64,000 nt of DNA. Origin: Phanerodontia chrysosporium. Taxonomy: Eukaryota; Basidiomycota; Agaricomycetes; Polyporales; Phanerochaetaceae. Each line of letters starts with the position of its first letter. Within the stretch, counting starts at the first letter, position 1. Location of the stretch: assembly GCA_001910725.1 (NCBI GenBank), contig MJGA01000006.1, positions 248,001 through 312,000 of the forward strand. The letters run 5' to 3'. The notes beneath the pieces are model-generated. The model worked only from the letters and a program-made list of their open reading frames with translations, was not told the DNA's origin and searched no databases. Below are positions 1-64,000 of the stretch, piece after piece. The translations under genes were made by a program, and so were the position numbers.

Positions 1-3000
1 GTCGAGGTCAAACACCTTCAGCAGCAACGGCAGGACATTCGGCAAGAACGGCTTGAACTCGGCATCCAGCGCCTTTCCCAGGGCCTCGACGAGCGAGGCA
101 AGCGGGAGCTGAAGAGACTGGTTCTCCCACAGCTCGCTCACCAGCTCGAAGATGTCGATCGTGTACTTGCGTACATGCGTCTTGATGATCCCGACGAGAA
201 TGGTGAGCTGCTCCAGGTGGAAGACTTGCACACGAGCAGACGACGTCCGCACGACCTCGGCAAAGGCTGGGATGATCTGAGGGTGAACGTCAGCGGTGCG
301 ATCGCCAGCGAGAACGTCTGTAGACTCACTTGCGGGAGGAAGGAAACACACTTGAGACCCTGAGTCTTGAAGATGGACATGATCGCCTCGATGACCTTGT
401 GGTGCTGGGATGTCAACGACTGGTCCTTGAGGATGCTGAGCAGCGCATTGATCGCGACAGTCTGGTAGTAATCGTCTGGGTTCTGAATCGTGCGCTGCAC
501 AGAGAGCTGGCTCGCTGCGAGCTCAGTGGCCGCCGCTGCCGCCTCGTCTTCGGGTTTGCTCTAGGCAAAGGTCAGACGTCAGGGTTGGATGATGTGTGCC
601 GCTACACATGAGGAAACGCACCCGCCGCTTGTACGGATCCAGTGCGCCCAAGATACCGAGTACCTTGATGACCTCCCGGCGCACGCCTGTGTCGGCTCTG
701 TCCGCAGGATCCTGCTCAGGATTTGCAGCAGTTGAGGGTACTCGATCAGCGGCTGGATCACGTATCCAGTGCTCGAACAGACTTGTCCAAGAGTGTGCAG
801 TGCGGCGTCCCGTTTCACCAGCGTCGGGTCTGTGAGACTCGTCATGATGACGCCCATCAAGTCTGGTACATGGGGCATGACGTCCTCCCGCCGATGCAAG
901 CCAGTTCGCCGAGGGCCATGAGGACGTTCGCGGACACGGTGGGATTCGGGTCATTCGCCTTGGGCAGCAAGACACGCAGCATGGGGATCGCATACTGCTT
1001 GATCAACCGCTGCGTGGCGTTGATGAGCAGCGCAAGGATACGCGTGCACTCCTCCCGGTTGCGGCTGTCAAGCGAATCAGCAACGTCGCCGTTTCGCGAG
1101 AACTAGAGCACTTACACGGTGTTCGAGTACTCGAGCTCGGTCAAGAGCTGGATGAGCATCTTCCTAAGAGAGGGCATGACGTATGCGGGATTGTGCAGGG
1201 CAAGTCTGCCGATCAGACCACCGCGGTCAGCCTGTTCTCGAACACTTCGTCGTTGAGTGCAATGAACAGCGACCGCACGTTCTCTGCCTGCGAGAGGTGC
1301 TTGTCGAACCGTTCAGACAACGAGGACAGCACAACCTGGCGGATCTTCGGATCTGTGTGTGCATGTCAGACCGAGCTCATAAACTTCTGCACGTCATAGA
1401 GAGAAGTGCCCACCTGGATCGGCAACCGCGATCGTCAGCAGCTTGTCGACGACACCGCTGACAATCTCAATCGAGTGGTTGCTGGCCTGGTAGCATATCG
1501 GATCCCGGCTCAGGATCCGACAGCAGGTCATCGCCGCAGCTTGTCTGACGCCAGGGTGATCGTCCTCGAAAGGCAGCACGTCCTCGTTCAGGAATTCGCT
1601 CAGCGCATGTCCGCTAAAGTCGAACGTCCCCAGGGTATCCAGCGCGAGAATCAGCATCTCGGGCGTTCTTGAGACTTGGACACCCTGGCATCGTCGTCAG
1701 ATACAATCTCGCAGAAAAATAACGCGCTCACCTCTGGGATGCTGTTATCACGGGGCGCTGTGTCTCCCCGGAGCAGAGTTGGTGGGGCTCCCAACGGCTT
1801 GTACGGCTGCCCACTCAGTATATTCGACAGCAGGGTGAGAAGGCGTTCTGACAAACAAGCATCCATCAGTACGACGCCCCTGATTAGTGTTCACTAACGC
1901 TTGCCTTGGATAGTCTTCAGCAGCGGAGGGATATGACGAGCAATCGCGACCAGAGCTTCTCGCAGCGATTCGCTCAGACCATACGCAAACATCAGGTCCA
2001 GCTGGTCATGCAGCAGCTTTGTCAGGTTCGGCCCTACGGCAGAAGCGAGCATGCCGATACACTGGAAGATTGGCTCCTCTGAAGGCGCGTTCTTCTTCCT
2101 GCACATTCCGGTAAGCGTCCACGGACCAGTCACTGCCAGACAAACAAACAAACGACGAACCCTCTCATCTGCAACGCTTGCTTGATATGGTTCATGATGG
2201 AATCCAAGAACGGCTTCATCTCGCTCCAACAGCAGACGCCACATGTCCAATGGCGATGAATGCTGCATGCAGTGAGCATGCAATACTACACCAAAACTCA
2301 GGCTGCACGTACCCACTGACCGCTCCGTGGGCTTCTCCAGCTGGGCCAACAGGTGTGCCATCGCCTTGTGCAGATGGTGCTCCGTGAACGTCTGCGTGTC
2401 GTACATGGCCAAAGTCGGGATCAGGGTGATGACCATCTTCCGGACGTGGGGATCGCGATGTGTCCTGAAGTTCATGATCTGCTCCGCGGCATCCTGGACA
2501 TTGTTCTTCATGAACTAGACGTTGTCTCGGATGTAAGCGTGAATACATAGGAAGAGTGAGTGCACCAACCATGCCCCCATGCAGCAGCAATTCGCGATAC
2601 GTCAGGAGAGATCCATGGATGATCTCCGGGCTCGGGCTCTTCAGGCCATTCTGCGCATCCTGCAACGTCTTGAACAGGAACGGACTGCGTGTCTGCCTCT
2701 CCCGTTGCGCGATGATCTCCAGACACGCCGCCAACAGCTCGGCAGCGCTTTCTCTGACAATGATCCGTGGGTCTCGGAGGGGTACAAGGATGTGCGCAAA
2801 CACGAGGTCGATGTGGGGATGGAAGTAGGTGGGGCTATTGCGCGCCAGCTCCTTGAGAATGAGCACGCCAGCATAGCGTCCCGCTTCGCTCTTGTCAAAC
2901 AACTCGATCGCCGCCGGGACCTGATAGTCCATGAAGCGTTCACCGAACGCCGCACCGCCTACCTCTGCGATGCGGCCGAGCGTCTTGGACGCTGCGAGCA

Positions 3001-3468
3001 TGACGTTGATGTCGGGGTTGGGCAGGAGGTACTTGACATAGTTGAAGAACCGGAAGAGGTTGCGCTTCGACTCTATGTTGCCATCCGCAACCTCGGAGTT
3101 GAGTAGATGGTCTTGAAGGTCGCAAGGTGGGTCAGTCAAGGACCACAGGAAAGAGTAACGGGGCACGCACCAATGGCAAGCACACCTCCCAGCTTCTCTA
3201 CGTTTGTCTGGCTGTGCACGAGCTCGGAGAGCCTACTGACGGTGTCATCCCACAGTTTTGCAGCCAAGTCCGAGGACAAATCCGGGACTGTATTAGAGAC
3301 CTGGGATAACGCGTCAGTCTGGGGAGACGGTTTAAAGAACGGCGTGCGCACATAGCGTTGGAGTTCGATGGCGGACTGCAACCGGACTTCGTGGTTCTTG
3401 TCCTTGAGGCCTGTAAAGATTCTGTCCAGTATCTCCGCTTGGGAGGCCAGCGTAGCAGGGGCTGCCAT
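1..3468 (-). CDS. TOR kinase, N-terminal HEAT-repeat part, second copy (partial)
   Basis: Reads leftward from the ATG at 3468 ([14 protein letters not shown]) and runs off the window. It matches, codon by codon, the first 3.5 kb of the complete TOR gene at 21318-29801, including intron positions. Only the HEAT-repeat solenoid that binds Raptor-type partners is present; the FAT, FRB and kinase parts would lie beyond position 1. In about 290 compared exon bases I see about 9 differences, nearly all silent, which argues for selection on both copies or for allelic copies. Two single-base losses relative to the right copy break the frame, near 685 and at 884-890 (G run). Conversely this copy is intact where the right copy is broken ([10 protein letters not shown], and [10 protein letters not shown] near 80-90). 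It could be a paralog (fungi with TOR1 and TOR2 are known) or the other nuclear haplotype. Whether it is full length cannot be seen here. Confidence 0.85.
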
Positions 3469-3520
3469 GTTGGCCAGAGTGGTCGCCACAGGTTATGAAG
3501 AGGTCAAGTGCCTCCGCTTT
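1..3520 (-). repeat. Left arm of TOR inverted duplication
   Basis: The reverse complement of 1-3520 matches 21270-24797. Homology runs about 45 bp past the start codon into the 5' leader (shared GCACTTGA and CCTGTGGCGACC) and then stops abruptly. Exons are about 97% identical in the part I compared. Introns vary from almost identical (first intron, one difference in about 59) to strongly diverged (second intron). The arm reaches the window edge, so its true length is unknown. Confidence 0.9.
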
Positions 3521-3849
3521 GCGTACTTCGTTTAGAGATGATTCGAGCCAGACTGCGGGTGCACCGATCTAATCTTCCTATAGGCCAGACATGGCTGGGA
3601 AAGTGTTTGGCTCAAGCTTTGTGGTATATCCAACAAGAATGCCCAGACTGCAGACAGTCGCCTAAGGCGATAGTCGCTTATTGCTACTTGCTAGGCGCGC
3701 GATTTATCTTATCTAGGAGTTGCTTATTATAGTTGTCAGTCACGCAGGCCCGCCTTGGATCATCAACCTTTATATCCCTCGCCGAGAGGACGTGGCTGGA
3801 GAATTTAATCTTGTCTGCGAAGAGTAGAGCCTTGTTCTGTCAGTTGTAT
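3521..3849. other. Intergenic, nothing recognised
   Basis: Upstream side of the left TOR copy. No conserved protein, RNA gene or clear promoter element is visible. The RPC11 gene that lies upstream of the right TOR copy is absent here. Confidence 0.5.
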
Positions 3850-5010
3850 AGACAGGCTATTCGTCGGGAGAGCGGACGCGTCGCGCTAGATCGCTCGAGC
3901 TTGATCGTACCCCAAGTCAGTGCAGTGCTTATGTCATCCGCTCTTCGTCGCCCTCACCATAGCTAGACACTTGCGGGCAAGCCCGCGTCCTTTAAGTACA
4001 GTGCTCGGACAAGACCATCTACTGATATGTGCCAATCTTTAGATGCTGCAGAAAGCCAGCTCTCGAAAAGCTAGGGTTTAGAAAAATTTTGTAAACAGAG
4101 AGCAGCCCCAGAGAGCCCCGAGCTTTGTTGTGCATACGCCGAATCGTCACACACTGCGCATATTCATCTGGAAGGTGAGCGGGGTCATCTGTCGACACAA
4201 CCTCCTCTAAACGTTTGACAAGCAACGATGGACCTTGGGATCCGGATGCAATGCGTTAAGGGCCAAGCAGCCACACCACCCCACATGATCCTGCGGCAAG
4301 CACATACTAGTGACACTTGTGTCATGTCGTACGCTGCCGCATCATGCAGCTCTGCAGCGCCTCCGAAGCCATTATCGCATTACTGCAACCCTCAGGACCT
4401 GTGTTACAGGCCGCCGAAGCGACAAAGCACGCCGATAGAGGTGTGTTTTCGGAGATGCCTGGCTCACCTGCGCCCTGCGGCAGACGCGACGGAAGCCCGA
4501 GCCAACGCCCCGCATGCGTTTGCTCCTCCGTCTGGATCTCCGACGAGGCCCCACCCTCGCAAAGGGAACGTCTCCCCAGACGGTGCCGTCTAAAGACGGC
4601 GTTTGAGTCGGCATCGGGCAGCGTCGCGTGCTGCTTGTCCGTTAGGACAGAGCCATCGAAAGCTCTGGTCAACAGGCGTGATGTGCTCGGGGCTGCTCGC
4701 TCGAGAAGGGGACGTCAAAGGACGTCCCGTGCGTAGCGAGCGGCGCAGTCTTCGGGCTGCTGGGACATGGTGGAGAAAACCTGTGGGGTGATTCATCGAC
4801 AGTATATATAGTGCCGCCCATCCGTAGATTCCCATGGTCGTCAATTGAAGAATGCACACGCTCCGTTCTGCAAAGGTCGCATGACCGGCCAACAGCAAAT
4901 GAATGGTGTTTGATGAAACTCGTCTGATGCATTCCGAACTTCCCTGAGTAGTCCGGACTGACGCTGAGCGTGCCTATATGCAACGAAGATTCAATGCGGA
5001 GCATAACTAT
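3850..5010 (-). repeat. Dispersed repeat B, left copy (inverted)
   Basis: The reverse complement aligns collinearly with 30390-31515. The core (about 4400-4960) is roughly 90% identical; the flanks are more diverged but recognisable, for example the shared blocks GATGACATAAG, AGAGGAGGTTG and CTCTCCC. An open frame on the minus strand (5145-4672) shares its central reading with the right copy (FAVGRSCDLC, SIDDHGNLRMGG). The left copy carries a 9-bp in-frame addition (ATATATACT) near 4800. I do not recognise the product. No terminal repeats or transposase are visible, so this could be a solo LTR, a non-autonomous element or a decayed gene. Confidence 0.65.
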
Positions 5011-5254
5011 AGTCTTATTCGGTATGCTGAGACTGCCCATAGCCACAATGTATGGTGATGTCATAAAGCTGTTGAAGACGGGGCGACAATCGACCTGATA
5101 CACGTAGTCTGTAGGGTGATGACTATTAGCGATGTAGTTAGGCATGATGGGAAGAATACTGACAAGGGTTTAAGAATCGCGTCCGCATAAAGAACGATTA
5201 TATATATGGAAGATTCGCCAAGACCTTGGATGGGATGGATGCACACACGACCGA

Positions 5255-5390
5255 CCTCCAGCGTCGTCGCGAACGACGGAATGGAGGTCACCTCCGGCAC
5301 ATTGCCAAATCCTGCTGTTAGTGCTGCTTGAGTAGCCATCTATCGGGCAAGGAGGTAACCTCCAGTCCGTCGTTCGCCACGACGCTGAGG
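5255..5390. repeat. Long hairpin: two 40-bp arms around a 55-bp loop
   Basis: Arm 5255-5295 is the near-perfect reverse complement of 5351-5390: CCTCCAGCGTCGT pairs with ACGACGCTGAGG, and GAACGACGGA pairs with TCCGTCGTTC, with only about four mismatches and one small gap. The outer ends carry GGAGGT-ACCTCC. The loop is 5296-5350. Such a foldback can be a small non-autonomous element, a hairpin RNA precursor or an inverted micro-duplication. A minus-strand ATG lies in the loop (5339), with the left arm forming its first codons. Confidence 0.75.
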
Positions 5391-6669
5391 GTCAGTGTAT
5401 ATTTTCCGTGAGGGCTGTCTATCGCAATCAACTTTTCAATTCTGATAAAGACACGATGCCAAGTGTGTAAACACACCTGGGTGATTAGAAGAGGCCAACC
5501 TTGCGAAGGGCCAGCGGGACCGGTGAACGTTCGAGATCGGGAACTCCACAGAGTACAAGTCGGAGTGAGACTTCACCGCCGTTATGGAACAACGGACATC
5601 GCATGGGTACGGAGCTGAGGAGTTGTATGAGCTTAAGGCTCCTTCGGGTTTGCTATTACACTCCGACAAGACGCGCTGGCGGACAATCCTGAACACACGT
5701 CAGTAAGCGAACAGGCATATTCAAGAGCAGAGCGTTGTGCGCACCTCAATAGTACAACCGGTAGGAAGGGAGTGAGACACGACAGACGGAGAGTAGGCCG
5801 AGTTCGGTTTCGCAGAAGACATGCTCCGCGAGCCACGATTACACTCAATGACCATGATCTTCGTCTGCTAAGCGCTGCGCACAGCCGCGCATACGCCCCC
5901 GTCCACACCGGCAACGGCCCCGCAGGCCCGCGGCGGGCTATGCACCCGCACGGACTAGCACAGTCGGGGAACAGGCCGGGGGAGCAGGGTACGCCAGGGG
6001 GCGCGCTACGGCCGGGAGCGCATCAGAGGATCTTGCCAAGTCCCCGCGACGCCTTTCAACACCGCCAATTCATCCACTCAGTGGACGGCTGGGAGGCCGA
6101 AGTGAGATCTGTGAGGTCGCACCTCGACGTCCGAGTCGTTCGCATCTCAGATGCCGTGGGAATGCGGGGCGGGCCCACAGCCCAGGTTCATGAGCTGGTG
6201 TGATTTTGCTGGTTGCGTCGCTTCGTCTGCTTGAAGACGAGCCCTGCTCGGGGCGATCTAGGGGGACTGGAATACTCAAGCCTTGGCCCGCTCGCGAAGG
6301 AGGCAGCACGGAGGCAGCCTGTGTGGAGCGAGCGTCGTGGCCTTCGACCTGTCGTGGCTGGAAGAAAAGAGGTTGCAGGCGTTTAGATAGCTTCATAAAG
6401 TGGACACGATGGCGCCCTCCCACGGGCTTGGGAGCATCCAGCAAATACGCGCCAGTGTGCACTGCCATTATCTTGTGTATGCTCACAAATGCTTACAGTT
6501 GGCGAAAAGCCAAAAGGACGTGGAGAAGAATTTCGTGAACAGACAACATATTCCGCTGCAATCATTTCGAGATATAATGATCCATGATCCATGATCATGA
6601 ATGTCAGAGGCAACTACGTATACATGTTGAGGCTGCGAAGGCCGCTACGGGGACCTAGCAAGATTTCGC
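5391..6669. other. Gene-poor stretch
   Basis: Several short open frames occur on both strands (for example 5772-6203 on plus), but none shows a family motif, a plausible splice pattern or conserved composition. I see no RNA gene. Confidence 0.4.
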
Positions 6670-7300
6670 TCATTCCATGACCCTGGTGATGACGAAGACC
6701 TCATTCGGAGGGTATTTCGGGGGAAAGCTACGAGTGGAAATAAGGGGACGAACAGCAATCTGTTGAAAGGACTTCGTCAGCTAGATGAATTAGCTCCGCA
6801 AACGTCCGCCATACCTGAACACGATCTTCCTCCAGTTCCGGAGCGCACCAGCCAACAGGCTCGTCGGGCCTCATGATGCTGTAAACGAGGGCAGTATGCG
6901 AGTTGATCATCACAACCACAGAATCATGAAAGGAGCCTGCAACGTACACGAAGCAATTCTCGCCCATCTGCGGGCACGCCTCGATCTTCCATTCACGGCC
7001 TGCTCTTCCCCGATGAGAAACGCGAATAGGAGGCCGTCGTGCTCGCCCACAGGCGAGCCGAGTGCCTTCATCTTGTAAGTGTTGTCTCCGCATTTCAGGA
7101 TGACCCACTGCAAAAACGCGTTAACTTCAAGGCAACAGTGCTTGGGCAGAGATACGCACGGGGCGCATTCCCTCATCCTGATCGGACTTGAGTGACAGAA
7201 TACGCTTGGGCATGAGGGAGCGGTCCTCGATATGGAACCTGTTGACCGTGTTGTTATTCGCCAGGCAGCGGATGTTGTACATGCCACTCTCGAGAGACAT
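6670..7300 (-). CDS. I66-family serine protease inhibitor (beta-trefoil), copy A
   Basis: Small cytosolic beta-trefoil inhibitor of the mushroom cospin type, thought to block trypsin-like proteases of feeding animals. Start ATG at 7300 (MSLESGMYNIRCLANN). Four exons are readable: the first ends at GMRP, the second begins WVILKCGDNTYK and runs through DGLLFAFL and PCPQMGENCF-like sequence, the third holds GWCAPELEEDRVQ, and the last reads IAVRPLIS and FPPKYPPNEVFVI, ending at 6670. The SLMPKR block, DGLLFA block and PPNEVFVI tail are family landmarks. The frame slips by one base near 6997, between EEQA and EWKIEACP, where a G is missing from a short run; this is probably a sequence error. A tandem relative lies at 8434-9055. 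No signal peptide, as expected for the family. Confidence 0.85.
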
Positions 7301-7385
7301 GGTGGTATCAAGAGTAGAGAGGATGTCGGACGAGTGTTTGTATGCGAGTAACTCGAGTCTGCAGTAATACGAGGACTTGCTGGGG

Positions 7386-7394
7386 GTTTATATG
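7386..7394 (-). promoter_or_regulatory. TATA-like box of I66 gene A
   Basis: The minus strand reads CATATAAAC about 86 bp upstream of the ATG at 7300. Spacing and sequence fit a TATA box, and gene B has a similar one. Confidence 0.5.
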
Positions 7395-8433
7395 TTCCTC
7401 TCGGGCGTTAACGCCACTGAGTCCAAGCGACGCACATGCGAGTCGGAGGCGGCGGCGGCGAAGCTACGCACCGCCAGGTCAAATGCACGCCAGGTCAAAT
7501 GCACCGCCTAATACGGGATCTCTGAGCATTGGCGCGAACTGGGGGCCGCCTGTGCGATGCCCCATTGTTGCGATTGGTCATGTGTAACGAAACAGAGCTC
7601 AGCTACGTACCGAGTCATGTCAGGACGAGACATCTAGCGGTCGAAATGGGAACGTATTAGCCGGTATGGCGTCTATATTCGGCGAGTAGCATGCATGAGT
7701 GGCTTCAATACGCCGCGTAAAAGGGGTCAGCGAGGTCACGCAGCATTTCGTACTTCGTGCTGTGGAAACGGCAGATGAGGAGGGCAGCGGAACCGAACAA
7801 GCAACCCCCAATGTAGCAAGATAGCGAGCCCAAGGTCTCTATGCGAGACAGGGGAAGATTGTAAGGACGTACAAGATGAAATGGCCACTCACATAGGCGG
7901 TCTTCAGCATATACTGCATGACGTGTCTCCCGCAGAGTGGTGGTAGCGTACATGAATAATCGACCTGAAATAGGAAGACGAACTGTAGGTCAAGGTGTTC
8001 ATTGACAGTGCACGTAGGCCATGACTTACCGTATTTCACATCTGCTGAGCACCGGGGAAGCAGAAGGCGTAGAGAATTGCGGACCGGCGACTATGAAAGA
8101 AAACTCCCACTTGCCCAAGTATCGACCGGTCACGCTGGTACTCAGCAGTCTTCAGAGGATTGCGGCGAACTTAGGCGGGCGCCCAACAGGGAGTACTGCA
8201 GTGGCGATCTCAATGAGAGCAACAAGCCGGTTCTATCATGATTCACAGTTGTGCTGCGTCGGTCTCAAGAGAAAATGCTGAGATACAGTATGATAAAACT
8301 CTGTTAGTACAATGTTTGTCATACTACTTGCTGAGGGGCACTTGTCCAGTCACTTTCGGGCGCAAGATGGTCGTCGCAATGGCACCCCCACGACGCACAA
8401 GAGTAGGTCGGGTGGGCGAGCGAGTACGGCCGC
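7395..8433. other. Intergenic between the two I66 genes
   Basis: Holds short minus-strand frames at 7705-8039 with hydrophobic stretches (for example IGGCLFGSAALLIC) that might be remnants of a membrane-protein gene. I could not assemble a convincing gene from them. Confidence 0.35.
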
Positions 8434-9055
8434 CTACTCTTCAGGTGCCGGAGTGATGACGAAAACCTGGTGGTGCATAAACAGGGGCGGGAGGCTGCGC
8501 GTGGTTATGATGGGTTCAACGGCCACCTGCGATGCGCTTCCTATCAGAAATGTGAAGGTCGGGAGATCTGGCAGTCGTACCTGCACCTCTTTATCGGTGT
8601 TGGGGAGCGACCAGCCGCCGCAGTCGTCTACATTGTCGATGCTGGAACCGATGATGACATGAGCCGAGCACTCGGGCCACAAAGAAACGCAAAGCGCACG
8701 TGAAACAGTTTTCACCCATCTGCGGGCACGGCTCTACTTTCCAGTCGCTTGGCTTGTCGTTCTCCATCAGCATTGCGAAGACGAGGCCGTCCTTGACACC
8801 CGTGGCAGAGCCTCCAGCCTTGATTTTGTAAGTGCCGCTCTCGCACTGCTCGAAGAGCCACTGTAGAAGAGACTGTGAATCGATGCGCCGTGAGACCATT
8901 GTCGGGCATACATACAGGGTGAACGTCACCGACGCACGCCGAACTGAGAGACATGATGGGTTTAGGCAACAACGATTTTTCTTCACGAGGGGCCGGGCGA
9001 TGCTGTAGCCGTTCGCCAGGTTGCGAATGAGGTATTTGCCGCTTGGGAGAGACAT
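8434..9055 (-). CDS. I66-family serine protease inhibitor (beta-trefoil), copy B
   Basis: Paralog of the gene at 6670-7300 with the same four-exon layout. Start ATG at 9055 (MSLPSGKYLIRNLANGYS). Exon 1 ends at GDVHP; exon 2 runs WLFEQCESGTYKIK, DGLVFAML and PCPQMGENCF; exon 3 holds CGGWSLPNTDKEVQ; exon 4 reads VAVEPIITTRSLPP and HHQVFVITPAPEE, ending at 8434. The frame breaks by one base at the run 8989-8992, just before EEKSLLPKPIMSL. The protein would act as a protease inhibitor in the hypha or fruit body, as for copy A. The two copies differ widely in sequence, so the duplication is old. Confidence 0.85.
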
Positions 9056-9529
9056 TGCTGCAGGATGCGATTCGATGCGCTTGAGAAGTCGTTGCCTGGT
9101 ATTGCGAAGCAGAGCGAGCGAGGATACTTATAGAGCGCAGCGAGGGAGCGCTAGATCGCACAGAGTAAGACGAAGAGTGCCTCCACCGGATAGGATGGAT
9201 CTTCCCCTCACATGTGTCGTCCTTCCTGGCAGAGTGACAGCTTTCCGCAGAAGACGCTCAAGACCTGTCACTCCAAGACAGTGTAGGCCCGGCTTGACTG
9301 AGCCAGACTCGCCCTGAAAGCCAATGTGGCAGCGAGTACACTGAACACGGAAGCCAAGTTAGCGGGCGAGAATGTTGACGATCACGCGCGAGGGCTTGGC
9401 CATACCACTCTCTGCACAATCTTAAACAGACGCTTGATAAAGCGTAAGCTTCGAAAGCCCAGACAACGTTATACACTGGGCAGGGACAGATGGATATTAA
9501 AGGCGTGAAATACAGAGACCAGCTGAGGA
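9056..9529. other. Intergenic with TATA-like box of I66 gene B
   Basis: The minus strand reads CTATAAGTA at 9126-9134, about 70-80 bp upstream of the ATG at 9055. Nothing else is recognised. Confidence 0.45.
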
Positions 9530-10151
9530 CTAGAACACTGACCATATGCCGCCTCCTGCGAACAGCTCAGGGCGGAACAAGGTCTCGTCCCCTTCAAGCA
9601 CCATGCAATCGATATGTTTCGCACCTCCAGCTTCGTGCCCACTGTAGCGCGAACGATGAATCAGGGTCCTCGAGACGCTACTGCGACCCACGCACCTTGC
9701 CTCAGCCGTCACCACTTCCTTCTCTCTCGGATACCGATACAACGGCGTGAACTCCATGCGGGCCGCCATCGTCGGCTGCAGGCGTACGCGCCATCAGCAC
9801 TCGTGAACCAAACGGCCACATCGAAACAGGCCAACGCACGTGGAAGTCCTCCAGCGGCAGCTCGTGCACCTCGCAACCGACGCACGCGCCCTCGGCCGCG
9901 TTCCAGCGACTGTGCAGACCGAGGAGCAGGTCCTTGAGCCCCGCGCGGTCGACGGGGTGCTGCCCGACGAAGCCGTGCGCGCCCGGCGCGAAGACCTCGT
10001 CGAAGCGCGCGGAAAACTCGTCGTGCGGCGTGCGCTCGCCTGGCAGGAGCGGGCTCGCGTCCGGCGGGACGGTGTGCGGCGTGTTCAGGAGCACAGAGAG
10101 CGCCGTCGCGAGCCAGTCCGAGTCCGTGTTGGGTTTCGTGTGTTCAGTCAT
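9530..10151 (-). CDS. Conserved hypothetical protein, possibly NTF2/SnoaL-like
   Basis: Start ATG at 10151 (MTEHTKPNTDSDW). An in-frame TTG lies further upstream, but a TATA box at 10207-10214 favours the ATG. Two introns restore one frame: one after LPLEDFH (gtgcgt to ctgcag, about 67 nt), joining to MAARMEFTPLYRYPREK, and one after VVTAEA, joining to GHEAGGAKHIDCMVLEGDE; the stop is at 9530. The order of a helical start (LKDLLLGLHSRWNA) followed by a beta-rich stretch resembles small NTF2-like folds, but I see no diagnostic residue. About 165 residues, no signal peptide. The function is unknown. Confidence 0.6.
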
Positions 10152-10206
10152 AGATACGTTTGTGTGGAACAAGTGTGGTGGATGCCGGCGACGGTGGCGT
10201 GGCGCC

Positions 10207-10214
10207 TTTTTATA
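10207..10214 (-). promoter_or_regulatory. TATA box of the gene starting at 10151
   Basis: The minus strand reads TATAAAAA 56-63 bp upstream of the ATG. Confidence 0.6.
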
Positions 10215-10217
10215 GTG

Positions 10218-11170
10218 CTGGACGACGTGCGAGTCGGCGGGAATAGGAGACGCAACGACCTAGACGCAACATAGAACGGCCCCTCTCAGTTGGCGGGGGC
10301 AACGGTGGCCCCAGAGCGAGACGACGCTAGGCAGGCACCTGGTGACGTCTCCTATGTGCGCCTTCGTGTTGGACTCTGGCTGGACCACCCACGGGCGTTC
10401 TGGAGCTTGGCTGGCCGGGCGTCGGGGGCCATCACACGGTGCCGCGGAAGGATCTGGCGGTAGAAGCTAGGCTTGCAGCGGCGACGACGTGTCATGTTCG
10501 GGATCCTCGTGGTGAAGAGAAAGCGCAGCAGACCGGAACCACGTTTGATGGCGCATCACCGACGGCGCCACGAAGTGATGCCCTTCCAAAAGTGTGTCAA
10601 GGCCGGGGTCGCGTCTCCCGTATCATCCCCGCGTCATCAGCTTCAAGCTTTCAAGCTTCAAGACATCAAAAGTATGCGTTACGATATCGTCAACGTAACC
10701 TTCGCGCAATCCATGGAAAGGAGTCTTGGGATATCTGAAGCTGCGTAGACGCAGAGGGCCCCACACTGACGAGCACGCCAGCGATCCCAAACATATTGAG
10801 TGAATCAAGAACGTGATGCACACTGCATGAGCATTGGCTTGCGCGAGACGAAACGCAGAACGAGCACACTAGACACCCGTATTGGAGTCATCACGTGCAT
10901 TGCTTGGGCGTCCCACTGATATGCCCATTGCCCAGCGGCGCGCCGCTGCCCAAGTTCGAAAGGTGTCTAGAAACACATTAAATCTGCTACAAACGACAAT
11001 AAATACAGGCATGTCTAAAATACACAGAGCATTAGTCCAACATATGAAACCAAGATGCGCACATGTCATACAGCAGTCATAACAGGTCATAAATAATCGT
11101 CTCAAGATGGCGGGTGGAACGCAAAGCGCGGGTGCCTGCCGCGAGCAGTGGCACCGCGCGCGGGAGGGCC
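10218..11170. other. Intergenic, nothing recognised
   Basis: No conserved coding stretch is visible. It separates the head of the 9530 gene from the tail of the SH3 gene. Confidence 0.4.
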
Positions 11171-12136
11171 CTACGCGAGGAATGCATCCTGCCTGCGCAG
11201 CCTCGGGCGACCGAGGCGTTCCGGCCGCGCCTCCTCTGCGGGGGGCGCCTCCTCCGCACCGCCCTCGTGCTCCTCCCAGCCGTCCCACCAGCGGTCCTCG
11301 CCGTCGTCAAAGTCAAAGTGCTCCGGCCGCAGGTAGCGGAACACGGTCTTCTGCGGGGCCGCGGCGAACTCGACGCGGCGCACCTCGGCCTTGCGCCCCG
11401 CGAGCGTGCGCGGCGCGGGCCCCGCCGACGTCGGCGTCACGGGCAGGTCGTCGTCCGAGCCCATCTCGGGCGAGCTCAGCGTCGCGTCAGGCAGCGCAGT
11501 GTCGGGCGCGGCGGATTGCAGGATGTGTTCCGTGGGGAGCGTGGTGAAGGTGCGCCGGAAGCCCGGGGACGTGGGCGACGTGACCTGGCGCATGGTCAGC
11601 GGCGCGCGCGGGACAGACGCACATAGGGTACTCACGATCTCGTTGAGCTCCATGTTCATGCGCGCGAGGCGCTCCAGTGGGTCCTCGATGTCCCATGCGG
11701 GGACGACACCGACGGTGCCGTCTGCGACCCTGCGCACGCGCACCGCAAAGTCGGAGACCTCGTCGAGGAGGATGACCTTGTCGTTGACCTCGACCTGGAT
11801 GGGCTCCTTGCGGAACGGAGGCGAGAGATACGTGACGTGCTCGCTCGGAAAGCGCTCCTTGACGTAGTGCACGCCCTCTGCTGCCTCTGCCGCGGCGTCG
11901 CGCCACGACATGGGCTGGACTTCTGGCAGGGGCGGAGGGGCGTTCAGGGTGAGGGAGAGATCGTCGAGGCTTTTGTTCGCCATTGGGTTTGGGTTTGAGA
12001 GAAGAAGCGGGAAGTCGGTGGTGGTGAAGACACCCAAGGGCTGTGACATGCTTGGCTCGCCCGGGAAGATGTTGGAGGAGTCCCAGATGTGGTCCTCGCG
12101 CTCGGTGAAGAGAAGGTTCGCAACTTGGGCGTACAT
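11171..12136 (-). CDS. SH3-domain protein, resembling Bud14/Tea4-type SH3 proteins
   Basis: An uninterrupted frame of 321 codons from the ATG at 12136 (MYAQVANLLFTERED). The middle (about residues 95-165) reads as an SH3 module: EVNDKVILLDEVSD, then VRRVADGTVGVVPAWDIE and PLERLARMNMELNEI. The GxxPAxxIExPxERLARxN ending is shared with fungal Bud14/Tea4-type proteins, which place polarity or phosphatase complexes at growth sites. The C-terminal half is acidic and low complexity (SDDDLPVTP, DFDDGEDRWWDGWEEHE). A 51-nt stretch after NELNEI (gtgagt to cgccag, around 11586-11636) looks like an intron that keeps the frame whether spliced or retained. Orthology to Bud14 is a suggestion only. Confidence 0.65.
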   Translation of the reverse strand: MYAQVANLLFTEREDHIWDSSNIFPGEPSMSQPLGVFTTTDFPLLLSNPNPMANKSLDDLSLTLNAPPPLPEVQPMSWRDAAAEAAEGVHYVKERFPSEHVTYLSPPFRKEPIQVEVNDKVILLDEVSDFAVRVRRVADGTVGVVPAWDIEDPLERLARMNMELNEIVSTLCASVPRAPLTMRQVTSPTSPGFRRTFTTLPTEHILQSAAPDTALPDATLSSPEMGSDDDLPVTPTSAGPAPRTLAGRKAEVRRVEFAAAPQKTVFRYLRPEHFDFDDGEDRWWDGWEEHEGGAEEAPPAEEARPERLGRPRLRRQDAFLA

Positions 12137-13094
12137 GCTAGGACGGCCTGCGGAGCGCTACTCGGGGTTTTGTTTCTCGGCGGCACGGTCAGAGAGCTTG
12201 TTCGTTCGGGCAGGGGCAGAATGTTATGGAGAGCCGAGGGTACTTTTTATGCGCCGTTCTGGACTGGCGGCGGCAGGGGGCGGTCGGGGAGCTGCAGAGT
12301 GTGGCGCGAGGTGGAGGAAGATGTGAAGGAGAGGGTCGCAGGGCGCGGAGGTGTGGGGTCGTGCGACGGCCGGGAGCACAGCCTGGCTTTCACAGTCCGT
12401 GGCGGCACCGAGTATATGGACGGTTGGCCGAGTCGGGCGGCGTATGAGGGGCTGCGCGCGTTCGTTCCGGTCGGGTGGTGGCTGCTTGGGAGAGGGAGGC
12501 GTGTCCGCTGGGAAGAGAGCTGGCATACATAAGCAGGCTGTCTGCTGTATCAACCCACGGCACCGCACAGGGACCAATCAGGATCTGCTCTCTGCCCTGA
12601 CGCGAGCAGCCGCCGACATATCGGTGCACCTGACCTCGCTTTGCAGGCCTGCCACGCCGGGCCTCGCGAGGCTGTGGGCCGTCTGCAGGGACTTCCGGCT
12701 GGGCGGTCCATCCTGTGCACGCAGCCGCCGCTGCTGCGCGGGCCCTGCGCAGAGTGCGCTGCAGGCTGCAGCTGGGAGGTGCAGCTGATTGTCCACCGCG
12801 CGGGCGGGCGACAGAGCGCCGCGGAAGCAGCGTGAGGTCATACCGAGCCTAGAAGCACACGCGGCGAATCCTGCCATCTCTCACCGTCTCTCACGCTCTC
12901 TCACGGCGCCTCCCGCGACGCTGCCCCTGCTCGTCGCTGTCCTCCGCTCGGCACTAGCATCCACATCCTCCGCCGGCCAACTTTCTCCACCTGTCACAGA
13001 GGCGCTTCAAATATGCAACCAGCCAGCAGCGCTCCTCACTGATACCCTCGAACCACCTCTTCACCTCTTACCAACGACCGCGCTCAGCACGACC
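12137..13094. other. Intergenic, G/C-rich
   Basis: A TATA-like CATAAAAAG lies on minus at about 12241-12249, roughly 105 bp upstream of the SH3 gene. The long open frames here have no recognisable content and reflect high G/C. Confidence 0.4.
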
Positions 13095-13582
13095 ATGGGA
13101 GACAGTGCCGGTGCAGACGTGGGCTTTATCGCAGGAGGGCTGTGCTGTGCGTATCGAACCTTGCGTCCCGCTTCTATGACGCAACCTATTCTGACTATCT
13201 ATAGGCATCTGCTGCACAGAGTCCCTGGACCAATGGTGCCTCTTCAGTGCGTCCCATCTCCGGTCTACCCTCGCCCTGCACGCTCACCTCCCCAGGCCAC
13301 TCCGGCTCCGGCAGCGGCACCGGCCGCCAGGCGGGCTGCTGCACGCGCTGCTGCAAAAAGTCTTTCGACGAGGACCCCCTCGTCGACGAGCAGGAGCGCC
13401 TCCGCGAGATGCGCGAGGCACGGCGCCGGCGCGAGCAAGCCGCGTCCGCCGGCCAGTCGCCTGGCCCCCCAGGGATGCAGACGCAGGCGAACGGCGGTGA
13501 CGTCGTGCAGGACCAGCCAGAAGCACGGAAGAGCATGGAGGTGCCGCGTGCGGAAGCCGCAGATCACCAAAAGCCCGAATAA
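13095..13582 (+). CDS. Small cysteine-rich hypothetical protein
   Basis: Starts at the ATG 13095 (MGDSAGADVGFIAGGLCCA). Further pieces are ICCTESLDQWCLF and, after a roughly 49-nt intron (gtgcgt to ccccag), GSGTGRQAGCCTRCCKKSF, DEDPLVDEQERLREMREARR and a polar tail ending at 13582. Paired cysteines (CC, CCT, CCTRCC) followed by a charged helical tail recall a small Agaricomycete protein family of unknown role; membrane attachment through the cysteines is possible. The first exon does not splice in phase with the second using visible GT-AG sites, so one border or base is wrong. Confidence 0.5.
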
Positions 13583-14825
13583 CCCGCGCTGCCAGGGTGA
13601 CCGCGCCGCAACGTGCTGCTTCGGCGAGATGCGTGGTCGAACATTGGACGGGCGTTGATGACAGTACGAGATCCCACATAATACGATAACCTTTCTCATT
13701 TCAATCCTATGCAAGCGTCAGGGCTGAAGGCGGCCCCGCAGCTTCGCCATGGCAGCTATAATGAAGGTCGAGACTTGTTGCAACCTGCGCGCTACGGGCT
13801 TTGCGATGCTCTTGCGATCGAGATGTCTAGCACAAATCACGCACTTGCTGCGAACAAGTGCCTGCTCAAGTCATCTTCTTCCCGATGACGTCCCGTGAAT
13901 ACGCTGAAATGGCGTCCGCCGTCTGTCTTGGTGCTGCGGCTGATGTGTGCGTGGCTCGTGGCCTATGTGTACTCTCGGAAGAACCGTGCGTCTCATGCGA
14001 TTTATCTCCCGCGGAAGGCAAGTGTGGCTGACACCGTGTAGATGGACGTCCAGCTTCCTCCCTTGAGCACGAAGGGTCTGTCGCTTTTCCACCCAGTCCC
14101 AATAATGCCGAGTCTCGTATCTTGCTCTTTCGCGATGATGTCGCCCCGAGCATCAGTGGAGGTCTAGGTGCACGCCTAGCTCGCATTTCTGGCGGTATTG
14201 CCTCGAGAAGAGTTCATGAATCATGAGGTGTGAGGAAGTCACCCACCCAGGGTGCTCAATTTGCAGCTACGTATCCAGAGGCCATGAGCGATACCTCATG
14301 TCGGTCGACCCATATTTTGCTGACGAAAGATGGTGCACTTCCGTTGGTGCCGCACAATAGGTCAGCCATATTTGAAACGGTAAGTTACTCGTAGCCTTTG
14401 GGATCCCTAACACGTCGTCGTCGATGCCTCAATGTATATTGGACAAGCCGCCTATGTAATACAACATATGCGTCTTGGAGAATCAGAACGGATTCTAGAT
14501 GCATGTCGTCTCTTTGGCTCCAAATACGCCCTCATTAGTCCAAGGGGTAGCAGGTCTCTCTCGCGATGCATTACATTTACGTCGCCTCAAGCGACGTCGG
14601 ACCTGAAGAATACAAAACCATGTTGTCCATGTTCGACAGGGAGTCTGTGTCCATCGTATGTGAGTTCTCTTGTCGCCGTGCCACGCGCCAATCTGCTCAC
14701 CCCAAGCCAAGTCAGGGCGCCACGCGCGCGCATATACAAGTTCGCTGCTACCTCCAGGCACTTTATCCCGACACCCAACACTCCCCCTCCTTCTACTTCC
14801 ACTGCTGCTCAACCCCCCTGCTCTT
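13583..14825. other. Intergenic, nothing recognised
   Basis: Several short frames occur on both strands with no family features. A TATA-like CATATACAAG lies about 14728-14737, roughly 90 bp upstream of the carboxypeptidase start. Confidence 0.4.
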
Positions 14826-17576
14826 ATGCGCTTCCGTCCTGCCCTGGTGTCGCTCGCGACATGCAGCTTTGTATTTATGGGCACGGTAGCTCAAGGCCTC
14901 CCGTCTACATATCCCCACAACTACGGCGAACCCAGTGGCGACTACAGCCCACAGTGGCAGTCCTGTGAGTGCACAACCCAGCCCAACGCCCGCAGCCTCC
15001 CTCACTCCACCCAGACTTCCAGGTCACCAACCCGCTGCCCGGGGTCGACTTCACGCTGCCGCGCAGCTACGCGGGCAACATCGCGGTGCAGCGCGCGGGG
15101 CACCCCAACGACACACTCTTCTTCTGGGCGTTCGAGCACCAGAACGGGTCCCTCGCATCGCCCGCGGCGCGAACGCCGGCACGCCGTGGGCGGTCTGGCT
15201 GCAGGGAGGGTGCGCACACGGTCGTCGTGCTCGCGGCCGCACGGTGTGCTGACGTTCGCTCTTTCCTTGCAGGCCCGGCGCGTCGAGCATGATCGGGCTC
15301 ATGAGCGAGAACGGGCCGATAACGGTGCAGCCCAATACCCTGAAGCTCGCGTCGAATAGATACGCGTGGAGTAATCTCGTTGACTATGTCTGGGTGGACC
15401 AGCCTGTGTATGTGCTCCCTGCGTATCTCGCAAAGTCGCTGAATGAATCTGTGTAGCGGAGTCGGGTTCTCCACCAGCGACTCTGTTGGTTATGGTGTGT
15501 AATCTTCGACTCGTAGCATTGTGTCGTTAACCATGGTCCTCAGCGGTCGACGAAGTGCAGGTCGCATCCGACTTTGTCAGTGCGGGTTGCATCCTCACGA
15601 TTTCGCACTCTGACACGGTGCGGACGTAGGTCGGATTCCTGAGCAATCTCGTCAAGGTCTTCCCCAGCCTCGCCACGCGTCCCTTCTTCCTCACGGGGGA
15701 AAGCTATGCCGGTCGCTACATCGTGCGTTTTCTTGGGGTATATGCGGTCCACGGGAGAAACGAGCTCAGTGACCTGTGCAGCCGTACATCGCTCGGGCCC
15801 TCTTCTCCATGCAAAATCCCCCCGTGAGGCTGTCAAAAATAGCTGTTGGCGATCCAGCATTCGGCTCGTTGTCCGAGTTTAGAGTCATGCCGACGGTAAG
15901 CATCCTTCGATCTGTCCGATGCACGCCTTTTTGACTCTGGAAGCTCTGATGCGCAGCTGACTCTTCTCGAGACCTATCCCCAAATCATCGGCTATGACAC
16001 AAAGGTCTACGACTATTTCAAACAGCGGTATGCGCCTGCGCTTCCTGATGCTGCTTGGCGACTAAGACGGTTGCGGTGGTCCTCTAGTTCCCATTCCTGT
16101 GGCTTCGACGTCAACTTGACTTATCCGCAGACGGGTGGCATTCTACGCCCAGTCAGCACCGCGACCAAGCAGGCGAATCCCAAGGTCACGTCACGGATGT
16201 TTTCTACCATGACGGTCAGGCCGTCATGAAGGCGTCCGCGGCGACGAGCCGCAGTTTCGCTGACGAGGTAGCGCATCGCTTCAAGAAACGGAGGCTCCGG
16301 CCAACTAACTCGCCACGAAGGCGAGAGGCTTCGCAAGCGGGCAGCCTGGACGGCCGGTGTGGCGAATGTTGCTGACGCTGCTTCTCCCTACGGATGCAAT
16401 GTCTGGGAAGAAATGCTCGATTACGCGGCAAACTACACGTTCCCGTGGTGTAAGTCATCGCGCCACACGGCCTGCGAGTGCGCTGACTCGATACCCTCAG
16501 CCAAGTACGGACATCCCGACGTCACGGTAAGTTCTTTCCATGCAGTGACACGATAATCCGTTGATCTCTGTCAGTTCTTCGACGTACCCGAGGCTCTGTA
16601 TCCACAACCGGACGATAGGCCAACGTCCTTCTTGAGAAGTTAACTCTTACCATCTCCTTCGCAGTCTGTTGCTGATGTGCTCATGCCTATACAGACTCGG
16701 ATGTTGTGAAGGCCCTGCACGCACCGCAGAGCTTCAAATACAACTCTTCCATCGACTACCCTTGGAATTCACGTGAGCCAGTTCGTGCTCTGCAGTCAAG
16801 ATAGATTCTCGAGCACTTGTGTTGTCTAGAGGAGAACGGCCATGACCGTAGTCCCGAGTAGGTATCAGGCGGTCTTTTGGATAGCCATTACATCTGAATT
16901 TTGCTCTGTTAGGCCGATGACTTTCTTCACCGAACTTGCTACCAATGCGTCAACACACGGCGTCCGCATCATTACGTATGTGGGGAACAACGACGGCATC
17001 TCAGCGCATTTTGGAACGGAGGTTACGATTCAGGTGCGCAGCCTTGCGTGTATTCTCGCAGTATGACTAGAATATCGCGTAGAATACAACCTTTGGCGGG
17101 ATTCAGGCTTCACGCGCAAGCCGAGCACTGCCTGGTTCAACGACAATGGGACTTGGGCAGGTATCGTCCATCAAGAGCGTAACTGGACGTACGCTCTGAT
17201 CTACGGCGCGGGACACGAGGTTCCAACGGGCCAACCCGTCTCGGTACGTCTTGCCGTCCCGGTAGCGTCTGTCATTGCATTCAACGTCCCCGCCACAGGC
17301 ATACACATTCTTCGAGAGTTCGTCCTCGGGAACAACCAGACGGGCCTCGTGGTCACCAGCGGAAACACCACAAGCGTGATTGGTGGGGAGAACCCGACGT
17401 TGGGTCAGACTGCGATCCCTGGCCAGCTCGACATCTACTACGGGTCCGCTACCACCAAGGGTAGCACGCGCTGGCCGAGCGCAACTGTCGCAGCCTTCAT
17501 GAGCTACATTTCACAGGTCGCAATTACCGGCACTGCAGCGATCAAGCCACCTACGGCGACACCCACGGCGACGTGA
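14826..17576 (+). CDS. Secreted serine carboxypeptidase (S10 family)
   Basis: Removes C-terminal residues from peptides in an acid compartment or outside the cell. The ATG at 14826 opens a signal peptide (MRFRPALVSLATCSFVFMG). Many short introns split the gene. Landmarks in order: WLQGG joined by splicing to PGASSMIGLMSENGP, YVWVDQPVGVGFSTSDS, the nucleophile motif GESYAG (about 15698), LTLLETYPQIIGYD, HPDVTFFDVPEALYPQ, the catalytic Asp in YVGNNDGI (about 16985) and the catalytic His in GAGHEVP (about 17210). Many NxT/NxS sites suggest glycosylation. It ends at 17576 after a Pro/Thr-rich tail. The frame slips once near 15155-15170, and the stretch 16130-16380 is hard to read, so the exact middle is uncertain. 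The complete catalytic triad argues for an active enzyme. Confidence 0.88.
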
Positions 17577-17806
17577 ATGGTGACATGGAACCCGCGGGTC
17601 AAGGGGTATCTAGCTGGCATTGCTGGTTTGCATACGCCATGTGATGAGAATTTTGTCCTGAATTCTGCAGTGGCTCGAAGAAAACACGACACGATTGCGC
17701 GTAAATGTTATATCCTAGGTCAATTGCTACAATATTTCTGTGTCGTAAGCTACCGCCAGTCAGTACTCTCGGTCAGGGGCTTCTTACGTTGTGCACGTTG
17801 AGCATC

Positions 17807-19869
17807 CTACACTCTACGACGAACAGTAACTGGCAGCGGACACCGCATATACAGCACAAACTGGTCCTCTGCAGAACGGAGCGTTCTGCAGGATTCCATC
17901 TCTTGTCGAGCTCGAAGTCGAGGTTCTGGAGCAGGTGGCAGAACACCATACGCATCTCGAGGTACGCAAGGTTCTTGCCAACGCAGTTCGCGGGGCCGAA
18001 CGAGAATGGAATGAACGCGTTCGCGTTGTGCACGAACGGCTCGCCCGCGGGTGCAGGCTCTAGCCCTTCTGCAATGAGCCACCGCTCAGGCCAGAAGGTG
18101 TCCGGCCGCGAGAAATACCTCGGGTCGCGATGTAGAGACCAGGTGTGCACCCGCGCTTGCGTTCCATCGGGAAGATAGCTGCATGGTGATCAGTTGGTGG
18201 GCTTGAGGATGATAAGAATCAGATACGCACTAGGGCCCTACAACCCTGTCGCCCTTCCCCGGGACGGGCGAGCGTTGACTGCCACTCGGGAGGACGGGAT
18301 ACAGACGGAGAGTCTCGTGGCTGGTGGCACAAGTCAGACAGTGGCCACGTAGTGCATTTCACCACGCACATTACAGCCTCCAGAAAGGTCATCTTGTTGT
18401 GATGCTTCGTGTCGAAGGCGCTCTCTCCAGGAGGATAATATTTGTCAACCTCAGCCTGCACGCGCTTGTAGTAGTGAGGATAGCGTAGGATATGCCAGAA
18501 CGTGTTCGCTATCGTTGTCGACGTGGTGTCGGAGGCTGCGACGGTCGCCAGGACACCGTCCCCGATTACCTGAGCAGGGGGCGGAGGTATCTTCTCTGAC
18601 CCGTCTTCATTGCTCTGCAAACGCTTGCATCAACACATAGCAGGCCGACCGAAACTGCGCGACTTACTAGATAGTAGAACAGGTCCTTCGTTACTGCGCC
18701 TCTCTTGTAGCGCTCCAGAGCGCGACCAAGGGCAAACTCCCGCATCTTCTTCAGCGCAGGAGACATAGGGAGTCGCTTGGCATAGTGTGCCAACCATGGG
18801 ACGTGGTGGTACACCATCTGGCCCCTGGAGCGAGTAAGTAGAGCCAGCGAAGTTAGTGAAATGAGCCCACTTACTCTCCGCTCTTCTCGAACATGGCCCA
18901 AATGCCATCCTGGTCTCCCGTCGCAAGCATCTCGTTGCCACCACCGAACCTAGCCGACGGTCAGGAAACAAGTATCACACGACTGCATAGTAGAACACCT
19001 ACACCAGGTCTCCCATGACATCGTAAGTGAACCAACTAATCCATGTAGCTAGGTTGAGGCTTCCCTTTTGCTCGGCCAGCTGCTCACAGAGTTCGGATAT
19101 GCGCTTGGCCAGGATGGGTTCGTACTCCTTCAGCGCTGCAGTGCTAAACGCACGCGTCCAAGGGCGGCGGCGGCGGGCATGCTCAGCGGGATCTCTGATA
19201 CTGACAAGGGAAGGGATTGGCTGCTCTAATCCCTGTCCAATGGTGGCTACGTGTGAGAGTTGAGATCTCAGGAATTCTCGAGTCAAGTATAAGCTGCTCA
19301 CAGGGGCCTTTAGTCAGACCGTTCGGGCCCATAAGCGGTAGCACGGCGTCCACGTTGCAGATGGAGAGTTCGTTAGGCCCGATGCGCACGACGTCTCCAT
19401 ACCGTTTGTGTAGGTCTTCGAGATAAAAATGCTGTTTGCAATCCCGCTCCTTCCAGACCATCCACCACTTCGAGAGCTTTGCAGGAAGCGGGCCCGGATA
19501 CTTGGCGAGTGGGTGCCACGGTGAGATGCGGTATAGTCCGATGGAAGTCAAAAGCGATGTATGGTAAGTCGTGAAGGCAATGAATGGAGCCAGGAGCGGC
19601 CCGAAATGGGGCAGGAGCAACGCAGAGAGATACAGGGGAACCAAGACGAGTAGGAAGAGCACGGCCGGGATGTACGTAGGCTCTAAATGCTTAAAGATGA
19701 GATGGCATACCTGCGTGGTCTCCGTAAATCTACTGACGTCGAAGACAGCGAGGACGAGACGTACGAGTGCGGCCCCGACCACGACGGCAAGGGCATCGTT
19801 CTGGTCAAGTCTAGGGAACAGCTTTGAGACGTTGGCGCGAAGGAGTTGCATTGCAACTTCACTGCCCAT
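17807..19869 (-). CDS. Cytochrome P450 monooxygenase, microsomal type
   Basis: Start ATG at 19869 (MGSEVAMQLLRAN). The first about 110 residues contain three hydrophobic helices (for example AVVVGAALVRLVLAVF and VLFLLVLVPLYLSALLL), then the proline-rich hinge HPLAKYPGPLPAKLS and YGDVVRIGPNELSI. Further exons give the I-helix VAASDTTSTTIANTFW, the ExxR helix ETLRLYPVLPSGSQR, the PERW motif, and the heme loop FSFGPANCVGKNLA whose Cys binds iron. It ends DQFVLYMRCPLPVTV at 17807. One frame slip occurs at about 17875-17890 before that ending. The layout matches expanded Agaricomycete P450 families used for xenobiotics or terpenoids; I do not assign a CYP number. It is convergent with the carboxypeptidase gene (about 230 bp apart). 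Confidence 0.88.
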
Positions 19870-20570
19870 GGTCAAAGCCCGCGCACAATGATGGCTCCAG
19901 GAGACGACCCCGCCTATAAAGCAAGCAGCGTCGGCATTGCTGCGCAGCAAGGGTTCAGCGCTGTTTCAGCGTCCAGCGCATCGTGAGTCGTGAGATATTT
20001 GATGATCAGCAGGCGGGCGCGTTGGGTCACAAACATACAACCTTCCTATTTGCAGCACCGTAGCTTTGAAGTGCAATGTAAACGCATCTCACCTCAGATA
20101 TGCTAAGTACGAGCGCCGGCGCCCGTCACGGTCTCTGACGGCGTCCGACCGGATCGTGTGCACGTGTATTGTCATTCCACTATCGGCGCAGAAGAGGCAT
20201 CCGTTTCCTATCCACGAGGCCAGAGTGGTGGGTTTGGTGTGCACGAAGGCCAAGGAAATTGCTGCAACATTCATACTTCAGTCTATGTCCTGCACAAATC
20301 AACGGACACAGTTTGTGGAAATACATACGAAGAGATCCGCAACGCAGCCGATTCGAGCATTTCTTACCTGCAATAGTCCATGTTCTATACGCTCACCGAG
20401 GGGAACTCGCCATAAAGTACTTGCATGCCTGATCTTCCGGAGGTTTCAAGGATGTCTGATAATGATGGCACTTGTGATGAGTACCGCAACATAACTTACA
20501 AGGATGAGCTAAAGATACAGGGGAGTGTTGTGAGTGTAGTACGCGGGGTATATATATAATTTTAAGCTAT
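19870..20570. other. Intergenic, nothing recognised
   Basis: Lies between the head of the P450 gene and the tail of RPC11. No conserved frame, RNA gene or repeat is seen. Confidence 0.4.
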
Positions 20571-21098
20571 CTAGTTTTCTCGCCATTGATGACCACATGC
20601 TGCACATCTGGCAAGCTCTTAGGTCAATTGCAGGGATATCAGTGGATAACATTACGAACCGGAAGACTAGAAGCGCTGTCAGACATTGCCGCAGGAAGCA
20701 AGGACAAGGACGCACATGTTGTCATAGGTTCATCAGCAGAACGAATCTGCAGCATATAGAAGTATGCGCGGCCATGGTCGCACTTTGGACATGATGCTAG
20801 GTGGTGGCAAGTCAACGGGGACGTCTGGCACGAGAAGGCGATGAGAACACACCTGCTGTGGAATCCGCGTGTTTCCACATATCGTCGCCTCCGAGCACGT
20901 CGTCTACCTGCTTTCTCTCCAAGTGGGTTCTGGACGTCATCTGATGCCAGGTAAGCATTAGTATTTCTCCAGAACCTGCTGCAAACTGACCTGTTTCGTG
21001 ATGGGGAACTCGTACGCGCAGGTATTGCACGCCCATTTGTTGTAGCCAGTTTCGGTAGATATAATAAGTAGGTTTGCGCAGCTTGGGCAGAACAACAT
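20571..21098 (-). CDS. RPC11: RNA polymerase III subunit RPC11/RPC10 (POLR3K-like)
   Basis: Small zinc-ribbon subunit needed for RNA cleavage, termination and reinitiation by Pol III in the nucleus. ATG at 21098 (MLFCPSCANLLIISTETGYN), then WACNTCAYEFPITKQ gives the N-terminal ribbon (CxxC...CxxC). Introns lead to MTSRTHLERKQVDDVLGG and DMWKHADST, then CPKCDHGRAYFYMLQI and RSADEPMTT, which carries the acidic RSADE hairpin that enters the active site. The last exon reads RCAACGHQWREN, with its stop at 20571-20573. The final splice (after EPMTT) does not close in phase with visible sites, so one base may be wrong or an unusual junction is used. The gene is head-to-head with TOR, only 219 bp between start codons. 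Confidence 0.9.
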
Positions 21099-21317
21099 GA
21101 TGCTCTATACCAAGAAAGCTTTGAGCAAGAATAAATACGTTGTGAGAGGATGAGTGAACAGATGGAGGACAATTCGCGGTCCTGCACGTCGGGCATTGCC
21201 GTCCATTCGTGATTGGCTGCCACTTAGGGCGCTTAGTCAATGGAGGCAGCTTCGCTCATTCGCCCGCCCAGCAGCACTTGATCTCCTCCTCCGCCTGTGG
21301 CGACCACTCTGGCCAAC
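21099..21317. promoter_or_regulatory. 219-bp shared promoter region between RPC11 and TOR
   Basis: The two start codons face away from each other at 21098 (-) and 21318 (+), so both promoters must lie here or overlap coding DNA. No TATA box is obvious. The left TOR copy shares only the last about 45 bp of this region. Confidence 0.6.
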
Positions 21318-24300
21318 ATGGCAGCCCCTGCTACGTTGGCCTCCCAAGCGGAGATACTTGACAGAATCTTTACAGGTCTCAAGGACAAGAATCACGAAGT
21401 CCGGTTGCAGTCCGCCATCGAACTCCAACGCTATGTGCGCACGCCATTCTTTAAACCGTCTCCCCAGACTGACGCGTTATCCCAGGTCTCTAATACAGTC
21501 CCGGATCTGTCCTCGGACTTGGCTGCAAAACTGTGGGATGATACCGTCAGTAGGCTCTCCGAGCTCGTGCACAGCCAGACGAATGTAGAGAAGCTGGGAG
21601 GCGTGCTTGCTATTGGTGCGTGCCCCGTTACTCTTTCCTGTGGTCCTTGACTGACCCACCATGCGACCTTCAAGACCATCTACTCAACTCCGAGGTTGCG
21701 GATGGAAACATAGAGTCAAAACGCAACCTCTTCCGGTTCTTCAACTATGTCAAGTACCTCCTGCCCAACCCCGACATCAACGTCATGCTCGCAGCGTCCA
21801 AGACGCTCGGCCGCATCGCAGAGGTCGGCGGCGCGGCGTTCGGCGAACGCTTCATGGACTATCAGGTCCCGGCGGCGATCGAGCTGTTTGACAAGAGCGA
21901 AGCGGGACGCTATGCTGGTGTGCTCATTCTCAAGGAGCTGGCGCGCAACAGCCCCACCTACTTCCATCCCCACATCGACCTCGTGTTTGCGCACATCCTT
22001 GTCCCTCTCCGAGACCCGCGGATCATTGTCAGAGAAAGCGCTGCCGAGCTGTTGGCGGCGTGTCTGGAGATCATCGCGCAACGGAGAGGCAGACACGCAG
22101 TCCGTTCCTGTTCAAGACGTTGCAGGACGCGCAGAATGGCCTGAAGAGCCCGAGCCCGGAGATCATCCATGGATCTCTTCTGACGTACCGCGAATTGCTG
22201 CTGCATGGGGGAATGGTTGGCGCATTCTTTCTCTCTTCTCGTCTATTCGCGCGCGCTGACCTGCGAGGCTACGTCTAGTTCATGAAGAACAATGTCCAGG
22301 ATGCCGCGGAGCAGATCATGAACTTCAGGACGCATCGCGATCCCCACGTCCGGAAGATGGTCATCACGCTCATCCCGACTTTGGCCATGTACGACACGCA
22401 GACGTTCACGGAGCATCATCTGCACAAGGCGATGGCACACCTGTTGGCTCAGCTGGAGAAGCCCACGGAGCGGTCAGTGGGTACGTGCAGTCTGACTTTT
22501 GGTGTCGTATTGCGTGCTCACTGTATGCAGCATTTATCGCGATTGGACATGTGGCGTCTGCTGTTGGAAGCGAGATGAAGCCGTTCTTGGATTCCATTAT
22601 GAACCATATCAAACAAGCGTTGCAGATGAGAGGGTGCGTCGTTTGTTTGTCTGTCTGGCAGTGACTAGTCTCGGGACGCTTACAGGAATGTGCAGGAAGA
22701 AGAACGCGCCTTCGGAAGAGCCAATCTTCCAGTGTATCGGCATGCTCGCTTCCGCCGTAGGGCCGAACCTGACGAAGCTGCTTCATGACCAGCTGGACCT
22801 GATGTTTGCGTATGGTCTGAGCGAATCGCTGCGAGAAGCTCTGGTCGCGATTGCTCGTCATATCCCTCCGCTGCTGAAGACTATCCAAGGCAAGCCCTAG
22901 TGAATACTAATCAGGGGCGTCGTACTGATGGATGCTTGTGGTTAGAACGTCTCCTTACGCTGCTGTCGAATATACTGAGTGGGCAGCCGTACAAGCCGTT
23001 GGGAGCCCCACCAACTCTGCTCCGGGGAGACACAGCGCCCCGTGATAACAGCATCCCAGAGGTGAGTGCGGTGCGTTTCTGCGAGGTTGTATCTGACGAC
23101 GATGCCAGGGAGTCCAAGTCTCAAGGACGCCCGAGATGCTGATTCTCGCGCTGGACACTCTGGGGACGTTCGACTTTAGCGGACATGCGCTGAGCGAATT
23201 CCTGAACGAGGACGTGCTGCCTTTCGAGGACGATCACCCTGGCGTCAGACAAGCTGCGGCTATGACCTGCTGTCGGATCCTGAGCCGGGATCCGATATGC
23301 TACCAGGCCAGCAACCACTCGATTGAGATTGTGAGCGGTGTCGTCGACAAGCTGCTGACGATCGCGGTTGCCGATCCAGGTGGGCACCTTTCTCTCTTTG
23401 ACGTGCAAAAGTTTATGAACTCGGTCTGACACGCATACACAGACCCGAAGATTCGTCAGGTCGTGCTGTCCTCGTTGTCCGAACGGTTCGACAAGCACCT
23501 CTCGCAGGCAGAGAACGTGCGGTCGCTGTTCATCGCACTCAACGACGAAGTGTTCGAGAACAGGCTGACCGCGGTGGGTCTGATTGGCAGACTTGCCCTG
23601 CACAATCCCGCATACGTCATGCCCTCTCTCAGAAAGATGCTCATCCAGCTCTTGACCGAGCTCGAGTACTCGAACACCGTGTAAGTGTTTCAGCTCTCGC
23701 GAAGCCGCGGCATTGCTAATATCCTCCACAGCCGCAACCGAGAGGAGTGCACGCGTATCCTTGCACTGCTCATCAACGCCACGCAGCGGTTGATCAAGCA
23801 GTATGCGATTCCCATGCTGCGTGTCTTGCTGCCCAAGGCGAATGACCCGAACCCCACCGTGTCTGCGAACGTCCTCATGGCCCTCGGCGAACTGGCTTGC
23901 ATCGGCGGGGAGGACGTGATGCCCCACGTACCAGACTTGATGGGCGTCATCATGACGAGTCTCACGGACCCGACACTGGTGAAACGGGACGCCGCGCTGC
24001 ACACTCTTGGACAAGTCTGTTCGAGCACTGGATACGTGATCCAGCCGCTGATCGAGTACCCTCAACTGCTGCAAATCCTGAGCAGGATCCTGCGGACGGA
24101 GCCGACGCAGGCGGTGCGCCGAGAGGTCATCAAGGTGCTCGGTATCTTGGGTGCACTGGATCCGTACAAGCGGCGGGTACGTTTCCTCATGTGTAGCGGC
24201 ATCATCATCATTCAACCCTGACGTCTGACCGTTGCTCTAGAGCAAGCCCGAAGACGAGGCGGCAGCGGCGGCCACTGAGCTCGCAGCGAGCCAGCTCTCT

Positions 24301-24797
24301 GTGCAGCGCACGATTCAGAACCCAGACGACTACTACCAGACTGTCGCGATCAATGCGCTACTCAGCATCCTGAAGGACCAGTCGTTGACATCCCAGCACC
24401 ACAAGGTCATCGAGGCGATCATGTCCATCTTCAAAACGCAGGGTCTCAAGTGTGTTTCCTTCTTGCCGCAAGTGAGTCTACAGACGTTCTCGCTGGGTCG
24501 TACCACTGACGCTCGTTCTCAGATCATCCCAGCCTTTGCCGAGGTCGTGCGGACGTCCTCCGCTCGTGTGCAAGTCTTCCACCTGGAGCAACTTACCATT
24601 CTCGTCGGGATCATCAAGACGCATGTCCGCAAGTACACGATCGACATCTTCGAGCTGGTGAGCGAGCTGTGGGAGAACCAGTCTCTCCAGCTCCCGCTTG
24701 CCTCGCTCGTCGAGGCCCTGGGAAGGCGCTGGACGCCGAGTTCAAGCCGTTCTTGCCGAATGTCCTGCCGTTGCTGCTGAAGGTGTTTGACCTCGAC
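21270..24797 (+). repeat. Right arm of TOR inverted duplication
   Basis: Matches the reverse complement of 1-3520. Base 24797 corresponds to base 1, so the match is limited by the window edge, while the 5' boundary at about 21270 is real. The arms are separated by about 17.7 kb of non-palindromic sequence. Confidence 0.9.
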
Positions 24798-27700
24798 ATG
24801 ACGGAGAAGGTCGCGAGTACGCAGATGAAGGTCTTCGATGCGCTGCTGACATTCGGCGCCAACATCGAAGAGTACCTTCAGCTTGTGGTCCCCATCCTGA
24901 CAAAGACGTGCGAGCGGCAGGACGGTCCTTTGCCTCTACGGAAACGGGCGATTCAAACCATCGAGGGGCTCACGCGCCGAGTGAACTTCTCGGACCATGC
25001 GTCGCGCATAATTCACCCGCTGGTCAGGGTCTTGGCGCAACCTTACAACGAGTTGCGACAGGCGTCGATGGACTGTTTGTGCGCACTCATGTTGCAGCTG
25101 GGATCAGATTTGCAATCTTCGTCCCAACGATTAATAAGGTAGGAGATCGAAGCCATCCGTCAGCTAAAGCTAACAATTGCGCTAGACACTCGCAAAGCAC
25201 CCCATGAACCACATTCGATATGAGAGTCTCGTCACGAAGCTCTTGAGTGGCGAACACTTGCCACAGGACACTGGCCTCTCGACTTGTTGTGCGTCGTTTC
25301 TTCTGCGGTGCTCAGATAGACGGTCTGGCTGACTGAAGGCATAGCAAGAGCAATGATGTTCCGGAGTATTCTCCCCCTGCGGAAGCGACTAAGATGGTGG
25401 TCAATCAACAACACCTCAAGCAAGCTTGGGATGTGTCTCAGGCGGCTACTCGGGAGGATTGGATCGAATGGATGCAACGTCTGTCGTGGAGTTCATGCGA
25501 GAGTCACCTTCGCATGCTCTGCGTGCGTGCATGAGTATTGTCGACGTCCACACTCCACTCGCGAAGGAGCTCTTCAACGCTGCGTTCCTGTCATGTTGGG
25601 GCGAGCTCTACAACCAATATCAGGTAAGATGTGATCCCAATTGTCACGAAGCTTGCTGAGAATACCTCGTAGGAAGACCTTGTCCGGTCGTTGGAGACTG
25701 CTATCACCGATCCTGCCGCACCGCCGGACCTGGTGCATCGCTTGCTCGACCTCGCCGAATTCATGGAACACGAAGAGAAGGCTCTGCCTATCAGCAACAG
25801 CACTCTCGGAGAGTATGCCATGAGGTTCCATGCCTATGCGAAGGCACTCCACTACAAGGAGCTCGAGTTCTTCACCGAGACCTCTCCCAGCATCATCGAG
25901 TCCCTCATCAGCATCAACTCGAAGCTTCAGCAGCACGACGCGGCCTGGGGAACGCTCCTCATTGCCCGCGAACAGTACGACGTCAGCAAGCACGAGGAGT
26001 GGTACGAGCGGCTTGGAAGGTGGCAAGAAGCTCTGCAGACCTACGAGCGCAGGGCGCTGGAGGATCCGGACTCGCCCGAGGTCACGATCGGCAGGATGAA
26101 ATGCTTGCACGCCTTGGGCGAGTGGGATCAGCTCATGGCGAGCATAGAGGAGCACTGGCCCGAGGCCTCACATGAGGATCGACGAGAGATGGCCCCGCTA
26201 GCTGCTGCCGCCGCGTGGTCCCTCACGGATTGGGATGCCATGGACGACTACATCGCGACCATGAAGCCCGACTCTGCTGACAGACCGTTCTACCGTGCTA
26301 TCCTCGCCGTACACCAGAACCAGTTTGCGAAAGCCATGGCGCAGATTGCCAAGGCTCGGGACATGCTCGATCCGGAGTTGTCGTCACTCGCTGGTGAAAG
26401 CTACGGCAGGGCCTACAAGTGAGCGATTCCTCTGCAGTGTCACAGACCAATACTGACGTGGCCGTGTAGTACCATGGTGCGCGCGCAGATGCTCTCAGAA
26501 CTGGAGGAAATCATTCTGTACAAGCAGAATGCCGACCAGCCTGATCGCCAGCAGTCGATCCGTCGGACATGGATGAAGCGGTAGGCTCTTGTCTGTCCTC
26601 TGTGCAGCATGCCGCATTTTGACTTTGCGTATGCAGGCTTCAAGGGTGCCAGCCAGACGTGGAGGTGTGGCAGCGTGTGCTACAGGTCCGCTCCCTGGTC
26701 CTCGATCCAGACGACGATTCGGTCACCTGGATCAGATTCGCCAACCTGTGCAGGAAGAACGACCGCATGTTCTTGGCGGAGAAGGCGCTCGACTCCTTGA
26801 TGTCGCCCGAGCGGGTAAGTGCCTCCTGCTGCACAAAGTTACGAGTGCTCACGGACAACATAGCTGCAAGCTCAGTACCGGAATGATCCCCAGGGCGTAC
26901 GTGTGCCGCCACACGTGGTATACGCGCACTTGAAGTTCCTGTGGGCGAATGGCCAGCACGAGGAGAGCTTGCGGTACCTGATGAAGTTCACGACCAGTAT
27001 GGCCAATGACCTACGGCCGGAGACGGACCGACCCCCGAACGGTGTGCAGAAGAGCAAGCTCGAAGACATGGCTCGCCTGCTTGCACGGTGCTACTTCAAG
27101 CAAGGCCAGTGGCAAGTCGCTCTGTATCGGGACTGGGACGAGCGGCCGATCAAGCAAATCCTGCACTCGTACTTTCTCGCCACGCACTACGATCCGAAGT
27201 GGTACAAAGCGTGGCATACGTGGGCCTTGGCGAACACTGAGGTTGTTGGGTACTTGGAGTCTCTTACGGAGGATAGGTCGGACATACCTGGCGATGACCT
27301 CGCCGTACACATCGTTCAAGCTGTGGAAGGTGAGCTCACCTTGCAAGTGGTCGTCACGGCTGCTGATGTCGTCATAGGCTTCTTCCGGTCAATTGCTCTG
27401 CAGCGTACCAATGCCTTACAAGATACCCTACGATTGTTAACGTTATGGTTCAAATACGGTGCTCACGACGATGTCAGCCATGCCATGGCGACTGGGTTCA
27501 CGAACGTTGAGATTGATACTTGGCTCGAAGTCATACCCCAGGTAAGTTCAAACCGGTCGACTGGGTACGCTCTACCAATGCTGACTGGCACCACAGATTA
27601 TCGCTCGCATTCAGACACCGAACGCGAACATTCGCCGTAATATTAATCACTTGCTGACGGACATTGGCCGCCACCATCCTCAAGCCCTGATTTACCCTCT

Positions 27701-29801
27701 TACTGTGGCATCAAAGTCGAACAGCGTACGCCGTCATCAAGCTGCGTTGAACATTATGGATCGCATGCGCGAACACAGCCCCACTATCGTCGAACAGGCA
27801 TGTCTAAGAATCGTTCATGAGTGTGGTTCAATCCTTACCTGAAATTTAGGCACTCATCGTCAGTCGAGAGCTCATCAGGGTAGCTATCTTGTGGCACGAA
27901 CAGTGGTTCGAGGGTCTCGAGGAAGCATCCCGCTTCTACTTCAACGACCACAACCCGGACGGCATGATCGCTCATCTAGAGCCTTGCACAACATGGTGGA
28001 GGCGGTAGGTGTAGTTTGGGCACAATGGTACGCATAGTGCTAACCTTTTGACAGGGTCCGAAAACTGCTCGCGAAACCTCGTTTGCCCAAGTCTTCGGCA
28101 GAGACCTCCATGAAGCTCGGGAAGCTTGCCGGCGTTACCGCATCTACGGAGAGGTCCGCGATTTGGAGAAGGCCTGGGAGATCTATTATGGCGTCTTCAC
28201 GAGGATCAAGAAGCAGCTGGAGACCCTCACGACGCTAGACTTGCAATTCGTGTCGCCTGAACTTCTGAAGGCTCGTAATCTTCAGTTGGCCGTCCCAGGA
28301 ACGTACCAGGCTGGCAAGCCTATCGTCACCATCGCCAGCTTCGTCCCCAAGTTGACTGTCATTCCATCAAAGCAACGGCCGCGTCGACTAGCGATCAAGG
28401 GTAGCGACCACAAAGACTACCACTTCGCGTTGAAGGGTTCGTACAACACTTTTCGCTATTTAATCATGGCTGACAAGCGCTATTAGGTCATGAGGACCTT
28501 CGACAGGACGAGCGTGTCATGCAACTATTCAGTCTTGTCAACAATCTACTCTACGAGGATGTGGACTGTTTCAAGAGGCGACTGCATATTCAACGATTCT
28601 CGGTCATTCCGCTCGCTCCGCAAGCCGGTCTTCTGGGATGGGTCAACGACAGCGACACTCTTCATGTCCTTGTCAAAGAGTACCGCGATTCGCGCAAAGT
28701 ACTCATTGATATTGAGCGTCGTCTCATGCTTCAGGTACGTCTATACTGTCGCTTGTGAGACGTTGCCCTGACCAAAGTGCCTCTCAGATGGCGCCGAACT
28801 ACGAGGACCTGATCCTCCTGCAAAAGGTCGAAGTGTTCGAGTACGCTCTGGAAAACACCACCGGACAGGACCTGTACCGGGTCCTCTGGCTCAAGAGTGC
28901 GAATTCCGAACACTGGCTCGAGCGTCGCGCGACGTACACACGCTCCCTCGCTGTCAACAGCATGGTCGGACACATCCTGGGTCTGGCGATCGTCACCCGT
29001 CGAACTTGATGCTCCAGCGGCACACCGGCAAGGTTGTCCATATCGACTTCGGTGATTGCTTCGAAGTGGCAATGCACCGAGAGAAGTATCCCGAGAAGAT
29101 TCCATTCCGTCTGACGAGGATGCTCACGCACGCGATGGAGGTACGCTGCGGCCGTCGTGGTGCTCTTGCATATGACTGACTGTGGTTCAGGTCAGCGGCA
29201 TCGAGGGCAGCTTCAGAATGACCTGTGAGATCAGTATGAAGGTGCTGCGCGATAACAAGGAGTCCTTGATGGCTGTGTTGGAGGCCTTTGTGTACGACCG
29301 TTGATCACATGGAGGCTCATCCAGCATGATGGGGATAGTCGTCGCGCCGAACGTGAGTTTGCCAGGCCACATAACGTTGCCATTCGCTAACGACTAGTTT
29401 TAACAGTGATGAACCCTGATCGCAACGTCGACCTGGTTGGCTCTGCTGCGGAAGGTGGTGGAGGGGCTCATCGTCGGATGCGACCGACGAGAACGACATC
29501 TTCAACGGTCAGTAAAACCATGCTAGCCCGTGTCATGTATGCTGACATTTTGTAACAGAGGCGCAAGAGATCCGGAATGATCGTGCGCTCGCGGTGTACA
29601 ACCGCGTGCAACACAAGCTGACCGGTCGCGACTTCAATCCCGACGAGGTGCTTTCAGTCCAGGCGCAAGTCGACAAGCTCATCATACAGGCGACCTCTCT
29701 CGAAAATCTCTGCCAGTGTTTCTCTGGCTGGTATGTCATCTTCTACGGTCTGTACGCGTCCTGTTGCTTATTCCGTTTTTTTCAGGTGTGCATTCTGGTA
29801 A
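21318..29801 (+). CDS. TOR: TOR serine/threonine kinase, full-length gene
   Basis: Catalytic subunit of the TOR growth-control complexes. ATG at 21318; an in-frame GTG lies just upstream. Over 20 short introns. Order: HEAT repeats (21318 to about 25200), FAT region (about 25400-27800, including [19 protein letters not shown] and [15 protein letters not shown]), FRB (about 27850-28110, [11 protein letters not shown] with the Ser that contacts rapamycin in known TORs), kinase (about 28270-29300) with [15 protein letters not shown], the catalytic loop DRHPSN (about 28990) and [11 protein letters not shown], and the FATC tail ending in CQCFSGWCAFW split by a last intron, stop 29799-29801. Four single-base losses break the frame: 22082-22084, 24721-24726, 27982-27983 and 28984-28986. 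All are in short runs; the first two are intact in the left copy. An essential gene with such breaks suggests sequence error. One intron (22890-22945) uses a GC donor, conserved in the left copy. Confidence 0.93.
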
Positions 29802-30389
29802 TCATATCGCAACCACTCCATGTCCATGTATAATCTGCTCTAGCTATTGCATTCTTCACGCATTCTTGTACGATAGAACGAGGCCCTGTTTTCACATACC
29901 ATGTTGTTCACGCGATAACTAGGATAGACTTCCTAAAATATAATCTTGGTACGGTTGGATCTCGGTGGCCTCCGGAGCGACCTCGAAACTTGTTTTGCAC
30001 GGAACCCCACCTGTGAGGTATGCATGCGCGGGCCTGCCCTCTGCTGCGCTTACTTATACAAGGGGTGTCTACCCTGGGCGGATGGCGAAGGTCTTCGAGG
30101 AGACTTCATATGACTATGAGTACATCCCTATACACCTAGAAGCGAGTCCTTCATCGACTGGTTCCGCAGCAGTTCGAACATAGAGAACATCGCAGAGTCT
30201 CAGTGCCACGCTCTCGAACTATATGGATTTGATCTTGAGCAATACCTGTAAGTCGAGGTGTACGTCCGGGAAAGTCCTTCCTAACGCTCACTCCGAGTCG
30301 AAGCTAGATTGAAGCTAGGGCCAGCTTGCCCATGAGAGCAAGCCTTCTCGTACAAGCGGTGCAGCGCGCTACGGTTAACCATGATCACG
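29802..30389. other. Intergenic, TOR 3' side
   Basis: A short plus-strand frame at 29965-30183 (AYFEETSYDYEYIP-like acidic stretch) has no recognisable family. Nothing else is seen. Confidence 0.4.
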
Positions 30390-31515
30390 CTCTGCGTTGA
30401 CTCTTCGTCTCATTAGGTCGCAGTATGCGTTCGTCGAGACTATGGGAAGTTCGAAATGCATCAGACGGATGTCATCAAATACCATCCATTTGCTGTTGGC
30501 CGGTCATGCGACCTTTGCAGAACGGGACTTCTGCATGCCTCAATTGACGACCATGGGAATCTACGGATGGGCGGCACTGTCGATGAATCACCCCACAGGT
30601 TTTCTCCACCATATCCCGGCAGCCCGAAGACTGCACCGCTCGCTACGCACTGGACGTCTCCCGACGTCCTCCTTCTCGAGCGAGCAGCCCCGAGCATACC
30701 ACACCTGTTCACCCGAGCTTTTGATGGCTCTGTCCTAACGGACAAGCAGCACGCGACGCTGCCCAATGCCGACTCAAACTGCTGTCTTTGGACGGCACCG
30801 TCTGGGGAGACGTTCCCTTTGCGAGGGTGGGGCCTCGTCAGAGATCCAGACGGAGGAGTAAACGCATGCGGGATGTTGGCTCGGGCTTCCCGTCGCGTCT
30901 GCTGCAGGGCGCAGGTGAGCCAGGCATCTCCGAAAACACACCTCTATCGGCGTGCTTCCGTCACTTGCACGGCGTATAGCGCCTCTGCCCGAGGACCCCT
31001 TGAAATGCGGACATGCGACATAGGTATCACAGTCAAGAACCGACGTGGCAGTGCTTGTGGGTCACCGTGACCGGGTCTGTCGCATCGGCACCTTGACGTG
31101 TGTTACCAGCGTTGCATGTGCTTCGTCTCGATTGGGCCGAGGTATGGTTGTTATACGTGCACGCTCAGAGGAGGTTGCGTCGGCGGAAAGCCTTGCTTAC
31201 CTTCGTGACATCTATGTGCAGTGTGCGAAACCCGCACAGAGCTCGGGCTCTCTTGGGCTGCTGGCTTCGAGCGAATTTTTTTTTTTCTGAGCCGTCGGCT
31301 CTTCGAGATCTGACACATAGTGTCGACTGTACTTGTGTATGAATATCCTGTCCATTGTACGAGTCCTGGTTGGGGATGCACACGCTGAACGTGTCGAAGA
31401 GAAGATGACATAAGTGCCATCACGTGACTGATACGTCGACCCGAGTCGGACGCGACGAGGACGCGTCGTGGCTCTGCACACGGTGACTTTCTCTCCCACC
31501 ATCTCCTGTCCACCT
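30390..31515 (+). repeat. Dispersed repeat B, right copy
   Basis: Collinear with the reverse complement of 3850-5010. The core 30436-30960 is about 90% identical, and weaker homology continues through the blocks at 31175-31290 and 31405-31510. The plus-strand frame 30456-31070 reads through the core and shares FAVGRSCDLC and SIDDHGNLRMGG with the left copy. A 13-base T run sits at about 31277-31289. The element type is not identified. Confidence 0.65.
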
Positions 31516-31845
31516 TGTCTCGGGAACGTATAGCATGACTATTATATTCATATGCTTATCAACTCATAGCGCGCAAGGTTTTTGGACCTCGGGCACACCG
31601 TGTGGGATGCTCAGCAGCCAGACCGTCACAGCTACTACATGAAAATGAAACGTACGTCGTCAACTTCCCATAGCATTCTTGGTAACAGATATCGGGTCCC
31701 ATCAGGGCGCTGCTAGCTGCGTGGGAGGAAACGCGTTTCACGCACGTTGCTTTTCGCTGCTTCGCTTCCACATGGCCCGTTCCCATAGCTCATTAGGCGT
31801 GCTGGACGTTGTTCAGACCGTACACCACACAACCCATAGGCCAAC
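31516..31845. other. Intergenic, nothing recognised
   Basis: Upstream region of the secreted-protein gene at 31846. No clear TATA box. Confidence 0.4.
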
Positions 31846-32833
31846 ATGATCTCCCTACGAGTAGCGGCGGCTCTTTTAACTAGCTTGGTTATAGCCTGTT
31901 CTGTAGCAAGTGGAGGCAAAGTGCCTTTCGTGAACCCCACAACCCAGGGCGGCAGCTTCCTCCTCATGGCAGGAAATAACTTAGGGGAGCCTCTAAACGT
32001 ACGTGCAAGCGGTCTGGCGTAGTGGCGCTGACTTATGCTGGGAACAGGTTGTGATTTCCGGTCAGAGCTCTCCAGCTGTCCTGACGAACGCAGGCTTCCT
32101 CAACTACGCACGCGCCGTAGGATTGTGAGCTTCTCAAAGATCATGTCTGCATTGCTACCTCATGGAAATGGCCCAGTACGACAGAATGTTTCGGGCTCAC
32201 TCTTGGGGCTCCGTTCACCGCAAACCTTGGGGATGGCAAGGGGCCTCAGCCCCAAATTATGGAGCTTCGCGAGAGCTTTGGCAATGCCCTGTTCGGAGCT
32301 TGTGTCGAGATGTTCCTGGGAGGAAACCATTTGCGGTACGTCGAGTGCCGTGAAATGGATGGCGTTTGCAGCGACTGAATTTGACGTATAGCATGTTCCG
32401 TCAGGACGGACCGAAAGCGAACACGAGCGCACTCTTCTTAGCGTGAGCACTATTCTGATGACTCAGGGTTTGTTGGCTTACTGCCTCTGGCAGAACCTCC
32501 ACCGAAGAAGGGCTGTTCCAGAACCACACAATTGCCGCTAATGGCTACGATGTTGGTCGGTGAGTGCCCTGTCCCATCTACATAATATTCTCGTACTGAC
32601 ATCCTCAAAGAGATGGCTTCGTACAGATGGCTACAGGACTCATCCAGTTCAATGGCACCTCTTATAATACCACCGTACAGACACTAGAGGGTGTCTTGCC
32701 AGTCGGTAGCGAAGGCGTAAATCATGGTTAGTCTCAGTATGACTGCACGGTCCGCTTGAACGCTCACTGGTTTGTTCTAACAGGAATAGCGCTCGATGGC
32801 AATGCTTTCCTGCTCACAGTGACGGTAGTGTAG
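31846..32833 (+). CDS. Conserved secreted protein of unknown function
   Basis: ATG at 31846 opens a signal peptide (MISLRVAAALLTSLVIACS). All splices close in phase over about six exons with no frame breaks: GGSFLLMAGNNLGEPLNV, VISGQSSPAVLTNAGFLNYA, then TECFGLTLGAPFTANLGDG, ELRESFGNALFGACVEMFLG, GNHLRMFRQDGP, NHTIAANGYDVGR, GVNHGIALDGNAFLLTVTV and stop at 32833. About 250 residues with paired cysteines and N-glycosylation sites. I recall similar secreted proteins of unknown role in other Agaricomycetes, but no enzyme motif is visible. It is convergent with the SDR gene, whose stop is only about 60 bp away. Confidence 0.75.
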
Positions 32834-32895
32834 TACGTGATGGGACATGAAACAATGCAATTTCAGTTATCTCGATGTAGCAACACTGAGTATTC

Positions 32896-33923
32896 CTAGT
32901 CCTCCTGGAGTTCCTCCGCCCAAGCTTCAGACGCGTCGACATCTCTCTTCACAATGTCCAGCTGTGCCCTGGCGAGTGCAATGCACTCTTTGCCGAAGAT
33001 TCTTCGCAGGGGAGGTTCGGGCAGTTGGGAAAGCTCGTAGATCTTGGCGCCGCCTTCTTCACGTCGCCAATCTTGATGCTCGGGTCGCGTGCGGCCTCGA
33101 ATCCTTTCCACACCTGAGCGGCAGGCGTCGTCGGCTTGGAGTACGCGGGAAGCGGAGGCGCGAGCATGCCCTTCTCTATGGCCGGCGTCCGGAAGCGGCC
33201 TGGTTCGATGAGAGTGATCTGGGCGAACGTGAGTGGAGACGTTCATTGGCGACTGAACAGACGCGTGCTCACCTTGATGTTCCACTCAGGATCGATCTCT
33301 TCTGCGATAGCCTGGGTAATCGCCTCGAGAGCTTCGAGACGCGTCATCAGCACACACGCCCGGTCTAGAGCCACGTCCTCCACGCACCATATTTGGACGC
33401 GCTGTAGTAGCCCGCGCACGCAAAGGGCCGGAGGCCGACGGACGAGCTCGTCACGATAAGGCGGCCGCCCGCGCGGGGCGGGTTCTCCTCGCGGAAGAAG
33501 CGCACGGCCTCGCGCGTGACGTTCGCCGCGCCGAAGAAGTTCGTCTCGAAGAGCCGGCGCTGCATGTCGTCCGGCGTGCCCTCGACCTCGCCCGCGGCGG
33601 CGACGCCCGCGTTGTTGAACACGACGTCGACGCGCCCGAACGTCGCCTTCGCGCGCGCAAACGCCGCTGCGATCTCGGACGGCTGCGTCACATCGAGCTT
33701 GACGACGAGCAGCGCTGCGCCGTGCGCGGCCTGCAGCTCCGCGAGCTCCTCCGGGCGGCGCAGCGTCGCGACGACGTTGTCGCCCTTCTTGAGGGCGTAC
33801 TCGACCATGGTTCTGCCGAAGCCGGACGAGGATCCCGTTACTGCGCGGGTAATGGTGAGTTTGTGCTGTGGGTACCGATGCCACGAAGAGAACCTCACCA
33901 AGCCAGACACGGGGTGTAGACAT
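32896..33923 (-). CDS. Short-chain dehydrogenase/reductase (classical SDR)
   Basis: NAD(P)-dependent oxidoreductase of unknown substrate. ATG at 33923 (MSTPRVWL); an intron then restores the nucleotide-binding motif VTGSSSGFGRTMVEYALKKG. Further landmarks are VKLDVTQPSEI, the structural NNAG, TSSSVGLRPFA with the catalytic Ser, and YYSASK with the catalytic Tyr and Lys. The substrate end reads IEPGRFRTPAIEKG. The tail (KIYELSQLPEPPLRR) ends at 32896 and lies one base out of frame with the exon before it; a G seems to be missing at about 33051-33055. The TATATATA block at 34004-34013 is a likely promoter element. Length and the Rossmann motif fit NADP-using SDRs that also include fungal versicolorin-type reductases, but the substrate cannot be inferred. 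Confidence 0.87.
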
Positions 33924-34670
33924 GTTACAGAATTCGAAAGTGAGAGTACAAGTTGCTTGGAGTCGAGGATAGGAGGAATGCTGAATTGTGCAGGATTTTT
34001 GCTGATATATATACTCAGCTTATAGCGTTCGTTCAGATTCTCGCGAGCTCTCAGCCCTTGCTGACAAGCTACTATACGAAGACCGATCGGATGCAAAAAC
34101 TCGCTGTTCCATGGCTTACCAAGACGCCTCGTGGCCCTAAGGCACCAAGGTATTCCAGGGAAATATTATGCGAGCTGGGGAAACTCGCCGAGGGCGAGGT
34201 TAGTGTTCTTGTTCGTCGACCACTACCAGTGGCGTATATCCCGGCCGACCGGGATATGTGAGCATGAACAAGCGCTGAACGCCACCCGCCGCTTTGCTCA
34301 CTATGAGTTCCCTTCTCCTGCATTCTTCGTGTACGAGAATCAACTGCTTTCCATAGAGACCGCGGACTGTGGCAGCCGGAGCCAGAACATATCTGGCAGC
34401 GTCCTCAGCGAGCGACTCCGTGCCGTGAGAATTATCCTGTTGATGGCGGAAGCGCCAATCCTCGTGGCGTAGATGCCATTGGGTTAGGGTCTGAACATGA
34501 ACGCCTGCGCTTGAACGTTGATTCCCTAAGTAGCAGAATTCGAACAGCAGTAACGTTATGTGCACCAAGTAATCCTATTATTAAACATTGGGCAGGACAC
34601 CAAATGTATAGTGGAGTATCTATCGCCTATCCGACGCCTGGTTTCCCAGCAAGCCAGTACCCTTGACTGT
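33924..34670. other. Intergenic with TATA-like element of the SDR gene
   Basis: The alternating TATATATA block at 34004-34013 lies about 80 bp upstream of the SDR start. Otherwise nothing is recognised. Confidence 0.45.
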
Positions 34671-35802
34671 TCAGACAGCGGTAGAAGTGGGACCGCCAGC
34701 AGCAGTCTCGGTTGAGGTTCCGGGAGATGTGCTGTAAGTATCAGTGGCGGCAGCTGCCCTCGGGGAGGCTTGAGTCATCGCCGGAGTAGCGGTAGTGGCT
34801 CCGGTAGCGGTCACCGGAGCAGTGGTTGCCGGAGCAGCAGCACCAGGACCAGCAACAGCCGCAGTGGTGGCGACAGCAGGAACCACGGCGGCAGTGTCGC
34901 TGTACTTCCAGGAGCGAAGACCGAAGGACTCGTACTCTACGTTGCGGATGCCGAAGATGAAGAAGAACAGGAAGAAGGGACCGAGGAGGAGGTCGAGGAT
35001 GCCGTACCAGACCATCTCAGACGTCGGGGAGATCACGTTAGCGCCCTCAGAGCAAGCCCAGGCGATCGGGTAAAGAAGCGTGAGGAGGACGACAAGACCA
35101 GTGCCGCGCATATAGCCAGAGCGCACGCCGTCGCCAGCGTTGAAGGTGGTACGAGGTCCGAAGCCAAGGATGGCAGTCCTGAGCAATGTCAGTATATGCT
35201 GGCGTGTGGCTTTGAAGGACTCACCAGATATAGAAGAGGGCAAAAAGGCCAAAGACGTAGTAACCCCACTTGTAGGACGAACGAACGAGGGCTCCAACGA
35301 GACCGCAGACGACCACGACCCAAGACCAGAAGGCAACGGTAAGGATCTCGGTGAGCGCGAGACCGGTTGCGGTCAGGATCAGAACGAGAAGCAGCGGAAA
35401 GTTGATGAACCACTGGATATATCGAACATACTGCGGAAGGTATTAGCAAGACTCGTGCACGCCTCGTCCGCCACATACCCAGATCTGACGCTGGCCAGTC
35501 GCGCGGAACTCGGTCGTGATTGGAGTTGCGCCAAGGTCAGAGGCCATGGAGAAGTAGGCGATGGTGGAAACAATGAGGATGATGAGGGCGATGTTGTGGA
35601 AGTAGCGGGTGCCCCGTGGACGCTGTGCTGCGTGAGGTCTTCGAAGCGAGTACAACGTGGAAAGAGGGCGTACCATGTGCGACCAGGCAAACATTCCCAA
35701 CATAGAGACAGTCATGACGGCAAAGACGGCCCACAGCCAGTCAGAGGCATGGTCTGTGATGTGAATGTCTGCATTCGGAGGGTTGGTGTCGACCGCGCCC
35801 AT
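34671..35802 (-). CDS. Opsin-related membrane protein (Hsp30/Mrh1/Yro2 type), no retinal lysine
   Basis: ATG at 35802 (MGAVDTNPPNADIHITDHAS). Seven hydrophobic helices can be followed: WLWAVFAVMTVSMLGMFAW, NIALIILIVSTIAYFSM, WFINFPLLLVLILTATGLAL, VAFWSWVVVVCGLVGALV, YYVFGLFALFYIWTAI, GLVVLLTLLYPIAWA, and ILDLLLGPFFLFFFIFGI. In the last helix the residue that would carry retinal in rhodopsins (LDxxxK) is Gly, so this should not be a light-driven pump. It belongs to the plasma-membrane Hsp30-like relatives, which are stress-induced. The C-terminal tail is a long Ala/Thr/Pro-rich stretch ending at 34671. A 51-nt in-frame stretch after FAWSHM (gtacgc to cacag, about 35622-35672) is a probable intron. 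Confidence 0.85.
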
Positions 35803-36142
35803 GACTGTAGGTCAGGTGTAGAGATTGTGTGGTAGCAATGGATGTAGGATGTGGAACGAAAGCAAAAAGCGAATGACGGCCGACCGAGGCTGGCTCTGGT
35901 TCAAATACACCAGAGGCTGACAGCCACGTCACGCTCGGTGCTGACGATCGTAGACGTCTTCCAAACTCGGACACTCTCTTACCATAGCTGTCACCGTAAT
36001 CAGTCACGTTGGTATACATGCTTATCCTAGGGCAGGACGTTGTTAAAGCTTCAAGGATGCACAAGAATCTTGACTGGAAACATACAAACGGTTAACGCAT
36101 CCACAGGTATGTGTGCCAGTATCGGACTCACTCTGGTCCTTC

Positions 36143-37656
36143 TCAGCAATTAGAGATTTGATGCCTTGCTCTATCGACCTGATCGAGCGGTATCTTCTTC
36201 GTGATCAGCGTCTCGAGGTCTTGGAGCCTACCCGCGGCCAGAGCATCGATAACCTCTGGGTGAACACGGTCGTAGCCGATGATACCTACGCTTGTGTGAG
36301 CAATACATTGTGGGCGCCGCCAAGGAGTAATAGAGTTTTCCTTGAATGGGACAGCATTCATGTCAACCATGGCGGGTGCTTCCCATATCGCAATGTCCAT
36401 GATATTGCCGCGAGGGCGGACAGCCTTGATAGCGAGGTCAAGCGACGCCTGGATGCCCGCACATTCAAAGACAACATCGACACCCTGGTTGTCTGTCGGT
36501 TCCAGCGTCTCCGCCACAACATCATCTGTGCGCGGGTCGAACACCTGCGAGGTCTTATGCTCCTGCGCCATGTTGCGTCGCTCATTCGAGGGTTCCGACA
36601 AACCGATCCAGGGCGCCCCGAGGGCTCTGCGCACTAATTTAGAGACATAGCGTGAAAATAGGGCAGAAGGCTTACTGAAGAACCTTCAAGACCATCAAGC
36701 CGATCTGAATGATACTTTTCAGTAGCAGCAGTGAAACCATCGGAAAACAGGCACACAGGGCCAGAACCTAAAATCAGGCAGTTCTCGCCAGGCTTAAAAG
36801 CGGAACGCTTGATAGCATGCCATACAACCGAAAGGGGTTCGACCAAAGCGGCGACCTCAACTGCATGCAAGCTCAGGCCAGTCATAACCGCGTGAGGAAT
36901 TGCGTACGTGAGATGTGGTCAGGCAAGCGATGAACCAAGCTTTGGTCAACGGAGATGTACTTTGAAAGGCCGCCGCCGCCGCCAGTTATCCCCTGAAGGA
37001 TATTGTTAACAACATAGCTACGACAGTAGTATGATTGGGCTCACAATAAAGCAAACCCGTGGACAAATATTCCGGCTCCCGCCATTGCATGGACCGCACG
37101 ACGTTTTATTGTAATACAGAAGAGGCTCCCTGCGTCAAGGGTCAGCAGCAAAGCAAGGAAAAGCGATGGGTACGTACACTACGACCTTCTGCCCCTTAAT
37201 GAACTTACCTGCATCCACGCCGGGGCCGATGTCAGCGACGGTATCGGAAAACCTGGACAGCAGCTGCGTACAGATGTCACGCAAAAGATTCTGCATACTC
37301 GTGTCCAAGAGTAATGGGAAGAGTCTCTCCAGTTATGTAGTGTGCATCATCCTTGCTAGGACAAGAGTTGATGCCAACGGGAATACTCCACAAATGAAGG
37401 TCAGATCCGCAGACCAACTATGTGCGAGCATCGTCGTAGTCCCACACACACGGAGACAGGCTCACAACCACACCTGTGCTATGTGAGTGACATGGAGAGA
37501 TACAATGTCTGCTACGAACCAGGCAATCTTCAGCTTGACCTGGCCTTCCATTGCTTGAGGCTCAGGTGCTTCTTCGACACGGACGTCACCGGGCCATAAT
37601 ACCGTGCAGCGCGCATCCTGTAACTGGATCTGTAGGAGGATAGTGGAAATCAACAT
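36143..37656 (-). CDS. Zinc-dependent alcohol dehydrogenase, butanediol/sorbitol dehydrogenase type
   Basis: MDR-family NAD(P) oxidoreductase. The N-terminal exon reads DARCTVLWPGDVRVEEAPEP, then VCGSDLHLW (first zinc ligand), TGETLPITLGHE spliced to FSDTVADIGPG, KGQKVVV, and the four-cysteine structural zinc loop (CGPCNGGSRNICPRVC). Next come GITGGGGGLSKYISVD, ALVEPLSVVWHAIK, and the Rossmann motif GSGP spliced to IGLMVLKVLQ. The C-terminal exons contain GVDVVFECAGIQASLDLA and end KIPLDQVDRARHQISNC at 36143. All the splices I tried close in phase. The start at 37656 is the least certain point; a short first exon with an intron before DARC is also possible. Domain content fits 2,3-butanediol dehydrogenase-like enzymes of fungal sugar or polyol metabolism. 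Confidence 0.82.
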
Positions 37657-37994
37657 AGACGTCGTCTCGTCACCTGGAGGTGGGCTTCTTATACAGAGCT
37701 GATTCGTGGCATTGCAAGCCGCTCTGACCCGGCTCTTAGCAGTCCACCCTGTCACATATCGAGTCGCCGGAACGGCTGACAGCGGCATGATCCAGTAGGT
37801 CACAGACATACGCCACCCGAAGGACCGGAGCGCATTGTTTAGGCTACGAGAGACATGAGTCAATCATGGTGGGCCGACACCTTCCAAACGCGGAAGGCGC
37901 GCCCGCGTGCGCGTTACCGTTACGGCTTGTCACGCGAGTCAAGTGGGACGCGACTGCGCGCCTGCGAGGAACACGAACCGACACCTCGCGCAGG

Positions 37995-39749
37995 ATGGGT
38001 ATTAAGGGCCTCACCGCGATCATCGCAGAGCACGCGCCGAAGGCTATCAAGGTACACCCGACTTCAGACGCATCCTCCCCCGCAGAACAGTTGACTTCGC
38101 ACAGGAACATGAGATCAAGACCCTCTTCGGCCGCAAGGTCGCCATCGACGCGTCCATGTCCATATACCAGTTCCTCATCGCCGTCAGGCAAAAGGACGGA
38201 GAGCTCCTGACGAACGATGCCGGTGAGACCACAAGGTCGGTGAACACTCTGTCGCGTCGCGCGGCTTGCTGAACAGGAGCGGGCAGTCATCTCATGGGAT
38301 TCTTCTACCGCACAATACGCATGGTTGACAATGGAATCAAACCACTATATGTGTTTGACGGAAAGCCGCCAGAGCTCAAGTCTGGAGTCGTACGTTCCTC
38401 CTCTGCATTTGGATCTTCCCCAACCAACCGGTTTGCTAGCTTTCAAAACGCTTCGAGCGGAGAGAGGAAGCAAAAGAAGGCGAGGAAGAGGCGAAGGAGA
38501 CAGGTGCGCAAACTAGACTATTCCTTAGTTCTGACCTCCTCAACATGATGACTAGGAACTGCGGAGGATGTGGACCGGTTCTCGAGACGACAAGTCAAGG
38601 TTACACGAGAACAGAACGAGGAATGTCGGAAGCTCCTGACTCTGATGGGCATTCCTTGGGTCGTGGTATGTCCTGCCCATACTCGTTATCATCTCACACC
38701 TCCCTAAGCTTGCATACTTCAAGGCACCGTCAGAAGCTGAAGCTCAGTGTGCGGAACTTGCGCGTGGTGGCAAGGTACGCTTACCGCACAAACATACCTC
38801 GCGCATACTCATGCATGCGACACACAGGTGTACGCCGCAGGCTCAGAAGACATGGACACCCTCACGTTCAACTCCCCCATCCTCCTCCGGCATCTCACCT
38901 TCTCCGAAGCACGCAAGACCCCCATCAGCGAAATCAACCTCGAAAAGGTCCTCGAGGGCTTGAGATGAACATGTCCCAGGTCCGCCGCGTTCAGCTGTGA
39001 TTGCTGCTACGTATCCTGACGTCATTCCGCAGTTCATCGACCTTTGTATCCTCCTCGGCTGCGACTATCTCGAGCCCATCAAGGGCGTCGGCCCAAGTCC
39101 GCGCTCAAGCTCATCCGCGAGCACGGCGGGCTCGGCGAGATCGTCGAGCACCTCCGCGAGAAGTGCGTCGCGCCGATTGACCTAACCGTGTTCTCCACGC
39201 TGATTGTGTGCTGCATCCAGGCAAGCTGCGAAGGACGAGGCCGCAGAGGAGGGCAAGAAGAAAAAGGGTGGCATCTCTGTGCCGGACGAATGGCCCTGGG
39301 AGGAGGCCAAGAAACTCTTCGAGAAGCCTGACGTCACGCCTGCGAGCGAGGTCGAGGCTGAGTGGAAGGCACCTGATGTGGAGGGCCTCGTCGAGTTCCT
39401 TGTGAAGCAGAAGGGATTCAAGTGAGTGTCTCTTTTTTGCTTCTGCGAGTATTAGGCTAATATCATGATAGTGAGGAGCGTGTTCGCAAAGGCGCGGAGA
39501 AGCTGTCCAAGGGCGTCGCGGCTAAGCAGCAGGGCCGTCTCGACGGTTTCTTCAAGGCTCAGCCCAAGGCTGAGTCGAAGAAAGAGGATGACGAGAAGCC
39601 TGCAAAAGGAAAGGGAAAGGCAGACGCGAAAGGGACAAAGCGCAAAGTGAGCCCTCAAATACTGTTTTTTCGTATCTACAATGCTGAGATGTCATCAGGG
39701 TGACGAGAAGGACGCAGGAAGCAGTAAGAAAACGAAGACGAAGAAATAA
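37995..39749 (+). CDS. FEN1: Flap endonuclease 1 (FEN1/Rad27)
   Basis: Nuclear structure-specific nuclease that trims Okazaki-fragment and repair flaps. ATG at 37995 ([19 protein letters not shown]). Metal ligands are visible in order: [66 protein letters not shown]. The C-terminal half has [13 protein letters not shown] and [11 protein letters not shown], then a PCNA-binding box QGRLDGFF at about 39529 and a lysine-rich tail ending KKTKTKK at 39749. At least seven introns. Two single-base losses break the frame: 38961-38966 (before EMNMSQ) and 39092-39094 (within GVGPKSALKL). Because the gene is essential for normal replication and all active-site residues are present, I treat these as sequence errors. 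Confidence 0.94.
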
Positions 39750-40069
39750 CGGTCAGAACGCCTTCGGCAGTGGCAGGGTTGTCGGTTGTATCTGTTGTGT
39801 CTAATTTATATACTGGTTGATGTATCACTAATTGCCCTCATGCGCCCCGCAAGCGGGCGGATGCAACGCACGCATGCATACCTACCTTGCTATCGCAGTG
39901 CTTGCAACCTAAACAGTGTGTGGTGAGACTTTGAGGACAGTTTCCCACAGGTAGGTCCATCGACACGCGTATATCGAGCAGTATGAGCATAGAGGACCCG
40001 CAAGAACAGGAATACAAGCAAGAGACTGAATTACGGACGAACACAGTTAGTGGCTCACCGGCCACCACC
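39750..40069. other. Convergent 3' region of FEN1 and NOP12
   Basis: About 320 bp between two stop codons. No gene seen; presumably both 3' ends and polyadenylation signals. Confidence 0.5.
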
Positions 40070-42123
40070 CTACTTCTTCGTGTTCATCTTCGCCAGAGCC
40101 TTATTGCTCCGCACTCGCTTCTTGCTCTTGCTCTTCTCTGGTGCGCTGCCCTTCTTCTCCTTCGGCCGCTTGCGCTCGCGGACGCGCTCCTTCGTGCTCT
40201 CGCGCGCCTTGACGCCCTTGTCCGCGAGCGCCTTCGCCTTCTTCTTCGCGAGCCGACGTGCGACGCGGTCCGCGTCCGTCGCCTTCAGCTTCTTGCGCTC
40301 CTCCTTCGTGAGGCCGCGAGCTTCTCGCCGAGCGCCGGGTCGCCCTTGGGCACTGGTACGGGCGCTGCGGCCGCGGACGCGCCTGGCTTGCGCCTTTCGC
40401 CTGTGCGGTGCCCTTCGACGGGGCCGCAGGTTTCGCAGGGGCGATCTTTGGTGCGCCGGAAGCGTCTTGCACCGCTGTACGCGGAGCTTGCGCTTTGCGA
40501 ACTTCAGGCGATCTTGCTCTAGCGCAAGGATTTCGTCGACACATTCACGATCCTGACAGTGTCTTCAGCATGGACAATCCGAAGAAGCGTCGGGGAAAAA
40601 GCACATACCACAAACTGGACGTAGCCAAAGCCCTTCCCAAGGAGCGTATCCTTGTCACGGATAAGTCGCACACGCTTCACCCACGCCTTCCTGCCACCCC
40701 TCTCCGCATCCTCTGCCTGCGCCTGAGTGGGTTCTCCACGCTCCGTGACCATCAAACCCTCGAAGAACGCGCGGACATCCTCCTCCTTTGCGGCGAAGTC
40801 GAGGTTGCCGACGAAGACTGTCGCCTTCGGGTCGCCAAGCATCTCCGCGTCGACGATCTCCTGCGCCTTGCCCTTGCCCTTCACCGCTGAGTCCAGGCGG
40901 ATCGTACGGCCCATAAACACCGACCCGTCGGCGGCTTTGATGACGGCCTTGGCGGCCTCGTACGGGTTCATGACAGGCTTCGGCGGTGGCAGGTTTTTGG
41001 GGCGGTTCTCTGCGGGTACAGGGTGTGCGAAGACAACGTAAGCGTTCACGGAGTCTACGCCCGAGTGGATTTCCTGCTTAATGAACGCGATACGCTTCTT
41101 CTCCTTGGGCGTGAGGAAAGTCTTCGCGGGAGCTGCTTCCTCCTCCTCGTCCTTTCCCTTCGAGGCACGCCAGGACGCAGCACGGTCGCGGTCGTGCTGC
41201 CTGCCCTCCTTCGGCTTGGACTTTGAGGAGGACGCCGCATCCGAAGGCAATTCGGTGGTGGGTTTCTGGAAGGCGACGGACCGGAAGCGGACGGACTCGA
41301 TTTTCGCGTCAGGACGAACGACAGGATGTGCCGGTTGAACTGCTTTTTCATGGGCTGCGAGATGCGTAGTTGAGCCCGGGTAGGTTACGGGAATTAGACC
41401 ACACACCTTGCTCTTGACCACTTCGACCGGGACATTTCCAACAAAAACTGTGCGTGCGTCTCGCTGTTCAGCTGTCTCTTCCGGAGGCACATATTTCGTC
41501 TTTCCTGAAGCAGTTTTGGATTTGCCGTTAACGGTGACCGACTCGTGGACGAGTTTCGTGGGGTCTCCCTCTTCGTCTGAGTCGGACTTATCTTGGGCAT
41601 CCTCTGGAGGTCGATCAGACTCTTCGTCTTCTGCATCTTCATCGTCCGAGCTACCTTCGTCTTCTCGAGGCTTAGCTGGCTGCTTCTTGATGTCTGTAGC
41701 TTTTGCCTTGCTGGAAGATGGCTTTGGCTGAGTGTCAGGTTTCGCAGGTGCTAGACATAACGTCACATTTTGATTCACTCGTATAGAGGATTGTTACGCA
41801 CCTGCGCTGCTAGTGGACTCGCGCTTCGACTTCTTCGCCTTCGCGGGCGACTGCTCCTCTGCAACCAGCTTACGCTTTTTGTCCTGCTTTACTTCAGCAT
41901 CCTTGGCCGTCCTAGATGGACCAGCCGCGGTAGATGGTACAGCTTTCGGTTCGCTCGGCTTGGAAGCTACTGGCTGCAGGAAGGATCCTCAGCGACACGT
42001 TACATATCGGACTAAGCGTGAGACGCTTACGTTTGATTTGAAGAGCTCGTCAAGCCCCGTGTCTATCGCCTTTCCCTTGTCTTTCGCGACGTCGGACTTG
42101 AGGAGAAAAGAGGATAAACTCAT
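40070..42123 (-). CDS. NOP12: NOP12/RBM34-type nucleolar RNA-binding protein
   Basis: Two-RRM protein acting in pre-25S rRNA processing and large-subunit assembly in the nucleolus. ATG at 42123 (MSLSSFLLKSDVAKDKGKAI, then GLDELFKSN). An acidic/basic low-complexity region follows. The first RRM begins RTVFVGNVPVEVVKSK and includes KIESVRFRSVAF and NAYVVFAHP. The second begins TVFVGNLDFAAKEEDVRAFF and includes KRVRLIRDKDTLLGKGFGYV and ILALEQDRLKFAKRKLRV. The C-terminus is lysine-rich (LTKEERKKLKATDADRVARR, ALAKMNTKK), stop at 40070. The C-terminal third switches frame at least once (a missing G near 40313, before LTKEERKK) and probably again near 40450. The long insertion between the RRM1 halves is typical of the family. 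Confidence 0.88.
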
Positions 42124-42269
42124 TTTGTCTGAGAGGTGTGAGCTGAGCGAAGTCGCCGCTTTCCCAAATAACTTCAGAGATCTCAGATCTGAATGATCAA
42201 GATCAAATGATCGCATCTCCGGGGACGTCCTCGGGTTAGGGTTCGCTCCAAACGCGATCCTCGTTCACT

Positions 42270-42748
42270 CACGATCTCCACGTCCACTCCGTCCTCATCT
42301 GTAGGAACGCGTCTCTCGCAGAACACCTCATCTTCAGATATCTGCTCAAGGACATGGTCAAGACTAAGATTTCCTGCCTCGGAAGCTGTGACTAGACCGC
42401 GAACGCTGGTATTCCTTACACACCTGGTCGCAGCGTACGCGACGGAAACCTTGCACACGATCATCCGTTGTTGTGACGTGCTGGCTTGTGCAATGCATAC
42501 TGACTCGTCGCGTACCGTGCGCGAGTTCAGACTCGAAGAACGACACTGGCACAGTTTTCCGCCCTAACGGTAGTATTGTAAGCTACCAGCACGCCAGTCC
42601 ACCATATACGTGATCGCTGATATGATACTACGGTTAGAACACAGTGATCAATATGAGTTATAACCTGCTCATCATCTGAATGTACATAGGTGTCGTAAGG
42701 CCCCGTGTTGTCGTGGAACGCGCTGTCTGAAGGTGAGAGCGGGGGCAT
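42270..42748 (-). CDS. Possible small acidic hypothetical protein
   Basis: The ATG at 42748 begins MPPLSPSDSAFHDNTGPYD and TYVHSDDEQ. A later minus-strand exon candidate reads SLDHVLEQISEDEVFCER and PTDEDGVDVEIV, followed by a good donor (gtgagt) at about 42269. The middle cannot be joined with confidence. It lies head to head with NOP12's upstream side. No family recognised. Confidence 0.3.
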
Positions 42749-43039
42749 GACCGCGGTAGCATGCTGCAGCGATATGGAGTGATCGCGGGAAAATGGTACT
42801 AACAGCACGGATCCGGCCGCGGCCTTGACAACAAAGCCCCTACTCCGCGACTAAAATCCAGGAGAATCATCCCTTCGAGCGTGGTGCCGCGGCTGTCACG
42901 CTGAGCTGCTACCCAAGTAAGCTTATATTGTATCTCGGTCCTCGACTGAACAATGGGAGCAGTACCCAAGGTTAGTCTTGTTACACTGACTCGCTATAGG
43001 TACTTCTGACCGGCTCTTTGCTAGGTTCCAAGTCTTGAC

Positions 43040-44133
43040 ATGGACCGTTGCCCTGTTGAGCTGTGGGCTAGGATCGCGAGCCTTGCCTGCACAGATGGAG
43101 GACCCACGGGCCGCTCGCTTTCCCTTGTCTCACGTGCAATGCATCGCATCATCGAGCCCTTTCGCTACCATTCGGTTTCGCTCATAGGAAACGAAAGGCT
43201 GTTCTCCTTCGCGGAACGACTGGCAGCACTGGACAAGCCTCCCGACGTCCGTCATCTTTCCATCGCCAATCTCAAAAAGGACTGCTACTCTATTGAGGAC
43301 ATGTGGGCCGATGATTTTACGGACGAAGTGTGGGAAGAATGGGAGGAACAAGAGCAGAAGAGCGTCGTGAAGATCGACAACGCGCTTCAGAAGGTGGTAG
43401 CATCGACCGCACAGACGTTTCACACTTTGAGTATACACGGCTGGGCCTTCGATCGTGCCCTCAAGGATCTCACATTCCCTCGGCTCTGCGACCTCGTACT
43501 ACCTGGCGTACCCTCTGATGGTGCACCAGATGCCCATAAGCGATTCCCTTCGCTCCGTCGTCTTCATGCCATGTCGGCAGGCGATGCATCTCGTGACATC
43601 TTGCTTCGGGTAACAAACGTCGCCCCTCACATCACCCACCTCAGGCTGTCCAACGTCTCCCAAGACCTGCATTTGCCCTTATTCCTTCGTGTCCTACTTG
43701 ACGTACCACCTCGGCAGGGCGTTCTAGGTGTCTCGCGCGTCATGGGCATGAACGACGCCTACTTACCGGACTCTCAAGAGGCTAAGGATGCGCTTGCTAT
43801 AGCTTTACGGCTGTCTACCCTGGAATACATTTGCGTGCAGCTTGTGATGCACGACTCATCGGCGATTGCGGAACGGGCATGATGGTCGATGCCATTATGA
43901 CTAGTGGACTTTGTAGCATCCGGGATGCTGCCGAGCGGGGAGAAGCTGTCGGACAATTCACCTTGGTGTCCCGAAAGCTCTACACCTTCGAAGACGCTCA
44001 CAAGGACTGGCTAGACCTGGTGGAAGGCGGAGACGGCCCCTGGTATGGAGCTAGCCGGAGCCCAAGTGGATGCAGACCGGCCTTTGTCCGCGAGCGATGG
44101 CCCAAAGAAGATAGCAAATATTTCTCGCAATGA
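43040..44133 (+). CDS. F-box-like protein, intact tandem paralog
   Basis: ATG at 43040. The N-terminus MDRCPVELWARIASLACTDG followed by GRSLSLVSRAMHRIIEPFRY resembles the F-box helical module that docks target-recognition proteins on Skp1-cullin ligases. The rest (NVAPHITHLRLSNVSQDLHL, LRVLLDVPP, FEDAHKDWLDLVEGG) looks like a degenerate leucine-rich region found in large Agaricomycete F-box families. It is intronless. The frame breaks once at the G run 43875-43877, after which IMTSGLCSIRDAAERGEAVG continues to the stop at 44133. The neighbour at 44974 is a close paralog that has been split by a mobile element. Confidence 0.72.
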
Positions 44134-44973
44134 GTGCAGGTGAGTCAAATTGTCGTTTCATGCTCCCTTGTTTCAAAGCTGAGCAGTGTAATATCAGGGA
44201 GAACTAGGACATAGGTCTTATAAGATGATCTATGTATCGTGTTGCGATTTGTATGATGCCCATACTGGATGCTGACCCGTGTGCTTCTGAGTTCGCGCAG
44301 GTCGCTCTGATGGAGCCACTTCAGCATCCTGCTGCAGCACAGCGGGTAGCTGTCTTGCGCACACGACCCTGTTCAGACCTGTCATATGCCGCTGCATGGT
44401 ATCGAGGTCACCTGTGCATTGACTGCAGCCCCGCAACGCCGTAGGCGTCGGGTGTGGCTCCGAGTGCAGCGATACAAGGGCCCTGTCGGCGTTATTCCTA
44501 GACTCTGTTTGCAATCAGATTCTAAAAGCGTCGAATTCATCCCAAGGGTGCGTCGACGGATGCTGCGTCGGATCCTGTGCGAATGCAAAGTTCGAACATC
44601 GAAGAAGGGTTTCGTGATGCCGTCGGTCAGGGCTTGGAGGCGGCAGCAGAATGGAGCGTAGTGGCCGTGGTCGATGTCGGTAGCGAATGTGGGCGGACAT
44701 CATATGACTGGAGCTCGTGTCGTCTGGGCAGGGTATCTCCAGCCACAGGGCCAAGGGCCGCAAATATGTTACGTACGGAGCCCTGCCAGTCATCTGCCGA
44801 TGCATAGCACCACTACCAGCAGTGCCGCCGACATCGTAGGCATCCGCACCGAGGCGCTCTCCGGCCTCGACGGATCGAGCTGGCATAAAAGACTGCTCAT
44901 CGTGCGCGGCGTCCCTCTATTTCTACCACCGCTGCATGTTCTCCGTGCTCAACGCACCATCCTACACCTGACA
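44134..44973. other. Intergenic between F-box paralogs
   Basis: About 840 bp. The open frame that extends upstream of the second F-box ATG has no recognisable content. No repeat or RNA gene seen. Confidence 0.4.
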
Positions 44974-45447
44974 ATGGAACAATGTCCTGTGGAATTATGG
45001 GTCAAGATCACGGCCTATGCATGCACGGACGGCGGATACACCGGACGTTCGCTTTCGCTTGTGTCGCGTACGATGCATAGTATCGTCAAGCCCGTCCGCT
45101 ACAACTCAGTTGCGCTCATCGGGAACCGGAAGCTGCTTGCTTTCTCAGAGCAGCTGGCCACGATGCGTGCCGCGTCGTTGGTCCGTCACCTCTTCATCGC
45201 AGATATCGACCCCTTCACCAACAGCTGCGCCTTCGACGACTTGGAGGGCGATATGTATGATGACGAGAGATGGGAAGAGGTGTACAGGAGGAAAGAAGAC
45301 CGTGTCAGGCAGCTCAATTGGGCGCTGCACAAAGTCCTAACCTCTTCTGCTCCGTATCTCTATACGTTGAGCGTCCACGGCTGGAGTTTCGACCCCACGC
45401 TCGACCTACCCGTATTCCCGCATCTCATAGTCTCCGTTGCAGAGTAG
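44974..45447 (+). pseudogene. F-box-like gene 2, 5' half (split by mobile element)
   Basis: Begins MEQCPVELWVKITAYACTDG and runs parallel to the gene at 43040 through TLSVHGWSFDPTLDLPVFPH. Homology stops at about 45430 and the frame ends at 45447. The matching C-terminal half resumes at about 51272 beyond the element, so this is the front part of an insertionally disrupted gene. A truncated 158-residue product containing only the F-box module could still be made. Confidence 0.8.
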
Positions 45448-45485
45448 CCAGCCTTCAACCGGCAAGCGAGGATCGTCTGTCTGAC

Positions 45486-45521
45486 GTCTGCTTTCATTAG
45501 GCCCCCCCTTATCGACTGGTC
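45486..45521 (+). repeat. Left terminal inverted repeat of the helicase/DUF6589 element
   Basis: GTCTGCTTTC, 12 variable bases, then CTTATCGACTGGTC. It pairs without gaps with the reverse complement of 51176-51211: 24 of 24 bases match in the two outer blocks, with fewer matches in the middle 12. Exact ends and target-site duplication were not resolved. Confidence 0.65.
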
Positions 45522-45726
45522 TCCCCATCAAATTTGCTGCCGAGTTGCCGCTCACGTGAATGTGCAAGCAAGACCACACAACGCGCTCATTTTGCTGTTT
45601 GACGCCCACTGCACCGGAATCGTCGTCGCACGTCGTCGCGCCTGTCCCGTCTGCTCACCACCATGTTCCATCTCAAGTAACGCGGCTTGCGCTCCGCAAC
45701 CTGTACCTTACGACCCTCCTTAATAC

Positions 45727-48076
45727 ATGGCTCATTCACCCTCGAGACTGGTACCGACTCATGAGTCTGACTGGTTCAAGTCACCACACTTCGATTGGAC
45801 GACCGAGCCCGGGCTGCAATGCTTGCGGCAAATCTTGGAACGCAAGCTACCATACGCACCGGGCCAGTGGCAGATTCAAGATACTGCCTGGTTGCTTGCT
45901 GGAGACGACGTGCTGTGTGTCTCTGCAACTGGAGATGGCAAGTCCGCACTCTTCTACATGTACTCCCTCGTGCGCGATGACACCATTACGGTCGTGCTCT
46001 CACCGACCAATGCTCTCGAATTGGACATGGTACGTGCGCCTATATATTGTCAGTGGTCCAACAGCAACTCACCATGTTTCGAAGGTGGAAAATCTCCGCA
46101 AGCTCGGGATCTCCGCATTGGCCATCAATGCAGACACCCTGGCGGCTGCCGCAGTCGATGGCAGAGACCTATGGGCTGAGGCAAGGTCCTGCAGGTCTCA
46201 GATTGTCTTCTTCTCCCCTGAGACCATCGGCACCCCCCGTTTCCGCGAGTTCATCGAAGACAGAGAGGTTCGCCGGCGTCTCGGCCTCTTCGCAGTGGAT
46301 GAGTGCCACCTGGTTGACGAATGGGGCGCTGACTTTCGCAAGGCCTACGGACGAATCAAGGACGTCCGCCCCTGGCTCCCTGCGCACACCGCATTCCTTG
46401 CCCTCACTGCCACACTCGAGCCCGGCCGCCAAACGACGTCTGTCAAGGAGGCGCTCGGCCTTCGGCATGGACGCCTTCACTTCGATAAGCGCGACTGCGA
46501 ACGGCACAATGTCGACATCGTCCTGCGCATCATACAATACACGTCTTCGACGCACGAGTTCCGCGATCTGGACTGGCTCATTCCCACCTCATTGGCGCGC
46601 CCATCGGAGGTCCCGAAGACGCTCCTCTACTGTGAATCAATTGAGCTCGGGCATCGCGTGGCGATGTACCTTCGATCCCTCCTCCCGCAGTCGTCGAAGC
46701 CCTGTAGAAACCGTGTCATCCGGCACATGCACTCCTTGATTTGCGCGGAATGCAAGAAGGAGGGTCTTGGATCTTTATACCAAGACGAGGAGGCACGCGA
46801 GACAGCTATACATGTCACGACAGACGTCTTAGGCGTTGGAATGAACATGCAGGACTATGACCGCATCATCTGTTTTACGACGCCATCCTCCCTCGCTGCT
46901 CTGATTCAGCGTATTGGACGTGCCGCGCGTGCTCGGGAGCGGCACGGAACGGGGATCGTCTACCTGAAGAAGTCAGACCTGTATGGCGCTGTCGACTTCT
47001 TGGAGCAAGTCAAGTGTGGCTCCCAGGCTTTGCAGGACAGTCGGCTCCTAACTGCGGGCCCCTCTGACCTTGTGCGGGCTCCTCCGATCGCGAGTCTGAA
47101 GCCTCTGCCTAAACAGAAGGCACCCGACGCAACAACGTCTGGTATGGCGGGGAGGTCTAAAGCGCCATCGAAGACGTGCCCGTCGCTTCGGCTCGTCATT
47201 GCCGCGCACGTACAAGGTGTCTGCATTTCCCGTCAGATCAATGCCATCTACGAGAACCCTGGAACAGGTGGTGATTGCGGCCGCTGTAGCTCATGTCGTG
47301 CGTCTCCCAACCCCGACCCACGCCCTATCACCGCACCTGCTCCCGCAGCGACCATGCCTGCATCCCAGCGAACAAGCTCGTCGAGCACTGTGCCCCGTTT
47401 CTTCCAGCTCAATGTGAAGGATGCGGAAGCGGTTGCGCAAGAGCTTGAGAAAGCAGCCATGCGCATACTCATCTCACACCCCCCATGCGCCGACGCCATC
47501 TGCATCGGACACTTAAGCTTCCTCCCGCGCAAGTTCATCGACCGTATCACGACAGACTTCATGTTGGTGACCTCGGAGGCGATCTTGCGGCAACGGATGG
47601 ACGGCTGGCGGTACGATTGGTCGGAGTATGGTGAAGACCTGTGGAGCAACGTCTGCACGATCTACGAGCAGACGCGCAAGATGCTCGAGTCCCGCCATGA
47701 AGCCGCCTTGGAGAAGCAGCGCGAGACGGCTGCACAGAAGCGTGCTGAGAAGGCTCAGGCCGCAGAGGCGGCGGAAGAGAAGGCAGTTCACGAGGAGCTT
47801 GAACGGGTCGGGCTCGGCAAGGTCAGACGAGTTATATTGAAGATCGCTGAGCCCCACATTGTCTCAGAAGCGGCTATCGAGTCGAGCTCAGCACGCAAAG
47901 AGAACATACCGACATCACCCATGTCTCCGAGACCGAAGGCTGATGCGAACGATCTCGACAGCATGCCGCGAGCTCCCTTGACCCCTCGCAAGAGGCGTAA
48001 CGAGGAACAAGCGGAAATGTCTCCGTCGAGACGTGTACGACGATCAGAATGCTATGGTATGAGTTCTTGCCACTGA
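45727..48076 (+). CDS. RecQ-like DExH-box helicase of the mobile element
   Basis: Two exons, 45727-46029 and 46085-48076, joined by a 55-nt intron (gtacgt to gaag), give about 764 residues. Superfamily 2 motifs: Q-like IQDTAWLL, Walker A SATGDGKSALF (about residues 67-76), VVLSPTNALELDM, DECH box LFAVDECHLVDEWG (about 173-176), FLALTATLEPG, motif V HVTTDVLGVGMNMQDYD (about 344-360) and motif VI QRIGRAAR (about 375-382). A CGRCSSC cluster near residue 530 may bind zinc. The C-terminal third is a predicted coiled coil (EKQRETAAQKRAEKAQAAEA) with a basic tail. No HRDC or WRN-type exonuclease is seen. In the element it would probably unwind DNA during transposition or replication of the element. 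The start at 45727 is chosen because Walker A lies downstream in the same frame. Confidence 0.85.
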
Positions 48077-48161
48077 GTCTCGACGTTCTTCTCATCATCG
48101 CTGTTTTGGCAGAATAGGATAGGGTAGCAGCACGAGTACAGCCAAAATATAACCTCATGCA

Positions 48162-51042
48162 TTAATCTTCACCGCCTGAAAGCTCTGCAACGTCGTCAGG
48201 GGTCACTAGAACTCCGTCTGCCCAAATACATGGTAATATTTCATGATCTCCTGTCCCCTCCCTGTCCTCCGTATTGTCTTGCCTGTTTTCAGCGTCTGCG
48301 CCACTTCCCATCTCAAAATCTGCGTCCTCTTCATCAAATCCTGTGCGCTGAATGAAGTCCTGGATCCGTGGCGTGCTGGTAAACATCACATCACCCTTGG
48401 TAAAGTCGTCCTGTGCATGCTTATCTGACTGCCGCCCCGGCACATAGCGATGCAGATTATGTTCACGCATTGCACGTGCAATGGCACTGAGCGCGATGAC
48501 CTTCTTTCTCCGCCGATGAGCCCCTGACTTTTTGCATAATCCGGTCGAGTCCCGCATCCACTCCTTCACTTGAAGGAAGTGCCGGATATTGTATGCAATG
48601 ACGTTCTGAAAGTATGTTGATCCAAACTCCTTCTTCTTCTGGTCTGACCTCGTCTTCAGTTCCTTGATATTATGTTCCATCATGAGGTCCATTGGGAACC
48701 AGCAACCCTCGAACCCAGAAGGGTTGCAGAGCCAATTATTCATGATCGCTACCTTGAGACTGTCCCAGTACTCGAACTCGAAGTTGCATGCTAACTCTAG
48801 CAACTCGTTGGTGTACTTGGACTTTCCCGAGCCGCAAAATGTGAAGGTCCAGATCTACAACGATGTCAGTTCTTTCATATTGAGCATAACACACCCAACA
48901 TACCGCCATAATATTCATTGCACGTCCTATGTCACCGTCACTGACAGCGCTTTGGAACTCGTAATGAAGCATGCTATCTCGCATGCGGAGAATAGTATTT
49001 GCAAGGATATGGTCAGCGGCGGGTGCAGAGTATTTGGATGCCGCGGCTGCTGTGGACTCAGTCTTTGCGAGAGGAAAGAATCCAGTGTTGTCTCCTAGAT
49101 GCTGTGCACGTAGGTACCCTTGTTGCGATAGATACTTTGTTACAATGCTTTCTGCAGTGTTGATCAGCTCGTCTTCGGTTCCTGCCATGGGATGAGACGC
49201 AAAATATTCATCCAGATCGTCAGCGTCCAGAACCGCCCTAATGATAGTGCATCCAGTGAGCAACCGTGATGATAATCAAATAGTAATTGCTCTACTCACC
49301 GCCAGGAGTCCAGGATGTCCGCGCGAAGTGTGTCCACGACTAGAGCTTGTGCGGGATAGAAGTCTGGACGTTTGACATTCTTGACCTTCCGACCAAGCAA
49401 CTCATTCATAAACGCGAACGTCGAGGGGTCTGTATTGTGTCCGGGACCCCAGTGAGTGTTGAGCACACGTTCCAAGTCCGCCCAACCCATGTGCCAGAGC
49501 TGTATCAACGGAAGAACCCAGGCAAGACGTCTGTAGCGGTGCGGACACTCCGCCAGAAACCGCTTCAACGTTCTAATCTTCTCGACTGTTGCTTGGTCAC
49601 CACCGATGATTGTCAAGAACCTCGATGCCTCCTCCTCTGACATTCCCAGCTGGCGTAGCATCAAGTCGTCAATGACCTTCTGGTTTCCACCGCTGGTCCC
49701 TTCATCATGATTGGAGGTAGCCAATGGAATTACAACTGACTTGCGGCCAGGGGACATGCGGTGCATAGCGAGTGTGGTGCGCAACCGCTCCGTAAGCGAG
49801 GCCTTGATCGGAGCGAGACTCTCAACTTCTTGAAGAAGAAAGCTAACGACATGGACGGCCATAGTTTGGTAGAGCTCCGTCCACTTGATCCGACGATGTA
49901 GCACGTCTACCGTGAGCTTTGCGCGACCGTTCGTAGCACGTACATTTTCTAAGCGTTCAGCATCAAACGATGTATTGAAATCGCAGTCCTGGAGCTGTAC
50001 AAGCATAGCAGCAGTCCCACTATCCATACAGTCCTTCTGACCAAGCTCGGGGTCCCATTGGCGAAGCATCCGGTTGAGGTTGTCATAGATGAGGAGGAAG
50101 GCATGTTGGAGGGCGAGGTGACGAAGGGAGAGCTGCGTCGATGTGGACAGATCGCGAAGCAGGTCCAGGGTGGTCGAATACGCGACGCTGAGGCCCATAC
50201 GCCCGAGAATGGCGTATATTTCGTGTGACGCGCCGTTTCCGAACAGCCAGACACCGACAAGCTTCTGAAAGCCTGTGAACTGCTGATTCCTGGCGTTCAA
50301 CAGCATGAGCAGTGTCGTGAATATGATCTGGTGAAGATATTAGCGTTCAACCCAACGCACCCGAGCAGAGACATACCACATTGGGATCACGACGGTTATG
50401 TCCCGTCCCGGCGGCCGTAGGTTGTGGTGCCTTCTGTAGTGCATGTTGGGCGGACTGTCCGAGACGGTCGCGTTTCGGGATACCCACGGACGAGAGGATA
50501 GCGCAGAGCGTCGGAGCCTTGGCTTGCGCTGAGCCCATAACTGACGCTAGCGAGAAGTCCTTGAGGCCGTCCCAGGTGATGTTGTCAGAAAGACGAAGCC
50601 CACCGTGCACAGATGCAAGTAGGGAGGCTTCCTCCTCGATCATCTCGCATACTAACTCGAGAGCCCATTGACGGAGCCTCCATCGTGCCATGCGACGCTC
50701 GTCCGGACGCCTCTTGGGCTCGCCTCTGACCGGCTTGGGATGCGAATCCTTGCTCCGGTACATGAGATCGACGACCTGGTCTGCATGAGTCTTGGTGAGT
50801 CCTCCGAGGAACTTCGAGACCATCTGGCTGTGGGTTGAGGTCCTCGGTTTGTCACCGACCTTCGCCTGAGGTATGGTGAAGGCCTCTACCAAAAACTCGC
50901 CGAAGGATATCTTGAGCTTTGCAATCTCCTGGAAGACGGAGTCGAGTCTTCCGGGTGTGGCTGCGCTTGCGCTTGCGCTAGCCCCAGAGCGCACGCCGGA
51001 GTCCCAGACAAACGAGTGTGGCTTATCGAGACGTCCTTGCAT
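48162..51042 (-). CDS. DUF6589 protein, candidate DDE-type transposase
   Basis: Four exons with clean GT-AG borders give about 906 residues from the ATG at 51042 (MQGRLDKPHSFVWDSGVR). Exon 1 ends DPNV; exon 2 starts IIFTTLLMLLNARNQQF; exon 3 starts AVLDADDLDEYFASHP; exon 4 starts IWTFTFCGSGKSKYTNEL. DUF6589 landmarks are FLLIYDNLNRM, TIIGGDQATVEKIR, RRLAWVLPLIQLWHM, NNWLCNPSGFEGCWFPMDL, MMEHNIKELK and YFQNVIAYNIRHFL. Asp about 304 (YDN), Asp about 466 (GDQ) and Glu about 736 (MMEHN) are spaced like the acidic triad of RNase H-fold transposases; this is inference. A basic patch GAHRRRKK and an acidic C-terminus follow. No BED or other zinc finger is obvious. Its convergent position with the helicase and location inside the inverted repeats make it the likely transposase. 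Confidence 0.8.
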
Positions 51043-51175
51043 TAGAACGAGGATGTGGAATACGATGATACAAGCAGACGAGTCGACGCGACGCGGCTCA
51101 GCGGTGAAGCCACGTGGGATTTCCCGTTTAGGACCACAGGGGCTGACCTCTTCCAGGAATTACTTCCTAATCGGG

Positions 51176-51211
51176 GACCAGTCGATAAGCAGGGCGCGTC
51201 AGAAAGCAGAC
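51176..51211 (-). repeat. Right terminal inverted repeat of the element
   Basis: GACCAGTCGATAAG, 12 bases, GAAAGCAGAC: the reverse complement of the left repeat at 45486-45521 with identical spacing. Flanking 51212-51271 is not recognisably F-box sequence. Confidence 0.65.
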
Positions 51212-51271
51212 TAGCATCTCACCGATCTCACGTTACTTGCTGCGCCTCAAACATGGGCTGGGGAAGCGCAT

Positions 51272-51952
51272 GCATGTTTACCTTCCCTCCGCCGCCTCCA
51301 TATCCTGTCCGCCCATACTTCGCCTCAGTTCTGGCTCTCACTCGCTGACTCCGCTCCCCACCTCACACATCTCAAACTCACCAATGTGTCACAAGACTCG
51401 CACCTTGGTGGATCCCTCCGCGTGCTGCTAGACGTCAAGTCGTCAGGCTCGTCTGACGACCCCATCCCGCCGAGGCGGGATGAGCAGGCGCTCGCCGCCG
51501 CCTCGCGGCTGTCTGCGCTGGAATTCGTCTACGTGCACCCAGCGACATACCGCAGCTCTGGCAGGCGCGGGACGGGGTCCCTCATCCACTCACACATGAT
51601 GTATGAGCTCATCAGCATCGCCGAAGCTGCGGAACACGGCGATTGCGTGGGGCATTTCGTGTTCACGCCTCACCTGACATACTACACCGTTGACAACGCG
51701 CACAAGGACTGGCTGGACACGGCAGAGGGGAGCAGTCGTTCGTGGCCTGAAGCCGTGGGGAGCCCTAAGAATGCCCGGCCAGCGTCCCTTCGACGCCAAT
51801 GGGCGAAGGAGGGGCCCAGTGCTCCATGCACCCGCACTGCAACAGCAAATAAATCGAGTCGTGAGTCTATCTCTGCTCACTCGCTCGATGTGCCGTTGAC
51901 TGATGACCATTCCAGGGGAGGTTCCGTGGGCGTCGCTACCATTTGGAGTTAG
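51272..51952 (+). pseudogene. F-box-like gene 2, 3' half (beyond the element)
   Basis: Resumes at LPSLRRLHILSAHTSPQF and continues LADSAPHLTHLKLTNVSQDS, LRVLLDVK, then VDNAHKDWLDTAEGS, parallel to the second half of the gene at 43040 (NVAPHITHLRLSNVSQ, EDAHKDWLDLVEG). The frame shifts once between the first and second parts. It has no start of its own, so it would be silent unless fused to an element transcript. It ends at about 51952. Confidence 0.78.
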
Positions 51953-52295
51953 GGATATGCTAGGCTCGTCCCGACCGCTGGTCCTCGATAGGGATACAAA
52001 ACGGCCGTGATCCCTCCGGAGCACAGCGACCTCACAGGCTTGCGAGTCTAGGGATAAGCGAGAGACGGCACCGTCCACCATGTATGATATTATGTGCGAA
52101 GTCGGACGTTGGACACTGTAGTACAGCAACATATATCGTATATTACAATACGAAATACTTATCGTAATACATCCAAAGACCCGACGCTACAATACAACAT
52201 TATGATCATAAAGGACAGAATAACCTAATGCCATTCGGTGGGACTGTGAGGTGGACAATTAGCCCTGAAGCTCAGACGGAAGATGGAAGGCAAGC
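51953..52295. other. Intergenic, AT-rich
   Basis: An A/T-rich stretch (about 52120-52220, several ATAC/GTAT repeats) at the 3' side of the transporter gene. Nothing recognised. Confidence 0.4.
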
Positions 52296-55106
52296 TTACC
52301 CGAAGGTCTGGTTTTCGGGGACGGTCCACAGCGGCAGCTTGTTGCCATCGGCGGTGTTGAACGCAACGGTGTTGCCCCACCAGGCCTGGATCGTGTTCAG
52401 GCCGATGTTACCCTTGTCGGGGTACTGCAGCGTGAAGAAGATGATGATCGTCGACACAGCGACGCCAGAGTCGAGCGCAGCGGACAGCACATCTACGGGC
52501 AGCGCAGTCAGCAACACGATCGGGACGACGCATCGGCGAGCACAACTTACAGTTGTACTTCGTCCACCACGAGAAGTGGCGGCGGCGGATGACATAGTTG
52601 AAGATGAAGCCGACGATGGCCCAGCTGACGTAGTTGAGCGGCGTGGCGGGCGGGATGAGGCCGGTGCCGCTGAAGATGACGGGCCAGTTGAGGTACTTCA
52701 GGAGCACGTTGTGGAACCTCTTCTGAAGCAGCCACTGCAATGCGACGCGCGTCAGCAAACCCGAGTCCTGGGAAACGCGGATGGATACGTACAGTGCACA
52801 GGGGCGTCGCGAAGCCGACAATGAAGAAGAAGAGCAGCGGATAGTACAGCTGGCCTTCGAGAACTGGCGCTGCGGGCCGATGAGGCCCCAGATGATGGAC
52901 GCAGTGCCGAAGACCTGTGTCGAGGGGCACGTGAAGCCATTGTCCTGGTCGGGCGAGCACATGTCCGAGATATTCGTGAACATCCACGCCTGCACGCCGA
53001 GCTGGACGGTGCCGGCGACGACGGTCGCGATGAGCTGCGACCAGAACATGGGGCGCGGGGCACCTTCATGTAGTGGCCGAGCTTGAAGTCGGACGTGAAC
53101 TGCAGCGCCTGCGCCATGGTGATGTAGCCCCAGGTCTTGAACATCATCATCGCGATGGGCTTGCCCGGGAGAGCGTAGCCGATGATGAGCTCGGTGATGA
53201 CGTTCAGGCCGACTTGCTGGTTCGTAATGGCTTGGATCATGCCAATGGGGATGACATACACGAACGCGATGATCTATGTTGCGGTTAGCATTTTGGCAAC
53301 CTTGGATTCTAGCAGTGCTGCGTACCAGAGCGAGAATCAGGGCCCACACAGGCATGTCCGTTGGCCACAGCTCAATGCAGAGGATACCGAAGACGAACAT
53401 GGAGACTGCAACACGGTCAGCTTAGAAATCCATCTAGACGAGACAGAATCCTTACCGAAGATGCAGCCATACCACCATTCGGGCACCTGCGCGTACTTCG
53501 ACATCAAGCGGGCGTGGATATCAGGCTGCTCGGCGATCGAGCGGCGAGCCTGCGTCCAGATCTGCTTGCGGTAGTACAGGAACGTGTGGGTGAGGGTCGC
53601 GGTGATGGAGGCGAACGACAGGCCATAACTGATCGCGAAGGTCGTAGGCAGGAACAGCGGCGAGTACGCCTCGTACTTCTCCTGAGAGAACTGCGTGCCG
53701 TTGACGACGATGCGGCTGACGTTGTAGAGCGCGCCCGTGTTGTCGAAGGAGTGCGTCGACGAGATGGGCAGGTACTTGGCGTACCAGGTGTTCGTGAAGT
53801 AGATCGCCGGGGTGATGATCCCTGCGTCATGGCGTCAGCAAATGACGATTTCGCGCCAGATTGTGTGGAACTCACAGAAGAACAAGGCCATGCCGAACGC
53901 AATGTTGGCCTCAGCCCACCATGGCGTCGCGAGAGGAGAGCCGACGTATGCAATCTGCGCCCAGTCGAAGGAGACGACGGACATGGCGAGGCCGGAGACG
54001 GTGCCGAACAGCTGGTTGACGGGGATGTTGTTCGGGGCGATCCAGCAGATCCAGTTGAAGTACGACAACGCCTGGAAGAGGTAGCCCGGAATAAAGTACC
54101 AGCAGAACGAGCCCAGGAAGCAGTAGAAGAAGAACCGCTCTCGGGAGATACCGCCGCGGGTACCGACACCAGCGTAGTACTGCGAGTGCAGCGTGTTGAA
54201 CAGCGCGCAGGTGACAAGGTTGGCCGGCCAGATCATGGAGGGCGGGTTCACCAGGAAGCGACGCGCAATGCCGCCGATCGAGAAGCCAATCTACTAGGCG
54301 GTTAGCGTGCGGGAGAGGCATAGGGGAGAGAGATAGCGTACCAGCTGGGTGGACATGACCAGCAGCCACTGGTACGAGAAGTTGTACTGCTGATTGTAGT
54401 ACACCCTCTGCACCGCAATGATATCCGTCTGCGACACAAAAAAGCGGTTAGACATTCGCCACACACTGCTGGCATTTTGCTACGTACCGCATACGCAGAC
54501 TGGTAGCCTACGCTGGCCATGATTGTGATCAGCACATGCTCCTTAACCGTAAATGGGCCGGGGTTGAGCGAGACGCCGAGGACTTTGACCCTGGGGACGA
54601 CGCGCGCCCATAGACGGACGATAGGGAAGGTGATCAGCTGGGCTACCACCTGTGCATCGTCCATCAGAACACGTCGCGGCGAGGTTCAACGAGGGATACT
54701 TACACCAGTGATTGTGACCGAGGGGAAACGGAAGAAGAAGAACTGGTTGAGACCGGGAATGATGATGGCCCAGACGATACCGATGAACCACGCCCTGAAG
54801 GTGCCGCAGGCCATGTCGGGGTCGTCCGTGTTCGCGACGGCGGAGCGAACCTCGGGGTATGGAGAGTCATCCTCTGCAAAGAGCGAGTCAGCGTCGATCG
54901 CAAAGCGGCGCGGCGGGGAGACCTACCAAGCAGCTCGACGTTCGGGTCCAAGTTGGGGTCCTCGAACTCGGCGATGGGCACCTGCTGCAGGTGGACCTCT
55001 TGCTCTGCATGTGTGAGCCTTGAGGGACAGGGAGGGAGGAGGGGGAGAACGTACTCTGCTTCTCGGCGTCAGTGTCATACTTCTCGATGGAAGGCGTCGA
55101 CGACAT
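52296..55106 (-). CDS. Oligopeptide transporter (OPT family)
   Basis: Proton-coupled importer of tetra/pentapeptides or glutathione-like peptides at the plasma membrane. ATG at 55106 ([17 protein letters not shown]); a cytosolic acidic head, then the OPT signature [19 protein letters not shown]. Around 14 hydrophobic helices follow over about ten exons, for example [68 protein letters not shown]. It ends [11 protein letters not shown] at 52296. A single-base loss in the G run 53057-53060 falls inside the KVPPR-type motif (KIPPR in the family) and breaks the frame; the residues around it are conserved, so it is probably a sequence error. A TATA-like TCATATAAA on minus lies at about 55185-55193. 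Confidence 0.92.
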
Positions 55107-57046
55107 GGCGGGAAAGCGGTGGGGCCGTGCGGCCTAGCAAGGTGGACAATACGCTCGTGTGCAAGCTCGGGCGGTGGAGAGGCATTTATATGAGGCAGGT
55201 GGGCGGGGGAATGACCCAAGACATGCGATACACAAATGCGGTGAGTGGACGCATGCGGCTCCTGGGAGCCCCGATGGATGCACCACGCGGGCAAAGGCCT
55301 TGGGTTCCTGATAGGCGACTGGTTCACCCGCCGAAGCTGTCATCCTTCTCGCCTCGGGTGAGAGATGGCAGCGGAGAATAGCTCCCGGACGGGGAGCTGC
55401 GGGGAACGTCAAGGAACGGCCACCGTCCGTGAAACACTCCCTGGAGGAGCACGACCATAATTAACAAGTGGATTAGCGATAAACAAACGGACTCTGGTGC
55501 AGGCGGGGCGTCTCGCATGACGTGTGGTGGGAACGTCGCTATCAGGAATGCAAGCCGCAGCCCAAAAGGCTGGGGAGGAAGATGTATCATCGTTATGGCA
55601 CTCGGCTAGAAGGCTTAGATGGATTAGACTGGCATCGCGCATGTGGGAGGCCACGAAAGGACGCACTGTTGCCCGCGCTAGCACCGCGGGGAATTTGACT
55701 AGAACTCATGCGGTGCCCTGGAGCAGTGGGCCGCTGTGGCGCCTGCATCCGCTGCCCACAAGGTCCCGAGTGTTTGGACAGCGGGGCGATCGAAACACAG
55801 GTGTGCTCCTCGGTGTCGTGTGATAGCTCACACAGCATGAAACAGATGAGCGCGGGCGAGCACACAAGGCACCGTCGGCCACCGTGTGCTTTTCCTTGGC
55901 TTGCCCCTGCTTGTTCCGAGGTTTATCAATCCTCACCAACGCACCTGATTCGTCCCCGCTATCGAGTCACGCCGCCGATATTCGTCGAGCGCCCTGACAC
56001 TGCAGGGGGCAGCAGAGACACAACCGACTTCGACCAACTTCGACCAGCTTCAGGACGACCTCTAATTATTGCACAGGTTTCAGCTGCTGCGTCAGAGACA
56101 GCCGTTTGCTCGATTGTTCTCGCGCAGCACACTCCAAGTCTGCTCGCGAACTGGGACACCTCGACGGCACTACCGAGAAGCTCCTGCGACCACCGGTGAC
56201 CTACTCTGAACACAAAGAAGCTTCCACTCTGCAGGCCAGGGCCCCGGTGGAGCAGTCTGTCCAGAGGTACCCGGGCTCAAAGGCTATCAAAGACACCAAC
56301 TGGTGGGATTCTCACTTCCCCAGGCAGCCACGATAACGTCCTCTGCTCGAAAGGCTATCGCCCAGCGATAGGAACTGGCGGCCAGAGACCCGGTCAGTCC
56401 TCCCTTTCAGCTCCCGATACCCAGCAGGGGCCTGTACTCACGATTGTCCTGCGGCTGTCAAAACGGATGTAGATAGACATACGGCCGCCGTCAGTGATGA
56501 TACTGGCAGAATAATCATACCGCCCTTCCCGTGACCCCAAAGCACCCAGCCCCTACACTTGAGAAGCCTGAAAAGATCACTAGAGGGCTGTCGCATCTTA
56601 CATCCTCGATTGTCCGAGTGGGTCCTTCGGTGCTACCATCAGCACCAGTCTGAAGCGCCTCCTGTGATTGTAGATCCGGGATAATTCCCGAGAATGTTGA
56701 CTTCATATACGGTTCATGAAAGAGTACACTCGCCGTCTGAAAGACAACACCTGTGTAAAAGCATGGGCTCACCGGCTGCCTCCCAGAGCGACGACGCCAC
56801 GGAGCTGGCGCTTCTCTTGCCGATCAATCAACGAGGGTTAGGGTTTCCTGCTTGTGAGGGATGAGAAGGTGGTCTTCGCCCACACCCACTACAGACCCAA
56901 CGACGACCTTACTCACGGCTGTGACTACATTCCGGACTATACTACTTGCGGTCTACTTGTATCTAAGTCGCGCTTCAACCCTGTCTGAGCTGCTTCGCTT
57001 TGCTGGCCAGCCTTTTCCCGATTACGAGACCTAGCACAGCGCGTGC
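55107..57046. other. 1.9-kb intergenic region
   Basis: Between the divergent OPT and YEATS genes. Short frames on both strands lack recognisable motifs and splice logic. Contains the TATA-like box of the OPT gene near 55185-55193. No RNA gene or repeat seen. Confidence 0.45.
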
Positions 57047-60013
57047 ATGACCCTAGAGGACGACCAGGGCCCGCCCAGGAAGCGACAAAGACAGTCCCCA
57101 GAACGGCCGACATCACCATGTCGTCGGATACTACTAGAAGAGATCGACCTTGAGGTCGCGCTCAGGGAACGCTTGGCATCCACCGTTCAGTCGAGGATTA
57201 CATGGGCGTTGCTGCTGCAGGAGGCGTTGGAACAGGATATGCGACACCCTGGTGCGTGTGCTTGCTCATATTGTGCCTCTAGTTGCTGACTTCCCTAGGG
57301 CTGGACAACAGCGCAGATTTTCGCACTGCAGCTCTGGACGCCCTGGAAGCGATCGAAGCACCCTGCACTCCCATTTTTTCCAGGGACGTCCGGCTTCCGC
57401 GCCCACAGACATCCACGGCCCCGCCTGCGCCGGCGCGCCAGGAGGAGACTGCGCCGGTGGCTCCTCCCTCGGGGTACTCGACGCGCAATCGGGGCGCAGC
57501 CCGAGTTGCCCGCCCACCCCCGCGCAAGCTGCTGTTCCTGCGCAACACAGCGTGCTACCCGCCGCAGATCGCGAAGCTCGCGTGCCCAGACTGCGCGCGC
57601 ACGGACTTCTCGAGCCTGCAGGGCTGCTGAACCACTGCCGGCTGAGCCACAAGCGCGAGTTCGGGAGCCACGACGAGTGCGTGCAGTGCTGTGCCGTGCT
57701 CGTCGAGCTCCCCGAGGACCAGGCGTGGGTCGTCGCGCACGGCACCGAGGTCGGCGGCATCACCATTCCCGGGCTGCGCCGCCTCTTCGAGATCGCTGTC
57801 GGCGGAGGCCGCGACGTCCCGTTGCTCCCGCCGAAGACGGTCGAGCCGGCCCCCAGGGTTCCGTGCCAGCTGAGCCTGCGAGGCCCGAAGGCCCGCCAGC
57901 GCCGTCACGAGAGTCGTCTGCACCGATCACGCGTACCTGGGGCACCACGCCGACAGCCCCGCGCTCGCGCCGTTTCTGGGCCGCGCCCCGAAGCAGCGCG
58001 TCGTCCATGTCTACGACGAGGATCGCCGGTCGACATCTTTGGCGATGCGGGCTCGACACAGAAGAAGACGCGCTGGCGCATGCCCTACCCGCACCGCAGC
58101 ACAGCACGCGCTGCCCTGGACGAGGTCGTCGAGCCACCCGCCCTCAGCGCAGACCAGCCGCCAGAGCATGCGGCCCCCAAGGACGGGAACGCTGTGCCCT
58201 ACATGCCCGGCTCGGTGAGTCGTTTCCACATGATGGCGCGGGTCAGCGTGCGCGACATGAGCTTTTGGATCCCTCCGAGTGAGTTGTTCCCGACGCTTTG
58301 CTCGAGCCGGTGTCTGACCACAATCATCAGGCAAGCGTGGTGCGGCGCACCCTGAACATACACATCGCTGGCGGCTTGCTGTGTCGTCTCCGAGCTACGT
58401 GAGTAACGCACACTTGGGCAGCCTCGATCATCTTGACGCATCCTTTCTCAGAGCTTGCCTATCAACGCTATTCTGAAGAAGATGACTATCCGGAGCGCGA
58501 CAGACCCTCCGCCTTCGTCTTTGCTCGAGCCCGTCACGATTGACAAACCTCCATTTGTCTACACCAGCACTACAGACAGACCGTTCTTGGCGCGGATCAC
58601 GTTCGAGTGGGCAGGCACTGAAGGCAGAATCCACCATTGGATGTCGAACATTGGGTCGAGGTATGTCTGGCATGGCCATCTAAATTCTGTTTGGCGTCAT
58701 AACATCTGGTCGTAGCTGGATCCGTTGCAACGGAACTATGCAGTCCTCGGAGACGAGCAGGTATTCGATGTGGGACTTGATCGCGCGACTGAGCTGCTAC
58801 CGGTGCAAGACAGGCCGGACAGGAGGTCAGTTGGGAGATGGAGGAGAGTCCTGCGGCTGCCAAGGAGAGCCCACCTGCATCGGTGGAAGAGGATCCAGGT
58901 CCGTGATGGTCTTCTGAACAAGTTTCTCGTCCTCGATGCTGACGTCCGCTTTCAGATTATGTCGTCAGACTGAGATCGCTCGTTCATCAATTCCCGCTAA
59001 CAATGAGAGGCACGTTATCGTCATCTCTAATTACTTCATTTCGCCTTATCTCGTGTATGCAGACATCAAAGGTCGGCTGTCAAGACCGGTTCCGTACACT
59101 CTGGTCTCAACACCGGCGCAATTCCGAGCTCTCAATGATGGTCGTCGCAAAGCCATCGAGGTTTGTCGCAGTTTGTGCGCATGCGCAGTTCCGTGCTCAC
59201 ATGGACAACAGTGGGGCCGTGCATATGCTTTGCGGCAGGCATACGAAGAGCAGTGTGCTCTGCAGCCTTGGCCTGATGGCAGGCCGGACATTGCACTCAC
59301 GACGGGCGATGTTTTCCGTTGGTTGGAGGACGAAGGCCTGTTCCCACGAAAATCGCAGAAGCCCATTATTGCCAGTGCCCCTACGCGAGGAAGGAGCCCC
59401 CCAGGGTCGAGGAACCACCACCTGCAGAAGAGTACTGCCGGAATTGCGGTCTGCATTACCTGAACCATCCGCCGCCGCCGCCTGGGCCGAGTCTTGAGGA
59501 TCATGCCTCCGCCGGAGTCGGGATAGACGGCATGAAGATAGAACCTATTGCATCCGCTGTTCCACCACCCTCTGCTCCGCTCGCGACATGCACGCTCCCG
59601 GGCGACGCACATCTGCCTGTCATAGATGTCAACCGCTTGCTGGCAACGCCGACGGTGGCGCCGTACGCCTGCATTCTTCGCTCTTTGGCAGGACGCATGG
59701 CGGAAGCTTGTCCACGGCGCTCGCGGGCGCCACGGCGCGTGACCTCGTGCGCGCGAGCGACCCGCGCCTCGTCGCGGCCATCCAGGACCTCGCCGTCAAG
59801 TGGAAGCTCGACCGCATGTGCACGCCGGCCGTCGGCCGACCGGGGGCACCGCGCCTGCACGACGCCCCCGCGGAGACGCGCGAGGCGGAGCTCGCCCCGG
59901 CAGCGCTCCTGGCGCTCGCCGTGCGGTCGCTGGTCGGGACCCTGACGACGTCTGCAGCCGCGGCGCTCGCGCGGGACGAGGCCGGTCTGCGGGGGCGCAA
60001 CAGGCACGGGTGA
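57047..60013 (+). CDS. YEATS-domain protein with zinc-binding modules
   Basis: Probable chromatin reader (YEATS domains bind acylated lysines) in a histone-modifying or remodelling complex. ATG at 57047 (MTLEDDQGPPRKRQRQSPER, a nuclear-type basic start). After an intron, an Ala/Pro-rich linker leads to a C2H2-like module: CPDCARTDFSSLQG, LLNHCRLSHKREFGSHDECV and QCC. Next is YLGHHADSPALAPFLGRAPK. The YEATS fold is suggested by FHMMARVSVRDMSFWIPP, HTHRWRLAVSSPSYSLPINA, VTIDKPPFVYTSTTDRPFLA and RITFEWAG. The C-terminal part has RAYALRQAYEEQCALQPWPD, a cysteine knuckle (YCQCPYARK, EYCRNCGLHYLNH) and an alpha-helical end RGRNRHG-like at 60013. Frame breaks at 57621-57623 and 58024-58025 look like missing bases. 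The assignment to a YEATS2-like family is moderate. Confidence 0.72.
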
Positions 60014-60778
60014 GACCGTCGCGGCGGGGCGAGCCGCCGTTGCCGCCGCGCCCGCGCGCGCTGCTCACGCCGGCGCACGTCGCGAGGGGCCTCGTGCACG
60101 ACAGGGCGAGGGTGCCTGCGTGCGGCGCCCTGTTGCTGGCGATGGCGCCGCTGGGCATGGCGTTGCCCCCCGTGGACGGGGCGGCTCCCGCGGTCGGCGA
60201 TGGAGAGGCCGCAGCGCGCGAGGTGCAGCATGCGTTTGATGTGCGCCCGGATCCCCACTGGCCGAGGCATGCACGGGCGTGATGCAGCCTTGTTCCGTGG
60301 GTGGATTCGACGCAGCCCATGTGCTGCTGACGGTGTGGTTTTTCGCAGTCCCCTGCCTGTGTTCGCGTCTCGAATGAGGTGTTGGCTGGCCTTGGAGGAC
60401 TGTGTCGTGTGGCGACAAGGAGCGGTGGAAGAGGTGTTGACCCAGGACGGGCAGTGTCGTGCCTTGAGATCTGCGGCAGATAGACTTTGATGCAATTAAA
60501 ATGCGATACCATTTTTGGGGTAAGCTCCCGGGAAGAGATCACCCGCGAGAATTGGTCGAGGTCGAGTGCGCGCACGCCGGCCAGAGTCGCTGCGTCTGCC
60601 AGCATCTCCATGCCACTGTCCCCCATTTCCAACTCTCGATAGAGCTCTGGCTGCTCTCTCTCCGCTCCTTTTTCGTCCGCGAGCTCCTGCCCACTCGGCC
60701 GCAAGCTGAGCCTGGCCGACAGAGCCCCCGTCCCCCCACGCTCTTTTTCGTCCTCTCCCGCCCTCTTTCCCGCACACG
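60014..60778. other. Intergenic, G/C-rich
   Basis: Long open frames here, on minus especially, lack conserved content and follow the high G/C. Serves as 3' region of the YEATS gene and promoter of the DUF6534 gene. Confidence 0.4.
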
Positions 60779-63116
60779 ATGGACACCCCCACTGCGATGG
60801 ACTCCTCCGGGATCGCCGTCCTCAATGCCGCCATGGCCGTCAGCAAGGACAACACCTACGGTGCCACCTTCGTGGGCATGGCCGTCTCCTCTACGTGCGT
60901 CCCGCGTCCCCCTCCGCGCTTTGCATGCTTACATCGCGTTTGCAGCCTCTTTGGTATCGTGTGCTCGCAGACGTTCACGTACTTTAGGCGGTATCCCCTC
61001 GATCGACCCTTCTACAAGATCCTGGTACGTCCCCTCCCCGCTGCGCCCCGTCTTATCGGCTTATCGCGTCTTCCCCAGGTAGCGCTACTGTGGTGCGTCT
61101 GCATGGCTGCGATTCACGCTTTGGAGAGAGGCTCAGGGACGCGTGCAGGCTGGTCGAGGGAGTGGACCAAGCGTTCATCGCGCATGCGGCGTACTACTAC
61201 ACAGTCAGGTATGTGGCGCATTGGGTGCACCCACACGCAGACTCTCACTCTCTCGCAGCAACTGGGGAAACCCCGTCGTCCTCATCGCCCCACCAGTATG
61301 GTTCGTCCCCTCCCTTGTTCTCTCTCGCTACGCTTTCTGACCTCGCCGTGCAGGACCCTCGTTGTAAGTCGCATGTCTCAGAAAGCGCGTCGACGCTGAT
61401 GCCCGCCCACAGGTGCAGGTACTCCTCGGCGCAGCGGCAGGAGCTGTCGTGAAGACGTGCGTACGCCCGTCTCTTCCGGTCTGAAACATTTTCTCATCGT
61501 TACTTTCTTGCAGGTGCTTTGCCATGCGGGTCTGGCGATGTAAGGATCTGCACTTGAGATCCGTCTCGGGCAGAAGCTGATCGTTTCTCACAGTCAGCGG
61601 CGGCAACCGTCCCGTCACTGGAATCATCGTGAGTCGCGGCGAGCGATCCTCGGGTGTGTTCCCTCGCTCATGTTATCTCTAGCTTGCGCTGGCTATCGCA
61701 CAGTTGGCAGCGGCATGTGGTGCGTACCGCCGTCTCACACGGGATTGTCTCAGTACTGACAGCTCTGGCCCCATAGTGTACACGGCAAAGGGGTGAGTAG
61801 CCCGAGCCCGAACCGACGACGTTGTCATTAACTTCGTTGCCAGGCTGAATCTGTCAAGTCTCCTCCAAATTGACAGCCTCAAAATTATCGGAAGCCTGTC
61901 ATTAGCCCTTGGCGTGGCTACCGACGTCATCACAGCTGCATCCCTCTGTTGGTTCCTCCAGGGCCTGAGAACCGGATATTCAAAGTGAGCAGCGTTCATC
62001 TCGGCAACGATGCAGGAAGGCTGACATATCGCAGGGATGATTCACTTGTCAACACACTATCATTGTATGCTGTAAATACCGGAGTGCTGACGAGCGCCGT
62101 CAGTTTGTCTACTATGATTCTGGTATGTACCCATCCATACATGGAGACGAAGCTGACCATTCTGCCAGTACAACATCATGCCAGACAACTTCATCTTCAT
62201 GGCACTCTACTTCGTTCTCAGCAAACGTGGGTACCCTTCAGGTGTCCGTGGTGACGTTCGACTGATGTGGTTGCAGTGTACGTGAACTCATTCTTGGCCA
62301 CTCTCAATACCCGACGAGTGCTTCGCGGCCGCGGAACCGACGCCGAGACGAACACAATGCCGACGTTCCTCATGGTCGGCAAGCTCACCAAGCACGAGAA
62401 CCACCCCGACAACGTGCACCACGTGTACCCGCCATCGGCGGCGCATTCGCGCTCGCCGCGCTCGAAGCAGGACCTGCTGCGCTCGCAGACGAGCGCGCTC
62501 GAGGTCGAGATCGAGCAAGAGGTGACGATTTCGCGCGACTCGGTGAGTAGGCGTCGTCCGTGCTTCCGGTCGTGGTGTGCTTATGTCCGCGTGGCTGACG
62601 CCCAGGTTGCGTACGGTGTTGCAGTTTAAATCCTACGACGAACACAAAACGCCACACGCTACGTCTAATCGGCGCACCAGACCGCCTGGCGGCGCGTCCC
62701 CCGGAACGCGCGCCGCGGCACAGGACGCCTCGCCTCAATTGCCTCGGACCCATCGTACCGCTATCCACGTTATAAAGTCTCCCTGGTCCTGCTATCTGCT
62801 GAGCACACATGGTTCTCTGGGTGGCGGTGCGCGCATCTCTAGGTCTTCCCATTCCGTTGGCCGCCCCCCTTCACTCCTTGGATGCCTGTCACACTCATTA
62901 GTCGGGCGCGTGTGCGTAATCGTTCGGGCTGTCGGACCGTCTTTTCTGGCTCATTATTCTATCCGTTCTCTTGATTTTCGTCGTGTACACACCCATCGTT
63001 GTTGTTCTGTACTGGATAGCTTTTGTTGGTTATTAGCTTTGTGCGAAGCGTCCCTTCGGCGAAGGTGCTTGGTTGTCAGCGCAGGGCGGCGGCCCCTTCT
63101 CTTTTGTGCATCGTAG
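60779..63116 (+). CDS. DUF6534 integral membrane protein
   Basis: Seven-helix protein of a large Agaricomycete-specific family of unknown function. ATG at 60779 (MDTPTAMDSSGIAVLNAAMA). Helices and motifs across about ten short exons: FGIVCSQTFTYFRRYPLDRP, VDQAFIAHAAYYYTV, NWGNPVVLIAPPVW, LLGAAAGAVVKTCFAMRVW, IGSLSLALGVATDVITAASL, then the family signature DDSLVNTLSLYAVNTGVLTS, NIMPDNFIFMALYFVLSKLY and VNSFLATLNTRRVL. The cytosolic tail is polar (SRSPRSKQDLLRSQTSALEV). After the intron ending at 62625 the frame stays open to 63116, which is longer than expected; an earlier stop may be hidden by a base error. The role is unknown; sensing or transport is only a guess. Confidence 0.8.
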
Positions 63117-63586
63117 AAATCGAACTGTACCCCTTCCTGTAGAGTATACCTTCCAATCTAAATACTAAGTACCCATCCCGAGGCCCAGCTGCGGCGTACC
63201 TGTGTTGCCTGAGAAACGCCGCCTTCTCTCCGGCGCGGCGGCCGGGCGCCTCGTGCAACGCCCTTTACGAGACACCGCCACCGCGCGTCGACAGCGAGGC
63301 TGGGCCGTCCACACAGCCTCCTCCTCGAACCGCAGAGACGATGGATAAAGTCGCGGCACACGCGCAGAGGCGGCACACACACAGCTGCACAACGACCCGC
63401 CGCCGCGCTTTGCTCTTGACCGCACCCCCGAGCCCCCCTGACGCTGCGCACTCGCGATCGCGCGGAGGCAAGAACAAACGCTCCTGCGCTGCCACCCACC
63501 GCTCGACTGCGCGGCCCCACCGAGAGCTTTAAGGAGGCGTCCATCCCCGGGACCACGGACGACACCACCACGCGCAACCCCCCGCC
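63117..63586. other. Intergenic, nothing recognised
   Basis: 3' region of the DUF6534 gene and 5' leader of the BRI3-like gene. C/G-rich, no TATA box evident. Confidence 0.4.
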
Positions 63587-64000
63587 ATGATCCAGCTCGA
63601 CGAGAAGATCCCGCCGCCGCCCGCGTACAGCGGCACCGACGGCACGCTCTACCCGCCCGCGCAGCCGCAATCGCCCCCAGTGCCGCCGGGTCCGTATGCT
63701 GCCCCCGCACCACCACCACCACCACCACAGAGCCCGCTGGGCTATCCGCCTGTGAGCCCGCCTGCCGCAGGACCAGGCGCAGGGCCAGGGCCGGGCGCGC
63801 CCCAGCCGCCGCAGACGGACGCGCAGCTCGCGGCGCAGTATCAGCAGCAATGTGCGTTGTATTCTCATGAGGTGCGACTGAGGCTGATTATAGGGTGGTA
63901 GTGTTTGCGAGGTGTGCGCGGGGAGACCATGATGTGTCGAAAAAGTATGGCCGTGCGGGATCATCACTGCCGTCCTGCTGTTCCCCATAGGGTTGATTTG
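63587..64000 (+). CDS. BRI3-like small membrane protein (partial, right edge)
   Basis: ATG at 63587 (MIQLDEKIPPPPAYSGTDG) opens a Pro/Gly-rich cytosolic head with PPxY (PPPPAY). An intron (donor near 63850, gtgcgt) leads to FARCARGDHDVSKKYG and, one base out of frame, CGIITAVLLFPIGLI, the start of the hydrophobic segment. This layout (proline-rich head, short cysteine motif, CGIITAxxxFPxGL helix) matches brain protein I3-like proteins of fungi and animals, found in endosomal or lysosomal membranes. A C seems missing at 63951-63952. The gene continues beyond the window. Confidence 0.7.

What the first reader, a model, noticed from the sequence alone, without database searches (positions are those of the whole stretch)
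45486..51211. Possible undescribed two-gene transposon: RecQ-like helicase plus DUF6589 between inverted repeats
Seen: a 5.7-kb block with gap-free 36-bp inverted repeats contains exactly two genes, convergent, intact, with stops about 85 bp apart, and it splits a gene whose intact paralog lies next door. Known: DUF6589 proteins and RecQ-like proteins are abundant and poorly explained in Agaricomycetes; helicase-bearing Academ (AcademH) transposons have been reported in fungi and animals. Inference: this is an autonomous DNA transposon whose transposase is the DUF6589 protein and whose helicase assists it. It may be an AcademH member or a separate group.
Basis: partly seen in the sequence, partly recalled or inferred. 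Interest (0 to 1): 0.88.

Follow-up and report, generated by a model that had tools for sequence, protein, structure and literature searches.

The report
Helicase-carrying fungal DNA transposon with DUF6589
A complete, apparently recently inserted jumping gene in a mushroom-type fungus carries a likely transposase (from a protein family so far labelled 'unknown function') and a RecQ-like helicase; it is most likely a member of the known AcademH group, and its exact ends and leftover scars make its mechanism testable.

The parts
45420..45427 (.). target-site duplication, left copy GCATCTCA
45428..51213 (.). whole mobile element, 5,786 bp, TAGTCT...AGACTA
   Evidence: left end also fixed by the second copy on C65; both ends by duplication and restored target frame
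45428..45485 (+). 58-bp outer left-end unit; also found alone at other sites with their own duplications
45727..46029 (+). helicase gene, exon 1
46085..48076 (+). helicase gene, exon 2 with stop; RecQ-like (motif GDGKS is in exon 1; DECH, TAT and QRIGRAAR here)
48162..48854 (-). DUF6589 transposase, exon 4 (last conserved E in MEHN)
48904..49237 (-). DUF6589 transposase, exon 3
49300..50327 (-). DUF6589 transposase, exon 2 (conserved D in YDN and in GGDQ)
50377..51042 (-). DUF6589 transposase, exon 1 (no Pfam match)
51173..51213 (-). right terminus, read inward TAGTCTGCTTTCTGACG...; no other match in the genome
51214..51221 (.). target-site duplication, right copy GCATCTCA

Best explanation
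A complete, apparently recently inserted, autonomous-looking DNA transposon of the AcademH kind. Step 1 (inferred): the DUF6589 protein, a predicted RNase H-fold DDE transposase, binds the ends, which begin TAGTCT, and cuts the element out. Step 2 (shown by the duplications): insertion into staggered cuts, 8 bp apart here and 9 bp in the five other two-ended copies found. Step 3 (inferred): the RecQ-like helicase unwinds end or gap DNA during excision or repair. The element landed in an F-box-like gene and split it (shown). The role of each protein rests on fold, conservation and linkage, not on an assay.
Confidence: 0.8

Rival explanations
1. Same kind of autonomous transposon, but DUF6589/RecQ elements form a superfamily separate from Academ that acquired a helicase independently.
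For: No held paper links DUF6589 or PF20231 to Academ. The window's duplication is 8 bp. The readings of exons 1, 2 and 4 matched no other Pfam transposase family at E up to 1.
Against: A helicase with DEAD/Helicase_C domains, 9-bp duplications in the relatives and presence in Basidiomycota are what is printed for AcademH.
Confidence: 0.14
2. A Kolobok relative: KolobokH also encodes a RecQ helicase and has been found only in fungi.
For: RecQ helicase plus transposase in a fungus; a red-algal Kolobok even has its RecQ helicase on the complementary strand (passages of PMC9587614).
Against: [quoted passage not shown] Kolobok duplications are TTAA (recalled), here 8-9 bp of varied sequence; the C/DxxH signature printed for Kolobok is not generally kept, at best 22 of 62 rows.
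Confidence: 0.03
3. Two host genes, or a helicase-driven rolling-circle element, with a chance inverted repeat.
For: RecQ genes also lie near some telomeres of a mushroom (PMC10817607, passage).
Against: Duplication, restored target frame, second partial copy, recently moved relatives.
Confidence: 0.02

Closest known systems
AcademH (Kojima 2020, Mob DNA 11:15; paper not held, features from passages of PMC10045372 and PMC10799480)
   Same: DNA transposon encoding a helicase with DEAD/Helicase_C domains, long duplications (9-10 bp), low copy number, Basidiomycota
   Different: 8-bp duplication at the window site and two related sites; nested left ends (whether AcademH has them is unknown to me); transposase homology not testable here
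AcademX
   Same: Same superfamily, if the AcademH assignment holds
   Different: 3 or 4 bp duplications and a nuclease instead of a helicase; that the nuclease is XPG-like is recalled
KolobokH
   Same: RecQ helicase with a DDD/E transposase, fungi only
   Different: Duplication length and sequence (TTAA recalled), gene arrangement, no generally kept C/DxxH
KolobokP
   Same: Composite-like ends whose end units also occur alone (solo LTDRs; abstract and passages of PMC9587614)
   Different: LTDRs are about 450 or 660 bp, at both ends, with their own inverted repeats; here the unit is 58-67 bp, on one end, without them
hAT (Hermes)
   Different: 7% identity; no helicase in hAT (recalled)

Membership tests
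AcademH | Transposase homologous to Academ transposases | not testable with these tools
   No Academ sequence or profile available; papers not held
AcademH | Encodes a helicase (DEAD/Helicase_C) | tested here: met
   PF00271 E 5e-10 over cut-off; PF00270 24.4 bits, just under its cut-off of 26; TIGR00614 RecQ family E 2e-20 but far under its cut-off
AcademH | Target-site duplication of 9 or 10 bp | tested here: inconclusive
   Window copy 8 bp; 9 bp at C59, C113, C1, C2 and C57:143023
AcademH | DDD/E transposase (RNase H fold) | tested here: met
   By prediction only: model of P0049, aligner ranking, D/D/E conservation; Foldseek not significant
AcademH | Terminal motif of the lineage | not testable with these tools
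   Published motif not available; here TAGTCT
KolobokH | TTAA duplication (recalled) | tested here: not met
   8-9 bp of varied sequence
[quoted passage not shown]
   Separate gene on the opposite strand
KolobokH | C/DxxH between second D and E | tested here: inconclusive
   At best 22 of 62 rows
Helitron / rolling circle | No target-site duplication (recalled) | tested here: not met
   Exact 8-bp duplication

The most novel reading that the evidence does not exclude
The element has two nested left ends. The transposase can cut at the inner one and at the right end, so that the gene-bearing core leaves while the 58-67 bp outer unit stays between the two target duplications as a scar. Solo units at C73 and C91 end exactly at the base before the window's inner end, and C58 does so in a second subfamily. 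Either this is asymmetric excision with a 58-67 bp scar, or the unit is a one-ended mini-element moved by the same enzyme; either would be a new feature for this kind of transposon as far as I know.
Probability: 0.4. Interest if true: 0.68.

Novelty: new member of a known kind. Interest (0 to 1): 0.52.

Why it matters
It gives DUF6589 (PF20231), an 'unknown function' label found on many proteins of mushroom-forming fungi, a concrete role as the likely DDE transposase of helicase-bearing elements, with exact ends, an intact two-gene copy and very recently moved relatives. That makes the question of what the helicase does in transposition directly testable. The solo left ends point to an unusual excision outcome.

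Tried and rejected
Foldseek against PDB gave no E below 0.001; only the second-look aligner ranked transposases on top. Sequence and profile searches of PDB with the transposase gave nothing convincing. No full pair of ends with a duplication was found at C94, C113:1330k, C124, C135, C73, C64, C57:587k or C2:943k (the last three only for TAGT...ACTA pairs in the pieces held); C113:1329059 and C73:14485 keep one end. C69, C60 and C87 were only listed for TAGTCT, C83 was not fetched. C124 and C135 are 99.3% identical over all that was fetched, so show no boundary.

Solo units: searches gave 13 places. Four have the core (window, C65, C113:1329059, C73:14408). C80:463830, whose unit is split (other part C80:465001), was left out, as was C35:14845, which shares only the 13-mer. 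Of the remaining 8, C64:97974, C80:1718957 and C72 show no duplication at 40-110 bp; C80:1718957 has a 10-bp repeat at 271 bp. Random internal deletion explains the left-only solos poorly, since the right end has no other match; recombination between end repeats was rejected because the unit is not at the right end. A solo search with 3.3 kb of the C113 element, its left end included, found none.

Papers: passages seen in PMC10799480, PMC10045372, PMC8290104 (also its introduction), PMC12210899, PMC10294476, PMC4455052, PMC9587614 (with parts of its abstract), PMC9970103, PMC10817607; all others only as search listings.

Full report
What is there. The window lies in a 39.0-Mb genome of 145 contigs, a basidiomycete to judge by its protein relatives; the closest transposase homologue, 70% identical, is from Phanerochaete sordida. 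Two genes face each other: a RecQ-like helicase of 764 aa on the + strand and a DUF6589 protein of 906 aa on the - strand, stops 85 bp apart. PF20231 matches the exon-2 reading at E 1e-54 and the exon-4 reading at 3e-22.

Ends. A partial copy on contig C65 starts exactly at window 45428 (91% over 480 bp). It is split at 45903-45907, a 5-bp overlap of the two matched pieces, by about 7.8 kb. The stretch 45428-51213 begins TAGTCTCC, ends GCAGACTA and is flanked by GCATCTCA on both sides. Zero of 5,000 shuffles gave such a combination, here and at each of the three other loci with an observed pair, C59, C113 and C1. Cutting out the element and one duplication copy joins the flanks into one uninterrupted 418-codon stretch (394 from the first likely ATG).

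Relatives in the same genome. The DUF6589 exon-2 protein found 16 places, the Pfam model 43 pieces that I group into 17 loci, window included, and the helicase 15 places. C69 pieces of the two calls, 17 kb apart, are counted as one locus. Fourteen of the 17 have a helicase match within 11 kb, 11 within 3 kb; C60 is among the 14 by its outlying C-terminal piece. Eleven pairs are convergent and 3 (C124, C135, C2:943k) divergent. C73, C69 and C83 have none, and C113:156514 is a helicase alone. C113/C1 and C124/C135 are near-identical pairs and not independent. For the 13 pairs other than the window, bit scores of the two proteins against the window rank alike (Spearman 0.94), as expected if the genes move and diverge together. 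C113:1202302-1208371 and C1:2050545-2056612 are 99.93% identical over 6,073 bp, without matching flanks and with separate 9-bp duplications: a very recent movement. C59:294323-301148 and C2 (413706-420226, left end diverged to TGATCT) also have 9 bp. C57:143023 is a 1,247-bp derivative with both ends and 9 bp. Of 8 assembled relative loci, 4 gave a pair of ends with a duplication; C94, C113:1330k, C124 and C135 did not.

Relatives elsewhere. The named DUF6589 homologues are Agaricomycetes, by my knowledge of the names; many hits are unnamed. Of 18 close helicase homologues (P0111-P0128, E 5e-99 or better), 10 have the same longest-contig length as a DUF6589 hit. In Hermanssonia centrifuga two such pairs have consecutive gene numbers (EW026_g7882/g7883; PHLCEN_2v3495/3496); in P. 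sordida the tags are 086150 and 086170. That they share a contig is inferred from equal lengths and tags, not read from DNA. The other 8 of 18 showed no such partner; the searches scored only the best candidates.

The helicase. It matches RecQ-family models (TIGR00614 E 2e-20, under the curated cut-off) and, among solved structures, WRN, RECQ5, RecQ and BLM. Motifs GDGKS, DECH, TAT and QRIGRAAR are present. It may unwind DNA at the ends or in the repair gap; this is inference.

Nested left ends and solo units. The 13-mer TAGTCTCCGTTGC occurs 11 times in the genome and 0 times read backwards. In the window the first 58 bp (45428-45485) precede an inner end GTCTGCTTTC, which pairs with the right end. 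At C113:1329059 and C73:14485 a different 67-bp unit precedes GTCTGCC in the same way. Units also occur where the match stops before the core. Of 8 such places, 5 have an exact 8-9 bp duplication around 55-67 bp (C73 GCGCCTGC, C91 GGTATTAG, C60 TGCGATTGA, C62 GCCACGTCC, C58 CGTTTGACC); with flanks swapped between places 0 of 56 did. C73, C91 and C58 end exactly at the base before the inner end (at C58 a repeated TA leaves two bases ambiguous; C91 has its first base changed); C60 and C62 end elsewhere. The right end has no other match. The simplest reading is that each place once held a full insertion and lost the core. Whether the transposase cut the core out, or the units are tiny elements moved on their own, is open. 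Solo end units are known from KolobokP, where they are much longer and at both ends.

Comparison with the known. AcademH elements encode a helicase, give 9 or 10 bp duplications (passage of PMC10045372) and occur in Basidiomycota (passage of PMC10799480). What could be tested fits, except that the three sites with the exact 58-bp unit and a duplication (window, C73, C91) have 8 bp; the diverged units at C60 and C62 have 9. Homology to Academ transposases could not be tested. KolobokH, the other RecQ-bearing lineage that I saw in print, fails on duplication (TTAA, recalled) and gene order. No held paper contains DUF6589, and the one PF20231 hit is an optics paper in the listing.

Verdict. A real, autonomous-looking, apparently recently inserted transposon; a new member of a known kind with probability about 0.8. 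The role proposed for DUF6589 and the solo left ends are the parts of most interest.

Noticed in passing
window:43040-44133: The neighbouring F-box-like paralog changes reading frame near 43,830-43,880: an intron or a frameshift, so it may not be intact.
   Followed up: partly
L005, L006 (G000:C65:5776-14135): The partial second copy is split by about 7.8 kb with a 5-bp overlap at the joint, as an LTR retrotransposon would leave (insert not identified); its match ends after window position 46036.
   Followed up: partly
L071 (G000:C57:143023) and L072 (G000:C13:493332): Two relatives of the C59 element at different sites, 98.5% identical over their first 658 bp; the C57 one is 1,247 bp long with duplication TGGACTAGG, the other's right end was not seen.
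   Followed up: partly
C59 right end; C113:1202302 both ends: Strong subterminal hairpins, e.g. a perfect 14-bp stem near the C59 right end; the window's ends fold only weakly.
   Followed up: no
G000:C124:166861-173316 and G000:C135:614456-620911: 99.3% identical over the whole fetched stretch: uncollapsed alleles or a segmental duplication.
   Followed up: no
P0093: A Rhizoctonia solani DUF6589 protein carries the public name 'Transmembrane protein 245 [Mus musculus]', an evident misannotation.
   Followed up: no
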